From Sandaracinus amylolyticus (GTDB lineage Bacteria > Myxococcota_A > Polyangia > Polyangiales > Sandaracinaceae): a DNA stretch of 64,000 nt. The stretch is from assembly GCF_000737325.1 (NCBI RefSeq), contig NZ_CP011125.1, forward strand, positions 1-64,000. The letters run 5' to 3'. Every line of letters starts with the position of its first letter. Position 1 is the first letter of the stretch. The notes beneath the pieces were generated by a model that ran no database searches, had not been told where the DNA came from, and saw only the letters and a list, made by a program, of their open reading frames with translations. Position numbers and translations under genes: made by a program. Positions 1 to 64,000 of the stretch are shown here, piece after piece.

Positions 1-107
1 CTTCGCTCGCGCCGCGCGCATCCGCGAGCATCGCGGTCGCTCATCCGCGAGGCATCGCTTCGCTCCGCGCTGCGTCGCTCGCGCGACGTGTGCAGCGTTT
101 CGGAGCC

Positions 108-148
108 AAAACAGTTCGGGGCTGAGCGATGACTCGCTCAGCCCCGAA

Positions 149-149
<1 letters not shown>
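108..149 (-). terminator. Rho-independent terminator after tRNA-Arg
   Basis: A perfect 16-bp inverted repeat (arms 114-129 and 134-149, loop TGAC) begins directly at the 3' end of the tRNA-Arg gene. Read on the minus strand it is followed by TGTTTT. This is the expected end of the two-tRNA transcript coming from 392. Confidence 0.8.
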
Positions 150-222
<73 letters not shown>

Positions 223-304
223 TGAAGGGGCGCGAACTCTAGCGAGATGGACAGGTTTGTCAAACTCGCTCTTCGATTTTCTTTTCGAGCTCGCGCTCTT
301 CGGA

Positions 305-392
305 CGGAGAGGGCGGGATTCGAACCCGCGGTACCCTTTTGGAGTACTCTCGCTTAGCAAGCGAGTGCCTTAGGCCACTCGGCCACCTCTCC
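305..392 (-). tRNA. tRNA-Ser (anticodon GCT)
   Basis: This is a class II tRNA on the minus strand with acceptor GGAGAGG/CCTCTCC, anticodon stem CTCGC/GCGAG with loop TTGCTAA, a long variable arm typical of serine tRNAs, and T-arm GCGGG-TTCGAAT-CCCGC. CCA is not encoded. A consensus sigma-70 promoter lies just upstream at 434-462. Confidence 0.95.
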
Positions 393-433
393 GGCGGCGG
401 GTCTCCGCCGCTCCCGCGTTCGCGGGAATCGCG

Positions 434-462
434 TTATTAGCCGCGCGGTGTGGTCGTGTCAA
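434..462 (-). promoter_or_regulatory. Sigma-70 promoter for the tRNA-Ser/tRNA-Arg unit
   Basis: Read on the minus strand, TTGACA (462-457) and TAATAA (439-434) are separated by exactly 17 nt. That is a perfect -35 and a strong -10 element, placed about 40 nt before the tRNA-Ser(GCT) gene. Such a near-consensus match is rare in DNA this rich in GC and fits a stable-RNA promoter. Confidence 0.8.
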
Positions 463-489
463 ACGACGTGCGCGCTATGCTGCGCCGCG

Positions 490-1064
490 ATGATTCGACT
501 CTCGATCGCGGCACTGATCGCCTCCGCGTGCGCGCTGCTCGGGGGCCACGCGCGCATGCGTGCTCGTGCGTGGAGACGCCCTTCGAGCAGCTCGCCGCCG
601 AAGCCGACGCGATCTTCGAAGGACGTGTGGCCTCGATCGAGCCCGCAGGAGAGATGCACGTGCGCGTGCGGCTCGACGTGGTGCAGACCTGGCGCGAGGC
701 GAACGCGGAGCACGTCGAGGTCCGCACCGCGTCGCAGTCCGCGGCGTGTGGTGTCCACTTCGAGGTCGGGCGCTCGTACCTCGTGCTCGCCGAGCGAGCC
801 GATGGCGAGTGGACCGCGTCCCTCTGTGGCGGCACCCGCGCGATGGAGGATGCCGACGACGAGCGTCTCTCACTCGGGTCCGGCGTGATCCCCGGTCGAC
901 ATCGAGGACGAAGAGACCGCGTCCACGGAGCAGCATCCGCAGACGCTCCCGCCGCGCGGGGCGGGTGCGCGGGGTGCGCGATCACCTCGCCCGCAGGCTC
1001 GCCGATCGCCCCGGCAATCGCGCTCGTGATCGCGATGTGGATGCGACGACGACGAATTCGTTGA
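490..1064 (+). pseudogene. Frameshifted secreted TIMP/netrin-like protein with MYXO-CTERM tail
   Basis: Three pieces of one protein lie in alternating frames. A signal peptide (MIRLSIAALIASACALLGG) starts at 490 in one frame. The mature part, beginning HACSCVETPF, lies in the next frame from about 555 to 890; its CxC start resembles the N-terminus of TIMP/NTR-like domains. An acidic linker starting VDIEDEE (from 895) returns to the first frame. The tail GGCAGC, a hydrophobic stretch and RRRR (about 960-1064) is again in the second frame and has MYXO-CTERM character. Each jump falls near a G or C run. Either the gene has decayed or the sequence has single-base errors here. I cannot tell which. 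No function can be assigned beyond a probable secreted, surface-anchored protein. Confidence 0.5.
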
Positions 1065-1088
1065 CAGCATTCGACCTCGCGCTACAAC
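1061..1088 (+). promoter_or_regulatory. Sigma-70 promoter for tRNA-Ser(CGA)
   Basis: TTGACA (1061-1066) and TACAAC (1083-1088) are separated by 16 nt and lie just before the tRNA gene at 1096. The -35 box overlaps the stop codon of the broken gene upstream. The tRNA starts only 7 nt after the -10, so transcription would begin at or very near the mature 5' end. Confidence 0.65.
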
Positions 1089-1095
1089 CGCCGGC

Positions 1096-1182
1096 GGAGA
1101 GCTGGCCGAGTGGTCGAAGGCGCCTGATTCGAAATCAGGTGTGCCCGTGAGGGTACCGTGGGTTCGAATCCCACGCTCTCCG
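1096..1182 (+). tRNA. tRNA-Ser (anticodon CGA)
   Basis: This is a class II cloverleaf with acceptor GGAGAGC/GCTCTCC, anticodon stem CCTGA/TCAGG with the normal 7-nt loop TTCGAAA, a long variable arm, and T-arm GTGGG-TTCGAAT-CCCAC. It serves as a useful control for the neighbouring Ser(GGA) gene, whose anticodon loop is one nucleotide longer. Confidence 0.95.
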
Positions 1183-1228
1183 CTGTGACGCCGCGCTGCA
1201 CGTGAGTCTGCGCGGGAGCGAGCTCCGG

Positions 1229-1265
1229 GCGCGGCCCTCTGTCGAGAGATGAGGGGCCGCGCTTT
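1229..1265 (+). terminator. Probable terminator after tRNA-Ser(CGA)
   Basis: GCGCGGCCCTC (1229-1239) pairs with GAGGGGCCGCGC (1251-1262), leaving one bulged base, and is followed by TTT. The T run is short, so termination strength is uncertain. Confidence 0.5.
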
Positions 1266-1391
1266 GCGTATCTGGCGCTCTATGGATCCGGCGCGCGATG
1301 TTTCTGCGCCGGACGCCGGAGCTGGCGCGCGGTCTCCACGTGTGGTCGCGCGACGGCCTCGAGAGCTCGAGGTTCTTTGCATGCGATCCCG

Positions 1392-1479
1392 GGAGAGGTG
1401 ACCGAGTGGTCGAAGGTGCACGATTGGAAAATCGTGTGTACTGGAGACAGTACCGCGGGTTCGAATCCCGCCCTCTCCG
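1392..1479 (+). tRNA. tRNA-Ser (anticodon GGA) with an 8-nt anticodon loop as written
   Basis: This is a class II serine tRNA with acceptor GGAGAGG/CCTCTCC, long variable arm and T-arm GCGGG-TTCGAAT-CCCGC. The anticodon stem CACGA/TCGTG encloses TTGGAAAA, which is 8 nt instead of 7. The extra A follows the anticodon. Alternatively, a 6-bp stem would leave a 6-nt loop. All other elements align with the Ser(CGA) gene at 1096. It could be a sequencing error in a run of four A, or a genuine loop variant. Confidence 0.9.
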
Positions 1480-1532
1480 TTCTTCCGTTCCGCGCCTGAT
1501 CGTCTCCGCCGACTGCGCTATCCCCGCTGCGG

Positions 1533-2102
1533 ATGACCGACTCCGGCGACGCGCTTCCGTGCTCCGACGTCGACGCCTCGTTCATGCGCGAGGCGATCGC
1601 CGAGGCGCGTCTCGCCGAGGCGAAGGGCGAGGTCCCGGTCGGCTGCGTGATCGTGCTCGAAGGCGCGATCGTCGGGCGCGGGCACAACCTGCGCGAGACG
1701 ATGCAGGACCCGACCGCGCACGCCGAGATGATCGCGCTGCGCCAGGCGGCATCGACGATCGGGAGCTGGCGCCTCGAGCACGCGATCGCGTACGTGACGC
1801 TCGAGCCGTGCCCGATGTGCGCCGGCGCGCTCGTGAACGCGCGCGTCGCGCGCGTGGTCTACGGCGCCGACGATCCGAAGGCGGGCGCGACCACGACGCT
1901 CTACACGATCGGCAGCGATCCCCGGCTCAACCACCGGTTCGTGCTCGTGCCGCAGGTGCTCGGCGGCGAGTGCGGCGCGCTCCTCACCGACTTCTTCGGC
2001 CGCATCCGCGCTGCGCGTCGTGCCGCGCGCGCGGGCATCACGCCTGACGTCCCGCCGCCGCCCGCGAAGCCTCGCCGCGATCAGGAGCCCGAGGGCGGGT
2101 AG
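1533..2102 (+). CDS. tadA: tRNA-specific adenosine deaminase
   Basis: The 189-residue protein carries the zinc deaminase signature: HAE at 63-65 (His ligand and the catalytic Glu proton shuttle) and PCPMC at 92-96 (two Cys ligands). In the known family this enzyme converts A34 of tRNA-Arg(ACG) to inosine so that one tRNA reads CGU, CGC and CGA. The matching tRNA-Arg(ACG) gene sits at 149-222. The N-terminus is a little longer than in E. coli TadA, and Met18 is an alternative start. The proline- and charge-rich last 25 residues are extra. The gene follows tRNA-Ser(GGA) by 53 nt without a clear terminator. Its 3' end overlaps the convergent kinase gene by about 22 nt. Confidence 0.95.
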   Translation: MTDSGDALPCSDVDASFMREAIAEARLAEAKGEVPVGCVIVLEGAIVGRGHNLRETMQDPTAHAEMIALRQAASTIGSWRLEHAIAYVTLEPCPMCAGALVNARVARVVYGADDPKAGATTTLYTIGSDPRLNHRFVLVPQVLGGECGALLTDFFGRIRAARRAARAGITPDVPPPPAKPRRDQEPEGG

Positions 2103-3851
2103 AGCACGCAGACCTTGTCGGCCTCGCACCCTTCGAGCGAGACCGATGTCGCGTGATCGCCGCTCTCGTCGAAGATCACGAGTCGCGTCCGGCGTGGGGA
2201 GATCACGCCGCGTCCGCACTCGCACCACGCCGGGCACCGGGCCGAGCTCGTCGCCCTCGGGCAGATGCGCGGTGCCCTGTCCGTCGTAGCGCACGTAGAC
2301 CATCCAGTCGGGACGCTGCGAGGGCTCGAGGTCGACCGTGTGGACACGACCGACCGTGCGCGTGAGCTCGACCAATCGCTCCGCGCGGATCACCAGCGGC
2401 TGATGACGCGGCGCGAGCGCGACGAGCGGCTCGCCGGTCAGCTGCTCGGGGGTGAGCCGCAGCGGCGGGGCGCCGAGCTCGCGCGGTCCGAGGAAGAGAC
2501 GCACACCGGCGGTGGGCGACTCGATGGTCACGCCTGCGCCGAGCGGCTGCAGCGGAGGCGCAGTGCTCGCGGGCTCGGGCGGCATCGACTGGCTCGCGTG
2601 GCGCACCACGAGCCACGCGACGCCGGCGATCGCGAGCAGCACGATCACCGCCGACGCGCCGACCATCGCGGACAACGCGAGCGCCGAGAGCGGCGCCTTC
2701 ACGCGCGCATGCGACGCGGAGCTCCCGCCGACGATCGGCAGCGATCCGCTCGGGGCTGGCGCCGCGGGCGAGATCGGAGGCGCGACCTCGATGGGCATCG
2801 CCGCGGCATCGGCCTCGGCGCGCGCGACCGCGAGCGCGACCGGCGTCGGCGGCACGAAGCTCGCGCGCTCGTCGGCGGAGGGCTGCGCGGGCGGGCGCTC
2901 GGGCTCGGGGAGCTCCCAGCCCTGCTCCGGGAAGAGCCACTGGAGGAAGCGCGCGAGCTGCTGTCGTCCGTAGCCCGCTGCGCGCTCGTGCAAGAGCTCG
3001 CGGAGATCCTGCGCGAGCTGCTGCGCCGACGGAGTGCGCGCCGCGGGGTCGATCGCGAGGCACTGCATCACGATCTTCTCGAGCCGCGGCGGGACCTCGG
3101 GGTTGAACCGCGAGGGCGGCGGGAAGTCGCCGCTGCGCAGCAGGTTCGCCGCGACCTGCGGATCGTCGGGCGGGATCAGCGATCGGATCGTGAGCATCTC
3201 CCAGATCGTCACGCCCAGCGCGAACACGTCGGCGCGCGCGTCGACGTCGATCCCCTGCGCCTGCTCGGGCGCCATGTAGCTCATCTTGCCGATCGTCACG
3301 CCGCTCTGCGTCTTGAGCACGTTGTCGGCGGCCTTCACGAGCCCGAAGTCGCTGACCTTCACCGTGCCTTCGTTGCTGAGCAGCACGTTCTGCGGGCTCA
3401 CGTCGCGATGCACGATGCCGAGCGGCGTGCCGTCGTCGCCCTTCTTGCGGTGCGCGTGATCGAGCCCGCTCGCGGCCTCCGCGCCGATGTACGCGACCGC
3501 GGCGATGTCGAGCATCTCGTTGCGCTCCGCGAGGCGCTGCATCACCGCGCCGAGGGTCACACCCTCGACGAACTCGAGGACGAGATACGGCTCGGGATCG
3601 ATCCCGAAGTCGAGCACCTGCACGAGGTTCGGATGATCGAGCCGCGCGTTGGTGCGCGCCTCCGCGGCGAAGCGCTCGAGCAGCGACGGATCGCGCCGGT
3701 ACTGCGGCAGCATCCGCTTGATCGCGACCTTCTTCTTGAAGCCGGCGTCGCCCGTCCGCTCGGCGCGGTACACGACGGCCATGCCGCCCTGCCCCAATCG
3801 CTCGACGAGGCGATAGGGTCCGAGCCATTCGGGCGCGCCCGGCGCGTTCAC
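2081..3851 (-). CDS. Membrane Ser/Thr protein kinase, apparent frameshift near its C-terminus
   Basis: A eukaryote-like protein kinase domain fills about residues 13-275. It has the glycine loop GQGGMA (20-25), the lysine of VAIK (K45), HRDVSPQN (148-155) and DFG (168-170), so it should be active. A Pro/Ala-rich linker, one membrane helix around residue 365 (ALSALALSAMVGASAVIVLL) and a periplasmic domain follow. Near 2215-2235 the kinase frame stops looking like protein and runs on, Arg-rich, antisense through tadA. Skipping one base gives a sensible tail (GVISPRRTRLVIFDESGD...) that ends at 2081 beside the tadA stop. I therefore annotate a +1 frameshift, either natural or a sequence error. 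The GTG start at 3851 is preceded by GGAAGG. A GTG at 3902 would add 17 residues. Confidence 0.8.
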
Positions 3852-3944
3852 GGGGCGAACATACCTTCCGGTGGTCGGGAATTCATCGCTCTCGAGCGTC
3901 ACCCGGCGCGCATTGTAGCGGGCCGCGCGCGTAGGCTGGCCTCG

Positions 3945-4856
3945 ATGACGCGATCGCGTCCGACGCTGGACATCTCGCTCCCGACCGAGCCCTTCGCGGC
4001 ACAGCACACCCCGCGGCGAGACGTGCGGACGCTGTGTCGCTGGCTCGAGGGCGCGCTGCCCGGCGGATCGGCGGGGATCGCGACGCTCCTCGAGCGTCTC
4101 CACGGACCGCTCGCCGAGCGTCGACACCTCGTCGCAGTCGCGCTCGTCGTGGCGCACCTCCGCGGTGAGCTGCGTGGCGCGCGATGGCTGCGCCTCACCG
4201 GGACCGAGAACGCCGATCCCCGCGACATCGATCGCGAGATGGACCTCGTCTGGGATGCGCTGGCCCGGGCGAAGCTGGTGCGCGGCGCGCTGCGCTATCA
4301 CCCCGGCACGACGCAGCACGGCATGGCGCGTTTTCCTCCGCGGCTCGTGCCGCGCTGGGTGCGCACGAACCGCTGGTCGCTCTTGGGCCAGGACGACGAC
4401 CTGCTCCTCTTCGAGCCCGACTACATGGAGCCGCTGCTGCGCGGTGCCGCCGAGCCGGGTGCGGCGCGGCGCGATCTCGCGCGCGGGATCGTCGCGCACG
4501 CGGCGCGTGATGCGGCGCATGCGGTCGTGGCCGCGCCGCGGTACGCGGGCGGCGAGACGCTCGCGACGTTCGCGCCGCGCTACGCGCGCTGGGCGAAGAT
4601 CGCGCGCGAGACCGACGCGCTCGAGGTCGCCGCGTACCTCGAGCGGCTCGCGTCGTACGGCGCACCGCGCACGTTCGACGCGGAGCAGGCGCTCCAAGCG
4701 TTCCGCGATCTGTCGCGTTGTTGGCCAGCGGAGCCGAAGGTCGTGCGCATGCGCGAGGTGAAGGACGGCTTCACCGGGAGCGTGCCGGGCACGTCTCGTC
4801 GCCCGTCACGCGTGCACATCGATCGCGAGACCGGCGCGATCACGCGCGTGCGCTGA
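3945..4856 (+). CDS. Protein of unknown function (303 aa)
   Basis: I do not recognise this family. The protein is soluble-looking, with no signal peptide or membrane segment, and is rich in Ala, Arg and Trp-containing stretches such as RWVRTNRWSLLGQDDDLLLF in the middle. It has clear coding character: acidic and basic residues are mixed and there is no Arg-run shadow pattern. It starts at ATG 3945, 93 nt from the divergent kinase start, so the two share a short control region. It converges on the GHKL-type gene with an 17-nt gap. No catalytic motif is evident. Confidence 0.7.
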   Translation: MTRSRPTLDISLPTEPFAAQHTPRRDVRTLCRWLEGALPGGSAGIATLLERLHGPLAERRHLVAVALVVAHLRGELRGARWLRLTGTENADPRDIDREMDLVWDALARAKLVRGALRYHPGTTQHGMARFPPRLVPRWVRTNRWSLLGQDDDLLLFEPDYMEPLLRGAAEPGAARRDLARGIVAHAARDAAHAVVAAPRYAGGETLATFAPRYARWAKIARETDALEVAAYLERLASYGAPRTFDAEQALQAFRDLSRCWPAEPKVVRMREVKDGFTGSVPGTSRRPSRVHIDRETGAITRVR

Positions 4857-4873
4857 TCCGCGTCCTCGACGCG

Positions 4874-6307
4874 TCAGCGCTCGGGGTCGCCGCGCCTGAG
4901 CGCCGTCGCGAGGGCGGGCCCGCCGTCCGCGAGGAGCTTCGCGAGCATGCCTGCGAGCAGCTGCAATCGATCGATGAAGCGATGGTCGTGCTCGACCGAC
5001 GCGAGGTGCGCGAGCTCGTGGAGCACCACGCCGATCGTGCCGGGATCGAGCACGTCGTCGAAGCGCAGCGGGCCCTTCACGTTGAACGAGATCGCGCGCG
5101 CGTCGACGTCGGTCACCGCGTCCTCGAGCAAACCCGCGTCGCTCGGATCCCGCGCGAAGAAGCGCACCCGCACCACGCTCCCCGCGACGCGTCGCGCGAG
5201 CCAGCGCACCGCCTCCGCGAAGCGCCGCTGGGTCTCGTCGGGCTCGACCTCGTCGCCGCCGAACTCGCTCGATCGACGCCGCACGTAGTCGTCGCTCGTC
5301 TCGAGCACGCGCGCGAGCGCGAGCCACGCCCCGTGGGAGATCGTGCGCGCATCGACGATGTGCGCGCCGAGCTGCTTCGCGCGATCGTTCGCGCGCGAGG
5401 TGCCGCCGAGCACGCTGCCGCGCGGGAACACCTTGCTCACGTACGCGTCGAGCAAGCCCGACTTCACGGGCCACCGCGCGATCACGTCCTGCACCCAGTC
5501 GGCGCGCAGATCGCGGCGATCGAGGTAGCTGTGCACCATCGCCTCGAGCAGCGTCGCCTTGAGCGCGAGCACGAAGCGCTCGGGGGCCGCGTCGCGTCCT
5601 TCTCCGAGCGGCACGCGCTGCGCGACGTCGACGTGCCACGGCACGTTCCACGGCTGCACCGGGACGCCCATCTCGAACAGGCTCGGCCGCTCTCCGCGCC
5701 TCGGCGCGTAGATCGCGACCCGCGTGGGACGCATCGCGGCGCGCTCCACGCCATCGTCGATCACGACCGTCTCGAGCTCGCAGTCCGCGAGCGCGAGCAC
5801 GCTGCGCGGCCTCCGCACCAGACGGCCCGCGACGCGCAGGCTCGTGCCGCGCGGCGGGATCGCGAGGCGCAGCAGATCGAGCGCCGCCTCGCGCTCGTCG
5901 TCGCCGATCGCGCGGAAGAGCTCGAGCCGCGTGCCGCTCTCTCGCGTGTTGGTCTCGGTGCGACGTCCCTCGCCGTCGAAGACGATCGTCGTGCCGATCG
6001 TCTCGACGTGCGCGCGCTCCGCCGCGGCGAGCAGCTCCTTGAGGCCGCGCCCCATGCGCCCGCGACGGGTCGGGTCCCGCGGTTTGTCGGAGAGGAACAG
6101 CGTGTAGACGAGGCGCTCGTCGGCGATCCCCGCGCGCGCGTCGTCCTCGATCACCACGCGGTCGGGCTCGATCTCGATCGCGACGTTCGCGGCGTCCGCG
6201 TCGAACGCGTTCTGCACCGCCTCGAGCAAGAGACGCCCCAGCGGGCGCGCCGCGCTCAGCCGCGCCCATCCCTCCTCGGCGATCTCGAACCACGCACTGC
6301 GCGCCAT
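4874..6307 (-). CDS. GHKL-type ATPase with C-terminal HExxH (zincin-like) segment
   Basis: The N-terminus has the boxes of the gyrase/Hsp90/histidine-kinase/MutL ATPase fold: N box EAVQNAFDA (29-37), G1-like EDDARAGI (54-61) and a glycine-rich lid RGRMGRGLKEL (82-92). Residues 100 to about 230 look like the following alpha/beta region. Near the C-terminus is HELAH (430-434) with HDH at 440-442, the arrangement of a zinc metallopeptidase such as the SprT-like group. There is no signal peptide and no phospho-acceptor His domain, so it is not an ordinary sensor kinase. The combination suggests an ATP-driven clamp with protease activity, but that is inference. Start ATG 6307. It is divergent from the kinase at 6591 across 283 nt. 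Confidence 0.75.
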   Translation of the reverse strand: MARSAWFEIAEEGWARLSAARPLGRLLLEAVQNAFDADAANVAIEIEPDRVVIEDDARAGIADERLVYTLFLSDKPRDPTRRGRMGRGLKELLAAAERAHVETIGTTIVFDGEGRRTETNTRESGTRLELFRAIGDDEREAALDLLRLAIPPRGTSLRVAGRLVRRPRSVLALADCELETVVIDDGVERAAMRPTRVAIYAPRRGERPSLFEMGVPVQPWNVPWHVDVAQRVPLGEGRDAAPERFVLALKATLLEAMVHSYLDRRDLRADWVQDVIARWPVKSGLLDAYVSKVFPRGSVLGGTSRANDRAKQLGAHIVDARTISHGAWLALARVLETSDDYVRRRSSEFGGDEVEPDETQRRFAEAVRWLARRVAGSVVRVRFFARDPSDAGLLEDAVTDVDARAISFNVKGPLRFDDVLDPGTIGVVLHELAHLASVEHDHRFIDRLQLLAGMLAKLLADGGPALATALRRGDPER

Positions 6308-6590
6308 GAGGCCCCTCGGATGCTGGCGTGCGTGGGCTCGCTTGGGAAGAGCACCCCCCGCTTGACGTGTGCGTCGAACGCGCCGATGCTCCGCGACCAT
6401 CTCGTGACCCGCGGGTGCGTTGCGCAAGCGCGACGCGGCCGGGCGACGAGGTGCTCAAGCCCGGGGCTCGCGGCCCCAATCCGGTGGGACGTCGCGCACG
6501 ACGTCGCACCAATCTTTCGTGATCACCAATGGACCTCGTTGATCGTGGGGTCCGAAGCCGGCACCATCAGTCAGCTGGAGGTTCTCGCGC

Positions 6591-9452
6591 ATGGGGAACG
6601 TAGGCCCCAACGGGGGTGGCAGTGGGGGTAGCAGCCTACAGCGACCCAGTGCCCCAGGCGGTCGCTCCGGCGATCGCGTGATTCCCTTCGGCAAGTACCT
6701 CTTGCTCGATCGGATCGCCGTCGGCGGCATGGCCGAGGTCTACACGGCGAAGTCGTTCGGCATCGAGGGCTTCGAGAAGATCATCGCGATCAAGCGGATT
6801 CTCCCGACGATGGCGGAGGATGAGGACTTCATCCAGATGTTCATCGACGAGGCGAAGATCGCGGGGCACCTGACGCACGCGAACATCGTCCCGATCTACG
6901 AGCTCGGGAAGATCGGCGAGTCGCACTACATCGCGATGGAGTACGTCTGGGGCAAGGATCTGCTCCAGATCATGAACCGCTTCCGCCGCATGCGGAGGCA
7001 CATGCCGCCGGTGATGGCGGCGTGGATCGCGAGCAAGATGTGCGAAGGCCTCGACTTCGCGCATCGCAAGAGGGACCGCCACGGGCGGCCGCTCAACATC
7101 ATCCATCGCGACGTGTCGCCGCAGAACTGCCTGGTCTCGTACGAGGGCCAGGTGAAGATGATCGACTTCGGCATCGCGAAGGCGGCCGCGCGCAACACGA
7201 AGACGCAGGCCGGCGTGCTGAAGGGCAAGTTCGGCTACATGAGCCCGGAGCAGGTGAAGGGCTCGGGGGTCGACCACCGCAGCGACGTGTTCGCGGTCGG
7301 CACGTGCCTTCACGAGATGCTCACGGGCGAGCGCCTCTTCGTGGGCGAGAGCGACTTCTCGACGCTCGAGAAGGTGCGCAACGCGGACGTGATCCCGCCG
7401 TCTCAGACGGTGCCGGACATGCCCGCGGAGCTCGAGCAGATCCTGCTGAAGGCGCTCGCGCGCGAGCCCGAGGAGCGCTGGCAGAGCGCGGGCGAGATGC
7501 ACGAGGCGCTGCAGATGTTCGTGGCGCGCGAGAAGCCGCCGTTCGGCACGAGCAAGCTCGCGGCGTGGATGCGCACGGCGTTCGCGCCCGAGATGACGAA
7601 GGAGAAGGGGCGCCTCGACGGGTTCGCGAAGATCGCGAAGCCCGCGAGCGTGCCGCCGCCGCCGCCGAACCGCGCGAGCGCGCCGGGCGCGGCGAAGGAT
7701 GCGATGGCGAGCACGTCGCCGGACAACCCGGCGGTGCGTCGTCCGCCTGCGCCGCCGCCGCCTGCGCGGCCGCTGCCGCCGCCGGTCGCGGTGGGCGCGC
7801 CCGTCGTGCCGCCGCCGATGAACGACGTCGACGAGGACGACGATCCGGGCGAGCTGCAGTCGGAGTCGACGATGATCTCGTCGTCGCCGTTCGACGAGAT
7901 GACCGACGGCGGCGGCGAGGAGCTGCAGGGCGCGCCGACGCAGATCTTCTTCAGCGCCGACGAGCTCGAGGAGGCGCCGAAGCCGGCGCCGCAGATGGGC
8001 GCGCCGGCGGGCGTCGTGGTGTCGCCCTCGGTCCACGTGCACCAGCCGGCAGGGATGCCGATGCCCGCGCCGGCGATGCCGGCGCCGATGCAGCGCGCGC
8101 CGAGCCTGCCTCCGGAGGAGCGGCCGACGACCGCGCCTCTGATGGACTACGGCGCGCCGCCGATGGCGCAGGGCGGTCAGCCGGCCACGGTGGTGCACGC
8201 GTCGCCGTACGGCGCGCCGCCGCCGATGGCGATGGGCGCGCCGCCGATGCCGATGGGGCAGCCGATGCCGACGGGGCATCCTATGCCGATGGGGCAGCCC
8301 ATGCCGATGGGGCAGCCGATGCCGATGGCGCAGGCGCAGCCGATGCCGATGCCGCAGACCGGGCCGACGCCTGGCTTCGCGGCGCCGCCGGCGTTCGGCG
8401 CACCCCCGCCGGCGTTCGCGCAGCCGGGGGCGGAGGCGCTCGACCCGGGGATGCGCCCGCGCTCGGCCGCGCAGGAGACGCTCGAGCTGCGATCCCCGGT
8501 GATCGCACCGAAGCGGAGCCGCGTCGCCTTGTTCGTGGGGCTCGGGGCGTTCGTGTTCGTGGCGCTCGCGGCGTCGCTCGCGGCGTTCCTGGTGTTCGGC
8601 ACCGGGCCCGCGGGAGGGACCATCGAGATCCGGACGAACCCGGCGGACGCCGGCGCGACGGTGCTCGTCGATGGCACGCCGCGCGGTCGCGCGCCGCTGC
8701 GGCTCGATCACGTCCCGTCGGGCGACCACCTGATCGAGGTGCGCGCCGACGGGTTCCAGCCGGCGACGCAGACGGTGCCGGTGAGCGACGGGACGACGGC
8801 GATGCTGCTCATCCCGCTGATGCCGGGTGGCGCGCCGGCGATCGCGGCCGTGGCGCCGCCGCCGGTCGCGCCCGCGGTGGTGCCGCCGCCGGTCGCCGCG
8901 CCGACGCCTCCGCCCGTCGCGCCGACGCCCCCGCCGACCGAGGTCGCGGTCGCGCCGACGCCTCCTCCGCCGGCCGCACCGACGCCTCCGCCGCCCGCGG
9001 TCGTGGCGCCGCCGCCCACGCCGGTCGCGACTGCACCGACGACCACGCCGCGTGAGGCCGCGACGACGACCACGCCGCGTCAGGCGACGACGTCGTCGAG
9101 CAGCGGACGGACCGAAACGGCGAGCTCGAGCGCGCGACCGGTCGCGACCGCGTCGTCGATCACGCCGCGCTCGCGCTCGGGCGAGGAGACGTCGCGCTCG
9201 TCGAGCTCGAGCTCGTCCTCGAGCGAGCGCCGCAGCTCGTCGCGCGAGCGCGGGTACCTGATGATCCAGACCCTGCCCTGGGCGCGCGTGTTCATCGACG
9301 GGCGCGACACCGGGCAGAACACGCCGGTGCGACGCATGGAGGTGCCGGCGGGATCGCACCGAATCGGGCTGCGCACGAACGACGGGCGCATGCACGAGGT
9401 GACGGTCGAGGTGCCCGCGGGCGAGACGGTGCGCATCGTGCGCCAGCTCTGA
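6591..9452 (+). CDS. Transmembrane Ser/Thr kinase with PEGA domains
   Basis: This 953-residue protein has a kinase domain at about 34-310 with VGGMAE (44-49), catalytic K68, HRDVSPQN from H172 and DFG at 192-194. A long Pro/Met-rich cytoplasmic linker (about 345-640) includes tandem MPMGQP-type repeats coded around 8225-8350. One membrane helix lies at about 645-668. Outside the membrane there is a PEGA domain (about 675-745), a Pro/Thr/Ser linker and a second PEGA-like domain ending at the C-terminus. PEGA domains are known from bacterial surface kinases, where they probably bind wall or surface material. The stop codon TGA (9450-9452) lies inside the 5-bp target duplication of the insertion sequence that follows, so the protein stays intact. 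Confidence 0.93.
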   Translation: MGNVGPNGGGSGGSSLQRPSAPGGRSGDRVIPFGKYLLLDRIAVGGMAEVYTAKSFGIEGFEKIIAIKRILPTMAEDEDFIQMFIDEAKIAGHLTHANIVPIYELGKIGESHYIAMEYVWGKDLLQIMNRFRRMRRHMPPVMAAWIASKMCEGLDFAHRKRDRHGRPLNIIHRDVSPQNCLVSYEGQVKMIDFGIAKAAARNTKTQAGVLKGKFGYMSPEQVKGSGVDHRSDVFAVGTCLHEMLTGERLFVGESDFSTLEKVRNADVIPPSQTVPDMPAELEQILLKALAREPEERWQSAGEMHEALQMFVAREKPPFGTSKLAAWMRTAFAPEMTKEKGRLDGFAKIAKPASVPPPPPNRASAPGAAKDAMASTSPDNPAVRRPPAPPPPARPLPPPVAVGAPVVPPPMNDVDEDDDPGELQSESTMISSSPFDEMTDGGGEELQGAPTQIFFSADELEEAPKPAPQMGAPAGVVVSPSVHVHQPAGMPMPAPAMPAPMQRAPSLPPEERPTTAPLMDYGAPPMAQGGQPATVVHASPYGAPPPMAMGAPPMPMGQPMPTGHPMPMGQPMPMGQPMPMAQAQPMPMPQTGPTPGFAAPPAFGAPPPAFAQPGAEALDPGMRPRSAAQETLELRSPVIAPKRSRVALFVGLGAFVFVALAASLAAFLVFGTGPAGGTIEIRTNPADAGATVLVDGTPRGRAPLRLDHVPSGDHLIEVRADGFQPATQTVPVSDGTTAMLLIPLMPGGAPAIAAVAPPPVAPAVVPPPVAAPTPPPVAPTPPPTEVAVAPTPPPPAAPTPPPPAVVAPPPTPVATAPTTTPREAATTTTPRQATTSSSSGRTETASSSARPVATASSITPRSRSGEETSRSSSSSSSSSERRSSSRERGYLMIQTLPWARVFIDGRDTGQNTPVRRMEVPAGSHRIGLRTNDGRMHEVTVEVPAGETVRIVRQL

Positions 9453-9468
9453 CTCGCCTTTCGCGCTT
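9448..9468. repeat. Left end of IS: TSD TCTGA plus inverted repeat
   Basis: TCTGA (9448-9452) is the target-site duplication and CTCGCCTTTCGCGCTT (9453-9468) is the left terminal inverted repeat. The last three bases of the duplication are the stop codon of the upstream kinase gene. Confidence 0.85.
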
Positions 9469-10872
9469 TTAATCGTCGGCGAGATCGAGTAGCCACGTGG
9501 CCCGAGTTCTTGGTTGTTGCAGCAACCGAGGGAGGGCCACGTGGCCGAAAGCAGGCTTCGCACACTTGCCGAGGTTCTGGAAGTCGTCCGTCCAGCGTTC
9601 ACGCGTCCGACGTTCGAGCGCTTCGTTGCGCTCATGCGCGGGTGGCTGCTCACCCAGCAAGCGGGCGCGGTGACCAGCGCTCTGCTCGGCGCCGGTCTCG
9701 CGGGCAGGGCGCATCACGCTGCGTTCCATCGCTTGTTCGCGGAAGCCGCTTGGGACGTCGACGAGGTCGGCACCGAGCTGCTGAAGTGGATCGTGCGGAC
9801 GTGCGCGACGCGCAGATCGCTGCAGCTCGCGATCGACGACACCGTCGTTCGGAAGAAGGGCCCGATGGTGTTCGGCCTCGGCACGTATCTCGACCCGGTG
9901 CGGTCGAGTCGACGCGTGCGGAACTTCGTGTTCGGTCACCTCTGGGTCGTGCTCGTCGCGATCGTGGAAGTTCCGTTCTCGAAGCGGCGCTGGGCCGTCC
10001 CGATCTTCTTCCGGCTCTACCGCCAGGAGCGCGACTGCACGCGCACCAACGATCCCTACGCGAAGCGCACTTCTCTCGCGCGCGAGCTGATAGATCTCGC
10101 TGCGCGCGTCGCGCCAGAACTCACCATGCACGTCTCTGCGGATGCCGCGTACTGCTGCGAGACCGTGCTTCGCGGTCTGCCGAAGAACGTCGTGGTGTAC
10201 GGCACGTTGCGAGACAACGCAGTGTTGACCGCCGCCCCGATTGCGCGTCGCGGTTGCACCGGTCGTCCGCGCGTTCGCGGAGAGCGGATGCCGACGCCTG
10301 CGCAGCTCGCGGCTGATCCGTCGCGGTGGCGGTCCACACGCGCGGCGCTCTACGGACGCACTCGAGCGCTCGCGTTCAAGCAGATGGATGCGCAGTGGTA
10401 CCAGGGCCGTGGTCCCGAGCTGATGCGCGTGGTCGTCGTGCGCCTGAGCGCCGGTAAGCTCAAGCACCGCGTCTACTTCTGCACCGATCCGACTCGGACT
10501 CCCGCCGACATCGTCGAGCGGTACACCGCTCGATGGCAGATCGAGGTCTGCTTCCGCGACCTGAAGCAGCACCTCGGATTCGGCGCGTCGCCGGCATGGT
10601 CGCGGCGAGCAGTCGAGCGTGTGACGCCCTTCGCTGGCTTCGTCTACTCGATCGTCGTGATGTGGGCACGACTGTCGCTGCGACGGCCCGAACGCGCTCC
10701 ACAGATCCGACGACCGTGGTACCGCGACAAGGTCGGCTTGAGCTTCGCCGACCTGCTTCACATCGCGCGGACGGACCTTTTGGATCCAGCCGCGCGCACG
10801 CAGCTCGCGAGAAACTCGCCGGTGAGCGACCGGTCGCGCTCGTTTGCAGCTGCATGAAGCGCGAAAGGCGAG
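9453..10872 (+). mobile_element. Complete insertion sequence, 1420 bp, DDE transposase
   Basis: The element is bounded by perfect 16-bp inverted repeats (9453-9468 and 10857-10872) and flanked by TCTGA on both sides (9448-9452 and 10873-10877). It carries a single full-length transposase gene. Near its left end a palindromic GCCACGTGGC occurs twice (about 9492-9501 and 9537-9546), possibly a transposase or regulator binding site. Intact ends, an intact duplication and an open gene indicate a recent insertion. The transposase resembles the IS4/IS701 superfamily, but the exact family needs comparison with ISfinder. Confidence 0.9.
9541..10857 (+). CDS. IS4/IS701-like DDE transposase
   Basis: The protein has 438 residues from GTG 9541. 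I prefer this start over the upstream TTG at 9514 because GGGAGG precedes it at good spacing. The acidic triad is readable: IDDT (D99/D100), SADAAY (D201) and the C-terminal block YTARWQIEVCFRDLKQ with E335, which matches the Y-R-W-x-IE-x-F-x-D-x-K signature of IS4-superfamily transposases. The length is normal and there is no internal stop. The stop codon overlaps the first base of the right inverted repeat. Base composition is somewhat less GC-rich than neighbouring genes, consistent with a mobile origin. Confidence 0.92.
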   Translation: MAESRLRTLAEVLEVVRPAFTRPTFERFVALMRGWLLTQQAGAVTSALLGAGLAGRAHHAAFHRLFAEAAWDVDEVGTELLKWIVRTCATRRSLQLAIDDTVVRKKGPMVFGLGTYLDPVRSSRRVRNFVFGHLWVVLVAIVEVPFSKRRWAVPIFFRLYRQERDCTRTNDPYAKRTSLARELIDLAARVAPELTMHVSADAAYCCETVLRGLPKNVVVYGTLRDNAVLTAAPIARRGCTGRPRVRGERMPTPAQLAADPSRWRSTRAALYGRTRALAFKQMDAQWYQGRGPELMRVVVVRLSAGKLKHRVYFCTDPTRTPADIVERYTARWQIEVCFRDLKQHLGFGASPAWSRRAVERVTPFAGFVYSIVVMWARLSLRRPERAPQIRRPWYRDKVGLSFADLLHIARTDLLDPAARTQLARNSPVSDRSRSFAAA

Positions 10873-10877
10873 TCTGA
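10857..10877. repeat. Right end of IS: inverted repeat plus TSD TCTGA
   Basis: AAGCGCGAAAGGCGAG (10857-10872) is the exact reverse complement of the left end, and is followed by the second copy of the target duplication TCTGA (10873-10877). Confidence 0.85.
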
Positions 10878-10898
10878 TTATGAGATGCGCGCGCGCGC

Positions 10899-11501
10899 TC
10901 AGCGCGTGTGACCGATCCCGACGGCGCGCACGACGAGCCGACCGTCGGCGTCGAGCGGCTCGAGCGCTCGCGTGTCGCTGCGGAACGCGTCGCGATGCGT
11001 GTCGCGACCGGGGCAGAGCGCGAGGCACACGCCGAGATCGATCTCGACCCAGAGGCGCTGCTCGGCGTCGAGCGGCGCAGGCTCGTCGAGCGCGAGCGAG
11101 AGCGTGCCCGGCGCGTCCGCGTGCACGTCGCGATCGAGGACCACGAGCGCGCTCGCGTCGAGCGTCTCGCCCTCGCTCACGAGGACGCGCACTCGATGGG
11201 CGCGGGACGCGTCGCATCCGTCGCGCTCCGCGAGCTCGTACTCGACGTGGGTCACCTCGAACGGCACGTGCACCGGGTACAGCGCGACGACGGCCGTGGT
11301 CGACGTCGTGCCCACGGGCGCGCTCACGATCGACGGGTGCTCGCAGCCCGCGCGGCCGATCGTCGCGTGCGTCGGCGTGGTGCCTCCGTCGGGGTCGAGC
11401 GGCATCGACGCGTCGCCCGCTGCGTGCACGCGCGTGTCGCACGCCGCGAGCACGATCGTGGACGCGATGAGACCGAAGCAGCGGAGCCGATCGGAGCGCA
11501 T
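10899..11501 (-). CDS. Hypothetical lipoprotein (200 aa)
   Basis: The start at ATG 11501 gives MRSDRLRCFGLIASTIVLAAC, a lipoprotein signal with lipobox LAAC. A longer frame reaches further upstream but would bury the signal. The mature protein starts DTRVHAAGDASMPLDPDGG, an Asp/Gly-rich spacer common in this window's lipoproteins, then forms a beta-rich domain of about 140 residues with paired cysteines (GCEHPS, DGCDASR, GVCLALC). I recognise no family. It is likely anchored in the outer membrane or periplasmic face. It lies between the insertion sequence and aroE, on the same strand as aroE but separated from it by 175 nt. Confidence 0.8.
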   Translation of the reverse strand: MRSDRLRCFGLIASTIVLAACDTRVHAAGDASMPLDPDGGTTPTHATIGRAGCEHPSIVSAPVGTTSTTAVVALYPVHVPFEVTHVEYELAERDGCDASRAHRVRVLVSEGETLDASALVVLDRDVHADAPGTLSLALDEPAPLDAEQRLWVEIDLGVCLALCPGRDTHRDAFRSDTRALEPLDADGRLVVRAVGIGHTR

Positions 11502-11676
11502 GGGCGCGGTCGCGCTCTGCAGGCGGTGGGCCAGCACGAAACCGGCGATTTCGCCGATGTACGCGCTCGGTCGTGCACAGCGTGGCGCACTCGTGCAGTG
11601 CACGCCGTGACGTCGGCTCACGCTCGCGACGGAGGCGCGTGCGCCGAGCCCATGGGCTGCCCACTGGGCCTGTGCA

Positions 11677-12510
11677 TCAGCGCGCGGCGAGCGCGCGCTC
11701 GAGCGCGGCGCGCATGATCGCGACGGGCGCCGTGCGGCCGGTCCATCGCTCGAGCGCGAGCGCGCCCTGGTGCACGAGCATGCCGAGCCCGTCGACGGTG
11801 CGGAGCCCGTGGGCCTCGGCGGCCGCGAGGACCGCGGTCACGCGCGGTCGGTACACGAGATCGATCACCGCTGCGCCGCGCGGCATCGTCGCGAACGGCA
11901 GCGCGCCCGCGAGCTCGCGTCCCGCGTCGGTGTGCAGCGTCGCGCTCGAGGCCTGCACGAGCAGGTCGCAGTCGACGAGCAGGCGCGGTGCATCGAGCGC
12001 GCACGCGTCGATCGCGCCTCCGAGGTCGCGCGCGATCGACTCGGCCTGCGCGGGACGTCGCGCCGCGATGGTGATCGAGCGCGCGCCGGCCTGCGCGATG
12101 CCGTACGCCGCTGCGCGCGCCGCGCCGCCCGCGCCGACGATCACCACGCGCGCGCCCGCGAGCGCGACGCCGGCCTCCTCGAGCGAGCGCACGAGCCCGC
12201 GCGCGTCGGTGTTCGTGCCGATGACGCGCGCGCCCTCGCGCACGACCGTGTTCACCGCGCCGACCGCGCGCGCCGCGTCGTCGATCGCGTCGAGGTGCGC
12301 GACGATCGTCTCCTTGTGCGGCAGCGTGACGTTGAAGCCGAGCGCTCCGATCGCGCGCAGCCCGCGCACCGCGTCTCCGAGCGCGTCGGGCGCGACGTCG
12401 AACGCGAGGTACGCCGCGTCGATCCCGAGCGCCTCGATGGCGGCGCCGTGCATCGCCGGGGAGAGCGAGTGATGGATGGGATGCCCGATCACCGCGAGCA
12501 GCTGCTTCAC
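11677..12510 (-). CDS. aroE: Shikimate dehydrogenase (NADP+)
   Basis: The 277-residue protein has the AroE layout. The substrate-binding SLSP is at 15-18, the catalytic lysine lies in NVTLPHKE (K66) and the partner aspartate in GTNTD (D102). A Rossmann loop GAGGAA (126-131) is followed by a basic patch AARR that fits NADPH. The C-terminal MLVHQGALALERWTG is the usual family motif. It reduces 3-dehydroshikimate to shikimate in aromatic amino-acid synthesis. The GTG start (12510) follows GGAGGA and overlaps the xseA stop as GTGA, so the two genes are translationally coupled. Confidence 0.95.
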   Translation of the reverse strand: MKQLLAVIGHPIHHSLSPAMHGAAIEALGIDAAYLAFDVAPDALGDAVRGLRAIGALGFNVTLPHKETIVAHLDAIDDAARAVGAVNTVVREGARVIGTNTDARGLVRSLEEAGVALAGARVVIVGAGGAARAAAYGIAQAGARSITIAARRPAQAESIARDLGGAIDACALDAPRLLVDCDLLVQASSATLHTDAGRELAGALPFATMPRGAAVIDLVYRPRVTAVLAAAEAHGLRTVDGLGMLVHQGALALERWTGRTAPVAIMRAALERALAAR

Positions 12511-13958
12511 GCGTCCTCCTCGTCGCGAACGCGCTCGACGACGGTCTCGATCGTTCCTTCGTGCACGCGGATCGACACACGGTCGCCGGGCGCGGCATCG
12601 CGCGCGCGCACCAGCGCGGCACCGCTCGGCTGGTGCAGCGCGATCGCGTAGCCACGCGCGAGGATCCCGAGCGGCGAGAGCGCGTCGAGCGTGCCGACGA
12701 GCCGCGCGAGGCGCTCGCGCGGCGTGCGCACCATCGCGGGGCCGAGCGCGCGCACGCGGCGATCGTGATCGACGATCGTGCGGCGCGCGTCGTCGAGCCG
12801 CGCGCGCATCGCGCGCACCAAGCGCGCTTCGAGCGCGACCAGCCGATCCCGATCGCGCGAGAGCCGCGCCCGCGGCTCGTGCACCGCGAGCCGCGCCCGC
12901 AGCCGATCGAGCGCGCGGTGCGCATCGCCGAGCCGGCGCGCGATCGATCGCTCGAGCGACGCGTGCAGCGCCGCGAGCGACTGCCGCGGGGCCGCGATGC
13001 GACGCCGCGGATCGTGGATGCGCCGCAAGAGCCGCTCGATGCGGAGCCGCTCGCGCTGCACGCGTTGATCGAGCGCGCGGGCGAGCGCGCGCTCGAGCCC
13101 TTCGAGTTCGGCGCGCAGCTGCACCGCGTCGGGCACCACGATCTCCGCGGCGTTCGAGGGCGTCGCGGCGCGCACGTCGGCGACGAGATCGACGATCGTC
13201 ACGTCGACCTCGTGGCCCACGCCGCTCACGGTGGGCACGCGACACGACGCGACTGCGCGCGCCACGCGCTCGTCGTCGTACGCCGAGAGATCCTCCGACG
13301 CGCCCCCGCCGCGCGCGACGATGACCACGTCGAGGTCCGGCACGTGCTGGATGCCGCGGATCGCGCGCACGATCGAGAGCGGCGCGTCGGGCCCCTGCAC
13401 CTGACAGTGCGCGAGCACGAGCCGCACGCCCATGCGCGCGCTCGCGACGCGCACGACGTCGTGGATCGCGGCGCCGTCGCGGCTCGTGACGATGCCGACC
13501 ACGCGCGGCACGCGCGGCAGCTTTCGTTTGCGCGTGGGATCGAAGAGCCCTTCGCTCGCGAGCTTCTGCTTGAGGCGCGCGACCTCGGCCGCGCGATCGC
13601 CTTCGCCCGCGGGCAGCGCGACACGTGCGACGAGCTGGAACGTGCCGCGCGCCTCGTAGATCGTGAGCCCGCAGCGCAGCCGCACGCGCGCGCCGTTCTC
13701 GAGGCGCGCCCGCGCGCGGCTCGCGTCGTTGCGGTACATGACGCCACGCACCTGCGCCGGCATCTCCGCGTCGCAGAGCGTGAAGTACACGTGACCGCTC
13801 GCGGGGCGCGAGACGTCGGCGAGCTCTCCTTCGACCCACACGTCGCGGAACTGGTCCTCCATCACGAACCGCGCGACGCGGTTGAGCTCCGCGACACGAA
13901 GCACGCGCGGCGCGTGCTCCGCCGATCGAGTCCACCCGGGGATGGGATCCTGCGCCAT
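12507..13958 (-). CDS. xseA: Exodeoxyribonuclease VII large subunit
   Basis: This 483-residue protein begins with an OB-fold nucleic-acid binding domain (about 20-115, [19 protein letters not shown] and SGHVYFTL). The catalytic XseA domain follows with [33 protein letters not shown] and [12 protein letters not shown] long Arg-rich coiled-coil region comes next, and the C-terminal strand is [15 protein letters not shown]. With the small subunit XseB it degrades single-stranded DNA to short oligonucleotides. No xseB is visible nearby on this strand; the next gene downstream, coupled through a GTGA overlap, is aroE. The ATG at 13958 is the best start. Confidence 0.95.
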
Positions 13959-14028
13959 CGCTCGCGCGTTCGTACCACGCCGTCGCGACCGTGACCCGAT
14001 CGACGTCGGGCGCGCCTCTCTCCTCGCG

Positions 14029-14829
14029 ATGGCGAGGATCTCGCGGACGGTGATCGCGGCGCTGGCGCTCTGCATCGGGTGCTCCGAGCCCACCACGGAC
14101 GACGACGACGCAGGGGCGATCACGCAGGGCCCCGACGCGCGCACCACGATGCCGCGCGATGGCGGCGGTGGGGCGCGCTGCGATCGCCTGGTCGCGACGG
14201 TGCGCGACTTCCGCGAGGACCACGTCGACTTCGAGAACCACGCCTATCAGGTCGGCGACTCGCGCGTCGCGCGCACCGGGCTCGTCGCCGATCGCCTCGA
14301 CGACGAAGGCAAGCCGGTGCACGCCGCGCCCGGCGCGACGGTGATGACCGCGGGGCCCGATGCGTTCCGCGAGTGGTATCGCGACGTCGACGGGACCAAC
14401 CAGCGCTTCACGGTCGAGCTGCCGCTGAGCGCGACCGGCGACGGGCGATGGGTGTTCGACAGCAACGCGTTCTTCCCGGTCGACGGACGCGGGTTCGGCG
14501 ACGGCACCTACTACGAGGGCGGCGTCGCGGTGACCCACAACTTCCACTTCACGACCGAGCTGCACACGCGCTTCCGCTATCGCGGCGGCGAGCGGCTCAC
14601 GTTCCGCGGCGACGACGATCTCTGGATCTTCGTCGAGGGCCAGCTGGTGCTCGATCTCGGTGGGCTGCACGAGCCGGTCGAGGGCACGATCGACTTCGAC
14701 GCGATCGCGCCGCGACTCGGGCTCGTGCCGGGCGGCGAGTACCGCTTCGAGCTCTTCCACGCCGAGCGTCACTCGACCGGATCGAACTTCCGCATCGAGA
14801 CGTCGATCGAGTGCTTCACGCTGATCTGA
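14029..14829 (+). CDS. Lipoprotein with fibro-slime/PA14-like domain
   Basis: The start [18 protein letters not shown] gives a lipobox ending at Cys. A short Asp-rich spacer follows, then one domain of about 210 residues. Its features are typical of the fibro-slime domain: [13 protein letters not shown] near the start, the aromatic block [38 protein letters not shown], then [19 protein letters not shown] and [20 protein letters not shown]. The DDDLWIF/LVLDLGG core resembles the PA14 beta-barrel calcium and sugar-binding fold. Its role is probably adhesive or extracellular-matrix related. It is divergent from xseA across 70 nt and has no operon partner. Confidence 0.85.
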
Positions 14830-14871
14830 CGCGGCTCGACCCCTCGTCGCGTCGCGCGGCCGCTTCGTGCG

Positions 14872-15501
14872 ATGCTCGATCGCGTGTCCGACGACGCGTT
14901 CGAGCGCGAGCATCTCGGCGGCGCGCAGGCCCTCCATCGCGAGCGCATCGCGTCGCGGCCCACGTTCGCCACGCTCGCCGGGATCTCGGGGACGCTCGGC
15001 GTGTTCGCGACGATCGGCATCGCGGCGGGCGTGTCGGGTGACTGGCAGGGGCTCGTCGCCGGCGGCGCGATGGGCGCGCTCGCGGGGTTCCTCGGGCTGA
15101 TGAGCATCACGCACTCGGTGCTGCGCGTGATCGTCACCGCGCGCGAGGTCGTGCTGCACGTCGGCTTCCAGGAGCGCCGCATCGCGCTCGCGTCGATCAC
15201 GCGCGCGGTCCCCGCGACGTACGACGACGAGCATCGTGCCCGCATGCTGCGCGAGGGCAGCGGCGACTTCGCGACGATCACGCCGGAGCGCAAGCTGGTG
15301 CGCATCGAGTACACCGACGCGAGCGGCGCGGCGAAGGCCGCGTACGTGGGATCGCTGCAGCCCGAGGTGCTGGTCGAGGCGATCGATCGCGCGCGCGGCG
15401 CGACGAAGGGACCGCGGGTGCGCGTCGCGGCGGATGCGCCGGCGCACGAGCTCGAAGAGGACGCGTCGCCCGCGTCGCGATCGCGCGAGCAGCGTCGCTG
15501 A
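14872..15501 (+). CDS. Membrane protein with two helices and a PH-like domain
   Basis: The 209-residue protein has a short soluble start, two hydrophobic segments at about 33-57 and 62-85 (FATLAGISGTLGVFATIGIA; LVAGGAMGALAGFLGLM), then a strand-rich cytoplasmic domain (VREVVLHVGFQERRIALASI... and KLVRIEYTDASG) that looks like the bacterial PH-like domains of membrane proteins. The tail is Asp/Glu/Ser-rich. No enzymatic motif is seen. The start at ATG 14872 lies 42 nt after the fibro-slime gene, so the two may share a transcript. Confidence 0.75.
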   Translation: MLDRVSDDAFEREHLGGAQALHRERIASRPTFATLAGISGTLGVFATIGIAAGVSGDWQGLVAGGAMGALAGFLGLMSITHSVLRVIVTAREVVLHVGFQERRIALASITRAVPATYDDEHRARMLREGSGDFATITPERKLVRIEYTDASGAAKAAYVGSLQPEVLVEAIDRARGATKGPRVRVAADAPAHELEEDASPASRSREQRR

Positions 15502-15643
15502 GCGCGCGCCGAGGACGCGAGGCCCCACCTCGCACGCCCGGAGCGGAGCACGCGCCGCGCGGCGCGGTGCGCGCGGGAGTGCCCACGAATGCCGGGAATT
15601 CGCGCGGCACGCGGCGTGCGGAGCGGCCCCTGCCGTGGGCACG

Positions 15644-16597
15644 ATGCGAACGTTCGTCGGTGCCGCTGCGGTCGTGACCGCGGCGATCCTGGTCGTCGTC
15701 GCGATCGACGCGATCCCATCGCCGGCGGTCGCGCAGCGTCGACCGCGCGTCGAGCGTGCGCGTGGGCGCCGGAGACCGTCGCGCCAACGCGCGTCGATCG
15801 ACGCGCGCGCGCAGGCACGCCGCACGATCCACGCGCCGCCTCCCGATCCGCTGCCGCCCGCGCCGCGTGTCGACGAGACGCCCGACGACGCGATCGTCGC
15901 GCGCGCCGAGGAGACGCCCGCCGACGTCGAGCACGACGAGGACGATCACGACGAGGAAGAAGATCGCGGCGTCTTCGCGATCTCGGCGGCGACGCACGTG
16001 CCGATCTCGATCGGCGCGTCGATCTACGTGCGCCCGCCGCGCTTCCCGATCTTCGCTCGCGCCTACGTCGGCTGGATGCCCGAGCCCTACGTCACGCTCG
16101 TCGACGGCGTGCTCGTCGACGCGCGCGCCTACGACGCGGCGTTCTCGCCGCACGTGCGCGCGATCGCGACGGGCACGACGATGGCGTCGTTCTCGCTCGG
16201 CGTCGCGCACCAGGTGCTCGACCTCGCCGCGGGCTACACGCTGCTGCACCGCATGCCGCAGATCTCGCGCGATCTCGTGGCGCGCGTGATGGGCCAGGAC
16301 GGCGTCGCCGCGCCGGGCCTCGAGCGGCGGCTGCCCGAGTCGTTCCCCGCCGAGGTGATGATCCACATGGTCCACGTCGAGCTCGGCGCGCGCATGGTCG
16401 CGTTCGAGCACCTCGTGGTGCGCGTCGGGGTGCGCTGGGATCACGCGATCGCGGCGAACGCGGACGTCTCGATCGACGCCGGTGGCGAGGTCGAGCTGGA
16501 GCGCGCGATCGACGAGGCCGAGCACGAGGTCGGTGAGCGCCTCGCGACCTTCACGTTCTTCCCGAGCCTGGTGATCGCGCTCGGCTATCAGTTCTGA
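15644..16597 (+). CDS. Secreted protein, probable outer-membrane beta barrel
   Basis: A signal peptide (MRTFVGAAAVVTAAILVVVA, cleavage near AVAQ) precedes an Arg-rich and then an acidic Asp/Glu/His-rich linker (VEHDEDDHDEEEDRG). The last 200 residues alternate hydrophobic and polar residues (ISIGASIYVRPPRFPIFARAY, ARMVAFEHLVVRVGVRWDH). They end in FPSLVIALGYQF, a terminal aromatic strand of the kind recognised by the BAM machinery. I read it as an outer-membrane barrel with an unusual charged periplasmic linker. No specific family was recognised. Confidence 0.7.
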   Translation: MRTFVGAAAVVTAAILVVVAIDAIPSPAVAQRRPRVERARGRRRPSRQRASIDARAQARRTIHAPPPDPLPPAPRVDETPDDAIVARAEETPADVEHDEDDHDEEEDRGVFAISAATHVPISIGASIYVRPPRFPIFARAYVGWMPEPYVTLVDGVLVDARAYDAAFSPHVRAIATGTTMASFSLGVAHQVLDLAAGYTLLHRMPQISRDLVARVMGQDGVAAPGLERRLPESFPAEVMIHMVHVELGARMVAFEHLVVRVGVRWDHAIAANADVSIDAGGEVELERAIDEAEHEVGERLATFTFFPSLVIALGYQF

Positions 16598-16859
16598 GCT
16601 GCGCCCCGGCTCCCGCGTCGGTGTGCTCGCCGATCGGGCTCACCGGACCGGGCGCGCTCGCCACGACCTGGAGCGCACGAACGAGGGTGCGCGTCGCGAG
16701 TGCCTCGCCCATCGCGTCTCTGCTCCGTGTACCACCGGCGACGAGGCGCCTCGCCTCGTCGTGCGCCTGGGACACCCGCGCACGGCGTGCGTCGCGTCGA
16801 GGCGTGCTCGCGCATCCAGCGCGCGTTGGCGCGCAGCGCCAGGGAGCTACTTCGCCATC

Positions 16860-17510
16860 GTGACGCCGAGCTCGACGACGATCGGGATGGCGACGCTGGT
16901 GGTGCTCACGGTCGCGGTGTGTGGCTGCAGCGACGCACCGCGCATCGACGAGCCCGACGCCGACGGCGCGCTCCCCGAGGGCCCATCTCCGATCGACGCT
17001 GGCGCAGCGGGCGACGCAGGCACGCTCGACGGTGGCGCGCCGATCCCGCTGCCTCCGACCGCAGAGGCCGAGGCCGCGGCAGTGCTCGCGGCGATCGACG
17101 CGACCGAGATCGTCCTCGCGCGGCTCGCCCTCGAGCGCGCGGTGACCCCCGGGGCGCGCGCCTACGCGCGCGAGGCGATCGACGACCACCGCGCCGCGGA
17201 GGCGAGCCTCGCGACGCTGGTGCGCAGCCAAGGCATCGTGCCGTTCGATCCGCCGGTCGCGCATGCGCTGCGCGCCACCGCGCGCGCCGTCGAGTTCGAG
17301 CTGTGGATGCACGGTGGCGTCGAGTTCGACGTCGTGTACCTCGAGTCGCAGGTGGTGTTGCACGGTGACGCGCTCGTCGTGATCGACGAGCAGCTGCTGC
17401 CCGCCGTGCACGATCCTCGGTTCCGGGAGCACCTGACGACGGTGCGCGCTCGTGTCGCGGCGCATCTGGACCACGCTCGACGGAGCCGCGACGAGATCGC
17501 CTCGATGTGA
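16860..17510 (+). CDS. Lipoprotein with DUF4142/ferritin-like helical domain
   Basis: From GTG 16860 the protein reads through a hydrophobic signal to CGCSD, a lipobox-like site. ATG 16887 is an alternative, shorter start. An Asp/Gly/Pro-rich spacer follows, then about 150 helical residues (EAEAAAVLAAIDATEIVLARL, AREAIDDHRAAEASLATLV, YLESQVVLHGDALVVIDEQLLP). Its pattern of paired helices with H-x-x-A motifs is that of the DUF4142 family of periplasmic four-helix proteins. The function of that family is unknown. The gene overlaps the next one by 4 nt (GTGA), which implies translational coupling. Confidence 0.7.
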   Translation: MTPSSTTIGMATLVVLTVAVCGCSDAPRIDEPDADGALPEGPSPIDAGAAGDAGTLDGGAPIPLPPTAEAEAAAVLAAIDATEIVLARLALERAVTPGARAYAREAIDDHRAAEASLATLVRSQGIVPFDPPVAHALRATARAVEFELWMHGGVEFDVVYLESQVVLHGDALVVIDEQLLPAVHDPRFREHLTTVRARVAAHLDHARRSRDEIASM

Positions 17511-18385
17511 GCCCGGGTCCGAGCCGGGCCCACCTCGTGCAGCAGCGAGGGCCCGTGGAGTCCTCGCTACTGGTGGTGGATCTCGACACCGTGTTCGACG
17601 ATCGCGTCTGTGATCGCGATCGGATGGCGCTCGAGCGCCTTCGTTCCACGGGCTGCGAGATCGGGTTCACGTCGTCGGGCCGGGCGGCCGCGGCTCGGGC
17701 GCGCATGCGCGCGCTCGGGCTCGAAGGCTGGATCATCGGCTGTGACGGCGCGCAGCTCGCGCGTGCGCGGGACGGGCATCTGCTCTGTCGCCACTCGCTG
17801 CCTGCGTCCATCGCGGCGCGCGCTCAGGAGATCCTGAGCGCGATGCAGCTCGACGTGTTCGCGGTCACCGCGGACGGCGCGCACGGACCTCCGGGCGCGC
17901 ACGAGCTCGCACAGACCGCGCTCGGCCTCGCGTCCGAGGGCTACACCTCGGCACCGGCGCTGCGCGCGGAGATCTGCGCGCTCGTGGCAGCCGGTGACAC
18001 CGCGCGTGTGCACGCGGGCGCGAACGCGCTCGCGGACCTCGCACCGACGCGGATCTCACGCGCGACGTACTCGCTGCCGTCGGGCGGCTCGGCGCTGCGC
18101 GTGTCGTCGCGTCGTGGCTCGCGCGCACGGGCGATCGGCGATCTCGCCGCACGTCTCGGCACGCGTCGCACGCGCGCCGCATACGTGACCGGCGTGCGCG
18201 GGCCGTACGTCGACGCGAGCGCGATCCTCGAGCTCCCGCGCGTGTTCTGCCTGCCCGACGTGCCCGTCGAGCGGCTCGGCGCGCGCTGCGAGCGCTTGGT
18301 GACGCGCGCCGGCGAAGGCGCGCTCGCCGAGGCGATCGATCGCTGGCGTCGCACCGCCGCCGAGCTCGTGCACGCGAGTGCGTGA
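17507..18385 (+). CDS. HAD-superfamily (Cof-like) hydrolase
   Basis: The 292-residue protein opens with LLVVDLDTVFDD, HAD motif I with nucleophile D25 and acid D27. FTSSGR (motif II threonine/serine region) and an IIGCDGAQL segment follow, as in Cof-type sugar or FMN phosphatases. The third, Lys-bearing motif and the late Asp motif are not clear, so activity is uncertain. The GTG start overlaps the previous stop; a GTG at 17555 is possible and would trim 16 unconserved residues. Its stop and the stop of the convergent monooxygenase abut in the palindrome TGATCA. Confidence 0.65.
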   Translation: MSPGPSRAHLVQQRGPVESSLLVVDLDTVFDDRVCDRDRMALERLRSTGCEIGFTSSGRAAAARARMRALGLEGWIIGCDGAQLARARDGHLLCRHSLPASIAARAQEILSAMQLDVFAVTADGAHGPPGAHELAQTALGLASEGYTSAPALRAEICALVAAGDTARVHAGANALADLAPTRISRATYSLPSGGSALRVSSRRGSRARAIGDLAARLGTRRTRAAYVTGVRGPYVDASAILELPRVFCLPDVPVERLGARCERLVTRAGEGALAEAIDRWRRTAAELVHASA

Positions 18386-19621
18386 TCAACGCGGCAGGCG
18401 CGGCACCACTGCGTCGACGGGGAGCGCGGCCCGCACGAGGCCGCGCTCGATGCCCGCCATGCTGCGCACCATGCGGCGCTTCACGTACGGGATCGCGAGC
18501 CCGATCGGCATCAGCGCGTCGCGCAGCCATCCGAGCGCGGCCGCGTCGCTCTGGAAGAACGGCGTGAGCCAGCGCGTCGCGAGCTGATAAAAACCGAGGT
18601 GCGGACGCCGCGCGCGCGAGTACGCGCGGAGACCGCTCTCGAGCGTCGGGTGCGCCTCGATCGCGTCGGCGAGCGACATCGCGTCCCAGAGCGCGAGGTT
18701 CGCGCCCTGTCCGAGCTGCGGGCTCATCGCGTGCGCCGCATCGCCGATCCACACCATCCGCGCGCCGTGCCAGCGCGGCATCACGACGTCGCGGTACGCC
18801 GCGAAGAGCACGCGCTCGTGCGCGTCGATCGCGTCGAGCACGCGCGCCGCGCGCGGCTCGAGCCGCACGATCTCGTCCTTCCACGGCGCGAGCCCGGACT
18901 CGCGCCACCGCTCGACCGCGTCCGCGCGAAGGCTCCAGTAGAGGCTCACGACGTTCTCGGCGCGCTCGCCCGGCCCGCGCCCCGTGGGCAAGAAGCCGAG
19001 CATGCGCCGGGCGCCGCGCACGACCTGGTAGAGCTCGCCGCGATAGACCCGCTCGGGATCGGGCAGCACGCACCACAGCGCGCCCCACGCGTAGTGCGAG
19101 ACGCGCCGCTCGACGTCGCTCGACGCGATGCGCGACCCCGCGCCGTCCGCGACCACGATCAGATCGAACGGCCCGTGTCGCTCGCCGCGCGTGTCGACGA
19201 GCACGCGTCGATCGTGCTCGAGCTCGCACCCCGTGATCTCGACGCCGAGCTCGACGCGCACGTTCTCCTGGGCCCGTGCCGCGTCGAACAGCGCCTCGAA
19301 GAGCACGCCCCGGTGCAGCCCGATCCCGAAGAGCCGCGCGTCGACGTCGGCGTACGCGATGTCGACCACCACGCGCTTGCGATCGGTCTCGCAGCGCAGC
19401 CGATCGATGCGCGCGCCGCGCTCGAGGATCGACCCCAGCAGTCCGAGGCGCGCCAGCACGGACTGCCCCGTGGGCTGCAGCACGATCCCCGCGCCGACCG
19501 CGCTCGGCGCCGGCACGCGCTCGAAGAGCGTCACGCGATGCCCGGCGCGCGCGAGCAGCAGCGCCGCCGCGCTCCCCGCGGTGCCCGCGCCGACGATCCC
19601 GATGTCGAGCGCGTCCCTCAC
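18386..19621 (-). CDS. FAD-dependent aromatic-ring hydroxylase-type monooxygenase
   Basis: The 411-residue protein has the three flavoprotein signatures of the UbiH/PHBH group: an N-terminal dinucleotide fold IGIVGAGTAGSAAALLLARAG (GxGxxG at 11-16) followed by FER, the DG motif VVADGAGSRI near the middle, and the GD motif IGDAAHAMSPQLGQGANLAL. It should use NAD(P)H and O2 to hydroxylate an organic substrate, which cannot be named from the sequence. It starts at GTG 19621. It stands alone between a convergent HAD gene and the RRM gene upstream, which ends in a strong terminator, so it should have its own promoter. Confidence 0.85.
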   Translation of the reverse strand: MRDALDIGIVGAGTAGSAAALLLARAGHRVTLFERVPAPSAVGAGIVLQPTGQSVLARLGLLGSILERGARIDRLRCETDRKRVVVDIAYADVDARLFGIGLHRGVLFEALFDAARAQENVRVELGVEITGCELEHDRRVLVDTRGERHGPFDLIVVADGAGSRIASSDVERRVSHYAWGALWCVLPDPERVYRGELYQVVRGARRMLGFLPTGRGPGERAENVVSLYWSLRADAVERWRESGLAPWKDEIVRLEPRAARVLDAIDAHERVLFAAYRDVVMPRWHGARMVWIGDAAHAMSPQLGQGANLALWDAMSLADAIEAHPTLESGLRAYSRARRPHLGFYQLATRWLTPFFQSDAAALGWLRDALMPIGLAIPYVKRRMVRSMAGIERGLVRAALPVDAVVPRLPR

Positions 19622-19678
19622 GGCGCGCGATGTACCACGCGCGATCGGGCTCGCGGCCCCCGATCGAACGACTCCGGC

Positions 19679-19716
19679 AAAAAGAAAACGCGGGCCGATC
19701 TCTCGATCGACCCGCG
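19679..19716 (-). terminator. Strong rho-independent terminator for the RRM gene
   Basis: Read on the minus strand, a 12-bp stem (arms 19716-19705 and 19700-19689, one G-T pair) is closed by a GAGA tetraloop and followed by TTTTCTTTTT. It starts 30 nt after the RRM stop codon. It is the best intrinsic terminator in the window and separates the RRM gene from the monooxygenase gene. Confidence 0.9.
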
Positions 19717-19745
19717 CCTCTTCTCGCGTTCAGGCTCTCTGCAGC

Positions 19746-20186
19746 TCAGCGCCCGCGGCCGCCGCCGCGACCACCACCGCCGAAGCCGCCGCCGCCACGG
19801 CCACCGCCGCCGCCGCCGCCGCCCCAGCCGCCGCCACCGCCGCCGCCCCCACGGCCGCCACCGCCGCCGCCGAAGCCGCCGCGGCCACCGCCGCCGCCAC
19901 CACCGCCGAAGCCGCCACCGCCGCCGCCACCGGCGCGGGGCGCGCGCTCCTGCGCCTCGTCGACGCGCAGCGAGCGGCCGTCGAGGTTCATGCCGTTGAG
20001 CTGCTCGATCGCCGCGCGCGCGCCCTCGGGCGTGCCCATCGTGACGAACGCGAAGCCGCGCGAGTTGCCCGTGATGCGGTCGAGCACGAGGTGGACGTCG
20101 GTCACCTCCCCGACCTGCGCGAACGCGTCGCGCAGCGAGTCCTCGGTGGTGTGGAACGCGAGATTGCCCACGTAGAGACGAGACAT
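19746..20186 (-). CDS. Glycine-rich RRM RNA-binding protein
   Basis: The 146-residue protein starts MSRLYVGNLAFHTTEDSLRD. The RNP2 motif LYVGNL (4-9) and RNP1 motif RGFAFVTM (about 43-50) are both intact, giving one RNA recognition motif over residues 3-80. The last 60 residues are almost only Gly with regular Arg, Phe and Trp. This is the layout of cyanobacterial and plant cold-induced glycine-rich RNA chaperones. It probably acts as an RNA chaperone in the cytoplasm. The start at ATG 20186, with GAGGA 9-13 nt upstream, begins exactly at the RRM fold. It has its own strong terminator and is divergent from folK. Confidence 0.93.
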   Translation of the reverse strand: MSRLYVGNLAFHTTEDSLRDAFAQVGEVTDVHLVLDRITGNSRGFAFVTMGTPEGARAAIEQLNGMNLDGRSLRVDEAQERAPRAGGGGGGGFGGGGGGGGRGGFGGGGGGRGGGGGGGGWGGGGGGGGRGGGGFGGGGRGGGRGR

Positions 20187-20389
20187 GTCGATCGATCCTC
20201 GGACGGAGCCCAGAGTCACAGTGGAAGTGCTACCCGACCCGTGGGCTCGAACAGGGCGGCGCGTCTCGGACCGCAGAGGCGCGGTCCCTTCGTATCCACG
20301 CTCAGCCCGTTGCCCGGATCGACGTGAACGCCGAACACATAGGACGATGCCACGAACGCCGCAATCGCCGTGGTGCTATCGGTGAGCAC

Positions 20390-20902
20390 ATGTGGGTCGT
20401 CGGCATCGGTCTGGGCGCGAACCTCGGAGCCCGGGAAAAGACGCTGCAGAGCGCGGTCGACGCCCTCGCGCGCACCCCTTCGATCACCGTCCGCGCCGCC
20501 TCGCCGATCTACGAGACCGAGCCCCTCGGGCCTCCGCAGCCGACCTACCTGAACGCCGCGGTGCGTGTCGAGACCACGCTCGAGCCCGACGCGCTGCTCG
20601 ACGTCCTGCTCGCGATCGAGAGCGCGCACGGACGGATCCGGCGCGAGCGATGGGGCGCGCGCACCCTCGATCTCGACGTGCTCGTCGTCTGCGATCCCGA
20701 GTCGTTCGATCCGCGCACGATCACGACTCCGCGGCTCACGGTGCCGCACCCGCACCTGCTGGAGCGCACGTTCGCGCTCGCGCCCTTGCTCGACGTCCTC
20801 CCCGAGCTCGCGCCGCGCTGGGGCACGACGCTACGTGCGCTCGGCGGTCCTCCCGTGCGCGCGCAAGGATCCCAAAGCATTGTGGTTCCGGAGCGTCATT
20901 AG
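20390..20902 (+). CDS. folK: 6-hydroxymethyl-7,8-dihydropterin pyrophosphokinase
   Basis: The 170-residue protein has the HPPK signatures: GLGANLGAREKTLQ at the start, SPIYETEPLG, the catalytic block RERWGARTLDLDVLV with the two magnesium-binding aspartates, and VPHPHLLERTFALAPL. It transfers pyrophosphate from ATP to the pterin in folate synthesis. No other folate gene is adjacent. The ATG at 20390 fits the family N-terminus. The divergent RRM gene starts 203 nt upstream. Confidence 0.95.
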   Translation: MWVVGIGLGANLGAREKTLQSAVDALARTPSITVRAASPIYETEPLGPPQPTYLNAAVRVETTLEPDALLDVLLAIESAHGRIRRERWGARTLDLDVLVVCDPESFDPRTITTPRLTVPHPHLLERTFALAPLLDVLPELAPRWGTTLRALGGPPVRAQGSQSIVVPERH

Positions 20903-20979
20903 GTACCATCCGGGCGGCTTCCGCCGCTCGTGTGGAAGCTCTGCACGCTCTCGCCACCCGCTTCCGGAGGACGCCCCAG

Positions 20980-22995
20980 ATGGCCGACACGCGCAAGGAC
21001 AAGCGCGCCGACGTGTCGCTGAAGGTCCGCTACAAGAGCGCGACCATCGACGAGTTCATCGAGCAGTACGCGAAGGACATCAGCCGAGGCGGCGTCTTCA
21101 TCAAGAGCAAGAGCCCGATGCCGGTCGGGACGCTGCTCAAGTTCGAGATCCAGCTCAAGGACGAGAGCCCGCTGATCCACGGCGTCGGCCGCGTGGTGTG
21201 GAAGCGCGAGGCGAGCGACTCGAGCGACTCGCCGAGCGGCATGGGCATCAAGTTCATCCGCATGGATCCCGAGTGCCGCGTGATGGTCGACAAGATCGTC
21301 GTGCAGCGCGGCGAGGCGCCCGGGCAGTTCGAGGCGGGCGCGGAGGCGAGCGCGGTCGGTGGCGCGGCGCACGTGGGCGCCGACGAGAAGAAGACGAGCG
21401 CGCTGCCGGCCGCCAAGTCGTCGAGCGCGCCGTTCTTCCCGACCGCGGGCCCGACCGAGGCGGAGCTGCCGCGCCCCGAGGACCGCACGCAGGTGCGCCA
21501 CGCGAGCGAATTCCTCGCGTCGGCGCTCGCGGAGGCGGGCGGGGACAGCGAAGCGGCGCGCGAGGCGGAGCGCAAGGCCGAGGAGGCGCGCAAGCGCACC
21601 GAGGAGATCGAGCGCGAGCGCGCCGCGCAGCGCGCGAAGGAAGCAGAGCGCGAGCGGCTCGAGGCCGAGGCCCGCGACAAGGCGGAGGCCGAGCGCGCCG
21701 CGAAGGAGAAGGCGGAGCGCGAGAAGGCCGAGGCCGCGGAGAAGGCGGCGAAGGACAAGGCCGAGCGCGAGAAGGCCGAGAAGGCGGCGAAGGAGAAGGA
21801 GGCCGCGGCGGCGAAGGCGAAGGCCGAGCTCGGCACCGCGAAGACCGAGATCGCGCCGTCGACCAAGAAGTCGGATCCCGCGCCCGCGAAGAAGAGCCCG
21901 GCGTCGGGCGAGGTGAAGCCGGCCGCGAAGAAGCCGGAGAGCGCGCGCCCGGTCGCGGCTGCCGCGATCTCGACGGATCGCCCGCCGCCGGTGGAGGAGC
22001 CGAAGTCGTACGTGCTGCCCGCGATCGTCGGCGTGGTCGCCGTCGTCGCGCTCGGCGCGTTCTTCATGACCCAGGGTGGATCGAGCGAGACGCCCGAGAC
22101 GACGCCGCCCCCCGAGACCGCGGCCGCGCCGACGCCGCCGCCCGAGGAGCCGAGCGCCCCCGAGCCGGTCGTCGCAGCAGAAGAAGAAGGCGCGCCCGCC
22201 GAGGTCACTGCCCTCGAGGAAGCAGCGCAGGGCGAGCTCCTGGCCGCGGAGGCCGCGCCCGAGCCGAGCGCGGAAGAGCCCGCGGCGCCGGCCGTCGCGC
22301 CGGCGCGCTTCCGGGTCGAGACCACGCCCCCGGGCGCGACCGTGCGCGTCGACGGCGCGGAGCGCGGTGTCTCGCCGGTCGAGGTCGAGGCGCCGGTGGG
22401 CACCGCGGTCACGATCACCGCGGCGCTCGCGGGTTATCGAGAGGGCACGCAGCAGGTCACGCCGACCGCGTCGCAGCGCCCCGTGCGCCTGACGCTCGCG
22501 GCGATGCCCTACGTGATCGAGGTGACGACCACGCCGCCGGGTGCGCGGGTCCGCGCGGGCGCGCGCACCGCGACGACGGGCGGGGGCGCGCCGAGCCGTA
22601 TGACGGTCGGGCGCGCGACGGCGCCGATCGCGGTGACCGCGTCGCGCAGCGGCTACGAGGACGCGACGACGACGATCGCGCCGACCGCGTTCGCCGAGCG
22701 CGACGGCGAGATGGTCGCGACGGTCTCGCTCACGCTCACCGAGCGGCCGCAGGCCGCGACGCCGCCGCCGACCGCGACGCCGCGCACCCCGCGCGCGCCG
22801 CGCGAAGCTGCTGCGGCCGACCCCGGCGGTGAGAGCGCCGGTGGCGGTGAAGCGGCCGCCGGCGGTGGTGAGTCGAGCGGCGGTGGTGCCGAGCCCGCGG
22901 CCGAGCCCGCGCGTCCCGAGCCCGCCCCCGAGCCGGCGCCCGCGCCGGCGGCGGAGGAGCCCGGGGAAGCACCGCCCGAGAACCCGTTCGGCTGA
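20980..22995 (+). CDS. PilZ domain protein with coiled coil, membrane helix and PEGA repeats
   Basis: The start MADTRKDKRADV carries the PilZ RxxxR motif (R5-R9), and DISRGG (33-38) supplies the D-x-S-x-x-G motif, so the first 110 residues should bind c-di-GMP. A long Ala/Glu/Lys/Arg coiled coil (about 190-310), a basic Pro/Ala linker, one membrane helix (VLPAIVGVVAVVALGAFFM, about 345) and a Pro/Glu-rich stretch follow. At least one PEGA-like domain (FRVETTPPGATVRVDGAERG) and a second, weaker copy come next, then a Pro/Ala/Gly-rich end. I infer an envelope protein whose cytoplasmic side senses c-di-GMP. SD CGGAGG lies 9 nt before ATG 20980. Confidence 0.88.
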   Translation: MADTRKDKRADVSLKVRYKSATIDEFIEQYAKDISRGGVFIKSKSPMPVGTLLKFEIQLKDESPLIHGVGRVVWKREASDSSDSPSGMGIKFIRMDPECRVMVDKIVVQRGEAPGQFEAGAEASAVGGAAHVGADEKKTSALPAAKSSSAPFFPTAGPTEAELPRPEDRTQVRHASEFLASALAEAGGDSEAAREAERKAEEARKRTEEIERERAAQRAKEAERERLEAEARDKAEAERAAKEKAEREKAEAAEKAAKDKAEREKAEKAAKEKEAAAAKAKAELGTAKTEIAPSTKKSDPAPAKKSPASGEVKPAAKKPESARPVAAAAISTDRPPPVEEPKSYVLPAIVGVVAVVALGAFFMTQGGSSETPETTPPPETAAAPTPPPEEPSAPEPVVAAEEEGAPAEVTALEEAAQGELLAAEAAPEPSAEEPAAPAVAPARFRVETTPPGATVRVDGAERGVSPVEVEAPVGTAVTITAALAGYREGTQQVTPTASQRPVRLTLAAMPYVIEVTTTPPGARVRAGARTATTGGGAPSRMTVGRATAPIAVTASRSGYEDATTTIAPTAFAERDGEMVATVSLTLTERPQAATPPPTATPRTPRAPREAAAADPGGESAGGGEAAAGGGESSGGGAEPAAEPARPEPAPEPAPAPAAEEPGEAPPENPFG

Positions 22996-23001
22996 TCGAT
23001 C

Positions 23002-24090
23002 GTGCTAGGCCTCGCGCGCTGCGAGGCCGACTTGCTCCGACCCCCGCTCATCGTCCTCGGCGCGCTCTCGCTCGTGACCCTCGTCGCGTGCGGCAGCGCG
23101 CCGAGCCGTTCCGTCGCGTCGCGCCCACGCCGCGCGACCATCGCGACCGGCGCGATCCAGTCGGGCGCAGTCTACACGATCGACCACGACGTCGAAGAGC
23201 GCCTCGACGGCGTGCTCCAGCGGGTGCGCCACACCCGCGTCGTGCTGTGGATCGGCGCCCGTGGCGACGACGGCGCCTACCCCGCGACCGCGACGCTCAC
23301 CCAGCAGCAGGAGGGCGATCAGGCCAGCGCGACAGTCGACGTGGTGTTGCAGCTCGCGCCCGACGGAACGTTGCGCGGCGATCCCATCCTCGTCTGTGAC
23401 CGAGGGGGCGACGATCTCGCCGACGCGCGCTTCATCCGCCACGTGATCGCGCCCTATCCCCGGGCGCGTTCGAGCGAGCTCTTCGTCGAGCAGCGCGAGC
23501 AGCCGCTCGTCGCGCGCACGCGTCGCGTGGCCGACGGGCTCCGCGCGGAGGCGACGCTCGAGCTCGACGACGATCCGATCGCGCTCGCGCACGCCACCGG
23601 CCTCGCGCGGGTGCGGGTGATCGCGGATCTCGACGAGGTCGACGCGATGGCGTTCGACGTTCGCACGCGCATCGAGGGGACCTCGATGGTGCGCGACGAC
23701 GGAACGCCGGAGCGCTCGCGCGCGGTGCGCATCGACGAGCACACGCGAAGCGTGCGCACCGGCGTCGAGCGTCCGCCCTCGACCTCGTGCGGGTACGACG
23801 TGCGTGCCGTCATCCGACGCATCCAGGCGCAGCAGCACGTGCTCCGCGGTTGCTACCAGCAGCAGCTCCGCGACGACCCGGCGCTCCGGGGCCGCATCAA
23901 GGTGCGGATGACGATCGAGGCGGAGAGCGGCGAGGTGACCGGCGTGCGCGTCGTGGAGCGCTCGATGCCCGGCGCGCGGGGCGAAGCCGTCGCCGCATGC
24001 ATCGTCGAGGAGATGGACGGCTGGGTGATCGACCCCGGCCCGGAGGGCGCCTCCGTCACGTACCAGTTCCCGTTCGTGTTCGAGCCCTAG
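23002..24090 (+). CDS. Lipoprotein with AgmX/PglI-like C-terminal domain
   Basis: A signal with lipobox (SLVTLVAC) is followed by a beta-rich region of about 220 residues. The C-terminal domain starts IRRIQAQQHVLRGCYQQQL and continues with RGRIKVRMTIEAESGEVTGVRVVE and a paired Cys in AACIVEEMDGWV. This matches the TonB-like tail found in AgmX/PglI gliding proteins of myxobacteria (CY, then G-x-V-x-x-x-x-I, then a second C). The GTG start at 23002 is 6 nt after the PilZ gene, so the two are probably one operon. A tandem array of terminator-like hairpins follows its stop. Confidence 0.8.
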   Translation: MLGLARCEADLLRPPLIVLGALSLVTLVACGSAPSRSVASRPRRATIATGAIQSGAVYTIDHDVEERLDGVLQRVRHTRVVLWIGARGDDGAYPATATLTQQQEGDQASATVDVVLQLAPDGTLRGDPILVCDRGGDDLADARFIRHVIAPYPRARSSELFVEQREQPLVARTRRVADGLRAEATLELDDDPIALAHATGLARVRVIADLDEVDAMAFDVRTRIEGTSMVRDDGTPERSRAVRIDEHTRSVRTGVERPPSTSCGYDVRAVIRRIQAQQHVLRGCYQQQLRDDPALRGRIKVRMTIEAESGEVTGVRVVERSMPGARGEAVAACIVEEMDGWVIDPGPEGASVTYQFPFVFEP

Positions 24091-24100
24091 TAGGCGCGTT

Positions 24101-24260
24101 GTTCCGAGCCGGGACGCGATTTTTGGCGAGAAATCGCGTTTTTCCGAGCCGGGACGCGATTTTTGGCGACAAATCGCGTTTTTCCGAGCCGGGACGCGAT
24201 TTTTGGCGAGAAATCGCGTTTTTCCGAGCCGGAACGCGAGCTCTGGCGGGACATCCCATT
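24101..24260 (+). repeat. 40-bp tandem repeat array of terminator-like hairpins
   Basis: Three near-identical 40-bp units (24101-24140, 24141-24180, 24181-24220) are followed by a degenerate fourth. Each of the first three contains ACGCGATTT and AAATCGCGT, a perfect 9-bp stem with an 8-nt loop, followed on the plus strand by a run of T. The array fills the gap between convergent genes. It could act as a multiple transcription terminator. The differences between copies (GAG versus GAC in the loop) suggest duplication of one unit. Confidence 0.9.
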
Positions 24261-24289
24261 CCCGTCCTCGTGCTCGGCCGTCCCCGTGC

Positions 24290-24733
24290 TCACCACCTCT
24301 TCACGATCCGCACCCTCGTCCCGACCCCCACCTCGCTCTCCACCACCATCCCGTCCGCGAGCCGCCTCACCGCGCCGAGCCCGATCCCGAGCCCCGCGCC
24401 CATCGGCTTCGCCTCGCCCGGCTCGCGCTGCCGTCCCTGGGACCATCCGTCGCGCATCGCGTCCTCGATGCTCGCGATCCCCGGGCCCTCGTCGCGCACC
24501 TCGACCTCGATGCCGTCCTCGATGACCCGCAGCTCGAGCCGACCCTCGCCGCCGCCGTGGCGCACCGCGTTCGAGAGCAGCTCGGTCACGCACAGCACGA
24601 GCTCGCCCGACGCGCGCATCCCGAGCCCGTTCCGCCGCGCGAACGCGCCCGCTTCCGCGCCGCACGCGAGCCGGTCCGCCTGGCTCGTGCAGCGCATCGT
24701 CAACGCGGCCCTGTTCCGTGGCCTCGCGCTCAT
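24290..24733 (-). CDS. RsbT-like serine kinase (GHKL anti-sigma/switch kinase)
   Basis: The 147-residue protein has the RsbT fold: N box ELLSNAVRHG, G1 RDEGPGIASIEDAMRDG and G2 GAGLGIGLGAVRRLAD, ending VESEVGVGTRVRIVKRW. This is close to RsbT of the sigma-B stressosome, which phosphorylates STAS-domain proteins. Starting at ATG 24697 instead would give 135 residues, the normal RsbT length, and would remove the near-overlap with the divergent gene. It belongs with the second RsbT, the PP2C phosphatase and the GAF-STAS protein of the same cluster. Confidence 0.82.
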   Translation of the reverse strand: MSARPRNRAALTMRCTSQADRLACGAEAGAFARRNGLGMRASGELVLCVTELLSNAVRHGGGEGRLELRVIEDGIEVEVRDEGPGIASIEDAMRDGWSQGRQREPGEAKPMGAGLGIGLGAVRRLADGMVVESEVGVGTRVRIVKRW

Positions 24734-24747
24734 GCAGTCTGTGCCCC

Positions 24748-25308
24748 GTGCTCCGTGGCCTCGCGCATCTCGTTCGTCCGTTCCCCGGTGAGACCGCCTG
24801 CGGCGACGACGTCGTCGTGGTGCGCCACGAGACCGCGATCCTGATCGCGGCGATCGACGCGCTCGGTCACGGCGAGAAGGCCGAGGAGGTCGCGCGCGCC
24901 CTGCGCGCCTCGCTCGAGAGCGCCGACGTCTCGCTCGGCCTGCGCGCGCTCTTCGACCGTGCCCACACCGCGCTCCGCGGCTCCCGCGGCGCGGCGATGA
25001 CCGCGGTGCTCGTGCGCGCCAGCGAGGTCGACGCGTGCGGCGTCGGCAACGTCGCGCTGCGCGCCGAGGGGCTCGCGCTCTCGTTCGTCCCCACGCCCGG
25101 CGTCGTCGGGGTGCGCATGCCGAGGCTCCGTCCCGTGCAGTGCGCGCGCGCCGCGGGCGCTCGCATCGTGCTCGCGACCGACGGGATCTCCACCCGCATG
25201 TCGCTCTCGGACACGCGCAGCCGCGACGCGGCCCAGGCGTGCCGCGAGCTCTTCGATCGTCACGCCAAGGATCACGACGACGCCACGCTCGTGGTGATCG
25301 ACCTCTGA
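24748..25308 (+). CDS. RsbX/SpoIIE-like PP2C serine phosphatase
   Basis: The protein of about 186 residues (GTG 24748) is a short PP2C domain. GDDVVVVR supplies metal-binding Asp residues, AAIDALGHGEKAEEVARAL is the D-x-LGHG motif of RsbX and SpoIIE, and VLATDGIST and DHDDATLVVIDL are the closing motifs. RsbX resets the stressosome by removing phosphate from RsbR and RsbS proteins. The gene lies between two RsbT-like genes on the other strand. Its 5' end is only about 14 nt from the divergent RsbT-like start. Confidence 0.82.
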   Translation: MLRGLAHLVRPFPGETACGDDVVVVRHETAILIAAIDALGHGEKAEEVARALRASLESADVSLGLRALFDRAHTALRGSRGAAMTAVLVRASEVDACGVGNVALRAEGLALSFVPTPGVVGVRMPRLRPVQCARAAGARIVLATDGISTRMSLSDTRSRDAAQACRELFDRHAKDHDDATLVVIDL

Positions 25309-25315
25309 GCCGGGC

Positions 25316-25981
25316 TCACCGCGCGCTCCCTGCGCTCGTCGGATCGAGCACGACCGTCGCCTCGACGCGGGTGCCGCGCGGGCTCGTCCTCACGTCGAAG
25401 TCGTCGACCAGGCGCTTCACGCCGACGAGCCCCTTGCCCATGCCGGTCTTGCTCACGTAGCTCCCGTCGAGCACCGACTTCAGGTCCGCGATCCCCGGAC
25501 CTTCGTCCTCGACCACGATGCGCAGCGCCGCGCCGCCGCGCAGCGGCGTCAGCGTCACCACGCCGCGTCTTCCTCCCGAGGGCCCTCCCGAGGGCACGGC
25601 GTAGAGGCTCACGTTGCGCGCGAGCTCGCTGACCGCCGTCGCCACGCGCTGCATCACGAGCGCGCGCGAGCCCATCGTCTGGCAGAGCTGACGCGCCGCG
25701 AGGCGCGCCTCGATCACGTCGCGCTCCTCCGCGATCTCGATGCGCACCTCGGTCGCCTCGCTCGGCGCGAGCGCGAGGATCTGCCGCTTGATCGTGTCCT
25801 CCAGGCGCGCGCCTCCGAAAAGACGAACGCCGCGCTCGAGCGCCTCGACCAGATCGGGCAAGCGTCCGACGTCGATCGCGCGGTCGCCTCCGGCCGCGCG
25901 GGCGAGCATCGCGCGCGCATGGAGCGGCGAGATGTGCTGCTCGAGGATCGCGAGCACCGCGCTCTGCGCGACCGTGCTCAA
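25316..25981 (-). CDS. RsbT-like kinase with extra N-terminal helical domain
   Basis: The 221-residue protein starts at a TTG that overlaps the stop of the GGDEF-EAL gene as TTGA, so it is translationally coupled to it. About 75 helical residues (AVLAILEQHISPLHARAMLARA...) precede the RsbT kinase domain: N box VSELARNVSLYA, G1 VEDEGPGIADLKSVLDGSYVS, G2 GMGKGLVGVKRLVDDF and the end SPRGTRVEATVVL. The extra domain is absent from ordinary RsbT and may dock it to a partner. It probably phosphorylates the STAS domain encoded at 29529-30662. Confidence 0.85.
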   Translation of the reverse strand: MSTVAQSAVLAILEQHISPLHARAMLARAAGGDRAIDVGRLPDLVEALERGVRLFGGARLEDTIKRQILALAPSEATEVRIEIAEERDVIEARLAARQLCQTMGSRALVMQRVATAVSELARNVSLYAVPSGGPSGGRRGVVTLTPLRGGAALRIVVEDEGPGIADLKSVLDGSYVSKTGMGKGLVGVKRLVDDFDVRTSPRGTRVEATVVLDPTSAGSAR

Positions 25982-27318
25982 CGCGCGCCTCCGGGCGGCA
26001 GGCGCGGCACCTGGCTCGTGCCGCGCCCGAAGAGCCAGCCCTGCAGCAGATCGCACCCGAGGCTCGTGAGCGCGTCGCGCTCGCCCTCGGTCTCGACCCC
26101 TTCGGCGACGACGATCTGTCCGCGCTGGTGCGCGAACTCGACGAGCGCCTGCACCAGGGTGCGCCGCGCGGCGGACCGATCGAGGTCGGCGATCAGCGCG
26201 CGATCGAGCTTCACGTAGTCGAGGTCGAGCTCGGACATCCAGCGCAGCGTCGCGTAGCCCGCGCCGAGATCGTCGAGCGCGACCCGGAAGCCGAGCGCGT
26301 GCAGGCGGTCGATCGCGGCGCGCGCCGCATCGAGGCTCGAGAGGCGCGCGCACTCGCCGATCTCGAGCACCACGCGAGGCGCGATCGCGCGCAGCTCTCC
26401 CTCGGGATCGACCAGCGTCGGGTCGGCGAGCTCGTGCGGGTGCAGGTTCAAGAAGAGCGGCACGAGGCTGGGATCGCGGCGCAGCGGCTCGGTCGCGACG
26501 CTGCGCACGAGCCGCCCGATCTCCCAGACCACGTCGGACGCCGCGGCGGCGGCGAAGAGCGCGGCGGGCGAGGCGTAGCGCTCGAGGCGAGGCCGGCAGA
26601 GCGCCTCGCACGCGACGACCTCGTGATCGCCCGCGCGCACGATCGGCTGGTGCACGAACGCGAGGGCGCGCGCTCCGCGGCGCTCGAGCAGCGCGTGCAC
26701 CACGCGCTCGGCGATGCCGCACGCGCCGTCGTGCGCGGGCTGGTAGGCGAGCGTGCAGTTGCGGCCTTCGCGCTTGCCGACGCGCAGCGCGGCGCGCGCG
26801 CTCACGACGAGCTCGCGCGCGTCGGGCGCGTCCTCGGGGAACGTCGCGACGCCGGCCGAGGCGGAGCAGGTGTGGCCGGCGAGGAAGCGCAGCGACGCGA
26901 TCGCGGCGCGCTTGCGATCGGCCCACGCGACGGCCTCCTCGCGCGACCATCCGGCGAGCAGCGCGGCGAACTCGTCGCCGCTCGAGCGCACGACGACCGG
27001 CGCGCCGCCGCGGGCGGGGATGTCCTCGTCGACCGCATCGAGCGCGCGCGCGATCTCACGCATCACCTCGTCGCCCGAGGCGTGGCCGACGATGCGGTTC
27101 ACCTCGCCGAAGCGATCGAGGTCGAGCACCACGACCGACACCGGTTGATCCCGCGCTTCGGAGCGCGCGATCGCACGCTCGAGCCACGCGTGCAGCGCGT
27201 GGTGCCCCGGCAATCCGGTGAGCGGGTCGACCCCGGCGCGCGCGAGCCCTGGCGGGATCGAGCGGAGGGCCGAGGGCTCGGGCACCTCGGGCTCTCGCTT
27301 CGGAACGTGCAGTGTCAT
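25978..27318 (-). CDS. GGDEF-EAL domain protein (c-di-GMP turnover)
   Basis: The 446-residue protein has no membrane segment. The GGDEF half (about 35-190) carries VVVLDLDRFGEVNRIVGH and RSSGDEF, where Ser replaces the first Gly of GGDEF. The EAL half (about 200-440) has CEALCRP, NLHPHEL, EIGE in place of ELTE, LDDLGAGYATL, VKLDRALI, AEGVET and QGWLFGRG, so most metal and substrate residues are present. It is more likely a phosphodiesterase than a cyclase. ATG 27318 is chosen because a longer GTG start at 27423 would sit inside a palindromic control site. The 3' end overlaps the RsbT-like gene by 4 nt. Confidence 0.85.
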   Translation of the reverse strand: MTLHVPKREPEVPEPSALRSIPPGLARAGVDPLTGLPGHHALHAWLERAIARSEARDQPVSVVVLDLDRFGEVNRIVGHASGDEVMREIARALDAVDEDIPARGGAPVVVRSSGDEFAALLAGWSREEAVAWADRKRAAIASLRFLAGHTCSASAGVATFPEDAPDARELVVSARAALRVGKREGRNCTLAYQPAHDGACGIAERVVHALLERRGARALAFVHQPIVRAGDHEVVACEALCRPRLERYASPAALFAAAAASDVVWEIGRLVRSVATEPLRRDPSLVPLFLNLHPHELADPTLVDPEGELRAIAPRVVLEIGECARLSSLDAARAAIDRLHALGFRVALDDLGAGYATLRWMSELDLDYVKLDRALIADLDRSAARRTLVQALVEFAHQRGQIVVAEGVETEGERDALTSLGCDLLQGWLFGRGTSQVPRLPPGGAR

Positions 27319-27406
27319 CGTGGGCGCGGCCCCCTTCGCAAAGGAAACGCCAGCCCTCGTTGGCGGGGAAATCGAAGATTCGTCACGCGTCCGGGGGAGG
27401 ACGGAG

Positions 27407-27423
27407 GTGTCCACGGTGGACAC
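27407..27423. promoter_or_regulatory. Palindromic site upstream of the GGDEF-EAL gene
   Basis: GTGTCCA-CGG-TGGACAC is a perfect 7-bp inverted repeat with a 3-nt centre, 89-105 nt before the GGDEF-EAL start. A nearly identical site lies at 30753-30770. It is a candidate operator or enhancer for a dimeric regulator such as the Rec-AAA-HTH protein encoded next door. Confidence 0.5.
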
Positions 27424-27442
27424 TCCTGTCCGCGGCGCGAGC

Positions 27443-29425
<1,983 letters not shown>

Positions 29426-29528
29426 CGCGGGCATCCTACCAGCCGTCGGTCGCGAGACGGACGGCAGGTGCGTGGTGGCTGGCGGCTCCCGGCGGTGCGC
29501 CGGATGTCGCGTGCTGGGCATGTCGTGA

Positions 29529-30662
29529 TCAGCGGCGGGCGGTGCTCGTGCTCTCGTGCGCGCGCGTCTGCTCGCGGCGCGAGCGCTCGCTCTGCAGGGC
29601 GTGCAAGAGGCCCTGCTTCAGGTTGCGCAGCGTCTCGAGCTCGCCGAAGTCCGCGCCGAGATCGACCAGCGTCTGCGCGACCAGCGGCTGCAGGCCCGTG
29701 AGCACGCAGCGCGCGCCGAGCAGCTCGACCGCGCGCGCGAGCTTCACCAGGCGATCCGCGGTCCCGGTGTCGACCACGTCGACGCCGGTCAGGTCGATCA
29801 GCACGAAGCGCGCGTTGCGGCGCGCGACGTCCTCGAGCACGCGCTCGACGAGCATCGCGGCGCGCTCGGAGTCGACGACGCCGATCACCGGCACCGCGAG
29901 CACGTCCTCCCACAGCTCGAGCACCGGGCTCGAGAGCTGCTCGACCGCGCCGCGCAGGCGGCGGATGAGCTCCTGGTTCTCGGCGTTGCGCGCCGCGAGA
30001 TCACGCGTGCGCTCCGCGACCTCCTGCTCGAGCCGCGCCTTGTGCTCCTCGAGCTCGCGGTTCGCGGCGCGCATCGCGTTCTCGGCGGCGAGGCGGTCAC
30101 GATCGTCCAGGGTGCGCGCGACGAGGTCCGCGATGCTCGCCGCGAGCTGCTCTTCCTCGCGCGAGAACGTGCGCTGCGCGCCGACGTGCTCGTGGCAGAG
30201 CACGCCGACCACCTTGCCGCGCCGGCGGATCGGCGCCTCGAGCATCGAGTGGATGTCGAGCGGCTCGAGGTAGCCCGTCTTGAACTCGCGCGTCGCGGCG
30301 TGGTGGCGCGCGTCGCTCGCGGCGATCGTGCGATCCTCGGCGAGCGCCGCGAAGTACGCGGGATAGTCCGCCGCCTTGAGCACGAAGCCCGCCGAGTGCG
30401 CGGCCTTCGAGCGCTCGAAGAGGTCGACGAGCTCGATCTGCGTGCGGTGCTCGTCGAAGAACCAGATCGACGCGCGCTCGGTGCCGATGCCGTGCGTCGC
30501 GGCCTCGGTGAGGAGGCGCCACGCGCGCTGGGGATCGGAGCCGTCGAGCTCGGTGCTCTTCGCGAGCGAGAGCAGGATCTGGTTGTGGCGGCGCAGGACC
30601 GCGTCGCGCGGGTCGTCCGTCGGGGGCGAGGACGGCCGGGTGATCACGTTCGGCGGCGACAT
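29529..30662 (-). CDS. RsbR-like GAF-STAS stressosome protein
   Basis: The 377-residue protein has a GAF sensor domain (about 30-195), a coiled coil rich in Glu and Arg (about 200-255) and a C-terminal STAS domain. The STAS domain includes LIDLTGVDVVDTGTADRLVKLARAVELLGARCVLTGLQP, whose LTG and DT/LTG threonines match the sites RsbT phosphorylates in RsbR. No RsbS-like single STAS gene is seen nearby. The GAF domain is clearly related to the one in the divergent histidine kinase (shared CHEHVG). An excellent SD AAGGAGGT lies before ATG 30662. Confidence 0.88.
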   Translation of the reverse strand: MSPPNVITRPSSPPTDDPRDAVLRRHNQILLSLAKSTELDGSDPQRAWRLLTEAATHGIGTERASIWFFDEHRTQIELVDLFERSKAAHSAGFVLKAADYPAYFAALAEDRTIAASDARHHAATREFKTGYLEPLDIHSMLEAPIRRRGKVVGVLCHEHVGAQRTFSREEEQLAASIADLVARTLDDRDRLAAENAMRAANRELEEHKARLEQEVAERTRDLAARNAENQELIRRLRGAVEQLSSPVLELWEDVLAVPVIGVVDSERAAMLVERVLEDVARRNARFVLIDLTGVDVVDTGTADRLVKLARAVELLGARCVLTGLQPLVAQTLVDLGADFGELETLRNLKQGLLHALQSERSRREQTRAHESTSTARR

Positions 30663-30752
30663 CGGGAAACGACCTCCTTGGAGCGCGCGCCTCGGAGCAC
30701 GCCTTATGCCGTCGTGAAATCCTTCCGTTCCGGCGGTGGACGCGCGGACGCT

Positions 30753-30770
30753 TCTGTCCACCTGGACAGA
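30753..30770. promoter_or_regulatory. Palindromic site between the GAF-STAS and GAF-PAS kinase genes
   Basis: TCTGTCCA-CC-TGGACAGA is a perfect 8-bp inverted repeat with a 2-nt centre, in the 147-nt space between divergent genes. It shares the core TGTCCA...TGGACA with the site at 27407-27423. Confidence 0.55.
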
Positions 30771-30809
30771 GTTGTTCGGGACGGGACGGGGGACGTATCG
30801 TCGATACAC

Positions 30810-32420
30810 ATGGGGAGCGACGACACCGCGACGCCGGACACCGAGCTCCCGCGCCTCCGCGCGATGCTCGAGGCGCTCGGGCACATGTCGCGCAGCTCGC
30901 GCAGCCAGGGCGCCGACGTGCGCGCGTCGTTCCGCGCGATCACCGAGGTCGCGGCGACCACGCTCGACGTGGCGCGGGTGGGGATCTGGCTCTTCGACGA
31001 CGCCGAGCGCAGCACGCTGCGGTGCGCGTGCCTCTTCGATCGCAGCACCGGCACGCACACCGAAGGGCTCGTGATCACGCGCGGTGATCACCGCGTGTAC
31101 TTCGAGGCGCTCGACTCGGATCGCATCATCGACGCGCACGACGCGCGGAGCGATCCGCGCACGTCGGCGCTGCGCGAGAGCTATCTCGACCACTACGGCG
31201 TGGGCGCGCTGATCGACGCGCCGGTGGTCGGCGGCGTGGGCTCGGTGGGCGTCGTCTGCCACGAGCACGTCGGGCCGCCGCGCACGTGGAGCGCGGAGGA
31301 GCAGCTCTTCGCGGGCTCGATCGGCGACATGGTCGGGCTCGCGATCGAGAGCGCGCGGAGGCGCGAGGCCGAGACGATGCTGCGCGAACGCGAGACCGAG
31401 CTGCGGCTCGCGCTGGGCGCGGCACGGATCGCGATCTGGCGGTGGTGGCCTGCGCGCGACGAGCTCGACGTGTCGGACTCGTTCGGCGCGCTGCTCGCGA
31501 GGCCGCGCGGCTGGGCTCCGTCGCGCCTCGAGGAGCTGCTGCGCGCGATCGATCCCGCGGATCGCGACGCGGTGCGCGCGGCGTTCGACGCGTCGCGCAC
31601 CGAGGGCCGCGAGCTGCGCGTGGAGTGTCGCGCGCGCACGCCGCACGGCGGGACGGTGTGGCTCGAGCTGCGCGGCGATCACGACCTCACGGGCACCGGG
31701 CGCGAGCACAGCGTGCGCGGCGTCGCGCTCGCGGTGACCGACCGCAAGCAGCTCGAGCAGCGGCTCGCGCACGGGCAGCGCATGGAGGCGGTGGGTCGTC
31801 TCGCGGGCGGCATCGCGCACGACTTCAACAACGCGCTGATGACGATCGCCGGGCAGATCGAACTGCTGGAGGGCTCGTTCACGAGCGAGTGGCAGCGCGC
31901 GCGCGCTGCCGACATCGAGCGCGCGGTGTTCCAGGCCGGGCACATGACGCGGCAGCTGCTCGCGTTCGCGCGACGCGAGCCCACCGAGGCGCGGGTGATC
32001 GACGCGTCGGCGCGGGTGCGCGAGCTCGCGCCGATGCTCGAGCTGCTGGTCGGCGCGCGGGTGCGCATCCGGCTCGACGCGCGGCGCGCGCTGCCGGTGT
32101 CGATCGTGCCGGTGCACTTCGATCACCTCGTCGTGAGCCTCGTCGCGAACGCGCGCGATGCGCTCGGCGACGGGGGCACGCTCGAGGTCTCGACGTCGAA
32201 CGACACGCTCGACGAGTCGCGCGCCGCGGCGCTCGGGCTGCCGCCGGGACGCTACGTGCGCGTCGCGGTCGAGGGCGTCGCGGGCACCGCGATCGCGCCG
32301 GGCGTGCTCGAGGCGAGGCTCGGCGGCGAGGGCGCGGTCGCGACGATCGCGGAGGACGGTCGGCTGAGCGCGTACTTCGCGATGGCGAGCACGAGCGACG
32401 GCGCCGGTCACTCGGGGTAG
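30810..32420 (+). CDS. GAF-PAS histidine kinase-like protein lacking ATP-binding boxes
   Basis: The 536-residue soluble protein has a GAF domain (about 25-185), a PAS domain (about 190-310), a dimerisation region with H box GRLAGGIAHDFNNALM and an N box VSLVANARDALG. After that, where DTGxGM and GTGLGL should follow, it reads VRVAVEGVAGTAIAPGVLEARLGG and then AEDGRLSAYFAMAST before stopping. Both glycine boxes are lost, so ATP binding and autophosphorylation look unlikely. It may be a pseudokinase that controls the neighbouring receiver protein as a phosphatase or scaffold. It is divergent from the GAF-STAS gene, sharing the palindrome at 30753. Its 3' end overlaps the convergent lipoprotein by 13 nt. 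Confidence 0.83.
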   Translation: MGSDDTATPDTELPRLRAMLEALGHMSRSSRSQGADVRASFRAITEVAATTLDVARVGIWLFDDAERSTLRCACLFDRSTGTHTEGLVITRGDHRVYFEALDSDRIIDAHDARSDPRTSALRESYLDHYGVGALIDAPVVGGVGSVGVVCHEHVGPPRTWSAEEQLFAGSIGDMVGLAIESARRREAETMLRERETELRLALGAARIAIWRWWPARDELDVSDSFGALLARPRGWAPSRLEELLRAIDPADRDAVRAAFDASRTEGRELRVECRARTPHGGTVWLELRGDHDLTGTGREHSVRGVALAVTDRKQLEQRLAHGQRMEAVGRLAGGIAHDFNNALMTIAGQIELLEGSFTSEWQRARAADIERAVFQAGHMTRQLLAFARREPTEARVIDASARVRELAPMLELLVGARVRIRLDARRALPVSIVPVHFDHLVVSLVANARDALGDGGTLEVSTSNDTLDESRAAALGLPPGRYVRVAVEGVAGTAIAPGVLEARLGGEGAVATIAEDGRLSAYFAMASTSDGAGHSG

Positions 32421-33031
32421 TCGACGTCGCAGACGTCCTGATCGGCGGCGTCGTGGCGGGCGCGGCAGATCGCGGCGCGTCGCGCGCAGGGCGCGACGTT
32501 CTCGTGCATCGCGCCGGTCGCGCGCTCCGCGAGCCGCACGCAGCGCTCGGCGTGCTCACGACAGTCGTCGAGGAGATCGCCGAGCGTGCCCGCCGGGCCG
32601 TTGCCGCAGCCGCCGACGACGGGCGCGAAGCCGGCCTCCTCGAGCGCGCGGATCTCGTGCTCGGTGAGCAGCAGCGACGTGAGGGTCTCGAAGAGGCCGT
32701 AGGCCGGGATCTCCGCGTACGCGCGCTCGCGCGTCGCGACCAGCGCGTGCCCGCGCGGCTCGATGCGTGCGCGCGCCGCGGCCCAGTACGGGAGGTAGAC
32801 GTCGGTGTCGGTGGTGCGGGGCGCGCCGTCGCTCGCGGCGATCGCCTCGTCGACGAACGACCACATCGCGCGCACCGCCTCGGGCGCGTCCGCGATGGGC
32901 CCGTTCCACAGCACGAGCCCGTCGACGACGAACGGCTCGTCGCGCGCGAGCGGTGACGCGGCGTCGTCGATGGTCGCGGGGCCGCTCGCACATCCCACCA
33001 GCACCACGATCCCCCAGCACGCGATCCGCAT
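32408..33031 (-). CDS. Hypothetical Cys-rich lipoprotein
   Basis: ATG 33031 gives MRIACWGIVVLVGC, a lipoprotein signal. The mature 190 residues include WSFVDEAIAASDGAPRTTDTDVYLPYWAAARARIEPRG and a C-terminal region with several Cys (GGCGNG, DDCREHAERC, APCARRAAICRARHD, DVCDVDYPE) that could form disulfides. No family was recognised. It lies downstream of the rhomboid gene with a 34-nt gap and may be cotranscribed with it. Confidence 0.75.
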   Translation of the reverse strand: MRIACWGIVVLVGCASGPATIDDAASPLARDEPFVVDGLVLWNGPIADAPEAVRAMWSFVDEAIAASDGAPRTTDTDVYLPYWAAARARIEPRGHALVATRERAYAEIPAYGLFETLTSLLLTEHEIRALEEAGFAPVVGGCGNGPAGTLGDLLDDCREHAERCVRLAERATGAMHENVAPCARRAAICRARHDAADQDVCDVDYPE

Positions 33032-33065
33032 TCGCGTGTGGGACGCGCGCACGCGCGATCCGATC

Positions 33066-33827
33066 TCAGTCCGGATCGAGCCAGCGACGGCGCTCACGAT
33101 GCTCCTGCACCCGGCGCGCGCGCGACTCGGCGAGGCGATGGCGACGCTCTGCTCGCTCGCGGATCAGCGCCTCGCGGGTCGGCGCGAGCAGACGCTCGAG
33201 CGCGAGGCCCGCGACGAACCCGCCCGCGTGCGCGGCGAACGCGACGCCGCCCTGCTCCATCGAGCCCAGCGAGCCCCACGTCATGAGCAGCTGGTACCCG
33301 AACCACACGAAGAGGAACACGAACGCGGGCACCTCGACGACGCCGATGACGAACCACGCGAGGATCGGCGCGCGCGGGAAGCGCAGCATGTACGCGCCGA
33401 GCACGCCCGCGATCGCGCCCGACGCGCCGACGAGCGGCAGCGTGCCGAACGGCGAGAGCACGACGTGGGTCAGCGCCGCGCAGAGCCCGGCGAGCACGTA
33501 GAAGACGACGTAGCGCGCGTGGCCGAGGTGCTCCTCGACGTTGTCGCCGAACACGTGGAGGAACCAGACGTTGCCGAGCAGGTGCATCCACCCGCCGTGC
33601 ATGAACATCGACGTGAGCGGCGTCGCGAGCGTCCAGAGGCCCGCGGGCGTCGAGAGATCGAGCGCGATCAGCCGGCGCGGCACGAGCCCGAGCAGCGAGA
33701 CGAACACGTCGATCCCCTGCGGCCCGAGCGACCACGCGAAGACCCACACCACGACGTTCAGCGCGATGATCGTCCACGTGACGAACGGGAAGACGCGGGT
33801 GGGGTTGAGGTCGCGGACGGGGAACAC
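33066..33827 (-). CDS. Rhomboid-family intramembrane serine protease
   Basis: The protein of about 253 residues has six hydrophobic segments. The rhomboid signatures are present: HGGWMHLLGNVWFLHVFGDNVE (H and N of the oxyanion region), GASGAIAGVLGAY with the catalytic Ser, and AHAGGFVAGLALE with the catalytic His. The C-terminal tail is Arg/Glu-rich and cytoplasmic. It should cleave membrane proteins within the bilayer. The GTG start at 33827 lies 7 nt after the preceding lipoprotein stop, so the two form an operon. Confidence 0.9.
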   Translation of the reverse strand: MFPVRDLNPTRVFPFVTWTIIALNVVVWVFAWSLGPQGIDVFVSLLGLVPRRLIALDLSTPAGLWTLATPLTSMFMHGGWMHLLGNVWFLHVFGDNVEEHLGHARYVVFYVLAGLCAALTHVVLSPFGTLPLVGASGAIAGVLGAYMLRFPRAPILAWFVIGVVEVPAFVFLFVWFGYQLLMTWGSLGSMEQGGVAFAAHAGGFVAGLALERLLAPTREALIRERAERRHRLAESRARRVQEHRERRRWLDPD

Positions 33828-33834
33828 GTCGAGA

Positions 33835-35478
33835 TCATTCCTGGGCGCGAGGGTCGACGAGCGCCAGCAGATCCACGATCGCGTCACGTGGGGCGCGCGC
33901 TTCGACGCGCACCTCGCCGTCCTCGCGCACCGCGCGCACCACCCACGCCGCGCCGCGCCGCGCGGCGGGCGGCCTCTGCCGCAGCGAGGGCGCGAGGCGC
34001 GCGACGAGCGACGGGATCGCCGAGGGCACGAGGTACCCCACGAAGAACGTGCCCTCGGGATCACGCGCGCCCATGACGCGCTCGACGTCGGGGCTCGCGC
34101 CGATCCCCGGGCGCTCGGTCGCGATCCGCTCCGCGAGGGATCGGGCGCGCTCCCGCGTGCCCTCGAGCGTGCCCTGCGCGATCACCAATGACGACGCGCC
34201 GTCGTGCGCGCCGCGCGCGAGGTGCGCGGTGTCGCAGAGCGTGACCGCGTCGTCGAAGTCGGTGTCGCGCGGCTCGATGCGCTCGCATCCGAGCGGCATC
34301 GCGAGGGTCGCGTCGGCCCAGTCGATCGCGAGCGCGTCGCGGAACGGCACGATCGGCGGGACGTGCGGCGAGCGGGTCGCGATCGCGCCCCACGCGCCCT
34401 CGGTGTCGAGCCCGACGGCGGCGACCGTCGCGTCGCCGCGCACGTCGGCCCACGCGGCGAGCGCGGTGTCCACGGTCGTGCGCGCACGCGCGTCGATCCG
34501 CGCGCCGCCGATCTGCGCGAGGCGCTCGGAGATCGCCGCGCTCGCGCCCTCGCGCGAGGCCTCGTCCTCGACCGACGCCCATGCGAGCACGGTGCCCTCG
34601 GGCAGCTCGCGCAGCCCGCGCACCGGCGCGCTCCCCGCGCCCGCGATCCGCCGCGCGAGCGGCGTCTCGGGGCGGACCTCGGCGCGGGCATCGATGACGA
34701 TCCCGCTCGCGTCGGCATCGAGCTCGAGCGTGACCGCGCCCACGTCGGGCAGCAGCGCGATGCGCTCGGCGAGAGCGGCCTCGATCCCCGCGATCACGGC
34801 CTCGGGCTCGCCCAGCACGGGCGCGTCCGCGTGGGCGCCGCGCTCCGCGGTCACGCGCTCGCGCGCCTCGCGCGCGTGGTCCGCGACGAACGCGTCGAGC
34901 TCCCGGCGCAGCGTCGCCGCGACGTGCTCGGCGGCTCGAAGCCGCACGCCGTGCGGAGGCTCCGCGGGCATCGCGGTGAACGCCAGCCAGGGCAGCGCCT
35001 GCTCGAGCGTCGCGCGGTCGTGGGCGATGACCAGCACGTCCCCCGCGACCGCGGCGGCGCGCTCGCCCGACTCGATCCACGACGCGCCGCGCGACGCGCC
35101 CGGCGTGCTCTCGAGCGCGGCGTCGGCGCGGATCCGGAGCGCGCACGCGACCTGCGTCGTCTCGCCCAGGGCGATGCATCGAAGCGGTGAATCGTCTGCG
35201 ATTACGGCACGTTGCGCGGTGGTCGTGCCGACGATCTGGTCGGCGAGATCGACGATCCGCGACGGGAACAGCGCGCGCAGGTGGCTCTCGGGCAGCACCT
35301 CGCGGATGCGCGCGAGCGTCGCATCGCCGCCGATCGCGAGCTCGTAGCGCCATCCCTCGGGCATCGGCGCGGGGCTGCGATCGAGCTCGGGCCGCGGCGC
35401 GACGGCGGGCTCGTCGCACGTGCACGCGCCCAGCATCGACGTCAGCACCACGACCGGGACGAAACGAAGGGCTCCCAT
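33835..35478 (-). CDS. Large hypothetical lipoprotein (547 aa)
   Basis: MGALRFVPVVVLTSMLGACTC is a clean lipoprotein signal with lipobox GAC. The mature part is about 520 residues of mixed alpha/beta character with no recognised motif. Repeated features such as ALPWLAFTAMP, LPDVGAVTLELDADA and VLAWASVEDEASREG recall DUF3352-type lipoproteins, but this is only a weak resemblance. It is probably periplasmic. The gene is the first of a rhomboid-containing operon on the minus strand. Confidence 0.75.
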   Translation of the reverse strand: MGALRFVPVVVLTSMLGACTCDEPAVAPRPELDRSPAPMPEGWRYELAIGGDATLARIREVLPESHLRALFPSRIVDLADQIVGTTTAQRAVIADDSPLRCIALGETTQVACALRIRADAALESTPGASRGASWIESGERAAAVAGDVLVIAHDRATLEQALPWLAFTAMPAEPPHGVRLRAAEHVAATLRRELDAFVADHAREARERVTAERGAHADAPVLGEPEAVIAGIEAALAERIALLPDVGAVTLELDADASGIVIDARAEVRPETPLARRIAGAGSAPVRGLRELPEGTVLAWASVEDEASREGASAAISERLAQIGGARIDARARTTVDTALAAWADVRGDATVAAVGLDTEGAWGAIATRSPHVPPIVPFRDALAIDWADATLAMPLGCERIEPRDTDFDDAVTLCDTAHLARGAHDGASSLVIAQGTLEGTRERARSLAERIATERPGIGASPDVERVMGARDPEGTFFVGYLVPSAIPSLVARLAPSLRQRPPAARRGAAWVVRAVREDGEVRVEARAPRDAIVDLLALVDPRAQE

Positions 35479-35525
35479 CGGCGCGGAGTGTACCCACGTC
35501 GCGAACGGTTCCCGTCGGTGGAGGC

Positions 35526-36830
35526 ATGGACGTGCCGCGGAGCCCGTGGGATCGTGGAGACCAGGCCGCCGAGACCCGGATGGACCGCGACAGCTCGCTG
35601 GGCGCAGAAGCGCGAGGACCGATCGACTGGCTCCGCTCGCCGGTCGCGATCCGCACGCGCTGTCGCGACGTCCTCGCCGCCGGGCTCGACGGGCGCCTCG
35701 AGCACTTCGCCGTGCGGCTCGAGCGAATGCCCGCGGTCGTGCGCCGCGTGGTGCGCATTACGCGCGCGACGCATCCCGATCTGCGGGTGCCGTATCACAG
35801 CCGCTGGAACCAGTTCCGCAGCGGCGGGGTGGATCGGGTGGCCGCGCTCGACGCGCGGATGGCGAGCCTTCCCGACGACGAGCAGGCGAGGGTGCGCTTC
35901 GACCTCGCGATCACGAGCGTGCTGCTCGACACCGCGGCGGGGCCGCGTTGGTCGTACCTCGAGCGCGAGACCGGGCTGCGCTTCGAGCGCAGCGAAGGGC
36001 TCGCGGTCGCGAGCCTGCGGATGTTCGAGGACGGACTCTTCAGCGCCGAGTCGGGCGCGCTGCGCGCCGACGCCGACGGGCTCGACGCGCTCGAGGCGCG
36101 CGACGTCGCGGGCGGATTCCAGGCGAGCCTGCGCAACCCGCTGCTCGGCTTCGATGGACGACTCGAGCTCCTGACGCGGCTGGGATCGGCGCTGCGCGCG
36201 GCGCCGCACCTGTTCGGCGCGGAGCGCCCGCGCCTCGGCGCCCTCTTCGATCACTTGAGCGCCAGGACGCACGGCCGCGTGATCCCGGCGCGACGCGTGC
36301 TCGCCGCGGTGCTCGAGGGGCTCGGCCCGATCTGGCCGGGGCGCATCGAGCTCTTCGGCGTGAACCTCGGCGACGTGTGGCGGCATCCCGCGGCGGGCGG
36401 AGGCTCGCCGACCCAGGGGCTCGTGCCGTTCCACGCGCTCTCGCAGCAGGTCGTGTACTCGCTGATCGAGCCGCTCGAGCGCGCCGGGCTCCGCGTCGAA
36501 GGGCTCGACGAGCTCACCGGCCTCGGCGAGTCGCGCAACGGCGGGCTCTTCGTCGACGAGGGCGTGCTCGTGCCGCGCCACGACGACGTGCTCCAGCGGA
36601 CGCACGCGCCGAGCAGCGAGGTGGTCGTCGAGTGGCGCGCGCTGACGGTCGCGCTGCTCGATCACGTCGCCGAGGACGTGCGCAGCGCGCTCCAGCTCGG
36701 CCCCGAGCAGCTCCCGATGTGCAAGGTGCTCGAGGGCGGCACCTGGTACGCGGGGCGCGAGGTCGCGCGCGAGCTGCGTCCGGATGGTGCGCCGCCGATC
36801 CGCGTCGAGACCGACGGCACCGTTCTCTAG
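35526..36830 (+). CDS. DUF1688/URC4-type protein
   Basis: The 434-residue protein matches the URC4/Urg3-like family. YHSRWNQFRSGGVDR, the DLAITSVLLDTAAGPRWSYLE block, RSEGLAVASLRMFEDGLFS and GVNLGDVWRH are signature runs. In yeasts this family is needed for uracil catabolism by the URC pathway, by an unknown chemical step. No other URC or pyrimidine-degradation gene is next to it. The start ATG 35526 has GGAGG just upstream; Met at 35580 is an alternative that removes 18 unconserved residues. Confidence 0.85.
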   Translation: MDVPRSPWDRGDQAAETRMDRDSSLGAEARGPIDWLRSPVAIRTRCRDVLAAGLDGRLEHFAVRLERMPAVVRRVVRITRATHPDLRVPYHSRWNQFRSGGVDRVAALDARMASLPDDEQARVRFDLAITSVLLDTAAGPRWSYLERETGLRFERSEGLAVASLRMFEDGLFSAESGALRADADGLDALEARDVAGGFQASLRNPLLGFDGRLELLTRLGSALRAAPHLFGAERPRLGALFDHLSARTHGRVIPARRVLAAVLEGLGPIWPGRIELFGVNLGDVWRHPAAGGGSPTQGLVPFHALSQQVVYSLIEPLERAGLRVEGLDELTGLGESRNGGLFVDEGVLVPRHDDVLQRTHAPSSEVVVEWRALTVALLDHVAEDVRSALQLGPEQLPMCKVLEGGTWYAGREVARELRPDGAPPIRVETDGTVL

Positions 36831-36834
36831 GCGC

Positions 36835-37131
36835 TCACTGTCGCGCGCGCATCATCGTGCCGCCGCGCTCGCCGTCGAGCTCGAGCGAGCACGTCCGGCA
36901 GACGGGCTTCTCCTTCGCGAGCCGGTGCAGCGGACTGCCCGCGAGGATGATCGCCATCATCGTCGGGATCATCACGCAGTAGTCCGACGCCATGAACGGG
37001 AAGAGCACGACGAGCAGCCCCATCATCGCGTACCAGCCGACGAGCGCGGGCTTCCATCCGCGCCAAGGAACGATCACGTCGACCACGTGATCACATCGGC
37101 GGCAATACATCGAGCACGCGTGAGGGTTCAT
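36835..37131 (-). CDS. Small membrane protein with Cys-pair motifs
   Basis: The 98-residue protein from ATG 37131 has MNPHACSMYCRRCDH at the N-terminus, a pattern of closely spaced Cys and His that could bind zinc. Two hydrophobic segments follow (ALVGWYAMMGLLVVLFPFM and YCVMIPTMMAIILAG), then PVCRTCSLEL near the end, a second CxxC. A zinc-ribbon-like membrane protein is likely but no function is known. It converges on the DUF1688 gene with a 4-nt gap. Confidence 0.7.
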   Translation of the reverse strand: MNPHACSMYCRRCDHVVDVIVPWRGWKPALVGWYAMMGLLVVLFPFMASDYCVMIPTMMAIILAGSPLHRLAKEKPVCRTCSLELDGERGGTMMRARQ

Positions 37132-37293
37132 GGAGGCGCTCCCGTGGTTGGGCTCAGCGCGCCCGGCGCTCAAGTCCCCGCCACCCGAGATTCTGCACGA
37201 ACACGTGCGGGATCGCCTCCACGTCGCGTCGAGCAATTCGCTGGTCGGCGCGTGTGCGAGCCCCGGCTCGGCGCACCTCCGCCGGCGCCGGCG

Positions 37294-39045
37294 TCAGCGG
37301 GTCGCGCCGGGCAGCACCGCGAGCACCGCTCGGGCGCGATCCGCGAACGTTCCGTCCCCGAGCTGCCCGCGATCGTTGCCGCCCCAGCACCACACCTCGC
37401 GGTCGGTCCTCACGCACGCGTGGTGGCCGCCGACCGCGAGCTCGCGAAGCCCGACCGGCAGTCCGACGACGCCCGCGGGGGTCGCGTGATCGTTGCCCAT
37501 GATCGTCCCGCGACCGAGCTGCCCGCGCGAGTCGTTGCCCCAGCATCGCGCCCAGTCCACGCCGCGCGCGCATCCGTGCTGGCGCCCGCCCGCGATCTGC
37601 GCGGCACCATCGAGGCCCGACAGCGTGATCGGCCGCGGGCTCTCCGCGATCCCGGTGCGCGCGAGCTGCAGGTCCTCGTTGTCGCCCCAGCCCCAGATCC
37701 CGCCGTCGTCGGCGATCGCATACCAGCCGTACGCGTACCGCTCGACCGACTCTGCCGCGAACGACTCGGCGAGCGGCGCAGGCGCGCCGCGATCGTCGAG
37801 CGGCCATCCATCCCCGAGCCGCCCCGCGACGTCCTGCCCCCAGCACATCACGCGACCGCTGCCCTCGATCACGCACGTCGACTCGTTGCCGCCCGCGACC
37901 GCGCGCGGCGCGCTCACGCCCCCGATCCGCACCGGCGACGAGCGGCTCAGCAGCGCGCCGGTGCCGCGATCGAAGTCGACCTGGCTGCCCCAGCACCAGA
38001 TCTCGCCGCCGCTCGTGCGCGCGCACGAGTGCTCGTACCCGATGCCGAGCTCGACCACCGCGTCGATCGGCACCTCGACCGGCGCATCGCGGTTCGTCGT
38101 GGTCCCGTCGCCGAGCTCGCCGCGCGCGTTCCATCCCCAGCACCGCACGCGCCCGTCGCGACCGAGCACGCACGCGTGGCGCTCGCCGACGCCGAGCTCG
38201 ATCGCGTCCTCGATGCCCGCGACCTCCGTCGCGCGCGCGCGATCGGTGCGCGAGGAGTCGCCGAGCTGACCCGTCTCGTTCGCGCCCCAGCACGCGACGC
38301 GACCGCTCCGCCGCAGCGCGCACGAGTGCACCTCGCCGAGCCCGATCTGCACCGCGGGATCGCCGCAGCTGCCGCGCAAACACGCGACGCCCTCGTCGCA
38401 CGCGTTGCCGCAGACCCCGCAGTGCTCGGGGCTCGCGTCGAGATCGATCCCCTCGTCGATCATCCCGTCGCAGTCCTGGTCGATCCCGTCGCACGTCTCC
38501 GCCGCGCCGGGGTCGCCCACGCACGCGTCGGGGCTCGTCCCCGCATCGTCGCGCGCGAACACGCGCACGAACGGCGGCAGCTGCGACGGGTCGACGAAGA
38601 CGTCGACGCACTCCCCCTCGGAGCACGTCGCGTTCTCGCCGCACGTCACCGACGCGCACGCGCGCTCGAGCCGCACGACGAGCTCGAGCGAGCGATCGTG
38701 CTCGAACTCGGTGCGGATCACCCGCTCGACCACGGTGTTCCCGCGGCGCGACGCGACCACGCGGATGTGCACCGGCGACAAGCGCGTGGTCCCCGGCGTG
38801 ATCCCCAGCGTGAACGGCGGCTCCGGCGACTCCGGCGTGCCCAACGTCGCGCCGGCGCGGACGCGCTCGCCGCTCGGCCCGAGCACGTGCACGTCGATCC
38901 GATCGATCTCGCTCGGCGCGCGGAGATCGGACTCGACGATCAGCACGATCTGCGTGACTGGCCGCGCGCACGCGGCCGCGGTCGCGAGCAGCGCGAGCGA
39001 CACGAAGGCTGCCGAGCGCAAGCGCACGGCTGACGAGCCTATCAC
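37294..39045 (-). CDS. RCC1-repeat lipoprotein with MopE-like motif
   Basis: The 583-residue protein has a lipoprotein signal (LALLATAAAC), a beta domain (about 30-135) and a Cys-rich EGF-like stretch (CASVTCGENATCSEGEC). The MopE-type ETCDGIDQDCDGMIDEG, an Asp-rich loop suited to metal binding, comes next. It is followed by seven RCC1-type blades (HSCALRRSGRVACWGANETGQLGD and relatives), which should fold into a seven-bladed propeller. Such lipoproteins are abundant in myxobacteria; their ligands are unknown. It is divergent from the giant Cys-rich gene at 39521 across a 475-bp gap. Confidence 0.9.
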   Translation of the reverse strand: MIGSSAVRLRSAAFVSLALLATAAACARPVTQIVLIVESDLRAPSEIDRIDVHVLGPSGERVRAGATLGTPESPEPPFTLGITPGTTRLSPVHIRVVASRRGNTVVERVIRTEFEHDRSLELVVRLERACASVTCGENATCSEGECVDVFVDPSQLPPFVRVFARDDAGTSPDACVGDPGAAETCDGIDQDCDGMIDEGIDLDASPEHCGVCGNACDEGVACLRGSCGDPAVQIGLGEVHSCALRRSGRVACWGANETGQLGDSSRTDRARATEVAGIEDAIELGVGERHACVLGRDGRVRCWGWNARGELGDGTTTNRDAPVEVPIDAVVELGIGYEHSCARTSGGEIWCWGSQVDFDRGTGALLSRSSPVRIGGVSAPRAVAGGNESTCVIEGSGRVMCWGQDVAGRLGDGWPLDDRGAPAPLAESFAAESVERYAYGWYAIADDGGIWGWGDNEDLQLARTGIAESPRPITLSGLDGAAQIAGGRQHGCARGVDWARCWGNDSRGQLGRGTIMGNDHATPAGVVGLPVGLRELAVGGHHACVRTDREVWCWGGNDRGQLGDGTFADRARAVLAVLPGATR

Positions 39046-39520
39046 CGCTCTCGGCCAGTCGTGCTCACGGGCGATCCCATCGTCGCCCGCGGTGCTCCGT
39101 TCGGGGTGCTTATCTGGCGCGAACGGTGACGGGTATACCCATCTCAGGGAGTCTCACGGTGGCGACAGATCCGGATTTGGCTCCCGTCCCAGTGAGGTGA
39201 CTCACACGATTCGTGATCGGTTTCCGAGCGTCCCGCCAAGGCGTCAGGTCGACGTTCGCGGGCGTGCCGTTGGCCAGAATGGCAAGGCAAATGGCCCAAT
39301 TGGTCCGCTCGGATCAGTTACGAAAATTTCGTCTGCGAACGTTTCCGGAGCGTAACGCAAGGAATAATTCGGCGAGAGCGTCGTACCAATCCGTTTCGTT
39401 CGGTGCTACCCCGGGCGCTTCCCGCGCGGTGAGGGTCGGCGATCGCAGCGTCCCACGTTGTATGTTCGGGACGGTTCTGTATCCGATCCACCCACCGCGG
39501 CGCAGACGGTGAGGTGATCG
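39046..39520. other. Intergenic region between two divergent surface-protein genes
   Basis: I see no convincing gene here. Base composition is clearly less GC-rich than the surrounding genes, with stretches such as GTTACGAAAATTTCG. It must hold the promoters of both flanking genes, but I could not pick a -10/-35 pair with confidence. Confidence 0.6.
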
Positions 39521-42500
39521 GTGTACCGTTTCGTCTGGACCTCCGCGATCGTAGTCGCCCTGCTCGGCAGCCCAACCGCGGCGCTCGCACAGCCGGAGCT
39601 GATCGACGACCTAGGCGGCCCGACCGGCTTCGGCACGGACTGCCTGGCGCCCAACGACGACCAGTCCTCGCCGCAGATCGACCTCTCCGCGGCGTTCCCC
39701 GGTGGGCTCGAGTTCTTCGGTCGTCGCCACACCCGCGTGTTCGTCAACACGAACGGGAACATCACGTTCAACGCGGCGCTGAGCACGTTCACGCCCGAGC
39801 CGATCCCGCTGCCCGCGACGTTCACCGGGCGCCAGCCGATGATCGCGCCGTACTGGGCGGACGTCGACATCCGCGGCGTGAGCGGTAGCTGCTCCAGCCG
39901 CTCGAACAACGGCGTGTGGTGGCACCTCAGCCCCGGCCAGCTCGTCGTGACCTGGGATCGCGTCGGCTACTACAACACGCACAACGATCTCCAGATGACG
40001 TTCCAGCTGATCGTCCGCGAGGCCCGCTACTGCGGCGTCCCGGGCGACTTCGACGTCGAGTTCCGCTTCACGCAGTGCGAGTGGGAGACCGGTGACGCGA
40101 GCGGTGGCTCGGCCGGCTTCGGCGGAACGCCCGCGCAGGTCGGCTTCGACGCGGCGAACGGCCTCGACTTCGTGACGATCCCCGGCTCGCGCACGAACGG
40201 CATCAGCCGCGTGATGTGCGATCAGTCGAACGTCGGCGTGCCCGGCGTGTGGCGCTTCGCGATCCGCCGCGGCGAGGTCGAGTGCCCCGACGCGGGCGAC
40301 ATCTGCACGGTGCCCGGTCAGATCGGCCAGTGCGCCGACGGCCGCACGCAGTGCGAGGGCTCGGGCATCGTCTGCGAGCCCCTCGTCGGCGCGACCGACG
40401 AGACCTGCGACTCGTACGACAACGACTGCGACGGCACGACGGACGAGGGCGAGAACACGGAGCTCTGCCCCGGCCTGCAGGTGTGTGATCGCGGCCGCTG
40501 CATCGACCCGTGCTTCGAGGGTGGCTGCTCCGACGGCTTCACCTGCACCGAGTCGGGCGTGTGCCTCGAGAACGCGTGCGAGGGCGTGACCTGCGAGACG
40601 GGTCAGCGCTGCATCGGCGGCACCTGCGGTGACGTCTGCGCGGGCGTGGTGTGCCCCGACGGACAGAGCTGCGTCGGCGGTCGCTGCGAGGACCTCTGCG
40701 AGAACATCGAGTGCGGCCAGTGCCAGATCTGCGACGCCGGCTCGTGCATCACGCGCTGCGAGGTCGCGGGCTGCGTCGAGGGTCAGGCGTGCGACGAGAC
40801 CGGGCGCTGCGTCGACGAAGCGTGCCTCGGCGTCATCTGCGGGCCGAACCGCTCGTGCCGCGCCGGTCGCTGCGTGAGCTCGTGCGAGGACGTCGTCTGC
40901 CCGATGGGCCAGATGTGCGTCGACGGCGTGTGCGAGCGGACGGTGCCGATGATGCCGGACTCCGGCCCGGGCGTGGACGCGCACGTGCCGCAGCCGTTCG
41001 ACGCGGGCATGCCGGACTCGGGCTCGCACGCGCCGCCCCCTCCGAGCGAAGGCTGCGGATGCGCGGTGCCCGGCGGATCGAACGGCGCGGTGCCCGCGAC
41101 GTGGATGCTCGTGCTCGCGATCGGTGTGGTGCTCGCGGCGCGGCGTCGGGGTGCGAACCTGCTCCCTTTCGTCGTGGCCGGCGCGCTCGCGACGAGCGCG
41201 GCGGCGTGCACGACGCGTGACCCGGGCAGCGACCTGATGGACGAGCCCTGCGGGGACGGGATCGTCACGTTCCCGGAGCTCTGCGACGACGCCAACACCG
41301 AGGGCGGCGACGGCTGCTCGCAGCTCTGCTTCATCGAGAGCGGCTTCACGTGCACCGGCTCGCCGAGCGTGTGCACCGAGATCGGCGCCGAGGCCGAGTG
41401 CGGCAACCGCGCGATCGAGAGCGGCGAGGAGTGCGACGACGGCACCGAGAGCGTCGAGTGCGATCTCGACTGCACGCGCGCGCAGTGCGGCGACGGCGAG
41501 CTGAACCGCCGCGCGGGCGAAGAGTGCGACGACGAGAACGACGTCGCCGGCGACGGCTGCAGCGCGACGTGCATGATCGAGCCGCGCACGTGCGGCGACG
41601 GAACGTGCGACTCGGGCGAGACGTGCACGAACTGCGTGCCCGATTGCGCGGAGACCCCGGCGTGCGTCGACTGCTCGGTCGACTACGACGGCGACGGCGC
41701 GTTCGACTCGGCGTGCGGCGGCACGGACTGCAACGACACCGACCCGAACGTCCACCCGGGCGCGACCGAGGTCCCGTGCAACCGCATCGACGAGGACTGC
41801 TCGACGACGACGCTCGACGCGGTCGACGCCGACGGTGATCGCTCGTCGTGCAACTTCGACTGCGACGACAACAACGCGATGCGCTCGCCGCTCTTCCTCG
41901 AGCTGTGCGACGACGGCATCGACAACGACTGCAGCGAGCGCACGCCCGACGTGTTCGACGCGGACGGCGACGGCGCGTCGTGCGTGGACGACTGCGACGA
42001 CTATCGCGCCACGACGTGCCCGGACTGCGACGAGCTCTGCAACAACACGCTCGACGACGACTGCGACCCGTCGACCCCCGATCGCTTCGACGCCGACGGT
42101 GACACGTCGAGCTGCGAGGCCGACTGCGACGACGACGATCCGCGCCGCCGTCCGGGCGGGACCGAGGTGTGCGACGGCCTCGACAACGACTGCGACGGCC
42201 TGCTCGACGGCACGAACGAAGACGACGATCGCGACGGCCACGCGGACGTGGCGTGCGGCGCGACGTGCGTCGGGCGCTGCGGCGACTGCCTCGACACCAA
42301 CGCGTCGGTCCACCCGGACTCGCGCGAGGTCTGCGGCAACGTGATCGACGACGACTGCGACGCGGCGTCGCTCGACGACGTGGTCGACAACGACGGCGAC
42401 GGCTCGTTCTGCGATCTCGACTGCAACGACGCGGACTCGACGCTGGTGCCGAACAACGCGGGCGTGTGCGGCACGCCGTTCGGCTACGTGCAGACCTTCG

Positions 42501-43882
42501 AGACCGACGCGGGCGGCTGGACCGGCACCGGCAGCTGGGCGCGTGGCCGTCCGACGAAGGACTTCATCACGCGCGCCGGCGAGGGCGACAACGCGTGGGT
42601 CACGGGGCTGACCTCGGACTACGCGGACAACGAGACCTCGTACCTCACGTCGCCGGTGATCGACATGCGCGCGGCGACGACGGACGTCGTGCTCTCGTTC
42701 GCGCACATCTTCGAGACCGAGTCGTGCTGCGACCGCGGGTGGCTCGAGCTCTCGCTCAACGGCGGCTCGACCTGGACGAAGGTCGGCCGCTTCGGGCAGG
42801 GCACCAACTGGTACAACGACGAAGACGATCAGGCGTGGGGGGGCACCAGCGGCCCGTCCGGCACCTGGCGTCGCGCGTCGATCACGCTCCCGGGCACCGC
42901 GGGCCAGGCCAACGTGCGCCTGCGGTTCTACTTCGACTCGGACGGCAGCAGCGTCCGCGACGGCTTCGGTGTCGACGACGTCCGCATGGGCGATCAGCTG
43001 CCGGACCTGACGGTCGCGGCGGTGGGCGTCGGCGCGGCGAACGCGTGCGCGGGCCTCGACACGCCGGTGACCGCGTCGGTGCGCAACACCGGCACGACGA
43101 CGATCGGCTCGTACGATCTCTCGTACGCGATCGACGGTGCGGCGCCGGTGACGGAGCGCATCACGCGCACGCTGCGTCCCGGCGAGACGTACGAGCACAC
43201 GTTCGCCACGACCGCGGTGCTCGCCGCGGGCACGCGCAGCGTGCGGGTCACGGTCGCGCTGGCCGGCGACGTCGCGTCCGGGAACGACGCGCGTACGGGC
43301 TCGGTCGTGATCTCGCCGGTGATCGCGATCGCGTCGGGCTCGCCGTACCTCGAGGGCTTCGAGACCGGCGCCGGTGGCTGGGAGGCGAGCGGCACCGCGA
43401 GCTCGTGGGCGCGCATCCAGCCGATGCCGGCACCGATGGGCATGCCGGCGCGCTTCATCGATCGCGCGGGTGCAGGCACGTACGCGTGGACGACGAACCC
43501 TGCGTACAACAACAACGAGCGCAGCTACCTGACGTCGCCGTGCTTCGACGTGTCGGGGCTGACCGCCGATCCGACGATCTCGTTCAGCCACATCTACACC
43601 CTGCGCTCGGGCCACCAGGATCACACCTGGCTCGAGGTCTCGCGCGACGGGGCGGCGTGGGAGAAGCTCGGCGCCGTCGGTGAGGGCACGAACTGGTACG
43701 ACGCCGGCAGCGCGGACGTGTGGCGCGGCTCGAGCGGCAACGCGGGGGTCTGGCGGACCGCGTCGCACGTGCTCGACGGCGTGGCGGGATCCGCCGTGAT
43801 CCGTCTCCGCTTCGTGCTCTCGTCGGATGGTGGCGGGACGAGCGACGGCGTCGGGGTCGACGCGGTCTCGCTGGCCCCGTGA
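39521..43882 (+). CDS. Giant composite secreted protein: nidogen-like + internal MYXO-CTERM + lipoprotein signal + MopE-like
   Basis: One open frame of 1453 residues encodes two protein plans. Part one has a signal peptide (ALLGSPTAALAQ), a nidogen-like domain (about 30-250; FFGRRHTRVFVNTNGNITF and MIAPYWADVD), Cys-rich repeats (CDGTTDEGEN, CxGVTCxxGQxC units) and a complete MYXO-CTERM tail: GCGCAVPGG at 511-519, helix WMLVLAIGVVLAA, RRR at 541-543. Directly after comes LLPFVVAGALATSAAAC (547-563), a lipobox-like signal. Part two is Asp/Cys-rich with MopE-type NDCDG loops, a FETDAGGW anchor-J-type domain, a CARDB-like Ig domain (LPDLTVAAVGVG) and a second anchor-J-type domain. No start codon other than CTG 41159 or GTG 41174 is in frame at the junction. 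Confidence 0.85.
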   Translation: MYRFVWTSAIVVALLGSPTAALAQPELIDDLGGPTGFGTDCLAPNDDQSSPQIDLSAAFPGGLEFFGRRHTRVFVNTNGNITFNAALSTFTPEPIPLPATFTGRQPMIAPYWADVDIRGVSGSCSSRSNNGVWWHLSPGQLVVTWDRVGYYNTHNDLQMTFQLIVREARYCGVPGDFDVEFRFTQCEWETGDASGGSAGFGGTPAQVGFDAANGLDFVTIPGSRTNGISRVMCDQSNVGVPGVWRFAIRRGEVECPDAGDICTVPGQIGQCADGRTQCEGSGIVCEPLVGATDETCDSYDNDCDGTTDEGENTELCPGLQVCDRGRCIDPCFEGGCSDGFTCTESGVCLENACEGVTCETGQRCIGGTCGDVCAGVVCPDGQSCVGGRCEDLCENIECGQCQICDAGSCITRCEVAGCVEGQACDETGRCVDEACLGVICGPNRSCRAGRCVSSCEDVVCPMGQMCVDGVCERTVPMMPDSGPGVDAHVPQPFDAGMPDSGSHAPPPPSEGCGCAVPGGSNGAVPATWMLVLAIGVVLAARRRGANLLPFVVAGALATSAAACTTRDPGSDLMDEPCGDGIVTFPELCDDANTEGGDGCSQLCFIESGFTCTGSPSVCTEIGAEAECGNRAIESGEECDDGTESVECDLDCTRAQCGDGELNRRAGEECDDENDVAGDGCSATCMIEPRTCGDGTCDSGETCTNCVPDCAETPACVDCSVDYDGDGAFDSACGGTDCNDTDPNVHPGATEVPCNRIDEDCSTTTLDAVDADGDRSSCNFDCDDNNAMRSPLFLELCDDGIDNDCSERTPDVFDADGDGASCVDDCDDYRATTCPDCDELCNNTLDDDCDPSTPDRFDADGDTSSCEADCDDDDPRRRPGGTEVCDGLDNDCDGLLDGTNEDDDRDGHADVACGATCVGRCGDCLDTNASVHPDSREVCGNVIDDDCDAASLDDVVDNDGDGSFCDLDCNDADSTLVPNNAGVCGTPFGYVQTFETDAGGWTGTGSWARGRPTKDFITRAGEGDNAWVTGLTSDYADNETSYLTSPVIDMRAATTDVVLSFAHIFETESCCDRGWLELSLNGGSTWTKVGRFGQGTNWYNDEDDQAWGGTSGPSGTWRRASITLPGTAGQANVRLRFYFDSDGSSVRDGFGVDDVRMGDQLPDLTVAAVGVGAANACAGLDTPVTASVRNTGTTTIGSYDLSYAIDGAAPVTERITRTLRPGETYEHTFATTAVLAAGTRSVRVTVALAGDVASGNDARTGSVVISPVIAIASGSPYLEGFETGAGGWEASGTASSWARIQPMPAPMGMPARFIDRAGAGTYAWTTNPAYNNNERSYLTSPCFDVSGLTADPTISFSHIYTLRSGHQDHTWLEVSRDGAAWEKLGAVGEGTNWYDAGSADVWRGSSGNAGVWRTASHVLDGVAGSAVIRLRFVLSSDGGGTSDGVGVDAVSLAP

Positions 43883-44022
43883 TCGCGCGTGGGCTCGCGC
43901 ATCGTACGGCTTCTCGCTCGCGCGTCGTGACGGACGCGCGGGCGAGTCGCCGCGCTTCGGTGTTCCTGGGTTTCTCGGGTAGTTGGAAGGGAACTCCGGC
44001 AGAGCCGGAGCGGAGGTGACGG

Positions 44023-47000
44023 ATGGTTTCGATGCGACGATGGCTCGCAATCGGCTGTCTGCTCGCGTGCACCGCAGCGCTGAGCGCGTGCGGTGACGAC
44101 GACGGGGGCGGCACGGATGGGGGCACGACGGACGGCGGCCGCGACGGCGGCGGCCAGAGAGACGACGGCGGCGGGGTCGATCCGTGCGTCGGACGCGATC
44201 TCTGCGACACCGCGGGCACGAGCTGCGACGGCGAGACGCTCGTGACGTGCGCGGCGGACGTGGACGGCTGCTTGGTCGAGTCGCGCAACTCGTGCCCGAT
44301 CGAGGGCCAGATCTGCGACGCGACCGGCGGTAGCGCGACGTGCGTCGATCCGTGCTCGCTCCTTCCGGAAGAGGTGCGCTGCGAGACCGACGGCGCGCGT
44401 GCGTGCGACGGTGAGCGCCTCGAGGTCTGCGGCGCCGACGCGAACGGCTGTCTCGTGCTCACGACGACGCAGTGCGACGAGGTCGCGACCGACGGCTTCT
44501 GCAACGAGGCAGGCGGTCCGAGCGGCGACATGGCTGCGTGCGACGTCCCCGGCGATCCTTGTGAGGGCGTCACGCAGTGCGCCGCGCCTTCGCGCGCGTG
44601 CAGCACCGACAACACGTCGCTGGTCGTCTGCGCGGCGAACGAGATGGGCTGCCTCGTCGAGACGACGACGCCGTGCGGAGCGCCCGACGTGTGCGACGCG
44701 ACCGACCCCACGATGGTCGCGTGCGTCACGCCGCGCGGTGCGAACAACACCTGCGCGACGGCGGAGTCGATCAGCGCGACCCGCACGATCCAGGACGAGG
44801 ACATCGTGCTCGGCGGCACGCCGCCGCCGAGCGGCGACACCTGCGACGCAGACGGCGACGAGCACACGCTCTACTACGAGCTGACGATCCCGGCGCTCAC
44901 GAAGGTCGACGTCGCGGTCTCGCCGGACGCGGAAGAGACCGATCTCGTGCTCCTCGTGCTCGACTCGTGCAGCGCGGCCGACTGCAGCCTGCGCAACGAT
45001 GACGACCCCGAGGTCGCGACGCTCGTCAACGGCGAGACGACTGCGGTCACGCGCATCGTCGCGGTGCACGGCTACGCGGCGGACGAGACCGGCACGTACG
45101 ACATCTCGTTCACCTACGCCGCGCTCGCACCGAACGGCGCGTGCCCGGCCGCGACGCCGGTCACCGGCACCGCGTCGTTCTCGATCGACACGACGCTCGG
45201 CGGGCTGCGCCCGCCCGGCTCGAGCTGCAGCGGCCAGGACGGCTTGGGCGCGATGTACTACGCCGTCACGGTCCCGCCGGGGGGCATCGTCGACGTCGTG
45301 ACGTCGAACTCGTCGCTCGATCGCGTGCTGTCCGTCCTCGACTCCTGCGCTGCGACGAACTGCTCGTTCTCGACCGACTCGGCCCCCGAGCGCACGCGCC
45401 TGGTCAACCGCGGCACCGAGGCGATGACGCAGATCGTGACGGTCCACCCGTACTACGACGACGAGAACGGGATGCTGGACCTCGCGTTCAACTACCCGTC
45501 GCTCGCGCCCAACTCCAGCTGCGCGATGCCGCAGGCGATCACCGGCGACACGATGCTCGCCGGCCAGGACCTCGCCACCGGTGGGCCGCGCCCGACCGGA
45601 ACGGGGTGCGAAGCGGGCAGCGACTCCGCGCTGTACTACGCGGTGCAGATCCCGCCGATGACGGTCGCGCAGCTCGTCGCGACGCCCGCCTCGGGCACCG
45701 ACATCGCGATGGTCCAGCAGGACACGTGCGGCGGCACCTCGGCATGCGTCTCGGCGACTGACAGCGCGCCGGAGACGCTCCGCCTCGCGAACGCGACGGC
45801 CGCGATGGTCACGCGCTACGTGGCGGTCCACGGGTCGACCACGTCGACGCTGACCGGCACGTTCTCGCTCGCGGCGACCTTCCAGCCGCTCGCGCCGAAC
45901 GCCTCGTGCGCCTCGGCCGAGCCGGTCGACTCCACGACGGGCACGCTCCGTGGTGAGTCGACGACGCTCGGCGGCCCGCGCCCCGCGGGCGAGGGCTGCG
46001 CGACGAACACCGGCGGCAGCGGCACGCTCTACTACTCCGTCACGGTCGACCCGGGCTCCGCGGTCGATGTCGTCACCTCGACGGGCGCGAGCTTCGATCG
46101 CGTGATGGTCATCAAGGACGCGTGCGACGCGACTGCGTGCACCTACCACACGGACGCGGATCCCGAGGCGGGTCGCATCGTGAACACGACGTCGGCGCCG
46201 ATCACGCGCATCGTCGCGGTGCATCCGTACTCGACCGCGAGCGGCACGTACGACATCGCGTTCAACTACACCGATCTCGCCGACAACGCTGCGTGCGCGG
46301 CGGCCACGCCGATCACCGAGGGAAGCCCTGCGCTGACGGGTCAGAGCCTGGCCGGCGGTGGACCGCGCCCGGTGGGCACGGGCTGCAGCACGAGCGGCGA
46401 CAGCCGAACGCTCTACTACACCGTGACCATCCCCTCGATGCGCGCGGTCGACGTGGTCGCGACGCCGACCAGCGGTGACATCGTGCTGCTCACGCAGGAC
46501 AGCTGCGGCGCGGCGGCCTGCTCGTCGCGCAGTGACTCGGGCTCGCCCGAGCGCGCGCGACTGGTCAACACGAGCGCGAGCGCAGTGACGCGGCTCGTCT
46601 CGGTGCACGGCACGTCGGCGAGCGCGGCTGCGCCGGTGTTCAACATCGCGTTCAACTACGCGACGATCGCACCCAACTCGATCTGCAGCGGCGCTGAGGT
46701 GGTGTCGGGTGATCGCGTGATCGCCGGCGACCTCGCTCTCGGTGGCCCGCGCCCGACCGGCACGAGCTGCGGCTCGGCGACCGGCAACAGCGCGCTCTAC
46801 TACACCGTGACCGTGCCGGCGAACAGCGCGGTCGACGTCACCGCCACGCCCGCGGCGAGCCTCAACATCGCGCTCACGGCGCAGGAGTCCTGCACCGCGA
46901 CCTCGTGCGCTTCGGCAATCGATGCGGCCAGCGCGGGGAACCCCGAGCGCACGACGCTCCTGAACGCGACGGGCGCCGCGATCACCCGCAGCATCGCGGT

Positions 47001-48681
47001 GTTCGGCTCGACTGCGTCGAGCACCGGCACGTTCTCGATCCAGTTCGACGAGCGCCCCATCGCCTGCGGCGACGGACGCATCGAGGGCCCCGAGGCGTGT
47101 GACGACAACAACACCGGGAGCACCGACGGCTGCTCGTCGACCTGCGAGGTGGAGCCGAACTTCATCTGCACGGGTACGCCGTCGACGTGTCGCGCGGTGG
47201 CGCCGAACGCGTTCTGCGCAGGTGCGACGGCGGTCACGGCGGACATCTCGCTCAGTGGTGAGAACCCGCTGATGGGCGGACCGGCGCCGACGGGCGCGGG
47301 CTGCTCGATCGGGACCACGCCCGGCACGGGCCGTGCGCTCTACTACGCCGTCACCATCCCGCCGCAGACGCGCGTCGAGGTGACGACCACGGGCACGCTC
47401 GATCGCGTGCTCATCACGCAGGACGCGTGCAACGTGGCCTGTACGTCGACCACGGACTCGAGCCCCGAGCGCGCGACGCTGCGCAACAACACGAGCGCGC
47501 CGATCACGCGCATCGTCGTGATCCACCCCTACAGCAGCGCCACGAGCGCGTGGGGTGTGGCGTTCGCGTACCACCCGTACGCGTGCGGCGACGGGCGCAC
47601 CGAGGGCGCGGAGACGTGCGACGACGGCAACACGACGGCCGGCGACGGCTGCGCTGCGTGCGCCGCCGAGGCCGGCTACGCATGTGTCGGCAGTCCTTCG
47701 ACGTGCATCAGCGGGGCGCCGGCGAACGCGTACTGCGCGGCCGCCGAGCCGATCGCCGGACCGGGCCCGGTCACGCTGACCGGTGAGAGCACGGCGGCGG
47801 GTGGCCCCCGCCCGACCGGCGCGAACTGCGGCAGCGGGAGCGACGTTGCCCGCACGCTGTACTACGCGGTCACGATCCCGGCGGCGCAGCAGGTGACTGC
47901 GACGGCGTCGAGCGTGACCGGCAACGTGGTGCTGTTCTCGCAGACCGACTGCGCGGAGACGTCATGCCTCGGTTCGAGCGACACGCCGGATCGAATCAAC
48001 GTCGTCAACGCGACGGGCGCGTCGCTCACGCGGATCATCGGCGTGCGTAGCTCGAGCACGACCGCCGCGACGTACAACCTGACGTTCACGTTCACCCCGT
48101 CGTTCGTCGCGATCCCGGGTGCGTGCGTCGACGCCAGCGCAGGGACGGTGCTCGCGGTGTCGGGCGACTCGGACGCGTCGCCGACCGCGACGCTGCCGAT
48201 CCCGTTCACGTTCTTCGGCACCGCGATGACGCACTGGGCGGCGAGCAGCAACGGCTTGCTCCAGATCGCGTCGAGCACGTTCAGCGGGTACGAGTTCAGC
48301 GGGAGCGACACGATCCCCGACACTGACGCGCCGAATGGTTACATCTCGCCCTTCTGGGACGACCTCGTGGTCAGCGCGCCCGGCTCGGTGCGCTGGCTCG
48401 TGACCGGCGCCGATGGGTCGCGGCGCTTCGTGGTCGAGTGGAACCAGGTGGAGATCTGGAACCAGACCGGCCGCCTCACGTTCCAGGCGCACCTCCTCGA
48501 GGGCTCGAACGCGATCGAGCTCCACTACTGCTCGAGCACCAGCACCAGCGGGCGCTTCCTCGGCAACAGCGCGACGATCGGCATCGAGAACTCGACCGGG
48601 ACCGACGGCGTGCTGCTCTCGTTCGACACGGCGGGGGCGGCGACGCCGGGCAACGGGTTCCGGTTCACGCCGCTCCCCTGA
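44023..48681 (+). CDS. Giant Cys-rich lipoprotein with eight beta repeats and a nidogen-like end
   Basis: The 1552-residue protein has a lipoprotein signal (LLACTAALSAC), an Asp/Gly-rich spacer and Cys-rich EGF-like units. Eight copies of a repeat of about 110-140 residues follow. Each starts N-x-x-C-x-A, has LGGPRPTG-x-x-C and LYYAVTIP strands, and ends with a T-R-I-V-x-V-H core. Repeats 6 and 7 end in Myxococcus disulfide units (CGDGRIEGPEACDD). The C-terminal 190 residues (IPFTFFGTAMTHWAASSNGLL, SPFWDDL) form a nidogen-like domain. It probably forms an extended adhesive stalk. It follows the previous giant gene by 140 nt and a terminator lies after its stop. Confidence 0.88.
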   Translation: MVSMRRWLAIGCLLACTAALSACGDDDGGGTDGGTTDGGRDGGGQRDDGGGVDPCVGRDLCDTAGTSCDGETLVTCAADVDGCLVESRNSCPIEGQICDATGGSATCVDPCSLLPEEVRCETDGARACDGERLEVCGADANGCLVLTTTQCDEVATDGFCNEAGGPSGDMAACDVPGDPCEGVTQCAAPSRACSTDNTSLVVCAANEMGCLVETTTPCGAPDVCDATDPTMVACVTPRGANNTCATAESISATRTIQDEDIVLGGTPPPSGDTCDADGDEHTLYYELTIPALTKVDVAVSPDAEETDLVLLVLDSCSAADCSLRNDDDPEVATLVNGETTAVTRIVAVHGYAADETGTYDISFTYAALAPNGACPAATPVTGTASFSIDTTLGGLRPPGSSCSGQDGLGAMYYAVTVPPGGIVDVVTSNSSLDRVLSVLDSCAATNCSFSTDSAPERTRLVNRGTEAMTQIVTVHPYYDDENGMLDLAFNYPSLAPNSSCAMPQAITGDTMLAGQDLATGGPRPTGTGCEAGSDSALYYAVQIPPMTVAQLVATPASGTDIAMVQQDTCGGTSACVSATDSAPETLRLANATAAMVTRYVAVHGSTTSTLTGTFSLAATFQPLAPNASCASAEPVDSTTGTLRGESTTLGGPRPAGEGCATNTGGSGTLYYSVTVDPGSAVDVVTSTGASFDRVMVIKDACDATACTYHTDADPEAGRIVNTTSAPITRIVAVHPYSTASGTYDIAFNYTDLADNAACAAATPITEGSPALTGQSLAGGGPRPVGTGCSTSGDSRTLYYTVTIPSMRAVDVVATPTSGDIVLLTQDSCGAAACSSRSDSGSPERARLVNTSASAVTRLVSVHGTSASAAAPVFNIAFNYATIAPNSICSGAEVVSGDRVIAGDLALGGPRPTGTSCGSATGNSALYYTVTVPANSAVDVTATPAASLNIALTAQESCTATSCASAIDAASAGNPERTTLLNATGAAITRSIAVFGSTASSTGTFSIQFDERPIACGDGRIEGPEACDDNNTGSTDGCSSTCEVEPNFICTGTPSTCRAVAPNAFCAGATAVTADISLSGENPLMGGPAPTGAGCSIGTTPGTGRALYYAVTIPPQTRVEVTTTGTLDRVLITQDACNVACTSTTDSSPERATLRNNTSAPITRIVVIHPYSSATSAWGVAFAYHPYACGDGRTEGAETCDDGNTTAGDGCAACAAEAGYACVGSPSTCISGAPANAYCAAAEPIAGPGPVTLTGESTAAGGPRPTGANCGSGSDVARTLYYAVTIPAAQQVTATASSVTGNVVLFSQTDCAETSCLGSSDTPDRINVVNATGASLTRIIGVRSSSTTAATYNLTFTFTPSFVAIPGACVDASAGTVLAVSGDSDASPTATLPIPFTFFGTAMTHWAASSNGLLQIASSTFSGYEFSGSDTIPDTDAPNGYISPFWDDLVVSAPGSVRWLVTGADGSRRFVVEWNQVEIWNQTGRLTFQAHLLEGSNAIELHYCSSTSTSGRFLGNSATIGIENSTGTDGVLLSFDTAGAATPGNGFRFTPLP

Positions 48682-48724
48682 GCACGACGCGAGGCGCGCT
48701 CCGCGCGCGCCGATGATCCGATGT

Positions 48725-48756
48725 GAGGCCCCCGTCGCGTGAGCGGCGGGGGCCTC
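48725..48756 (+). terminator. Hairpin terminator after the giant lipoprotein gene
   Basis: A 14-bp GC-rich stem (GAGGCCCCCGTCGC with its complement, one T-G pair) closes on the tetraloop GTGA, 44 nt after the stop codon. No T run follows, so it may work with Rho or in both directions. Confidence 0.6.
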
Positions 48757-48956
48757 CGCGTTCGGGGGGGATGAGGGGCGGCGGGCCGCGCGGGGGCGTA
48801 AGCTCCTCGTGGTGCCGCCGTCGCGCCGTCACGGAACCCGCTCTCGTCGCCACGTGGACGCGGGGGGCTCTCGCTCCGGAAGTGAAATCGATCCCCGGCC
48901 GTCTCGTCGGACGCGGGCTCGATCGATCCAAGGGGCGATGGGCCGGGAACGATCGG

Positions 48957-51662
48957 ATGGATCGATCGTCTGAGCCGGACGGAGGCGCGGTGGGCGACGA
49001 GCGGCGAGAAGGAGAAGAGGCGTCGGGCGAGCGGGACACGACGCCCGCGCGCCTCGCCGAAGACACCGTCTCCGCGCCGGACGGGGTCGACGGTCCGGCG
49101 CTTCCCGTCGCGATCGAGCGCGAGGTGCAGCGCATCCGCGCGCGCGTGCTGCGCTTTCTGGTGCTCGACGGTGCGCTCTCGGGCGTGGCGGCGGGAGTCG
49201 CGATCGGGGCCCCGGCGGCGCTGGTGCTCGACGTCGCGGGCTGGCCGGTCGCGCCGGCGCTCGGCGTCGCGGGCATCGCGGCGCTGACCGTGAGCGTGGT
49301 CGAGGTCCGGCGGCGCCTGCTCGACCGGGTGCGCGCCGCGATGGTGCTCGACCGGCTGCTCGACGCGAAGGATCGGTTCGCCAGCGCGGTGTCGTTCGCG
49401 AGCGCCGGTGAGCTGCCCGCGCTGCATCGGCTGCAGATCCGCGAGGCGGCGGAGTTCCTCGCCGAGCGCGGCCCGGTGCCCGATGCGCCGCGGCCGCGGC
49501 TCCGTTCGGCGCGCTGGATGGTCGCGGCCGTGACGGCAGTCGCGATCGCGGTTCCGCTGCGCGTGGCGTGGCCGTCGTTCGTCGCGTGGGCGCGCGAGGC
49601 GATCGGCGAGGACGAGACGCCGCGCAGCGCGGAGGAGATCGCGGACGCCGCCGAGGCGCTGCGTCGCGAGCTGGAGCGCGATCCGGCGCGCCGCGTCGAT
49701 CAGGAGATCAACGAGCTCGAGCACGCGCTCGAGCGCGAGCGCGAGCGGGTGCAGCGGAGCCGCGCGGAGGCGCTGGAGCGCGCGGCCGAGGCGATCGAGC
49801 GCGCGATGGGCATCGCGCCGCAGGCCGACCCGCAGAGCACCGAGGGCGCGGGCGAAGCGGGCGAGAGCGAGAGCGCGCCGACGGTGGAGTCGGTCGAGGG
49901 CGCGCCGCCGGAGCTCGCGTCGGAGCGACTGCGCGAGGCGTGGGAAGAAGCGCAGCGCGCGCGCGACGCGTGGCGCGAGGCGGCGATGCGCCCGGGCACT
50001 CCGCCCGAAGAGGTCGCGCGGCTGCAGACCGAAGCGCAGCGCGCGCAGATGGAGGCGCTCCGCATGGCCGAGCAGGAGCGCGGCTGGCGCGAGGCGCAGG
50101 CGCAGCAAGAGGGCGGCGCGCCGGACGAGGGCGACGGTTCGCCGGACGAGAGCGAGAGCGCGAGGCCGGGCGACGAGGGGGAGCAGCTCGCGCGCGCGAT
50201 CGATCGGCTCGACCGCGCGATCGGGTCCATGGATCGCACCGACCAGGACAGCGGCGTGCCGGGGCCCGAGGTCGGTCAGGGGCTCGAGCGCGCATCGGGC
50301 GAGATCGGCGAGCACACGCCCGAGACCGCGCAGGCGCTCGCGGATGCCGCCGCGGCGCGCGAGCGTGGCGACGCGCAGGCGATGGATCGCGCGCTCGAGC
50401 GTGCGCGAGAGTCGCTACGTCGCGAAGCGGGCCGTGAGACGCGCGAGCTCGCGGAAGCGCGCGAGCGGCTGTCGCGGTTGCACGACCAGATGGCGGAGCG
50501 AGCGGGCGAGAGCGCGCGCGAGCAACTGGCGCAAGCGGGCCAAGAGGGTCAATCGGGGCAAGAGGGCCAGTCTGGCTCGGAGGGTCAGTCCGGCGAATCC
50601 GGCGAAGCGGGGCAGTCTGGGGAATCCGGACAATCGGGCGAAGCGGGGCAGTCCGGGGAATCCGGGCAATCCGGGGAAACGGGGCAGTCGGGGGAAGCGG
50701 GGCAGTCTGGGGAATCCGGGCAGTCCGGGGAAGCGGGGCAGTCGGGGGAAGCGGGGCAGTCTGGGGAATCCGGGCAGTCCGGGGAAGCGGGGCAGTCCGG
50801 GGAATCCGGGCAATCGGGCCAGGCGGGCCGATCGGGTCAGTCGGGCCAATCGGGTCAGTCGGGCCAATCGGGTCAGTCGGGCCAATCGGGTCAGTCGGGC
50901 CAATCGGGCCAGGGCCAATCGGGTCAGTCGGGCCAAGCGGGTCAGTCGGGCCAAGCTGGGCAATCCGGTCAACAAGGCCAAGGTCAGGGCGAGGGTCAGG
51001 GACAAGGCCAAGGTCAGGGCGAGGGTCAGGGACAAGGCCAAGGTCAGGGCGAGGGTCAGGGACAAGGCCAAGGTCAGGGCGAGGGTCAGGGACAAGGCCA
51101 AGGTCAGGGCGAGGGTCAGGGGCAAGGGCAGGGTCAGGGGCAAGGCCAGGGTCAGGGCGAGGGTCAGGGGCAAGGCCAGGGTCAGGGCGAGGGTCAGGGG
51201 CAAGGCCAAGGTCAGGGCGAGGGCCAAGGTCAGGGCGAGGGCCAAGGTCAGGGCCAAGGCGGCGACGGCCAGGGCGGTGCGAGTCAGCCCACGCACGGCT
51301 GGGGCAGCGGCGCTGCGGGTGATCCCGGTCTCGCCGCGGCGCAGGCTGCAGGCGCTTCGTCCGAGGGCGTCCAGGTCGATCCCGGCACCGACCCCGCGCA
51401 GTCCGCCGAGCTCGGCGCGCAGCCCGATCCGATGGGCCTGCTCCCCGGCGCGTCGCGCCTCCCGGGACGCGGCGGCATGCGCATGGACGCGGTGACCGGC
51501 GGCGCCGCGGGCGAGGGCTCGGGCGTCGTCGGTGGCTCGAGCGGCGACGCGCCGCGCGTCGGCGGCGGCACGCGCGTGCCCGGCTCGCTGCGCGCGTACG
51601 TCCAACGGTATCTCCGCGCGCTCCAAGAGGGCGGCGGCGAGCAGGAGAGCGGTCCGCGCTGA
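48957..51662 (+). CDS. DUF4175-like membrane protein with very long GQ/GE repeat tail
   Basis: The 901-residue protein (ATG 48957) has a short acidic N-terminus, two membrane helices at about 65-115 and a third near 185-205 with an intervening short helical region. Long Glu/Ala/Arg coiled coils (about 220-520) follow. From about 530 to 770 it consists almost only of G-Q-S-G-E/A/Q units and then GQGEGQ units. The end is ordinary and closes with a helical YVQRYLRALQEGG. The membrane-plus-coiled-coil front resembles DUF4175 proteins that accompany MoxR and DUF58 genes. It opens the operon: moxR starts 26 nt after its stop. Confidence 0.8.
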   Translation: MDRSSEPDGGAVGDERREGEEASGERDTTPARLAEDTVSAPDGVDGPALPVAIEREVQRIRARVLRFLVLDGALSGVAAGVAIGAPAALVLDVAGWPVAPALGVAGIAALTVSVVEVRRRLLDRVRAAMVLDRLLDAKDRFASAVSFASAGELPALHRLQIREAAEFLAERGPVPDAPRPRLRSARWMVAAVTAVAIAVPLRVAWPSFVAWAREAIGEDETPRSAEEIADAAEALRRELERDPARRVDQEINELEHALERERERVQRSRAEALERAAEAIERAMGIAPQADPQSTEGAGEAGESESAPTVESVEGAPPELASERLREAWEEAQRARDAWREAAMRPGTPPEEVARLQTEAQRAQMEALRMAEQERGWREAQAQQEGGAPDEGDGSPDESESARPGDEGEQLARAIDRLDRAIGSMDRTDQDSGVPGPEVGQGLERASGEIGEHTPETAQALADAAAARERGDAQAMDRALERARESLRREAGRETRELAEARERLSRLHDQMAERAGESAREQLAQAGQEGQSGQEGQSGSEGQSGESGEAGQSGESGQSGEAGQSGESGQSGETGQSGEAGQSGESGQSGEAGQSGEAGQSGESGQSGEAGQSGESGQSGQAGRSGQSGQSGQSGQSGQSGQSGQSGQSGQGQSGQSGQAGQSGQAGQSGQQGQGQGEGQGQGQGQGEGQGQGQGQGEGQGQGQGQGEGQGQGQGQGEGQGQGQGQGQGQGQGEGQGQGQGQGEGQGQGQGQGEGQGQGEGQGQGQGGDGQGGASQPTHGWGSGAAGDPGLAAAQAAGASSEGVQVDPGTDPAQSAELGAQPDPMGLLPGASRLPGRGGMRMDAVTGGAAGEGSGVVGGSSGDAPRVGGGTRVPGSLRAYVQRYLRALQEGGGEQESGPR
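50551..51270 (+). repeat. Low-complexity coding repeat (GQSGE and GQGEGQ units)
   Basis: The DNA is made of short repeats. One block has ggg-cag-tcn-ggg-gaa-type triplets. From 50971 to 51120 five almost identical 30-bp copies of a CAAGGCCAAGGTCAGGGCGA-type unit follow. The reading frame is kept throughout. The array is long enough to be unstable in copy number. Confidence 0.9.
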
Positions 51663-51688
51663 GCGCGCGCGACCTGCGGAGGAGATCG

Positions 51689-52735
51689 ATGTCCGAGGCG
51701 ACCAAGCAGATCCACGTCCTCAACCCGTTCGAGCACGTGCGCGCGCTCTGTCAGCGCATCACGCGACAGGTCGCGGAGCGCGTGGTCGGACAGGAAGAGG
51801 CGGTCGAGTGCGTCACCGCGGGCCTCCTGCTCGGCGGGCACGTGCTGATGGAGGGCGTGCCCGGCGTCGGGAAGACGCTCCTCGCGCGCACGCTCGCCGA
51901 CGTCGTGCACCTCAAGTTCCACCGCGTGCAGTTCACGCCGGACCTGATGCCCGCCGACGTGCTCGGCACGTACATGGTGCAGACCGGCCCCGATGGTCGC
52001 CCCGTCATGGCGCTCCAGCCGGGCCCGCTCTTCTCGAACATCGTGCTCGCCGACGAGATCAACCGCGCGTCGCCGAAGACGCAGAGCGCGCTCCTCGAGG
52101 CGATGCAGGAGCGCCAGGTCTCGCTCGGCTCGAGCACGCACGCGCTGCCCTCGCCGTTCTTCGTCGTCGCGACGCAGAACCCGATCGACAACGAGGGCAC
52201 GTACCCGCTCCCCGAGGCGCAGCTCGACCGCTTCCTGATGAAGGTGATGGTCCGCTTCCCCACCGAGGACGAGGTCATGAACATCGTCGCGCGCACCGCG
52301 GGCGGCGCCGAAGCCGCGGTGCAGCGCGTCGCCGACGCCGAGACGATCCTCGCCGCCGGCAAGACGATCCGCACGATGCCGGTCGCCGATCACGTCGCGC
52401 GCTACGCGGTGCGCCTCGTGTTCGCGACGCACCCCGACCACAAGAGCGCGCCCGCGTGCAACCGGCGCTACGTGAAGGCGGGCGCGTCGCCGCGCGCCGC
52501 GCAGAGCGTGCTTGCGGTCGCGAAGTTCTTCGCGCTGCTCGACGGGCGCCTCAACGTCGCGATCGACGACGTGAAGCGCGCCGCGTACCCGTGCCTGCGC
52601 CACCGCATCCTCCTCAACTTCGACGCGATCGCGGACGAGGCGACGACGGACTCGCTCATCCACCAGACGCTGATCGAGCTCGATCGCACGAAGGACGACG
52701 GCGGCGCGGCGAAGGCGCCCGCGAAGAAGAAGTGA
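51689..52735 (+). CDS. MoxR-family AAA+ ATPase
   Basis: The 348-residue protein has Walker A GVPGVGKT (57-63, K62), Walker B VLADEIN (D122, E123), a sensor/arginine region ATQNPIDNEGTYPLPEAQLDRF typical of MoxR, and a C-terminal alpha-helical lid that ends KAPAKKK. MoxR proteins are chaperone-like ATPases that mature other proteins, usually together with a vWA partner such as DUF58 proteins. The start ATG 51689 has GGAGGAGAT before it. The DUF58 gene follows after 1 nt. Confidence 0.95.
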   Translation: MSEATKQIHVLNPFEHVRALCQRITRQVAERVVGQEEAVECVTAGLLLGGHVLMEGVPGVGKTLLARTLADVVHLKFHRVQFTPDLMPADVLGTYMVQTGPDGRPVMALQPGPLFSNIVLADEINRASPKTQSALLEAMQERQVSLGSSTHALPSPFFVVATQNPIDNEGTYPLPEAQLDRFLMKVMVRFPTEDEVMNIVARTAGGAEAAVQRVADAETILAAGKTIRTMPVADHVARYAVRLVFATHPDHKSAPACNRRYVKAGASPRAAQSVLAVAKFFALLDGRLNVAIDDVKRAAYPCLRHRILLNFDAIADEATTDSLIHQTLIELDRTKDDGGAAKAPAKKK

Positions 52736-52736
52736 A

Positions 52737-53639
52737 TTGAAGCTCCTCGATCACGCGGCGCGACGACTGCTCGATCGCCTCCAGCTCGCGGTGCGTCCGG
52801 GATCCACCGCGACGCGGCAGGGCGGGCACAAGTCGCCCGTGCTCGCGAGCGGCGTGGAGTTCGCCGATCACCGCCAGTACGTGCCGGGCGACGACGTGCG
52901 GCACATCGACTGGAAGGCGTTCGCGCGCCACGGGCAGCTCACGATCCGCCAGTTCGAGGAAGAGCGCGACGCACGCGTCTACGTGATGCTCGATCTCTCG
53001 GGCTCGATGTCGCGCGGCGCGCCGGTCGCGAAGCTCGACATGGCCAAGCGCCTCGCCGCGTCGTTCGCGTACGTCGGGATGAGGCAGTTCGATCGCGCGC
53101 TGGTCATGCCGTTCGGCGACGACCTCGAGCGCGAGACGCGCCCGCTGCGCACCGCCGCCGATCTGCCCGAGGTCGATCGGTTCCTCACCGAGTGCGGCGC
53201 GGGCGGGCCCACGTCGTTCGCGCAGGCGGTGCGCTCGCTCGCCGAGCGCTTCCCGCAGCGCGGGCTCGTCGTCGTGATCACCGACCTGATGAAGCCGGAG
53301 GGATGGGACGCGGGGTTCCGCACCATCGGTGCGCTCGGCCACGAGCTGCGCGTCGTGCACGTGCGCTGCCCCGAAGATCTCGCGCCGGACTTCCAGGGCG
53401 AGCTCGAGCTCTTCGACGTCGAAGATCAGCGCACGGTGCGGCTGCGCGTCTCGCGCGATCTGCTCGACGCGTATCGCAAGGAGATCGAGAAGCACGTCAC
53501 GTCGTGTCGCGACTCGGCGCGCCGCGCGGGCGGGCGCTTCGTCGACGTGCCGATCGAGATGCCGCTCGAGACGGCGCTGCGCCGCGCGTTCGCGGGCGGC
53601 GACGCGAAGGTCGCTGGCGGTGCGGGAGGCAAGCGTTGA
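52737..53639 (+). CDS. DUF58 protein with vWA fold
   Basis: The 300-residue protein has the DUF58 block PGDDVRHIDWKAFARHGQLTIRQFEEERD (about 50-78), followed by VMLDLSGSM, an intact metal-ion site D86-x-S88-x-S90, and LVVVITDLMKPEGW later. No membrane segment is present, unlike BatA proteins. It is expected to be a partner of the MoxR ATPase. The TTG start follows the moxR stop by one nucleotide. Its end overlaps the next gene as TTGA, which implies translational coupling. Confidence 0.9.
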   Translation: MKLLDHAARRLLDRLQLAVRPGSTATRQGGHKSPVLASGVEFADHRQYVPGDDVRHIDWKAFARHGQLTIRQFEEERDARVYVMLDLSGSMSRGAPVAKLDMAKRLAASFAYVGMRQFDRALVMPFGDDLERETRPLRTAADLPEVDRFLTECGAGGPTSFAQAVRSLAERFPQRGLVVVITDLMKPEGWDAGFRTIGALGHELRVVHVRCPEDLAPDFQGELELFDVEDQRTVRLRVSRDLLDAYRKEIEKHVTSCRDSARRAGGRFVDVPIEMPLETALRRAFAGGDAKVAGGAGGKR

Positions 53640-55441
53640 GCTTCGCGGCGTTCCCGCTCTGGGCGGTGCTCGCGATGGCCGGCGCGGCCGCGGTCGCGAT
53701 CGTCGCGGTGTACCTGCTGCGCCGCACGCCGCGCCCGCAGGTCGTCTCGAACGTCGAGTTCTGGATGCGCGCGATGCAGAGCGCGAAGCCGAAGCTCCTC
53801 GCGAGCTGGCGCATCCCGCTGATCGCGATGTTGATCTCGCTGCTCGCCGCGCTCGCGATGGTCGCGCTGATCGGCGATCCGCGCTTCGGCTCGGGGGTGC
53901 GCGGCACGACGGTGGTGGTGCTCGACGCGGGGCGCACGATGGACGCGGTCGGCGTCGACGGAGAGCGACGCCTCGATCGCGCGCTGCTCGAGCTGCGCCG
54001 CTGGGTCGAGCGCACGACGATCACCGGTGAGGTCGCGGTCGTGCGCGCCGGCATGCGCCCCAGCGTGCTCCTGCCGATCACCGACGACGCCGCCGACCTT
54101 CAGCGCGCGCTCACCGGTCTCGCGCTCGACGATGGACCGAGTGATCTCCCCGCCGCGATCGCGCTCGCCGACACGATCCTCGCCGAGCACGGCGCGCTCG
54201 AGGCGGGCGTCGGGCAGATCCTCGTGGTCGCTGACGAAGCGGTCGAGGTCGCGACGCGCGCGCCGACGGTCGTGCTGCCGGTCGGCACCGCGGCGCACAC
54301 CGTCGCGATCACGTCGTTCTCGGCGCGTCGAGTGCCCGAGGCGGTCGGCGAGTACGCGGTGCGCTGCGAGATGAGCGCGTTCACCGCAGGCCGCGCGCGA
54401 GCGCGCGTCGTGATCCGCGACGGCGACGTGACGATCCTCGACGAGCGCGTCGAGATCGCGCCGCACACCTCCGAGGTGCTCGAGGCGGGCGGGTTCTCGA
54501 GCGCGCGCGCCGAGCTCGTCGCGGAGCTCACCGACATCGAGCTCGCGAGCGGCGAAGACGGCTTCGAAGGCGACGATCGCGCGTATGCGGTCGTCGATGC
54601 GCTCGAGGCGACGCGCGTGCTGCTCGTGAGCGACGGCGATCGTTACCTCGAAGCCGCGCTCGCCGCGCACCCCGGGCTCGACGTCGACGTGATGGCGCCC
54701 GCCGCGATCGCGGGCACGAGCACCGCCGATCTCGCGCGCTACCACGCGCTGGTGCTCGACGGAGCGACGCTCCCGTCGGGCGTCGCGCACGGCGCGCAGC
54801 TGATCTTCGCCCCGCCCGCGCGCGGCGCCATCGCCGTGGGCGACACGCTCTCGCGTCCGCGCATCACCGCGACGCTCGCGACCCACGCCGCGCTCGACGG
54901 GCTCCGCCTCGACGCCACGCGCGTGACCCGCGCGACCGCGCTCGTCGCCGAGCCCAGCGATCAAGTGCTGGTGCGCAGCGGCGGTCACGCGCTCGGGATC
55001 GCGCGACAGCTGCCGCGCGGTCGCGTCGTCGTGTTCGGCTTCGGCACCGCGGACACCGATCTCGTGCGCGACGAGGCGTTCCCGCTGCTCGTGCACTCGT
55101 CGCTGCGCTGGGTCGCCGATCGCGCCGAGGCCACGCCGCTCGCGCGTCGGGTCGGCGGCCCGCTCGTCGCGGACAGCGGGCACGCGGTGCGTGATCCCGA
55201 AGGCGAGACGATCACCAGCGGTGTGGTGCCCGAGGTCGCGCGCGCCGGGATCTGGCACGTCGGCGATCGCGCGGTCGCGTTCTCGTCGGTCGATCACGCG
55301 TCGTCGCTCGGCGCGGGCGCGACGGGCGGGCGCTTCGCGGCGCGCAGCACCTGGCCTCCGCTCGCGCTCATGATCGCGGGCGCGCTCGTCGCGCTCTTGC
55401 TGCTCGAGTGGGCGCTCTTGCATCGCGGGAGGCTCGAGTGA
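53636..55441 (+). CDS. BatA-like membrane protein with degenerate vWA site
   Basis: The 601-residue protein (TTG 53636) begins with the BatA-type N-terminus: a helix, then VSNVEFWMRAMQSAKPKLLASWRIPL and a second helix. The vWA-type domain has VVVLDAGRTMD, where DAGRT replaces the DxSxS metal site, so metal binding looks lost. A long region with PSDLPAAIALADTI and glutamine-amidotransferase-like strands follows, and a helix (LALMIAGALVALLLLEWALL) closes it. It is probably a periplasm-facing partner of the MoxR/DUF58 pair. It is coupled to both neighbours by 4-nt overlaps (TTGA before, GTGA after). Confidence 0.82.
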   Translation: MSFAAFPLWAVLAMAGAAAVAIVAVYLLRRTPRPQVVSNVEFWMRAMQSAKPKLLASWRIPLIAMLISLLAALAMVALIGDPRFGSGVRGTTVVVLDAGRTMDAVGVDGERRLDRALLELRRWVERTTITGEVAVVRAGMRPSVLLPITDDAADLQRALTGLALDDGPSDLPAAIALADTILAEHGALEAGVGQILVVADEAVEVATRAPTVVLPVGTAAHTVAITSFSARRVPEAVGEYAVRCEMSAFTAGRARARVVIRDGDVTILDERVEIAPHTSEVLEAGGFSSARAELVAELTDIELASGEDGFEGDDRAYAVVDALEATRVLLVSDGDRYLEAALAAHPGLDVDVMAPAAIAGTSTADLARYHALVLDGATLPSGVAHGAQLIFAPPARGAIAVGDTLSRPRITATLATHAALDGLRLDATRVTRATALVAEPSDQVLVRSGGHALGIARQLPRGRVVVFGFGTADTDLVRDEAFPLLVHSSLRWVADRAEATPLARRVGGPLVADSGHAVRDPEGETITSGVVPEVARAGIWHVGDRAVAFSSVDHASSLGAGATGGRFAARSTWPPLALMIAGALVALLLLEWALLHRGRLE

Positions 55442-58011
55442 GCATCACCGTCGGCTGGCCGATCGCGCTGTGGGGCCTCGTCGCGGTCCCGCTGCTGCTC
55501 GTGCTCACGCTGCGCAGCAAGTTCGCGCTCTCGCGAGGGCGTCGCTGGACCGCGGCGATCCTGCGCGCGCTGGTGGTCGCGCTCGTCGTGCTCTCGGTCG
55601 CCGACGTGCGCATCGCGTGGCCCACCGAGGACCTCGCGCTCGCGACCGTGATCGACGGTTCGCCCGCGATCGCGCCCGAAGAGCGCGCCGCGCTCGAGAG
55701 CGAGCTCGGCCGCATGCACGCCGCGCATCCCGAGGTGAGCGCGCGCATCGTCGGCGCATCGCAGCCGTCGCCCAACCGGCAACGAGGCGCGCGCGAGGAC
55801 GTCGCGACGCGGCTCTCCGCCGCGGTCGCGACGATGCCGCGCGATCGTGTTCGACGCGTGCTACTCGCGACCGATGGACGTGATCCCGCGGGCGATCTCC
55901 CTGCCGCGATCGACGCCGCGCGTCGGGCCGGCGTCGAGGTGTCCGTGCTCCCGATGGGCGTCTCGCCGCCGATCGACGGAGTCGCGATCGCGTCCGTCGA
56001 GACCCCGCGCTTGGTGCGCGCCGCCGAGACCCTCGACGTGGGCGCGACGATCGTCGCGTCGATGTCGCGCCACGTTCGCTTCGAGGCGCTCGTCGACGGA
56101 CGCAGCGTCGCGACGACCGAGCTCGACGTGCCCGAGGGCACCTCGGAGCGCCGCATCGCCGTCGAGTTCCCCGATCAGCCGGGCATGCACGAGCTCGAGC
56201 TCGTGCTTCATGCCGGCGACGGCATTGCGCTGAACGATCGCTGGCGCTCGCTCGTCGAGGTGCTGCCCAAGCCGCGCGTTCGCATCCATCACGACGTCGA
56301 TCGCCCCGAGCCCGCCCTCGCGCGCGTGCTGCGCGAGTCGGGCATGGACGTCGACGTCGTCGGCCCGCAGGCCGCGTTCACGCGTCTGTCCGACTACGAC
56401 CGCTATTCGCTAGTGATCGCCGACGAGATGGAGCTCGGCGACTTCTCCGAGGAACAACAGCGCACGCTGCGTCGCTGGGTGGAAGAGCAGGGCGGTGGGC
56501 TCATCACCGTCACCGGCGCGAACGCGGTGCGCCGCACGCCGCGCGTGCTCCGCGAGATCGAGCCCATCGAGCCGCCGCCCGCGCTCCCCGAGCCGCGCCC
56601 GCTCGAGCTCGTGATCGTGATCGATCGCAGCTCGAGCATGAGCGGTCACGCGATGGAGTCGGCGCGCCGCGCCGGCGTCGCCGCGGTGCGCGCCCTGCGC
56701 GCCGACGCGATGGTCGGCGCGGTCGCGTTCTCGGGTGCCGCCGATCGTGTGCAGGCGCCCGTCCCGATGTCGCAGGCCGACACCGTGGTCGGCTTCATCC
56801 AGGGCCTGAACGCCGAGGGCGGTACCAACATCGCCGCCGCGGTCCAGGCCGCGAACCGGATCATGTCGAACGATCCGCGGTACATCCATCACGTGATCCT
56901 CGTCAGCGACGGCGAGAGCGAGCCGCAGTCGGCGATCGCCGCCGCGATCGCGCTCGCAGGGCGCGGCGTGTCGATCTCGACGATCACCATCGGGCCCTAC
57001 TCGCAGCTGCTCGCGGAGATCGCGCGCATCGGGCGCGGCCGCTACCACACGACGAGCGCCGCGGGCCTCACCTCGCTCGTCGTGAGCGAGGCGATGTACC
57101 GCCAGCCGCCCGCGCACCGGCAGAGCTCGTTCCGGGCGCGCGAGCAGACGCACCTCGCGATGCTCGACGGCGTCTCGTTCGAGAGCGCGCCCGCGCTGAA
57201 CGGCCACGCGCTCTCCGCGCCGAAGACCGGCGCGACCGTCGCGCTCACCGCGACCGAGGGCATGCCGCTGCTCGCGCACTGGCACCGCGGGCTCGGCCAG
57301 GTCGCGACGTTCACCAGCGCGACGAGCGGCAGCTGGGCCGATTCGTTCCGCGCGTGGCCGGGCTTCCGCACGTTCTGGTCGTCGCTCGCGCGCGGCATGC
57401 TGCGCACCCGCACCGTCGAGCCCCCGCGCGTGATCGTCGAGCGCGATCCGCTCCGCGCCGACGTACGGCATGTCACCGTCGTGTCCCCGTTTCCCGTGCT
57501 CGAGCCCGCGCCGATCGTGCGGATGTTCCGCGCGCGCGGTCCGGGCCAGACGCTCGAGCTCGCGCCGCGTGGTCCCGGCGTGTGGCAGAGCGAGGTGCCG
57601 CTCGCGATCGGCGAGCAGTTCCTCGTCGACGCGCGCCTTCCGATCGATCCCGAGCCCACCGCGGCGGCCGGTGACGAAGCGCCGTACCCCGAGTCGCTGC
57701 GCGCGTTCGGTCCCGATCGCGCCGCGCTCGATCGCCTCGCGACGATCGGCGGAGGACGCGTCGTCGACGCGCCGCTCGCGGTGCTCGAGGCGCCCGGCGA
57801 GGCGGAGGTGATGCGCCCGCTGCGCACCGCGATCCTCGCGCTCGCGCTCGTGCTCTACGTGCTCTCGTTGCTCCTCCTGCGCCTGCCCGATCGCCGCCTC
57901 GCGAGCGGGCTCTCGGTGGAGCGTCCTTCGCGCATCCCGGTGCCGGCGCGTGGTCGTCCCTCGCTGACCGACTCGCCCGCGCCCCGCCAGAACGACAAGG
58001 AGGCCGCGTGA
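55438..58011 (+). CDS. Membrane vWA protein (BatA/BatB-like)
   Basis: The 857-residue protein (GTG 55438) has an N-terminal helix pair, a first region with degenerate vWA character (ATVIDGSPAI), an Ig-like segment and a glutamine-amidotransferase-like strand set. A complete vWA domain follows: VIVIDRSSSMSG (D396, S398, S400), GGTNIAAA and VSDGES, so this copy should bind metal. The C-terminus holds another beta domain and a membrane helix (ILALALVLYVLSLLLLRL) with a short cytoplasmic end. It follows the degenerate copy through a GTGA overlap and is itself coupled to the P-domain gene. Confidence 0.85.
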   Translation: MSITVGWPIALWGLVAVPLLLVLTLRSKFALSRGRRWTAAILRALVVALVVLSVADVRIAWPTEDLALATVIDGSPAIAPEERAALESELGRMHAAHPEVSARIVGASQPSPNRQRGAREDVATRLSAAVATMPRDRVRRVLLATDGRDPAGDLPAAIDAARRAGVEVSVLPMGVSPPIDGVAIASVETPRLVRAAETLDVGATIVASMSRHVRFEALVDGRSVATTELDVPEGTSERRIAVEFPDQPGMHELELVLHAGDGIALNDRWRSLVEVLPKPRVRIHHDVDRPEPALARVLRESGMDVDVVGPQAAFTRLSDYDRYSLVIADEMELGDFSEEQQRTLRRWVEEQGGGLITVTGANAVRRTPRVLREIEPIEPPPALPEPRPLELVIVIDRSSSMSGHAMESARRAGVAAVRALRADAMVGAVAFSGAADRVQAPVPMSQADTVVGFIQGLNAEGGTNIAAAVQAANRIMSNDPRYIHHVILVSDGESEPQSAIAAAIALAGRGVSISTITIGPYSQLLAEIARIGRGRYHTTSAAGLTSLVVSEAMYRQPPAHRQSSFRAREQTHLAMLDGVSFESAPALNGHALSAPKTGATVALTATEGMPLLAHWHRGLGQVATFTSATSGSWADSFRAWPGFRTFWSSLARGMLRTRTVEPPRVIVERDPLRADVRHVTVVSPFPVLEPAPIVRMFRARGPGQTLELAPRGPGVWQSEVPLAIGEQFLVDARLPIDPEPTAAAGDEAPYPESLRAFGPDRAALDRLATIGGGRVVDAPLAVLEAPGEAEVMRPLRTAILALALVLYVLSLLLLRLPDRRLASGLSVERPSRIPVPARGRPSLTDSPAPRQNDKEAA

Positions 58012-59441
58012 CGCGCCCGCGCATTCTTCTCTGCATCACCGCGCTGCTCGTCGCGTGCGGTGGGCCCGGTGAGCCCCGCTTCGCCGAGGTCACGATCTCG
58101 AGCGCCGCGCCGAGCGCGACGCTCTCGGGCAGCACGCGCGCCGTCGCGCCCGCGATCGAGCTGAGCCCCGGATGCCCCGGCTATCTCGACCCCGCTGCGC
58201 CCGAGCACGTCGTGCACCTCGACGACGCGACCGCGATCACGATCACCGCGCGCTCGAGCCGCGGCCCGCTCGCGCTCGCGGTCTCGGGCGGCGGCGAGGT
58301 GCGCTGCGACAGCGATGGAGGCGCCGGCCACGCGCCGCACGTCACCGTCGATCAAGCCGGGGACTACGCGGTGCACGTCGCGTCGCTGCAGCAGGCGGAA
58401 GACCTGCAGTACGAGCTCGTGATCGCGCCCGCGGGCAGCGACCCCGCGAGCGCGCCGCCCGCGCCCGGCAGCGAGCGTCAGGCGGTCAGCGTGACGGTCA
58501 CCAGCGATCCTCCCGGCGCGACGGTGCGCACGACCGAGGGCGAGGTGCTCGGCACCACGCCCGCGATGTTCGTCCTCCACGTGAGCGCGAGCGAGATCGG
58601 CAGCGAGCGCCGCTTCGTGCTCGACATGCCCGGTCGTCCGAGCACCGAGGTCAGCGGGCGCCTGATCGGCGGCGCGGTGGTGATGCACGCGACGTTGCCC
58701 GGCGGGCCCGCGCCGCAGATCGCGAGCCTCGGCGGGATCGCGTCCGCCGGCGCGACGCTGCAGGGCGACGAGCTCGTCGCGACCGCGTCGAGCGCGCAGC
58801 CGATCCGCGACTACCAGGTCGCGCGTCAGGCCGTCGACGTGAGCGCGGAGTGCACGGTTGCGCGCGCCACCGTGGACGTCGACATCCGCCACTCGTTCAT
58901 CGGCGATCTGCGCGTCGTGCTCCGCGCGCCGAGCGGCACCGAGGTCACGCTGCACGACCACGGCGGCGCGGGCCGCGCGAACCTGGTGACGAGCTACGAC
59001 TGGAACGCCCGCCGCGGCGCGCTGCAGCGCCTCGCGGGACAGAGCGCGCGCGGTCGCTGGACGATGGCGGTGCACGACGACGCGGGCGCCGACACCGGCA
59101 CGTTCCGCTCGTTCACGCTGCGCCTCGCGTGCGTCGAGTCGGGCGCGTCGATCGGCGACCTCGGTCTCACCGGCACCGGTGGCTCGGGCGGTCGCGGTGA
59201 CGGAACGATCGGCTTCGGCACGCAGACCCCGCCGCCTCCTCCGACGCGCCCGCAGGTGCGACGCGCGCGGCCGCGCGTCGCGACGCCTCCGCCGACCCAG
59301 GCCCCGGTGCTCGATCCGTGGCGTCGTCCTCCTCCGCCGCAGCCTCCGCCTCCCCCTCAGCCGTGGCAGCAGACGCCGCCGCCGGGCTCGCGCAGCAACG
59401 GCGGCGCGGGAGGCCGCGTGATCGTCGCACCGATGGGATGA
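58008..59441 (+). CDS. Lipoprotein with PEGA-like and P-domain regions
   Basis: The 477-residue protein (GTG 58008) has a lipoprotein signal (LCITALLVAC), a beta domain (about 45-145), a PEGA-like strand set (VSVTVTSDPPGATVRTTEGE) and a proprotein-convertase-type P domain: VDVSAECTVARATVDVDIRHSFIGDLRVVLRAPSG, then WNARRGALQRLAGQSARGRWTMAVHDDAGADTGTFRSFTL. The tail is Pro-rich (about 405-455) and may span the cell wall or outer membrane. There is no attached protease. It is the last gene of the moxR operon, coupled to the vWA gene by a GTGA overlap. Confidence 0.85.
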   Translation: MTRPRILLCITALLVACGGPGEPRFAEVTISSAAPSATLSGSTRAVAPAIELSPGCPGYLDPAAPEHVVHLDDATAITITARSSRGPLALAVSGGGEVRCDSDGGAGHAPHVTVDQAGDYAVHVASLQQAEDLQYELVIAPAGSDPASAPPAPGSERQAVSVTVTSDPPGATVRTTEGEVLGTTPAMFVLHVSASEIGSERRFVLDMPGRPSTEVSGRLIGGAVVMHATLPGGPAPQIASLGGIASAGATLQGDELVATASSAQPIRDYQVARQAVDVSAECTVARATVDVDIRHSFIGDLRVVLRAPSGTEVTLHDHGGAGRANLVTSYDWNARRGALQRLAGQSARGRWTMAVHDDAGADTGTFRSFTLRLACVESGASIGDLGLTGTGGSGGRGDGTIGFGTQTPPPPPTRPQVRRARPRVATPPPTQAPVLDPWRRPPPPQPPPPPQPWQQTPPPGSRSNGGAGGRVIVAPMG

Positions 59442-59506
59442 CGCTCACGGAATATGTCGTGGACGAGCCTCCTCCGTGATCGCGGGTCTGATAACGTCCG
59501 CGGCGG

Positions 59507-61813
59507 ATGACTCGCGCAACACTGTTCCTCGCGGTGACCCTCGCTCTCCTCGCCGGGTGTGACGGCGAGACGACCTCGAGCGACGACGCAGGAGGTCACG
59601 CTCTCCCGGACGCCGCGCCGGTGATCGATGCCGCCACGCCCGACGCGGCCGCGCCCGACGCCGGCCTCGCCGATGCCGGCGGCGATCCGCCCGCCGATGC
59701 GGGCCAGGACGGCGGATCCGACGCGTACGTCCCGCCGGTCGACTCCGACTGCGACGGGCTCGTCGACGGTCCGAGCCGCGAGGGCTGGCTGGGCGAGGAC
59801 CTCGATGACGACGGCGAGCTCGACGAGGGCGAGACCGATCCCGACCTCTTCGACACCGACGGTGACGGGCTCTCGGACGGAGTCGAGCGCGGCGTCGTCA
59901 CGCCGTTCGCGACGTGCGCCGACGTCTTCGTGCCCGACGAGGACCCGACGACCACCACCGATCCGGCGCGCGCCGACACCGACGCGGACGGCATCGAGGA
60001 CGGCGTGGAGGACGAGGACCGCGACGGACAGCGCGACGAGGGCGAGACCGATCCCGGCGACGGAACCTCGCCGCCCGCGCCGATCAGCGCGGTCTGCACC
60101 GCGACGGGCCGCACCGAGGTCGCGCTCACGACCGTCGCACCGGCGGACCTCGCGCTCGTCCTGCCGCGCGCGTCGACGAGCGTCGAGGTCGTCTCGGCGG
60201 GCACGGCGATCGGCGCGCTCGGCCACGACGTGACGACGTCGGTCGCGTTCGTCGCGCTGCGCGTCACGCCGGCCGACGGACTCGTCGGACCGCTCGGTCT
60301 CGAGGAGTCGCTCCGCCCCGCGCTCGCGACCGCGGGCGCGCTGAGCGAGCGCGAGGCGATCTCCACGACGACCTGGGACGGCGCGCCTGCCGTCGTCGCG
60401 TCCTACACGCAGGCGAGCACGCTCGACGCCGACGACCACGCGAACGCGCTCGCCGGCGCGCTCGCGCCCGAGAGCACCGGACGCCTGCCCGCCGCGACCG
60501 GCCCGACCGGCGCGATGCAGCTGCGCGCGCTCTACGTGCTCCGCAGCGCGACCGAGGCCGTCGTGCTCCTCTCGGTCGCGCAGCGCGCGAGCGCGAGCGG
60601 CCCGGCCGCCGAGAGCGCGACCGCGTTCGTCGCGCACGACTTCGTCGCGGGCGCGGCGCTCGGCACCGCGGGCGACGCGCTCGCGCCGACGTGCCGCCTG
60701 CTGACGCCGCTCGCCACGCCGCAGGTCGACGTGCTCTTGGTCGTCGACGACAGCGGCTCGATGCAAGCGTCGCAGCTCGCGCTCGCCGAAGCCGCGCACG
60801 CGATGGCGCTCGCGTTCGAGAGCGCGCAGCTCGACTGGCGCATGGGCCTCGTCACCTCGAGCTACATCGCGACCGCGGCGCCGAACGCGCTGCGCTTCCG
60901 TCGCTTCTCGCGCAACGCGAACCTCGTGCGCGGGTGGCTCACCGAGAACAGCACGTGCGTCGCGGGCACGTGCTCGCAGGTCCCCATCACGCCCGAGCCC
61001 GCGACGTGCCCGGGCGATCCCTCCCAGGGCGCGAACGGCGGCTGCTGGATCGGGCTCACGGGCGCGGGGACCGAGGCGGTCCTGGGCTCGGCGCGCGCCG
61101 CGATCGCCGCGATCGCGCCCGGCACCGCGCCGGGCGACGACGAGTCCCCGGTGCGAGCCCGCCAGGGCGCACGGCTCGTCGTCATCCTCGTCGGCGACGC
61201 CGACGATCAGACGACCGGTGACACGACGACCAGCGCGAATTGCGGCCCCGGCGGCAGCGTCGACGCGGCGGGCACCGCGTGCGTGGCGGTCGCCGACTTC
61301 GTGAGCTTCTTCGGCGAGGCCGGCAGCGCCACGCTGCCCACCAACCCCACCGGCGCGCCGATCCCGGTGCACGGCATCGTCTGCCCGTCGGGCGCCGCGT
61401 GCGGCTGCACCTCCGGCTCCTGCGATCTCGCGAACTCGGGGCGCGAGTTCAATCCCCAGCCGATCGGCGGCGTGCCCCAGCAGCGGCACGCCGCGGTCGT
61501 CGCCGCGACCGGTGGCGTGCTCGGCTCGATCCGCGACGTCGCCGCGGTTCGACGCGCGATGGACGCCATCACCCGCGACACGATCGCGCGCACCGGTCAT
61601 GCGCTCGACGCGCCGCTCGTCGCGGCGTCGCTCCGCGTCGCGCTCAGCGCGGTGCGCGATCCCGCCGCGTGCGACGCCGCCGACCTGCCGCGCAGCACGG
61701 TCGACGGCTATCGCTACGATCCGCAGCGTCGCTCGCTCGCGTTCTACGGCGCGTGTCGCCCGGCGACCGAGAGCGAGACCGCCGCGGTCTCGTTCCAGCG
61801 CTGGGCGCACTGA
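59507..61813 (+). CDS. Lipoprotein with TSP3 calcium repeats and vWA domain
   Basis: The 768-residue protein has a lipoprotein signal (ALLAGC) and an Asp/Ala-rich spacer. Thrombospondin type 3-like calcium loops follow (DSDCDGLVDG, DTDGDGLSDGVERG, DTDADGIEDGVEDEDRDGQ), then a region of about 210 residues, and a vWA domain with VLLVVDDSGSMQAS (D414, S416, S418), RMGLVTSSYI and VVILVGDADDQ. Cys pairs in its second half (GTCSQV, CPGDPSQ, CGCTSGSCD) suggest disulfides. It is a likely calcium-dependent surface adhesin. The short gap to the moxR operon (65 nt) contains TGATAA as a possible -10. Confidence 0.88.
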   Translation: MTRATLFLAVTLALLAGCDGETTSSDDAGGHALPDAAPVIDAATPDAAAPDAGLADAGGDPPADAGQDGGSDAYVPPVDSDCDGLVDGPSREGWLGEDLDDDGELDEGETDPDLFDTDGDGLSDGVERGVVTPFATCADVFVPDEDPTTTTDPARADTDADGIEDGVEDEDRDGQRDEGETDPGDGTSPPAPISAVCTATGRTEVALTTVAPADLALVLPRASTSVEVVSAGTAIGALGHDVTTSVAFVALRVTPADGLVGPLGLEESLRPALATAGALSEREAISTTTWDGAPAVVASYTQASTLDADDHANALAGALAPESTGRLPAATGPTGAMQLRALYVLRSATEAVVLLSVAQRASASGPAAESATAFVAHDFVAGAALGTAGDALAPTCRLLTPLATPQVDVLLVVDDSGSMQASQLALAEAAHAMALAFESAQLDWRMGLVTSSYIATAAPNALRFRRFSRNANLVRGWLTENSTCVAGTCSQVPITPEPATCPGDPSQGANGGCWIGLTGAGTEAVLGSARAAIAAIAPGTAPGDDESPVRARQGARLVVILVGDADDQTTGDTTTSANCGPGGSVDAAGTACVAVADFVSFFGEAGSATLPTNPTGAPIPVHGIVCPSGAACGCTSGSCDLANSGREFNPQPIGGVPQQRHAAVVAATGGVLGSIRDVAAVRRAMDAITRDTIARTGHALDAPLVAASLRVALSAVRDPAACDAADLPRSTVDGYRYDPQRRSLAFYGACRPATESETAAVSFQRWAH

Positions 61814-61817
61814 CCGA

Positions 61818-63230
<1,413 letters not shown>

Positions 63231-63231
63231 G

Positions 63232-63630
63232 CTACGAACCCTCCCGCAAGCTCACGCGCACACGCCCTTCGGCGGGTGCGTCGAGCCTGCCCTCGCGCGA
63301 CTCCGTCGCGCCGTCTTCGTGCACCAGATCGACCGCCACCACGTAGCGTCCCGGCGCGAGCTCCACCGTGTGACGCACCGACTCCGGCGCGCCGCTCGGA
63401 TAGCGCAGCGACACGTGGTGGACGAGCTCGTCCGACTCGAGGAACGCGACGTCCACGCGCGTGATCTCGGCGTGCTGCGCGCCGAGCGGGAGCTCGACGT
63501 CGACCTCGCGGGGCGCGCTGCCCAGGACCTCGCGCCCCACGACCAGCGCCGCGACGATCGCGAGGGCGGGCGCCCACCGTCGCCGATGGGTGCGCATCCA
63601 CTCCCAGCCCTGGTGGAGCCGCTCCAGCAC
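63232..63630 (-). CDS. Small membrane-anchored beta-sandwich protein
   Basis: The protein of about 132 residues (GTG 63630; Met 63597 is an alternative) has a basic N-terminus, one membrane helix ([14 protein letters not shown]) and an exported or cytoplasmic beta domain of about 80 residues ([41 protein letters not shown]). No family was recognised. The stop lies one base before the FHA activator start, so the two are probably cotranscribed. Confidence 0.6.
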
Positions 63631-63716
63631 GGACGGCAGGGTACCACGCGATGGGGGCGGGAGACCCCGAAATCTGAGCGGCGCGGGACTTTTCGAGCTG
63701 CGACCGCCCAGCCCCC

Positions 63717-64000
63717 TCACGCGTCGGGCCGCAGCACCTCGTTGTCGAACGCGCCGTCCGACACGACTTCGCGCTGCTTCGCGCTCGCTTTGAGGAGCCG
63801 CTCGGCCTCTTCGTTCGCGCGTCGCACCGCGGCGAAGTACACGTCCTCGTCGCCGCCCCAGAGCTCCTCGAGCTCGTGCAGCGCGCGCGCGTCCTGCGCG
63901 CGGTACGCCTGCGCCGCGCGGTGCGCCTGGTGCGCGCGGAGCCCGAGCGCCTGCAGCGTGGCGGTGCCCGCCTCCATCGCGCTGCCGAACGTCTCGCGGA
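63717..64000 (-). CDS. C-terminal end of KefB/KefC-like cation:proton antiporter (partial)
   Basis: The frame runs into the window edge and is open there (RETFGSAMEAGTATLQALGL). This resembles the post-TrkA-N tail of KefB/KefC antiporters, which ends with RETFxSAxxxG and helical HQAHRAAQAYRAQDARAL. The rest of the gene lies beyond 64000. The tail GGDEDVYFAAVRRANEEAERLLK is the usual helix after that region. Identification is by the tail only and therefore moderate. Confidence 0.65.
   Translation of the reverse strand, partial: RETFGSAMEAGTATLQALGLRAHQAHRAAQAYRAQDARALHELEELWGGDEDVYFAAVRRANEEAERLLKASAKQREVVSDGAFDNEVLRPDA

What the first reader, a model, noticed from the sequence alone, without database searches (positions are those of the whole stretch)
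24290..30662. Candidate stressosome-like module joined to c-di-GMP control
Two RsbT-like kinases, an RsbX-like phosphatase, an RsbR-like GAF-STAS protein, a GGDEF-EAL protein coupled to one RsbT by a TTGA overlap, and a sigma-54 activator lie within 6.4 kb. RsbS is missing. The coupling suggests RsbT released from the STAS protein could act on the GGDEF-EAL protein or with it. Stressosomes linked to diguanylate cyclases are known in a few other bacteria, but this gene set with an EAL domain and a sigma-54 regulator is not one I recognise.
Basis: partly seen in the sequence, partly recalled or inferred. Interest (0 to 1): 0.7.

Follow-up and report, generated by a model that had tools for sequence, protein, structure and literature searches.

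The report
RsbS-less stressosome module with c-di-GMP gene
A myxobacterium (probably Sandaracinus) carries a rearranged copy of a known bacterial stress-sensing switch that has lost one core part, apparently still supplied by a sister copy elsewhere in the genome, and has gained a c-di-GMP gene and a sigma-54 regulator; it is a new variant of a known kind rather than a new system.

Summary
The gene set is real. On the minus strand lie RsbR (GAF-STAS), a REC-PAS-sigma-54 activator, a GGDEF-EAL protein and RsbT. RsbX lies on the opposite strand, followed by a second RsbT-like ATPase (T'). The order is conserved, with all genes under purifying selection, in one other genome of the same genus; no GGDEF-EAL ortholog was found elsewhere among 317 genomes of the class.

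RsbS is absent here, but the genome encodes two. One lies in a paralogous module at 5.888 Mb that has RsbS but no RsbX. The window module has RsbX but no RsbS. A more distant relative holds both in one locus. The best reading is a split stressosome working in trans.

The GGDEF-EAL protein has no sensor or RsbU-like domain, so direct RsbT control is unsupported though not excluded. A genome-unique palindrome and a sigma-54-like promoter precede it; a sister palindrome and a better sigma-54-like site precede rsbR. Transcriptional coupling through the local activator is more likely. The neighbouring kinase lacks its ATP-binding boxes in both species.

Stressosomes linked to c-di-GMP are already published. 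Verdict: new variant of a known kind.

The parts
29529..30662 (-). RsbR: GAF sensor + STAS; phospho-acceptor threonines in VVDTGTAD and VAQTLVD
   Evidence: Pfam GAF 8e-15 and STAS 5e-13; best PDB matches are RsbR proteins, E 7.5e-26; falls in the RsbR clade of the STAS tree; threonines
27443..29521 (-). Sigma-54 activator, REC-PAS-AAA+-HTH_8 (start perhaps ATG 29434 or 29425); loop motif GAFTSA instead of GAFTGA
   Evidence: Sigma54_activat 5e-63, Response_reg 8e-22, HTH_8 2e-12; alignment to LuxO
25978..27318 (-). GGDEF-EAL protein (ORF open from GTG 27423; likely start ATG 27318); RSSGDEF and all EAL metal-ligand motifs kept; no input domain
   Evidence: EAL 8e-46, GGDEF 5e-26; motifs in both species; 91% identical ortholog only in G008
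25316..25981 (-). RsbT kinase with about 75-aa helical N-terminal extension; TTG start overlaps the GGDEF-EAL stop
24718..25308 (+). RsbX feedback phosphatase (PP2C), convergent with rsbT
   Evidence: 3zt9 E 5e-15, RsbX 3w40 E 2.5e-8; omega 0.32 on this strand
24290..24733 (-). T': second stand-alone HATPase of the type that in many relatives is next to, or fused with, RsbX
   Evidence: HATPase_c_2 3e-15; (HATPase+PP2C in one ORF in many loci)
30810..32420 (+). Divergent GAF-PAS-HisKA protein, predicted pseudo-kinase: H-box kept, G1/F/G2 ATP boxes missing; GAF 36% identical to that of RsbR
   Evidence: omega 0.28
27408..27422 (.). Operator-like palindrome TGTCCA-N3-TGGACA before the GGDEF-EAL gene; exact pattern unique in the 10.3-Mb genome and in G008
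27338..27352 (-). Sigma-54-like -24/-12 element TGGCGTTTCCTTTGC; core kept in L060
30755..30768 (.). Operator-like palindrome TGTCCA-N2-TGGACA between rsbR and the kinase gene; unique in the genome, degenerate in L060
30696..30711 (-). Sigma-54-like element CGGCATAAGGCGTGCT before rsbR (third best of 127,970 window positions); core kept in L060

Best explanation
This is a stressosome-derived partner-switching module that has split across the chromosome. Shown: RsbR, RsbT, T' and RsbX are here without RsbS, and a paralogous module at 5.888 Mb has RsbR, RsbT, RsbS and T' without RsbX. Inferred: the window RsbR, sensing through its GAF domain, assembles with RsbS made by the 5.888-Mb module (perhaps also with the orphan RsbR at 3.557 Mb) and holds RsbT. 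On a signal RsbT phosphorylates RsbR and RsbS and is released, and the window RsbX resets the complex. Inferred: the REC-PAS sigma-54 activator binds the two TGTCCA-N2/3-TGGACA palindromes and drives the rsbR-activator and GGDEF-EAL-rsbT transcripts. c-di-GMP output would then be set mainly by how much GGDEF-EAL protein is made, since that protein has no input domain. The next target of RsbT remains unknown.
For: Every other RsbT locus read that has an RsbR-type STAS also has an RsbS-clade STAS; only the window and its ortholog L060 do not. RsbX-like proteins occur only twice in the genome, window and L011, none at L010. L094 in a same-order genome holds activator, T, S, R, R, X (opposite strand) and T' in one locus; its RsbS is closest to L010 RsbS (56%) and its RsbX to the window RsbX (44%), against 32-36% for the L011 copies. 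Window RsbR and RsbT group with L010 and L094. The same complementarity holds in G008 (L060 no S, L064 no X). Palindromes unique in the genome, sigma-54-like elements in both gaps, with palindrome-to-element spacing of 65 and 77.5 bp, conserved in L060. RsbR paralogs encoded elsewhere joining one stressosome is established in B. subtilis (PMC7522486).
Against: No interaction data. The L011 module encodes its own RsbS and RsbX and could equally supply either. The split is seen in only two close genomes. The sigma-54 matrix was written from general knowledge; the site before the GGDEF-EAL gene is modest (reached in about 1% of equal-length stretches) and would leave a leader of only about 8 nt, without the AAGGGG ribosome-site-like run. 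The rsbR palindrome is degenerate in L060. The activator has GAFTSA, not GAFTGA. The kinase that should phosphorylate the activator lacks its ATP boxes.
Confidence: 0.5

Rival explanations
1. RsbT released from RsbR binds or phosphorylates the GGDEF-EAL protein directly and so switches c-di-GMP synthesis or breakdown.
For: Translational coupling of the two genes in both species; no other candidate target in the operon; precedent in Moorella thermoacetica, where RsbT controls a GGDEF protein (Quin 2012, cited in PMC4976288 and PMC12143880).
Against: In Moorella the GGDEF protein carries an RsbU_N-like domain; here none is found and only about 30 residues precede GGDEF. The RsbT extension is shared by RsbTs without GGDEF neighbours, such as L010, L011 and L094.
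Confidence: 0.2
2. The module is a self-contained RsbS-less switch: RsbR alone holds and releases RsbT, with no part from other modules.
For: RsbS is absent in both species although everything else is conserved, and RsbR keeps both threonines.
Against: RsbR here is an ordinary RsbR-clade protein; in B. subtilis RsbT is bound to the antagonist RsbS (PMC7522486); RsbS of the same sub-lineage is available in the genome.
Confidence: 0.15
3. The histidine-kinase, activator and GGDEF-EAL set and the Rsb set are neighbours by chance, with no shared function.
For: The association is confined to one genus; in the sister L010 module the sigma-54 activator is of another type.
Against: Interleaved order (RsbR-activator-GGDEF/EAL-RsbT) kept at about 90% identity in a second species with constraint on every gene; RsbR and the kinase share a related GAF; matching operator-like sites before both transcripts.
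Confidence: 0.12

Closest known systems
Gram-negative RsbRSTX stressosome modules with downstream two-component or GGDEF/EAL genes (Vibrio, Chromobacterium, Herbaspirillum; PMC9237108)
   Same: RsbR, RsbT and RsbX homologs adjacent to c-di-GMP and two-component genes; no sigma-B; most downstream proteins lack RsbU_N
   Different: RsbS not in the locus; RsbX on the opposite strand; activator and GGDEF-EAL genes inserted between rsbR and rsbT; sigma-54 activator; GAF rather than globin sensor
Moorella thermoacetica stressosome with a GGDEF protein (Quin 2012, as described in PMC12143880)
   Same: RsbT-type kinase linked to a c-di-GMP enzyme; the window RsbX best matches PDB 3zt9, a SpoIIE-type phosphatase
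   Different: There the GGDEF protein has RsbU_N and GAF domains and RsbS is present; here GGDEF-EAL has no input domain
Bacillus subtilis / Listeria stressosome (RsbRA-D, YtvA, RsbS, RsbT, RsbX)
   Same: RsbR STAS with both threonines; several RsbR paralogs against fewer RsbS genes
   Different: No RsbU, RsbV, RsbW or SigB in the locus; RsbS encoded megabases away from this rsbR
Paralogous module L010 (5.882-5.895 Mb, own genome) and L094 (same order)
   Same: Same RsbR/RsbT sub-lineage, sigma-54 activator next to the module, T'
   Different: They have RsbS; their activator is PAS-GAF-sigma54; no GGDEF-EAL

Membership tests
RsbRST/X stressosome module | RsbR: sensor domain + STAS with phospho-threonines | tested here: met
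RsbRST/X stressosome module | RsbT kinase with intact N and G1 boxes | tested here: met
   SELARN and D-x-G-x-G invariant; fold matches SpoIIAB and RsbW
RsbRST/X stressosome module | RsbS (STAS-only antagonist with DS motif) in the module | tested here: not met
   No second STAS in the window; RsbS present in trans at 5.888 and 8.182 Mb
RsbRST/X stressosome module | RsbX feedback phosphatase | tested here: met
RsbRST/X stressosome module | Assembly into a mega-dalton RsbR:RsbS:RsbT particle | not testable with these tools
   needs biochemistry or microscopy
RsbT-controlled GGDEF effector (Moorella type) | RsbU_N-like RsbT-binding domain on the effector | tested here: not met
   Pfam and NCBIfam find only GGDEF and EAL
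Sigma-54 enhancer-binding protein | AAA+ sigma-54 domain, receiver, HTH_8, GAFTGA loop | tested here: inconclusive
   Domains met; loop reads GAFTSA
Active histidine kinase (partner of the activator) | H-box plus ATP-binding N, G1, F, G2 boxes | tested here: not met
   H and N boxes present, G1/F/G2 missing in both species

The most novel reading that the evidence does not exclude
Two chromosomally distant, individually incomplete stressosome modules (one lacking RsbS, one lacking RsbX) form one obligate mixed stressosome that feeds a self-contained sigma-54/c-di-GMP circuit whose operator exists only at this locus, with a histidine pseudo-kinase as co-sensor.
Probability: 0.3. Interest if true: 0.65.

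Novelty: new variant of a known kind. Interest (0 to 1): 0.45.

Why it matters
If the modules do complement each other, stressosome subunits can be shared between loci and outputs swapped while the antagonist stays elsewhere, which bears on how these signalling hubs evolve and why one genome keeps several. The linkage to a sigma-54 activator, with a genome-unique operator, would give stressosomes a transcriptional output without sigma-B. Both claims are directly testable.

Tried and rejected
- A hidden RsbS in the locus: no second STAS domain in any frame.
- RsbX ORF as an antisense artefact: rejected by omega 0.32 on its own strand and PDB matches.
- RsbT extension as an RsbU_N domain or a c-di-GMP-specific adaptation: Pfam and a PDB profile search found nothing convincing for it and it is common in related RsbTs. 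AlphaFold gives four helices at moderate confidence, and Foldseek matched only the ATPase part convincingly.
- GGDEF-EAL/stressosome linkage outside the genus: hits at or below 42% identity in nine other genomes of the class; several carry REC domains, and none has STAS or stand-alone HATPase genes in the flanks fetched, which are only about 1.5 kb.
- Sigma-70 promoters: none by consensus. A strict sigma-54 consensus with one mismatch found none in the window; the sites proposed are weaker matches.
- A wider regulon of the palindrome: one-mismatch sites (5 more in each of G000 and G008) barely exceed the control.
- Papers on RsbRST plus sigma-54: nothing relevant. Papers with stressosomes and myxobacteria gave no study of such loci.
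The genome-contig scan with RsbT gave mostly ordinary RsbRSTX + two-component loci or unrelated ATPases.

Full report
WHERE. The window is bases 1-64000 of a single 10,327,335-bp contig.

OBSERVATION. Read along the minus strand the order is: RsbR (GAF-STAS, 30662-29529), REC-PAS-sigma54-HTH8 activator (29521-27443), GGDEF-EAL (to 25978), RsbT (25981-25316), then RsbX on the opposite strand (24718-25308) and T' (24733-24290). A divergent GAF-PAS-HisKA gene (30810-32420, plus) starts 147 bp from rsbR. One other genome of the genus (G008) has the identical arrangement (L060) at about 90% DNA identity. Protein identity is 84-93% and omega 0.20-0.42 for every gene, against 1.2 for an antisense control frame. 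The 4-base overlap between GGDEF-EAL and rsbT is TTGA here and ATGA there. No other genome among 317 of the class has an ortholog of the GGDEF-EAL protein; the next best matches are at or below 42% identity, several carry REC domains, and none has stressosome genes in the short flanks fetched.

IS RsbS MISSING? From the locus, yes; from the genome, no. I annotated about 50 loci (the window, the other modules of this genome and of relatives, and RsbT-like loci drawn from a search of 377 Myxococcota genomes) with home-made profiles. The STAS tree splits into an RsbS clade (47 rows) and an RsbR clade (53 rows), support 98. Every RsbT locus with an RsbR-type STAS also has an RsbS-clade STAS, except the window and L060. 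The window genome has two further modules. L010 (5.88 Mb) reads activator (PAS-GAF-GAF-sigma54), RsbR (PAS-STAS), RsbT, RsbS, T'. L011 (8.18 Mb) reads RsbR, RsbT, RsbX, RsbS, T'. There are also orphan RsbR-type proteins at 3.557 and 10.103 Mb.

COMPLEMENTARY HALVES. RsbX-like proteins occur only at the window and L011. So L010 has RsbS without RsbX, and the window has RsbX without RsbS; the same holds for the orthologs L064 and L060 in G008. A same-order genome (L094) keeps activator, RsbT, RsbS, two RsbRs, an opposite-strand RsbX and T' in one stretch. Its RsbS is closest to L010's (56%), its RsbX to the window's (44%), and its activator is orthologous to L010's (47% over 796 aa). Window RsbT and RsbR group with L010 and L094 (RsbT: 13-row set with support 95; RsbR: 7-row set with support 90). 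The simplest reading is that the window and L010 modules descend from one L094-like type and now share parts. That they share parts in the cell is inference. L011 could also supply RsbS. Precedent for RsbR paralogs encoded elsewhere joining one complex: B. subtilis (PMC7522486).

c-di-GMP PROTEIN. EAL motifs (EALCR, FLNLHP, LEIGE, DDLGAGY, KLDR, AEGVET, QGWLFG) are intact and GGDEF reads RSSGDEF, the same in both species. I did not test activity. With start ATG 27318 only about 30 residues precede GGDEF: no sensor and no RsbU_N. In Moorella the RsbT-controlled GGDEF protein carries an RsbU N-terminal domain (PMC12143880). RsbT here has an N-terminal extension of about 75 residues, predicted as four helices (pLDDT about 60-80 there), but so do RsbTs in modules with no GGDEF gene. 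A direct RsbT-GGDEF contact is therefore possible but has no sequence support.

TRANSCRIPTIONAL LINK. TGTCCA-N3-TGGACA occurs once in the whole genome, at 27408-27422 just before the GGDEF-EAL gene, and once in G008 at the same place. TGTCCA-N2-TGGACA also occurs once, at 30755-30768 between rsbR and the kinase gene; this second site is degenerate in L060. Downstream of each palindrome, on the coding strand, lies a sigma-54-like element: CGGCATAAGGCGTGCT (third best of 127,970 positions in the window) and TGGCGTTTCCTTTGC (13th best; the only TGGC-N7-TTGC in the window). Sites as good occur in 0.3% and 1.1% of equal-length stretches (the matrix is from general knowledge). Palindrome-to-element spacing (65 and 77.5 bp) is the same in L060 to within half a base. 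Inference: the local activator regulates both transcripts. Weak points: the leader of about 8 nt before the GGDEF-EAL gene, the GAFTSA loop, and no shown binding.

PSEUDO-KINASE. The divergent kinase keeps H-box and N-box but lacks the G1, F and G2 boxes in both species while under constraint. Its GAF region is 36% identical to that of RsbR over 191 aligned residues including flanks. Both may sense related signals; how the activator is phosphorylated is open.

NOVELTY. Stressosome modules linked to c-di-GMP proteins and two-component genes are described in Gram-negatives, with GGDEF and EAL among the domains of the figure (PMC9237108). New here, as far as the held literature shows, are the split of RsbS and RsbX between modules, the sigma-54 link (also seen with another activator at L010, L064 and L094), the inserted gene order, and the genome-unique operator-like site. 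I rate it a new variant of a known kind, interest 0.45.

Noticed in passing
30810-32420: Histidine kinase lacking G1/F/G2 ATP boxes in two species yet under purifying selection: a conserved predicted pseudo-kinase next to two stand-alone HATPase proteins.
   Followed up: partly
20980-22995: PilZ-PEGA protein (+ strand) with RxxxR and DxSxxG motifs, a possible c-di-GMP receptor a few kb from the GGDEF-EAL gene; its PilZ part is 96% identical in L060 (13957-14355).
   Followed up: partly
25316-25981 (residues 1-75): Uncharacterised helical N-terminal extension shared by many RsbT proteins of related modules; no convincing Pfam or PDB match found.
   Followed up: partly
25570-25610: Window RsbT has a 9-residue Gly/Ser-rich insertion after SELARNVSLYA that is absent from the 90% identical G008 ortholog.
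   Followed up: no
L010 1-3350, L064, L094 5168-7594: Related PAS-GAF-sigma54 activators sit beside related stressosome modules; the L010 protein has GAIAGA in place of the GAFTGA loop.
   Followed up: partly
24100-24240: Short repeated TTCCGAGCCGGGACGCGATTTTT units with terminator-like hairpins between the T' gene and the TonB_C-like gene.
   Followed up: no
24718-24733: rsbX and T' start codons overlap head to head; rsbX is also divergent from T' in L060 and L094.
   Followed up: partly
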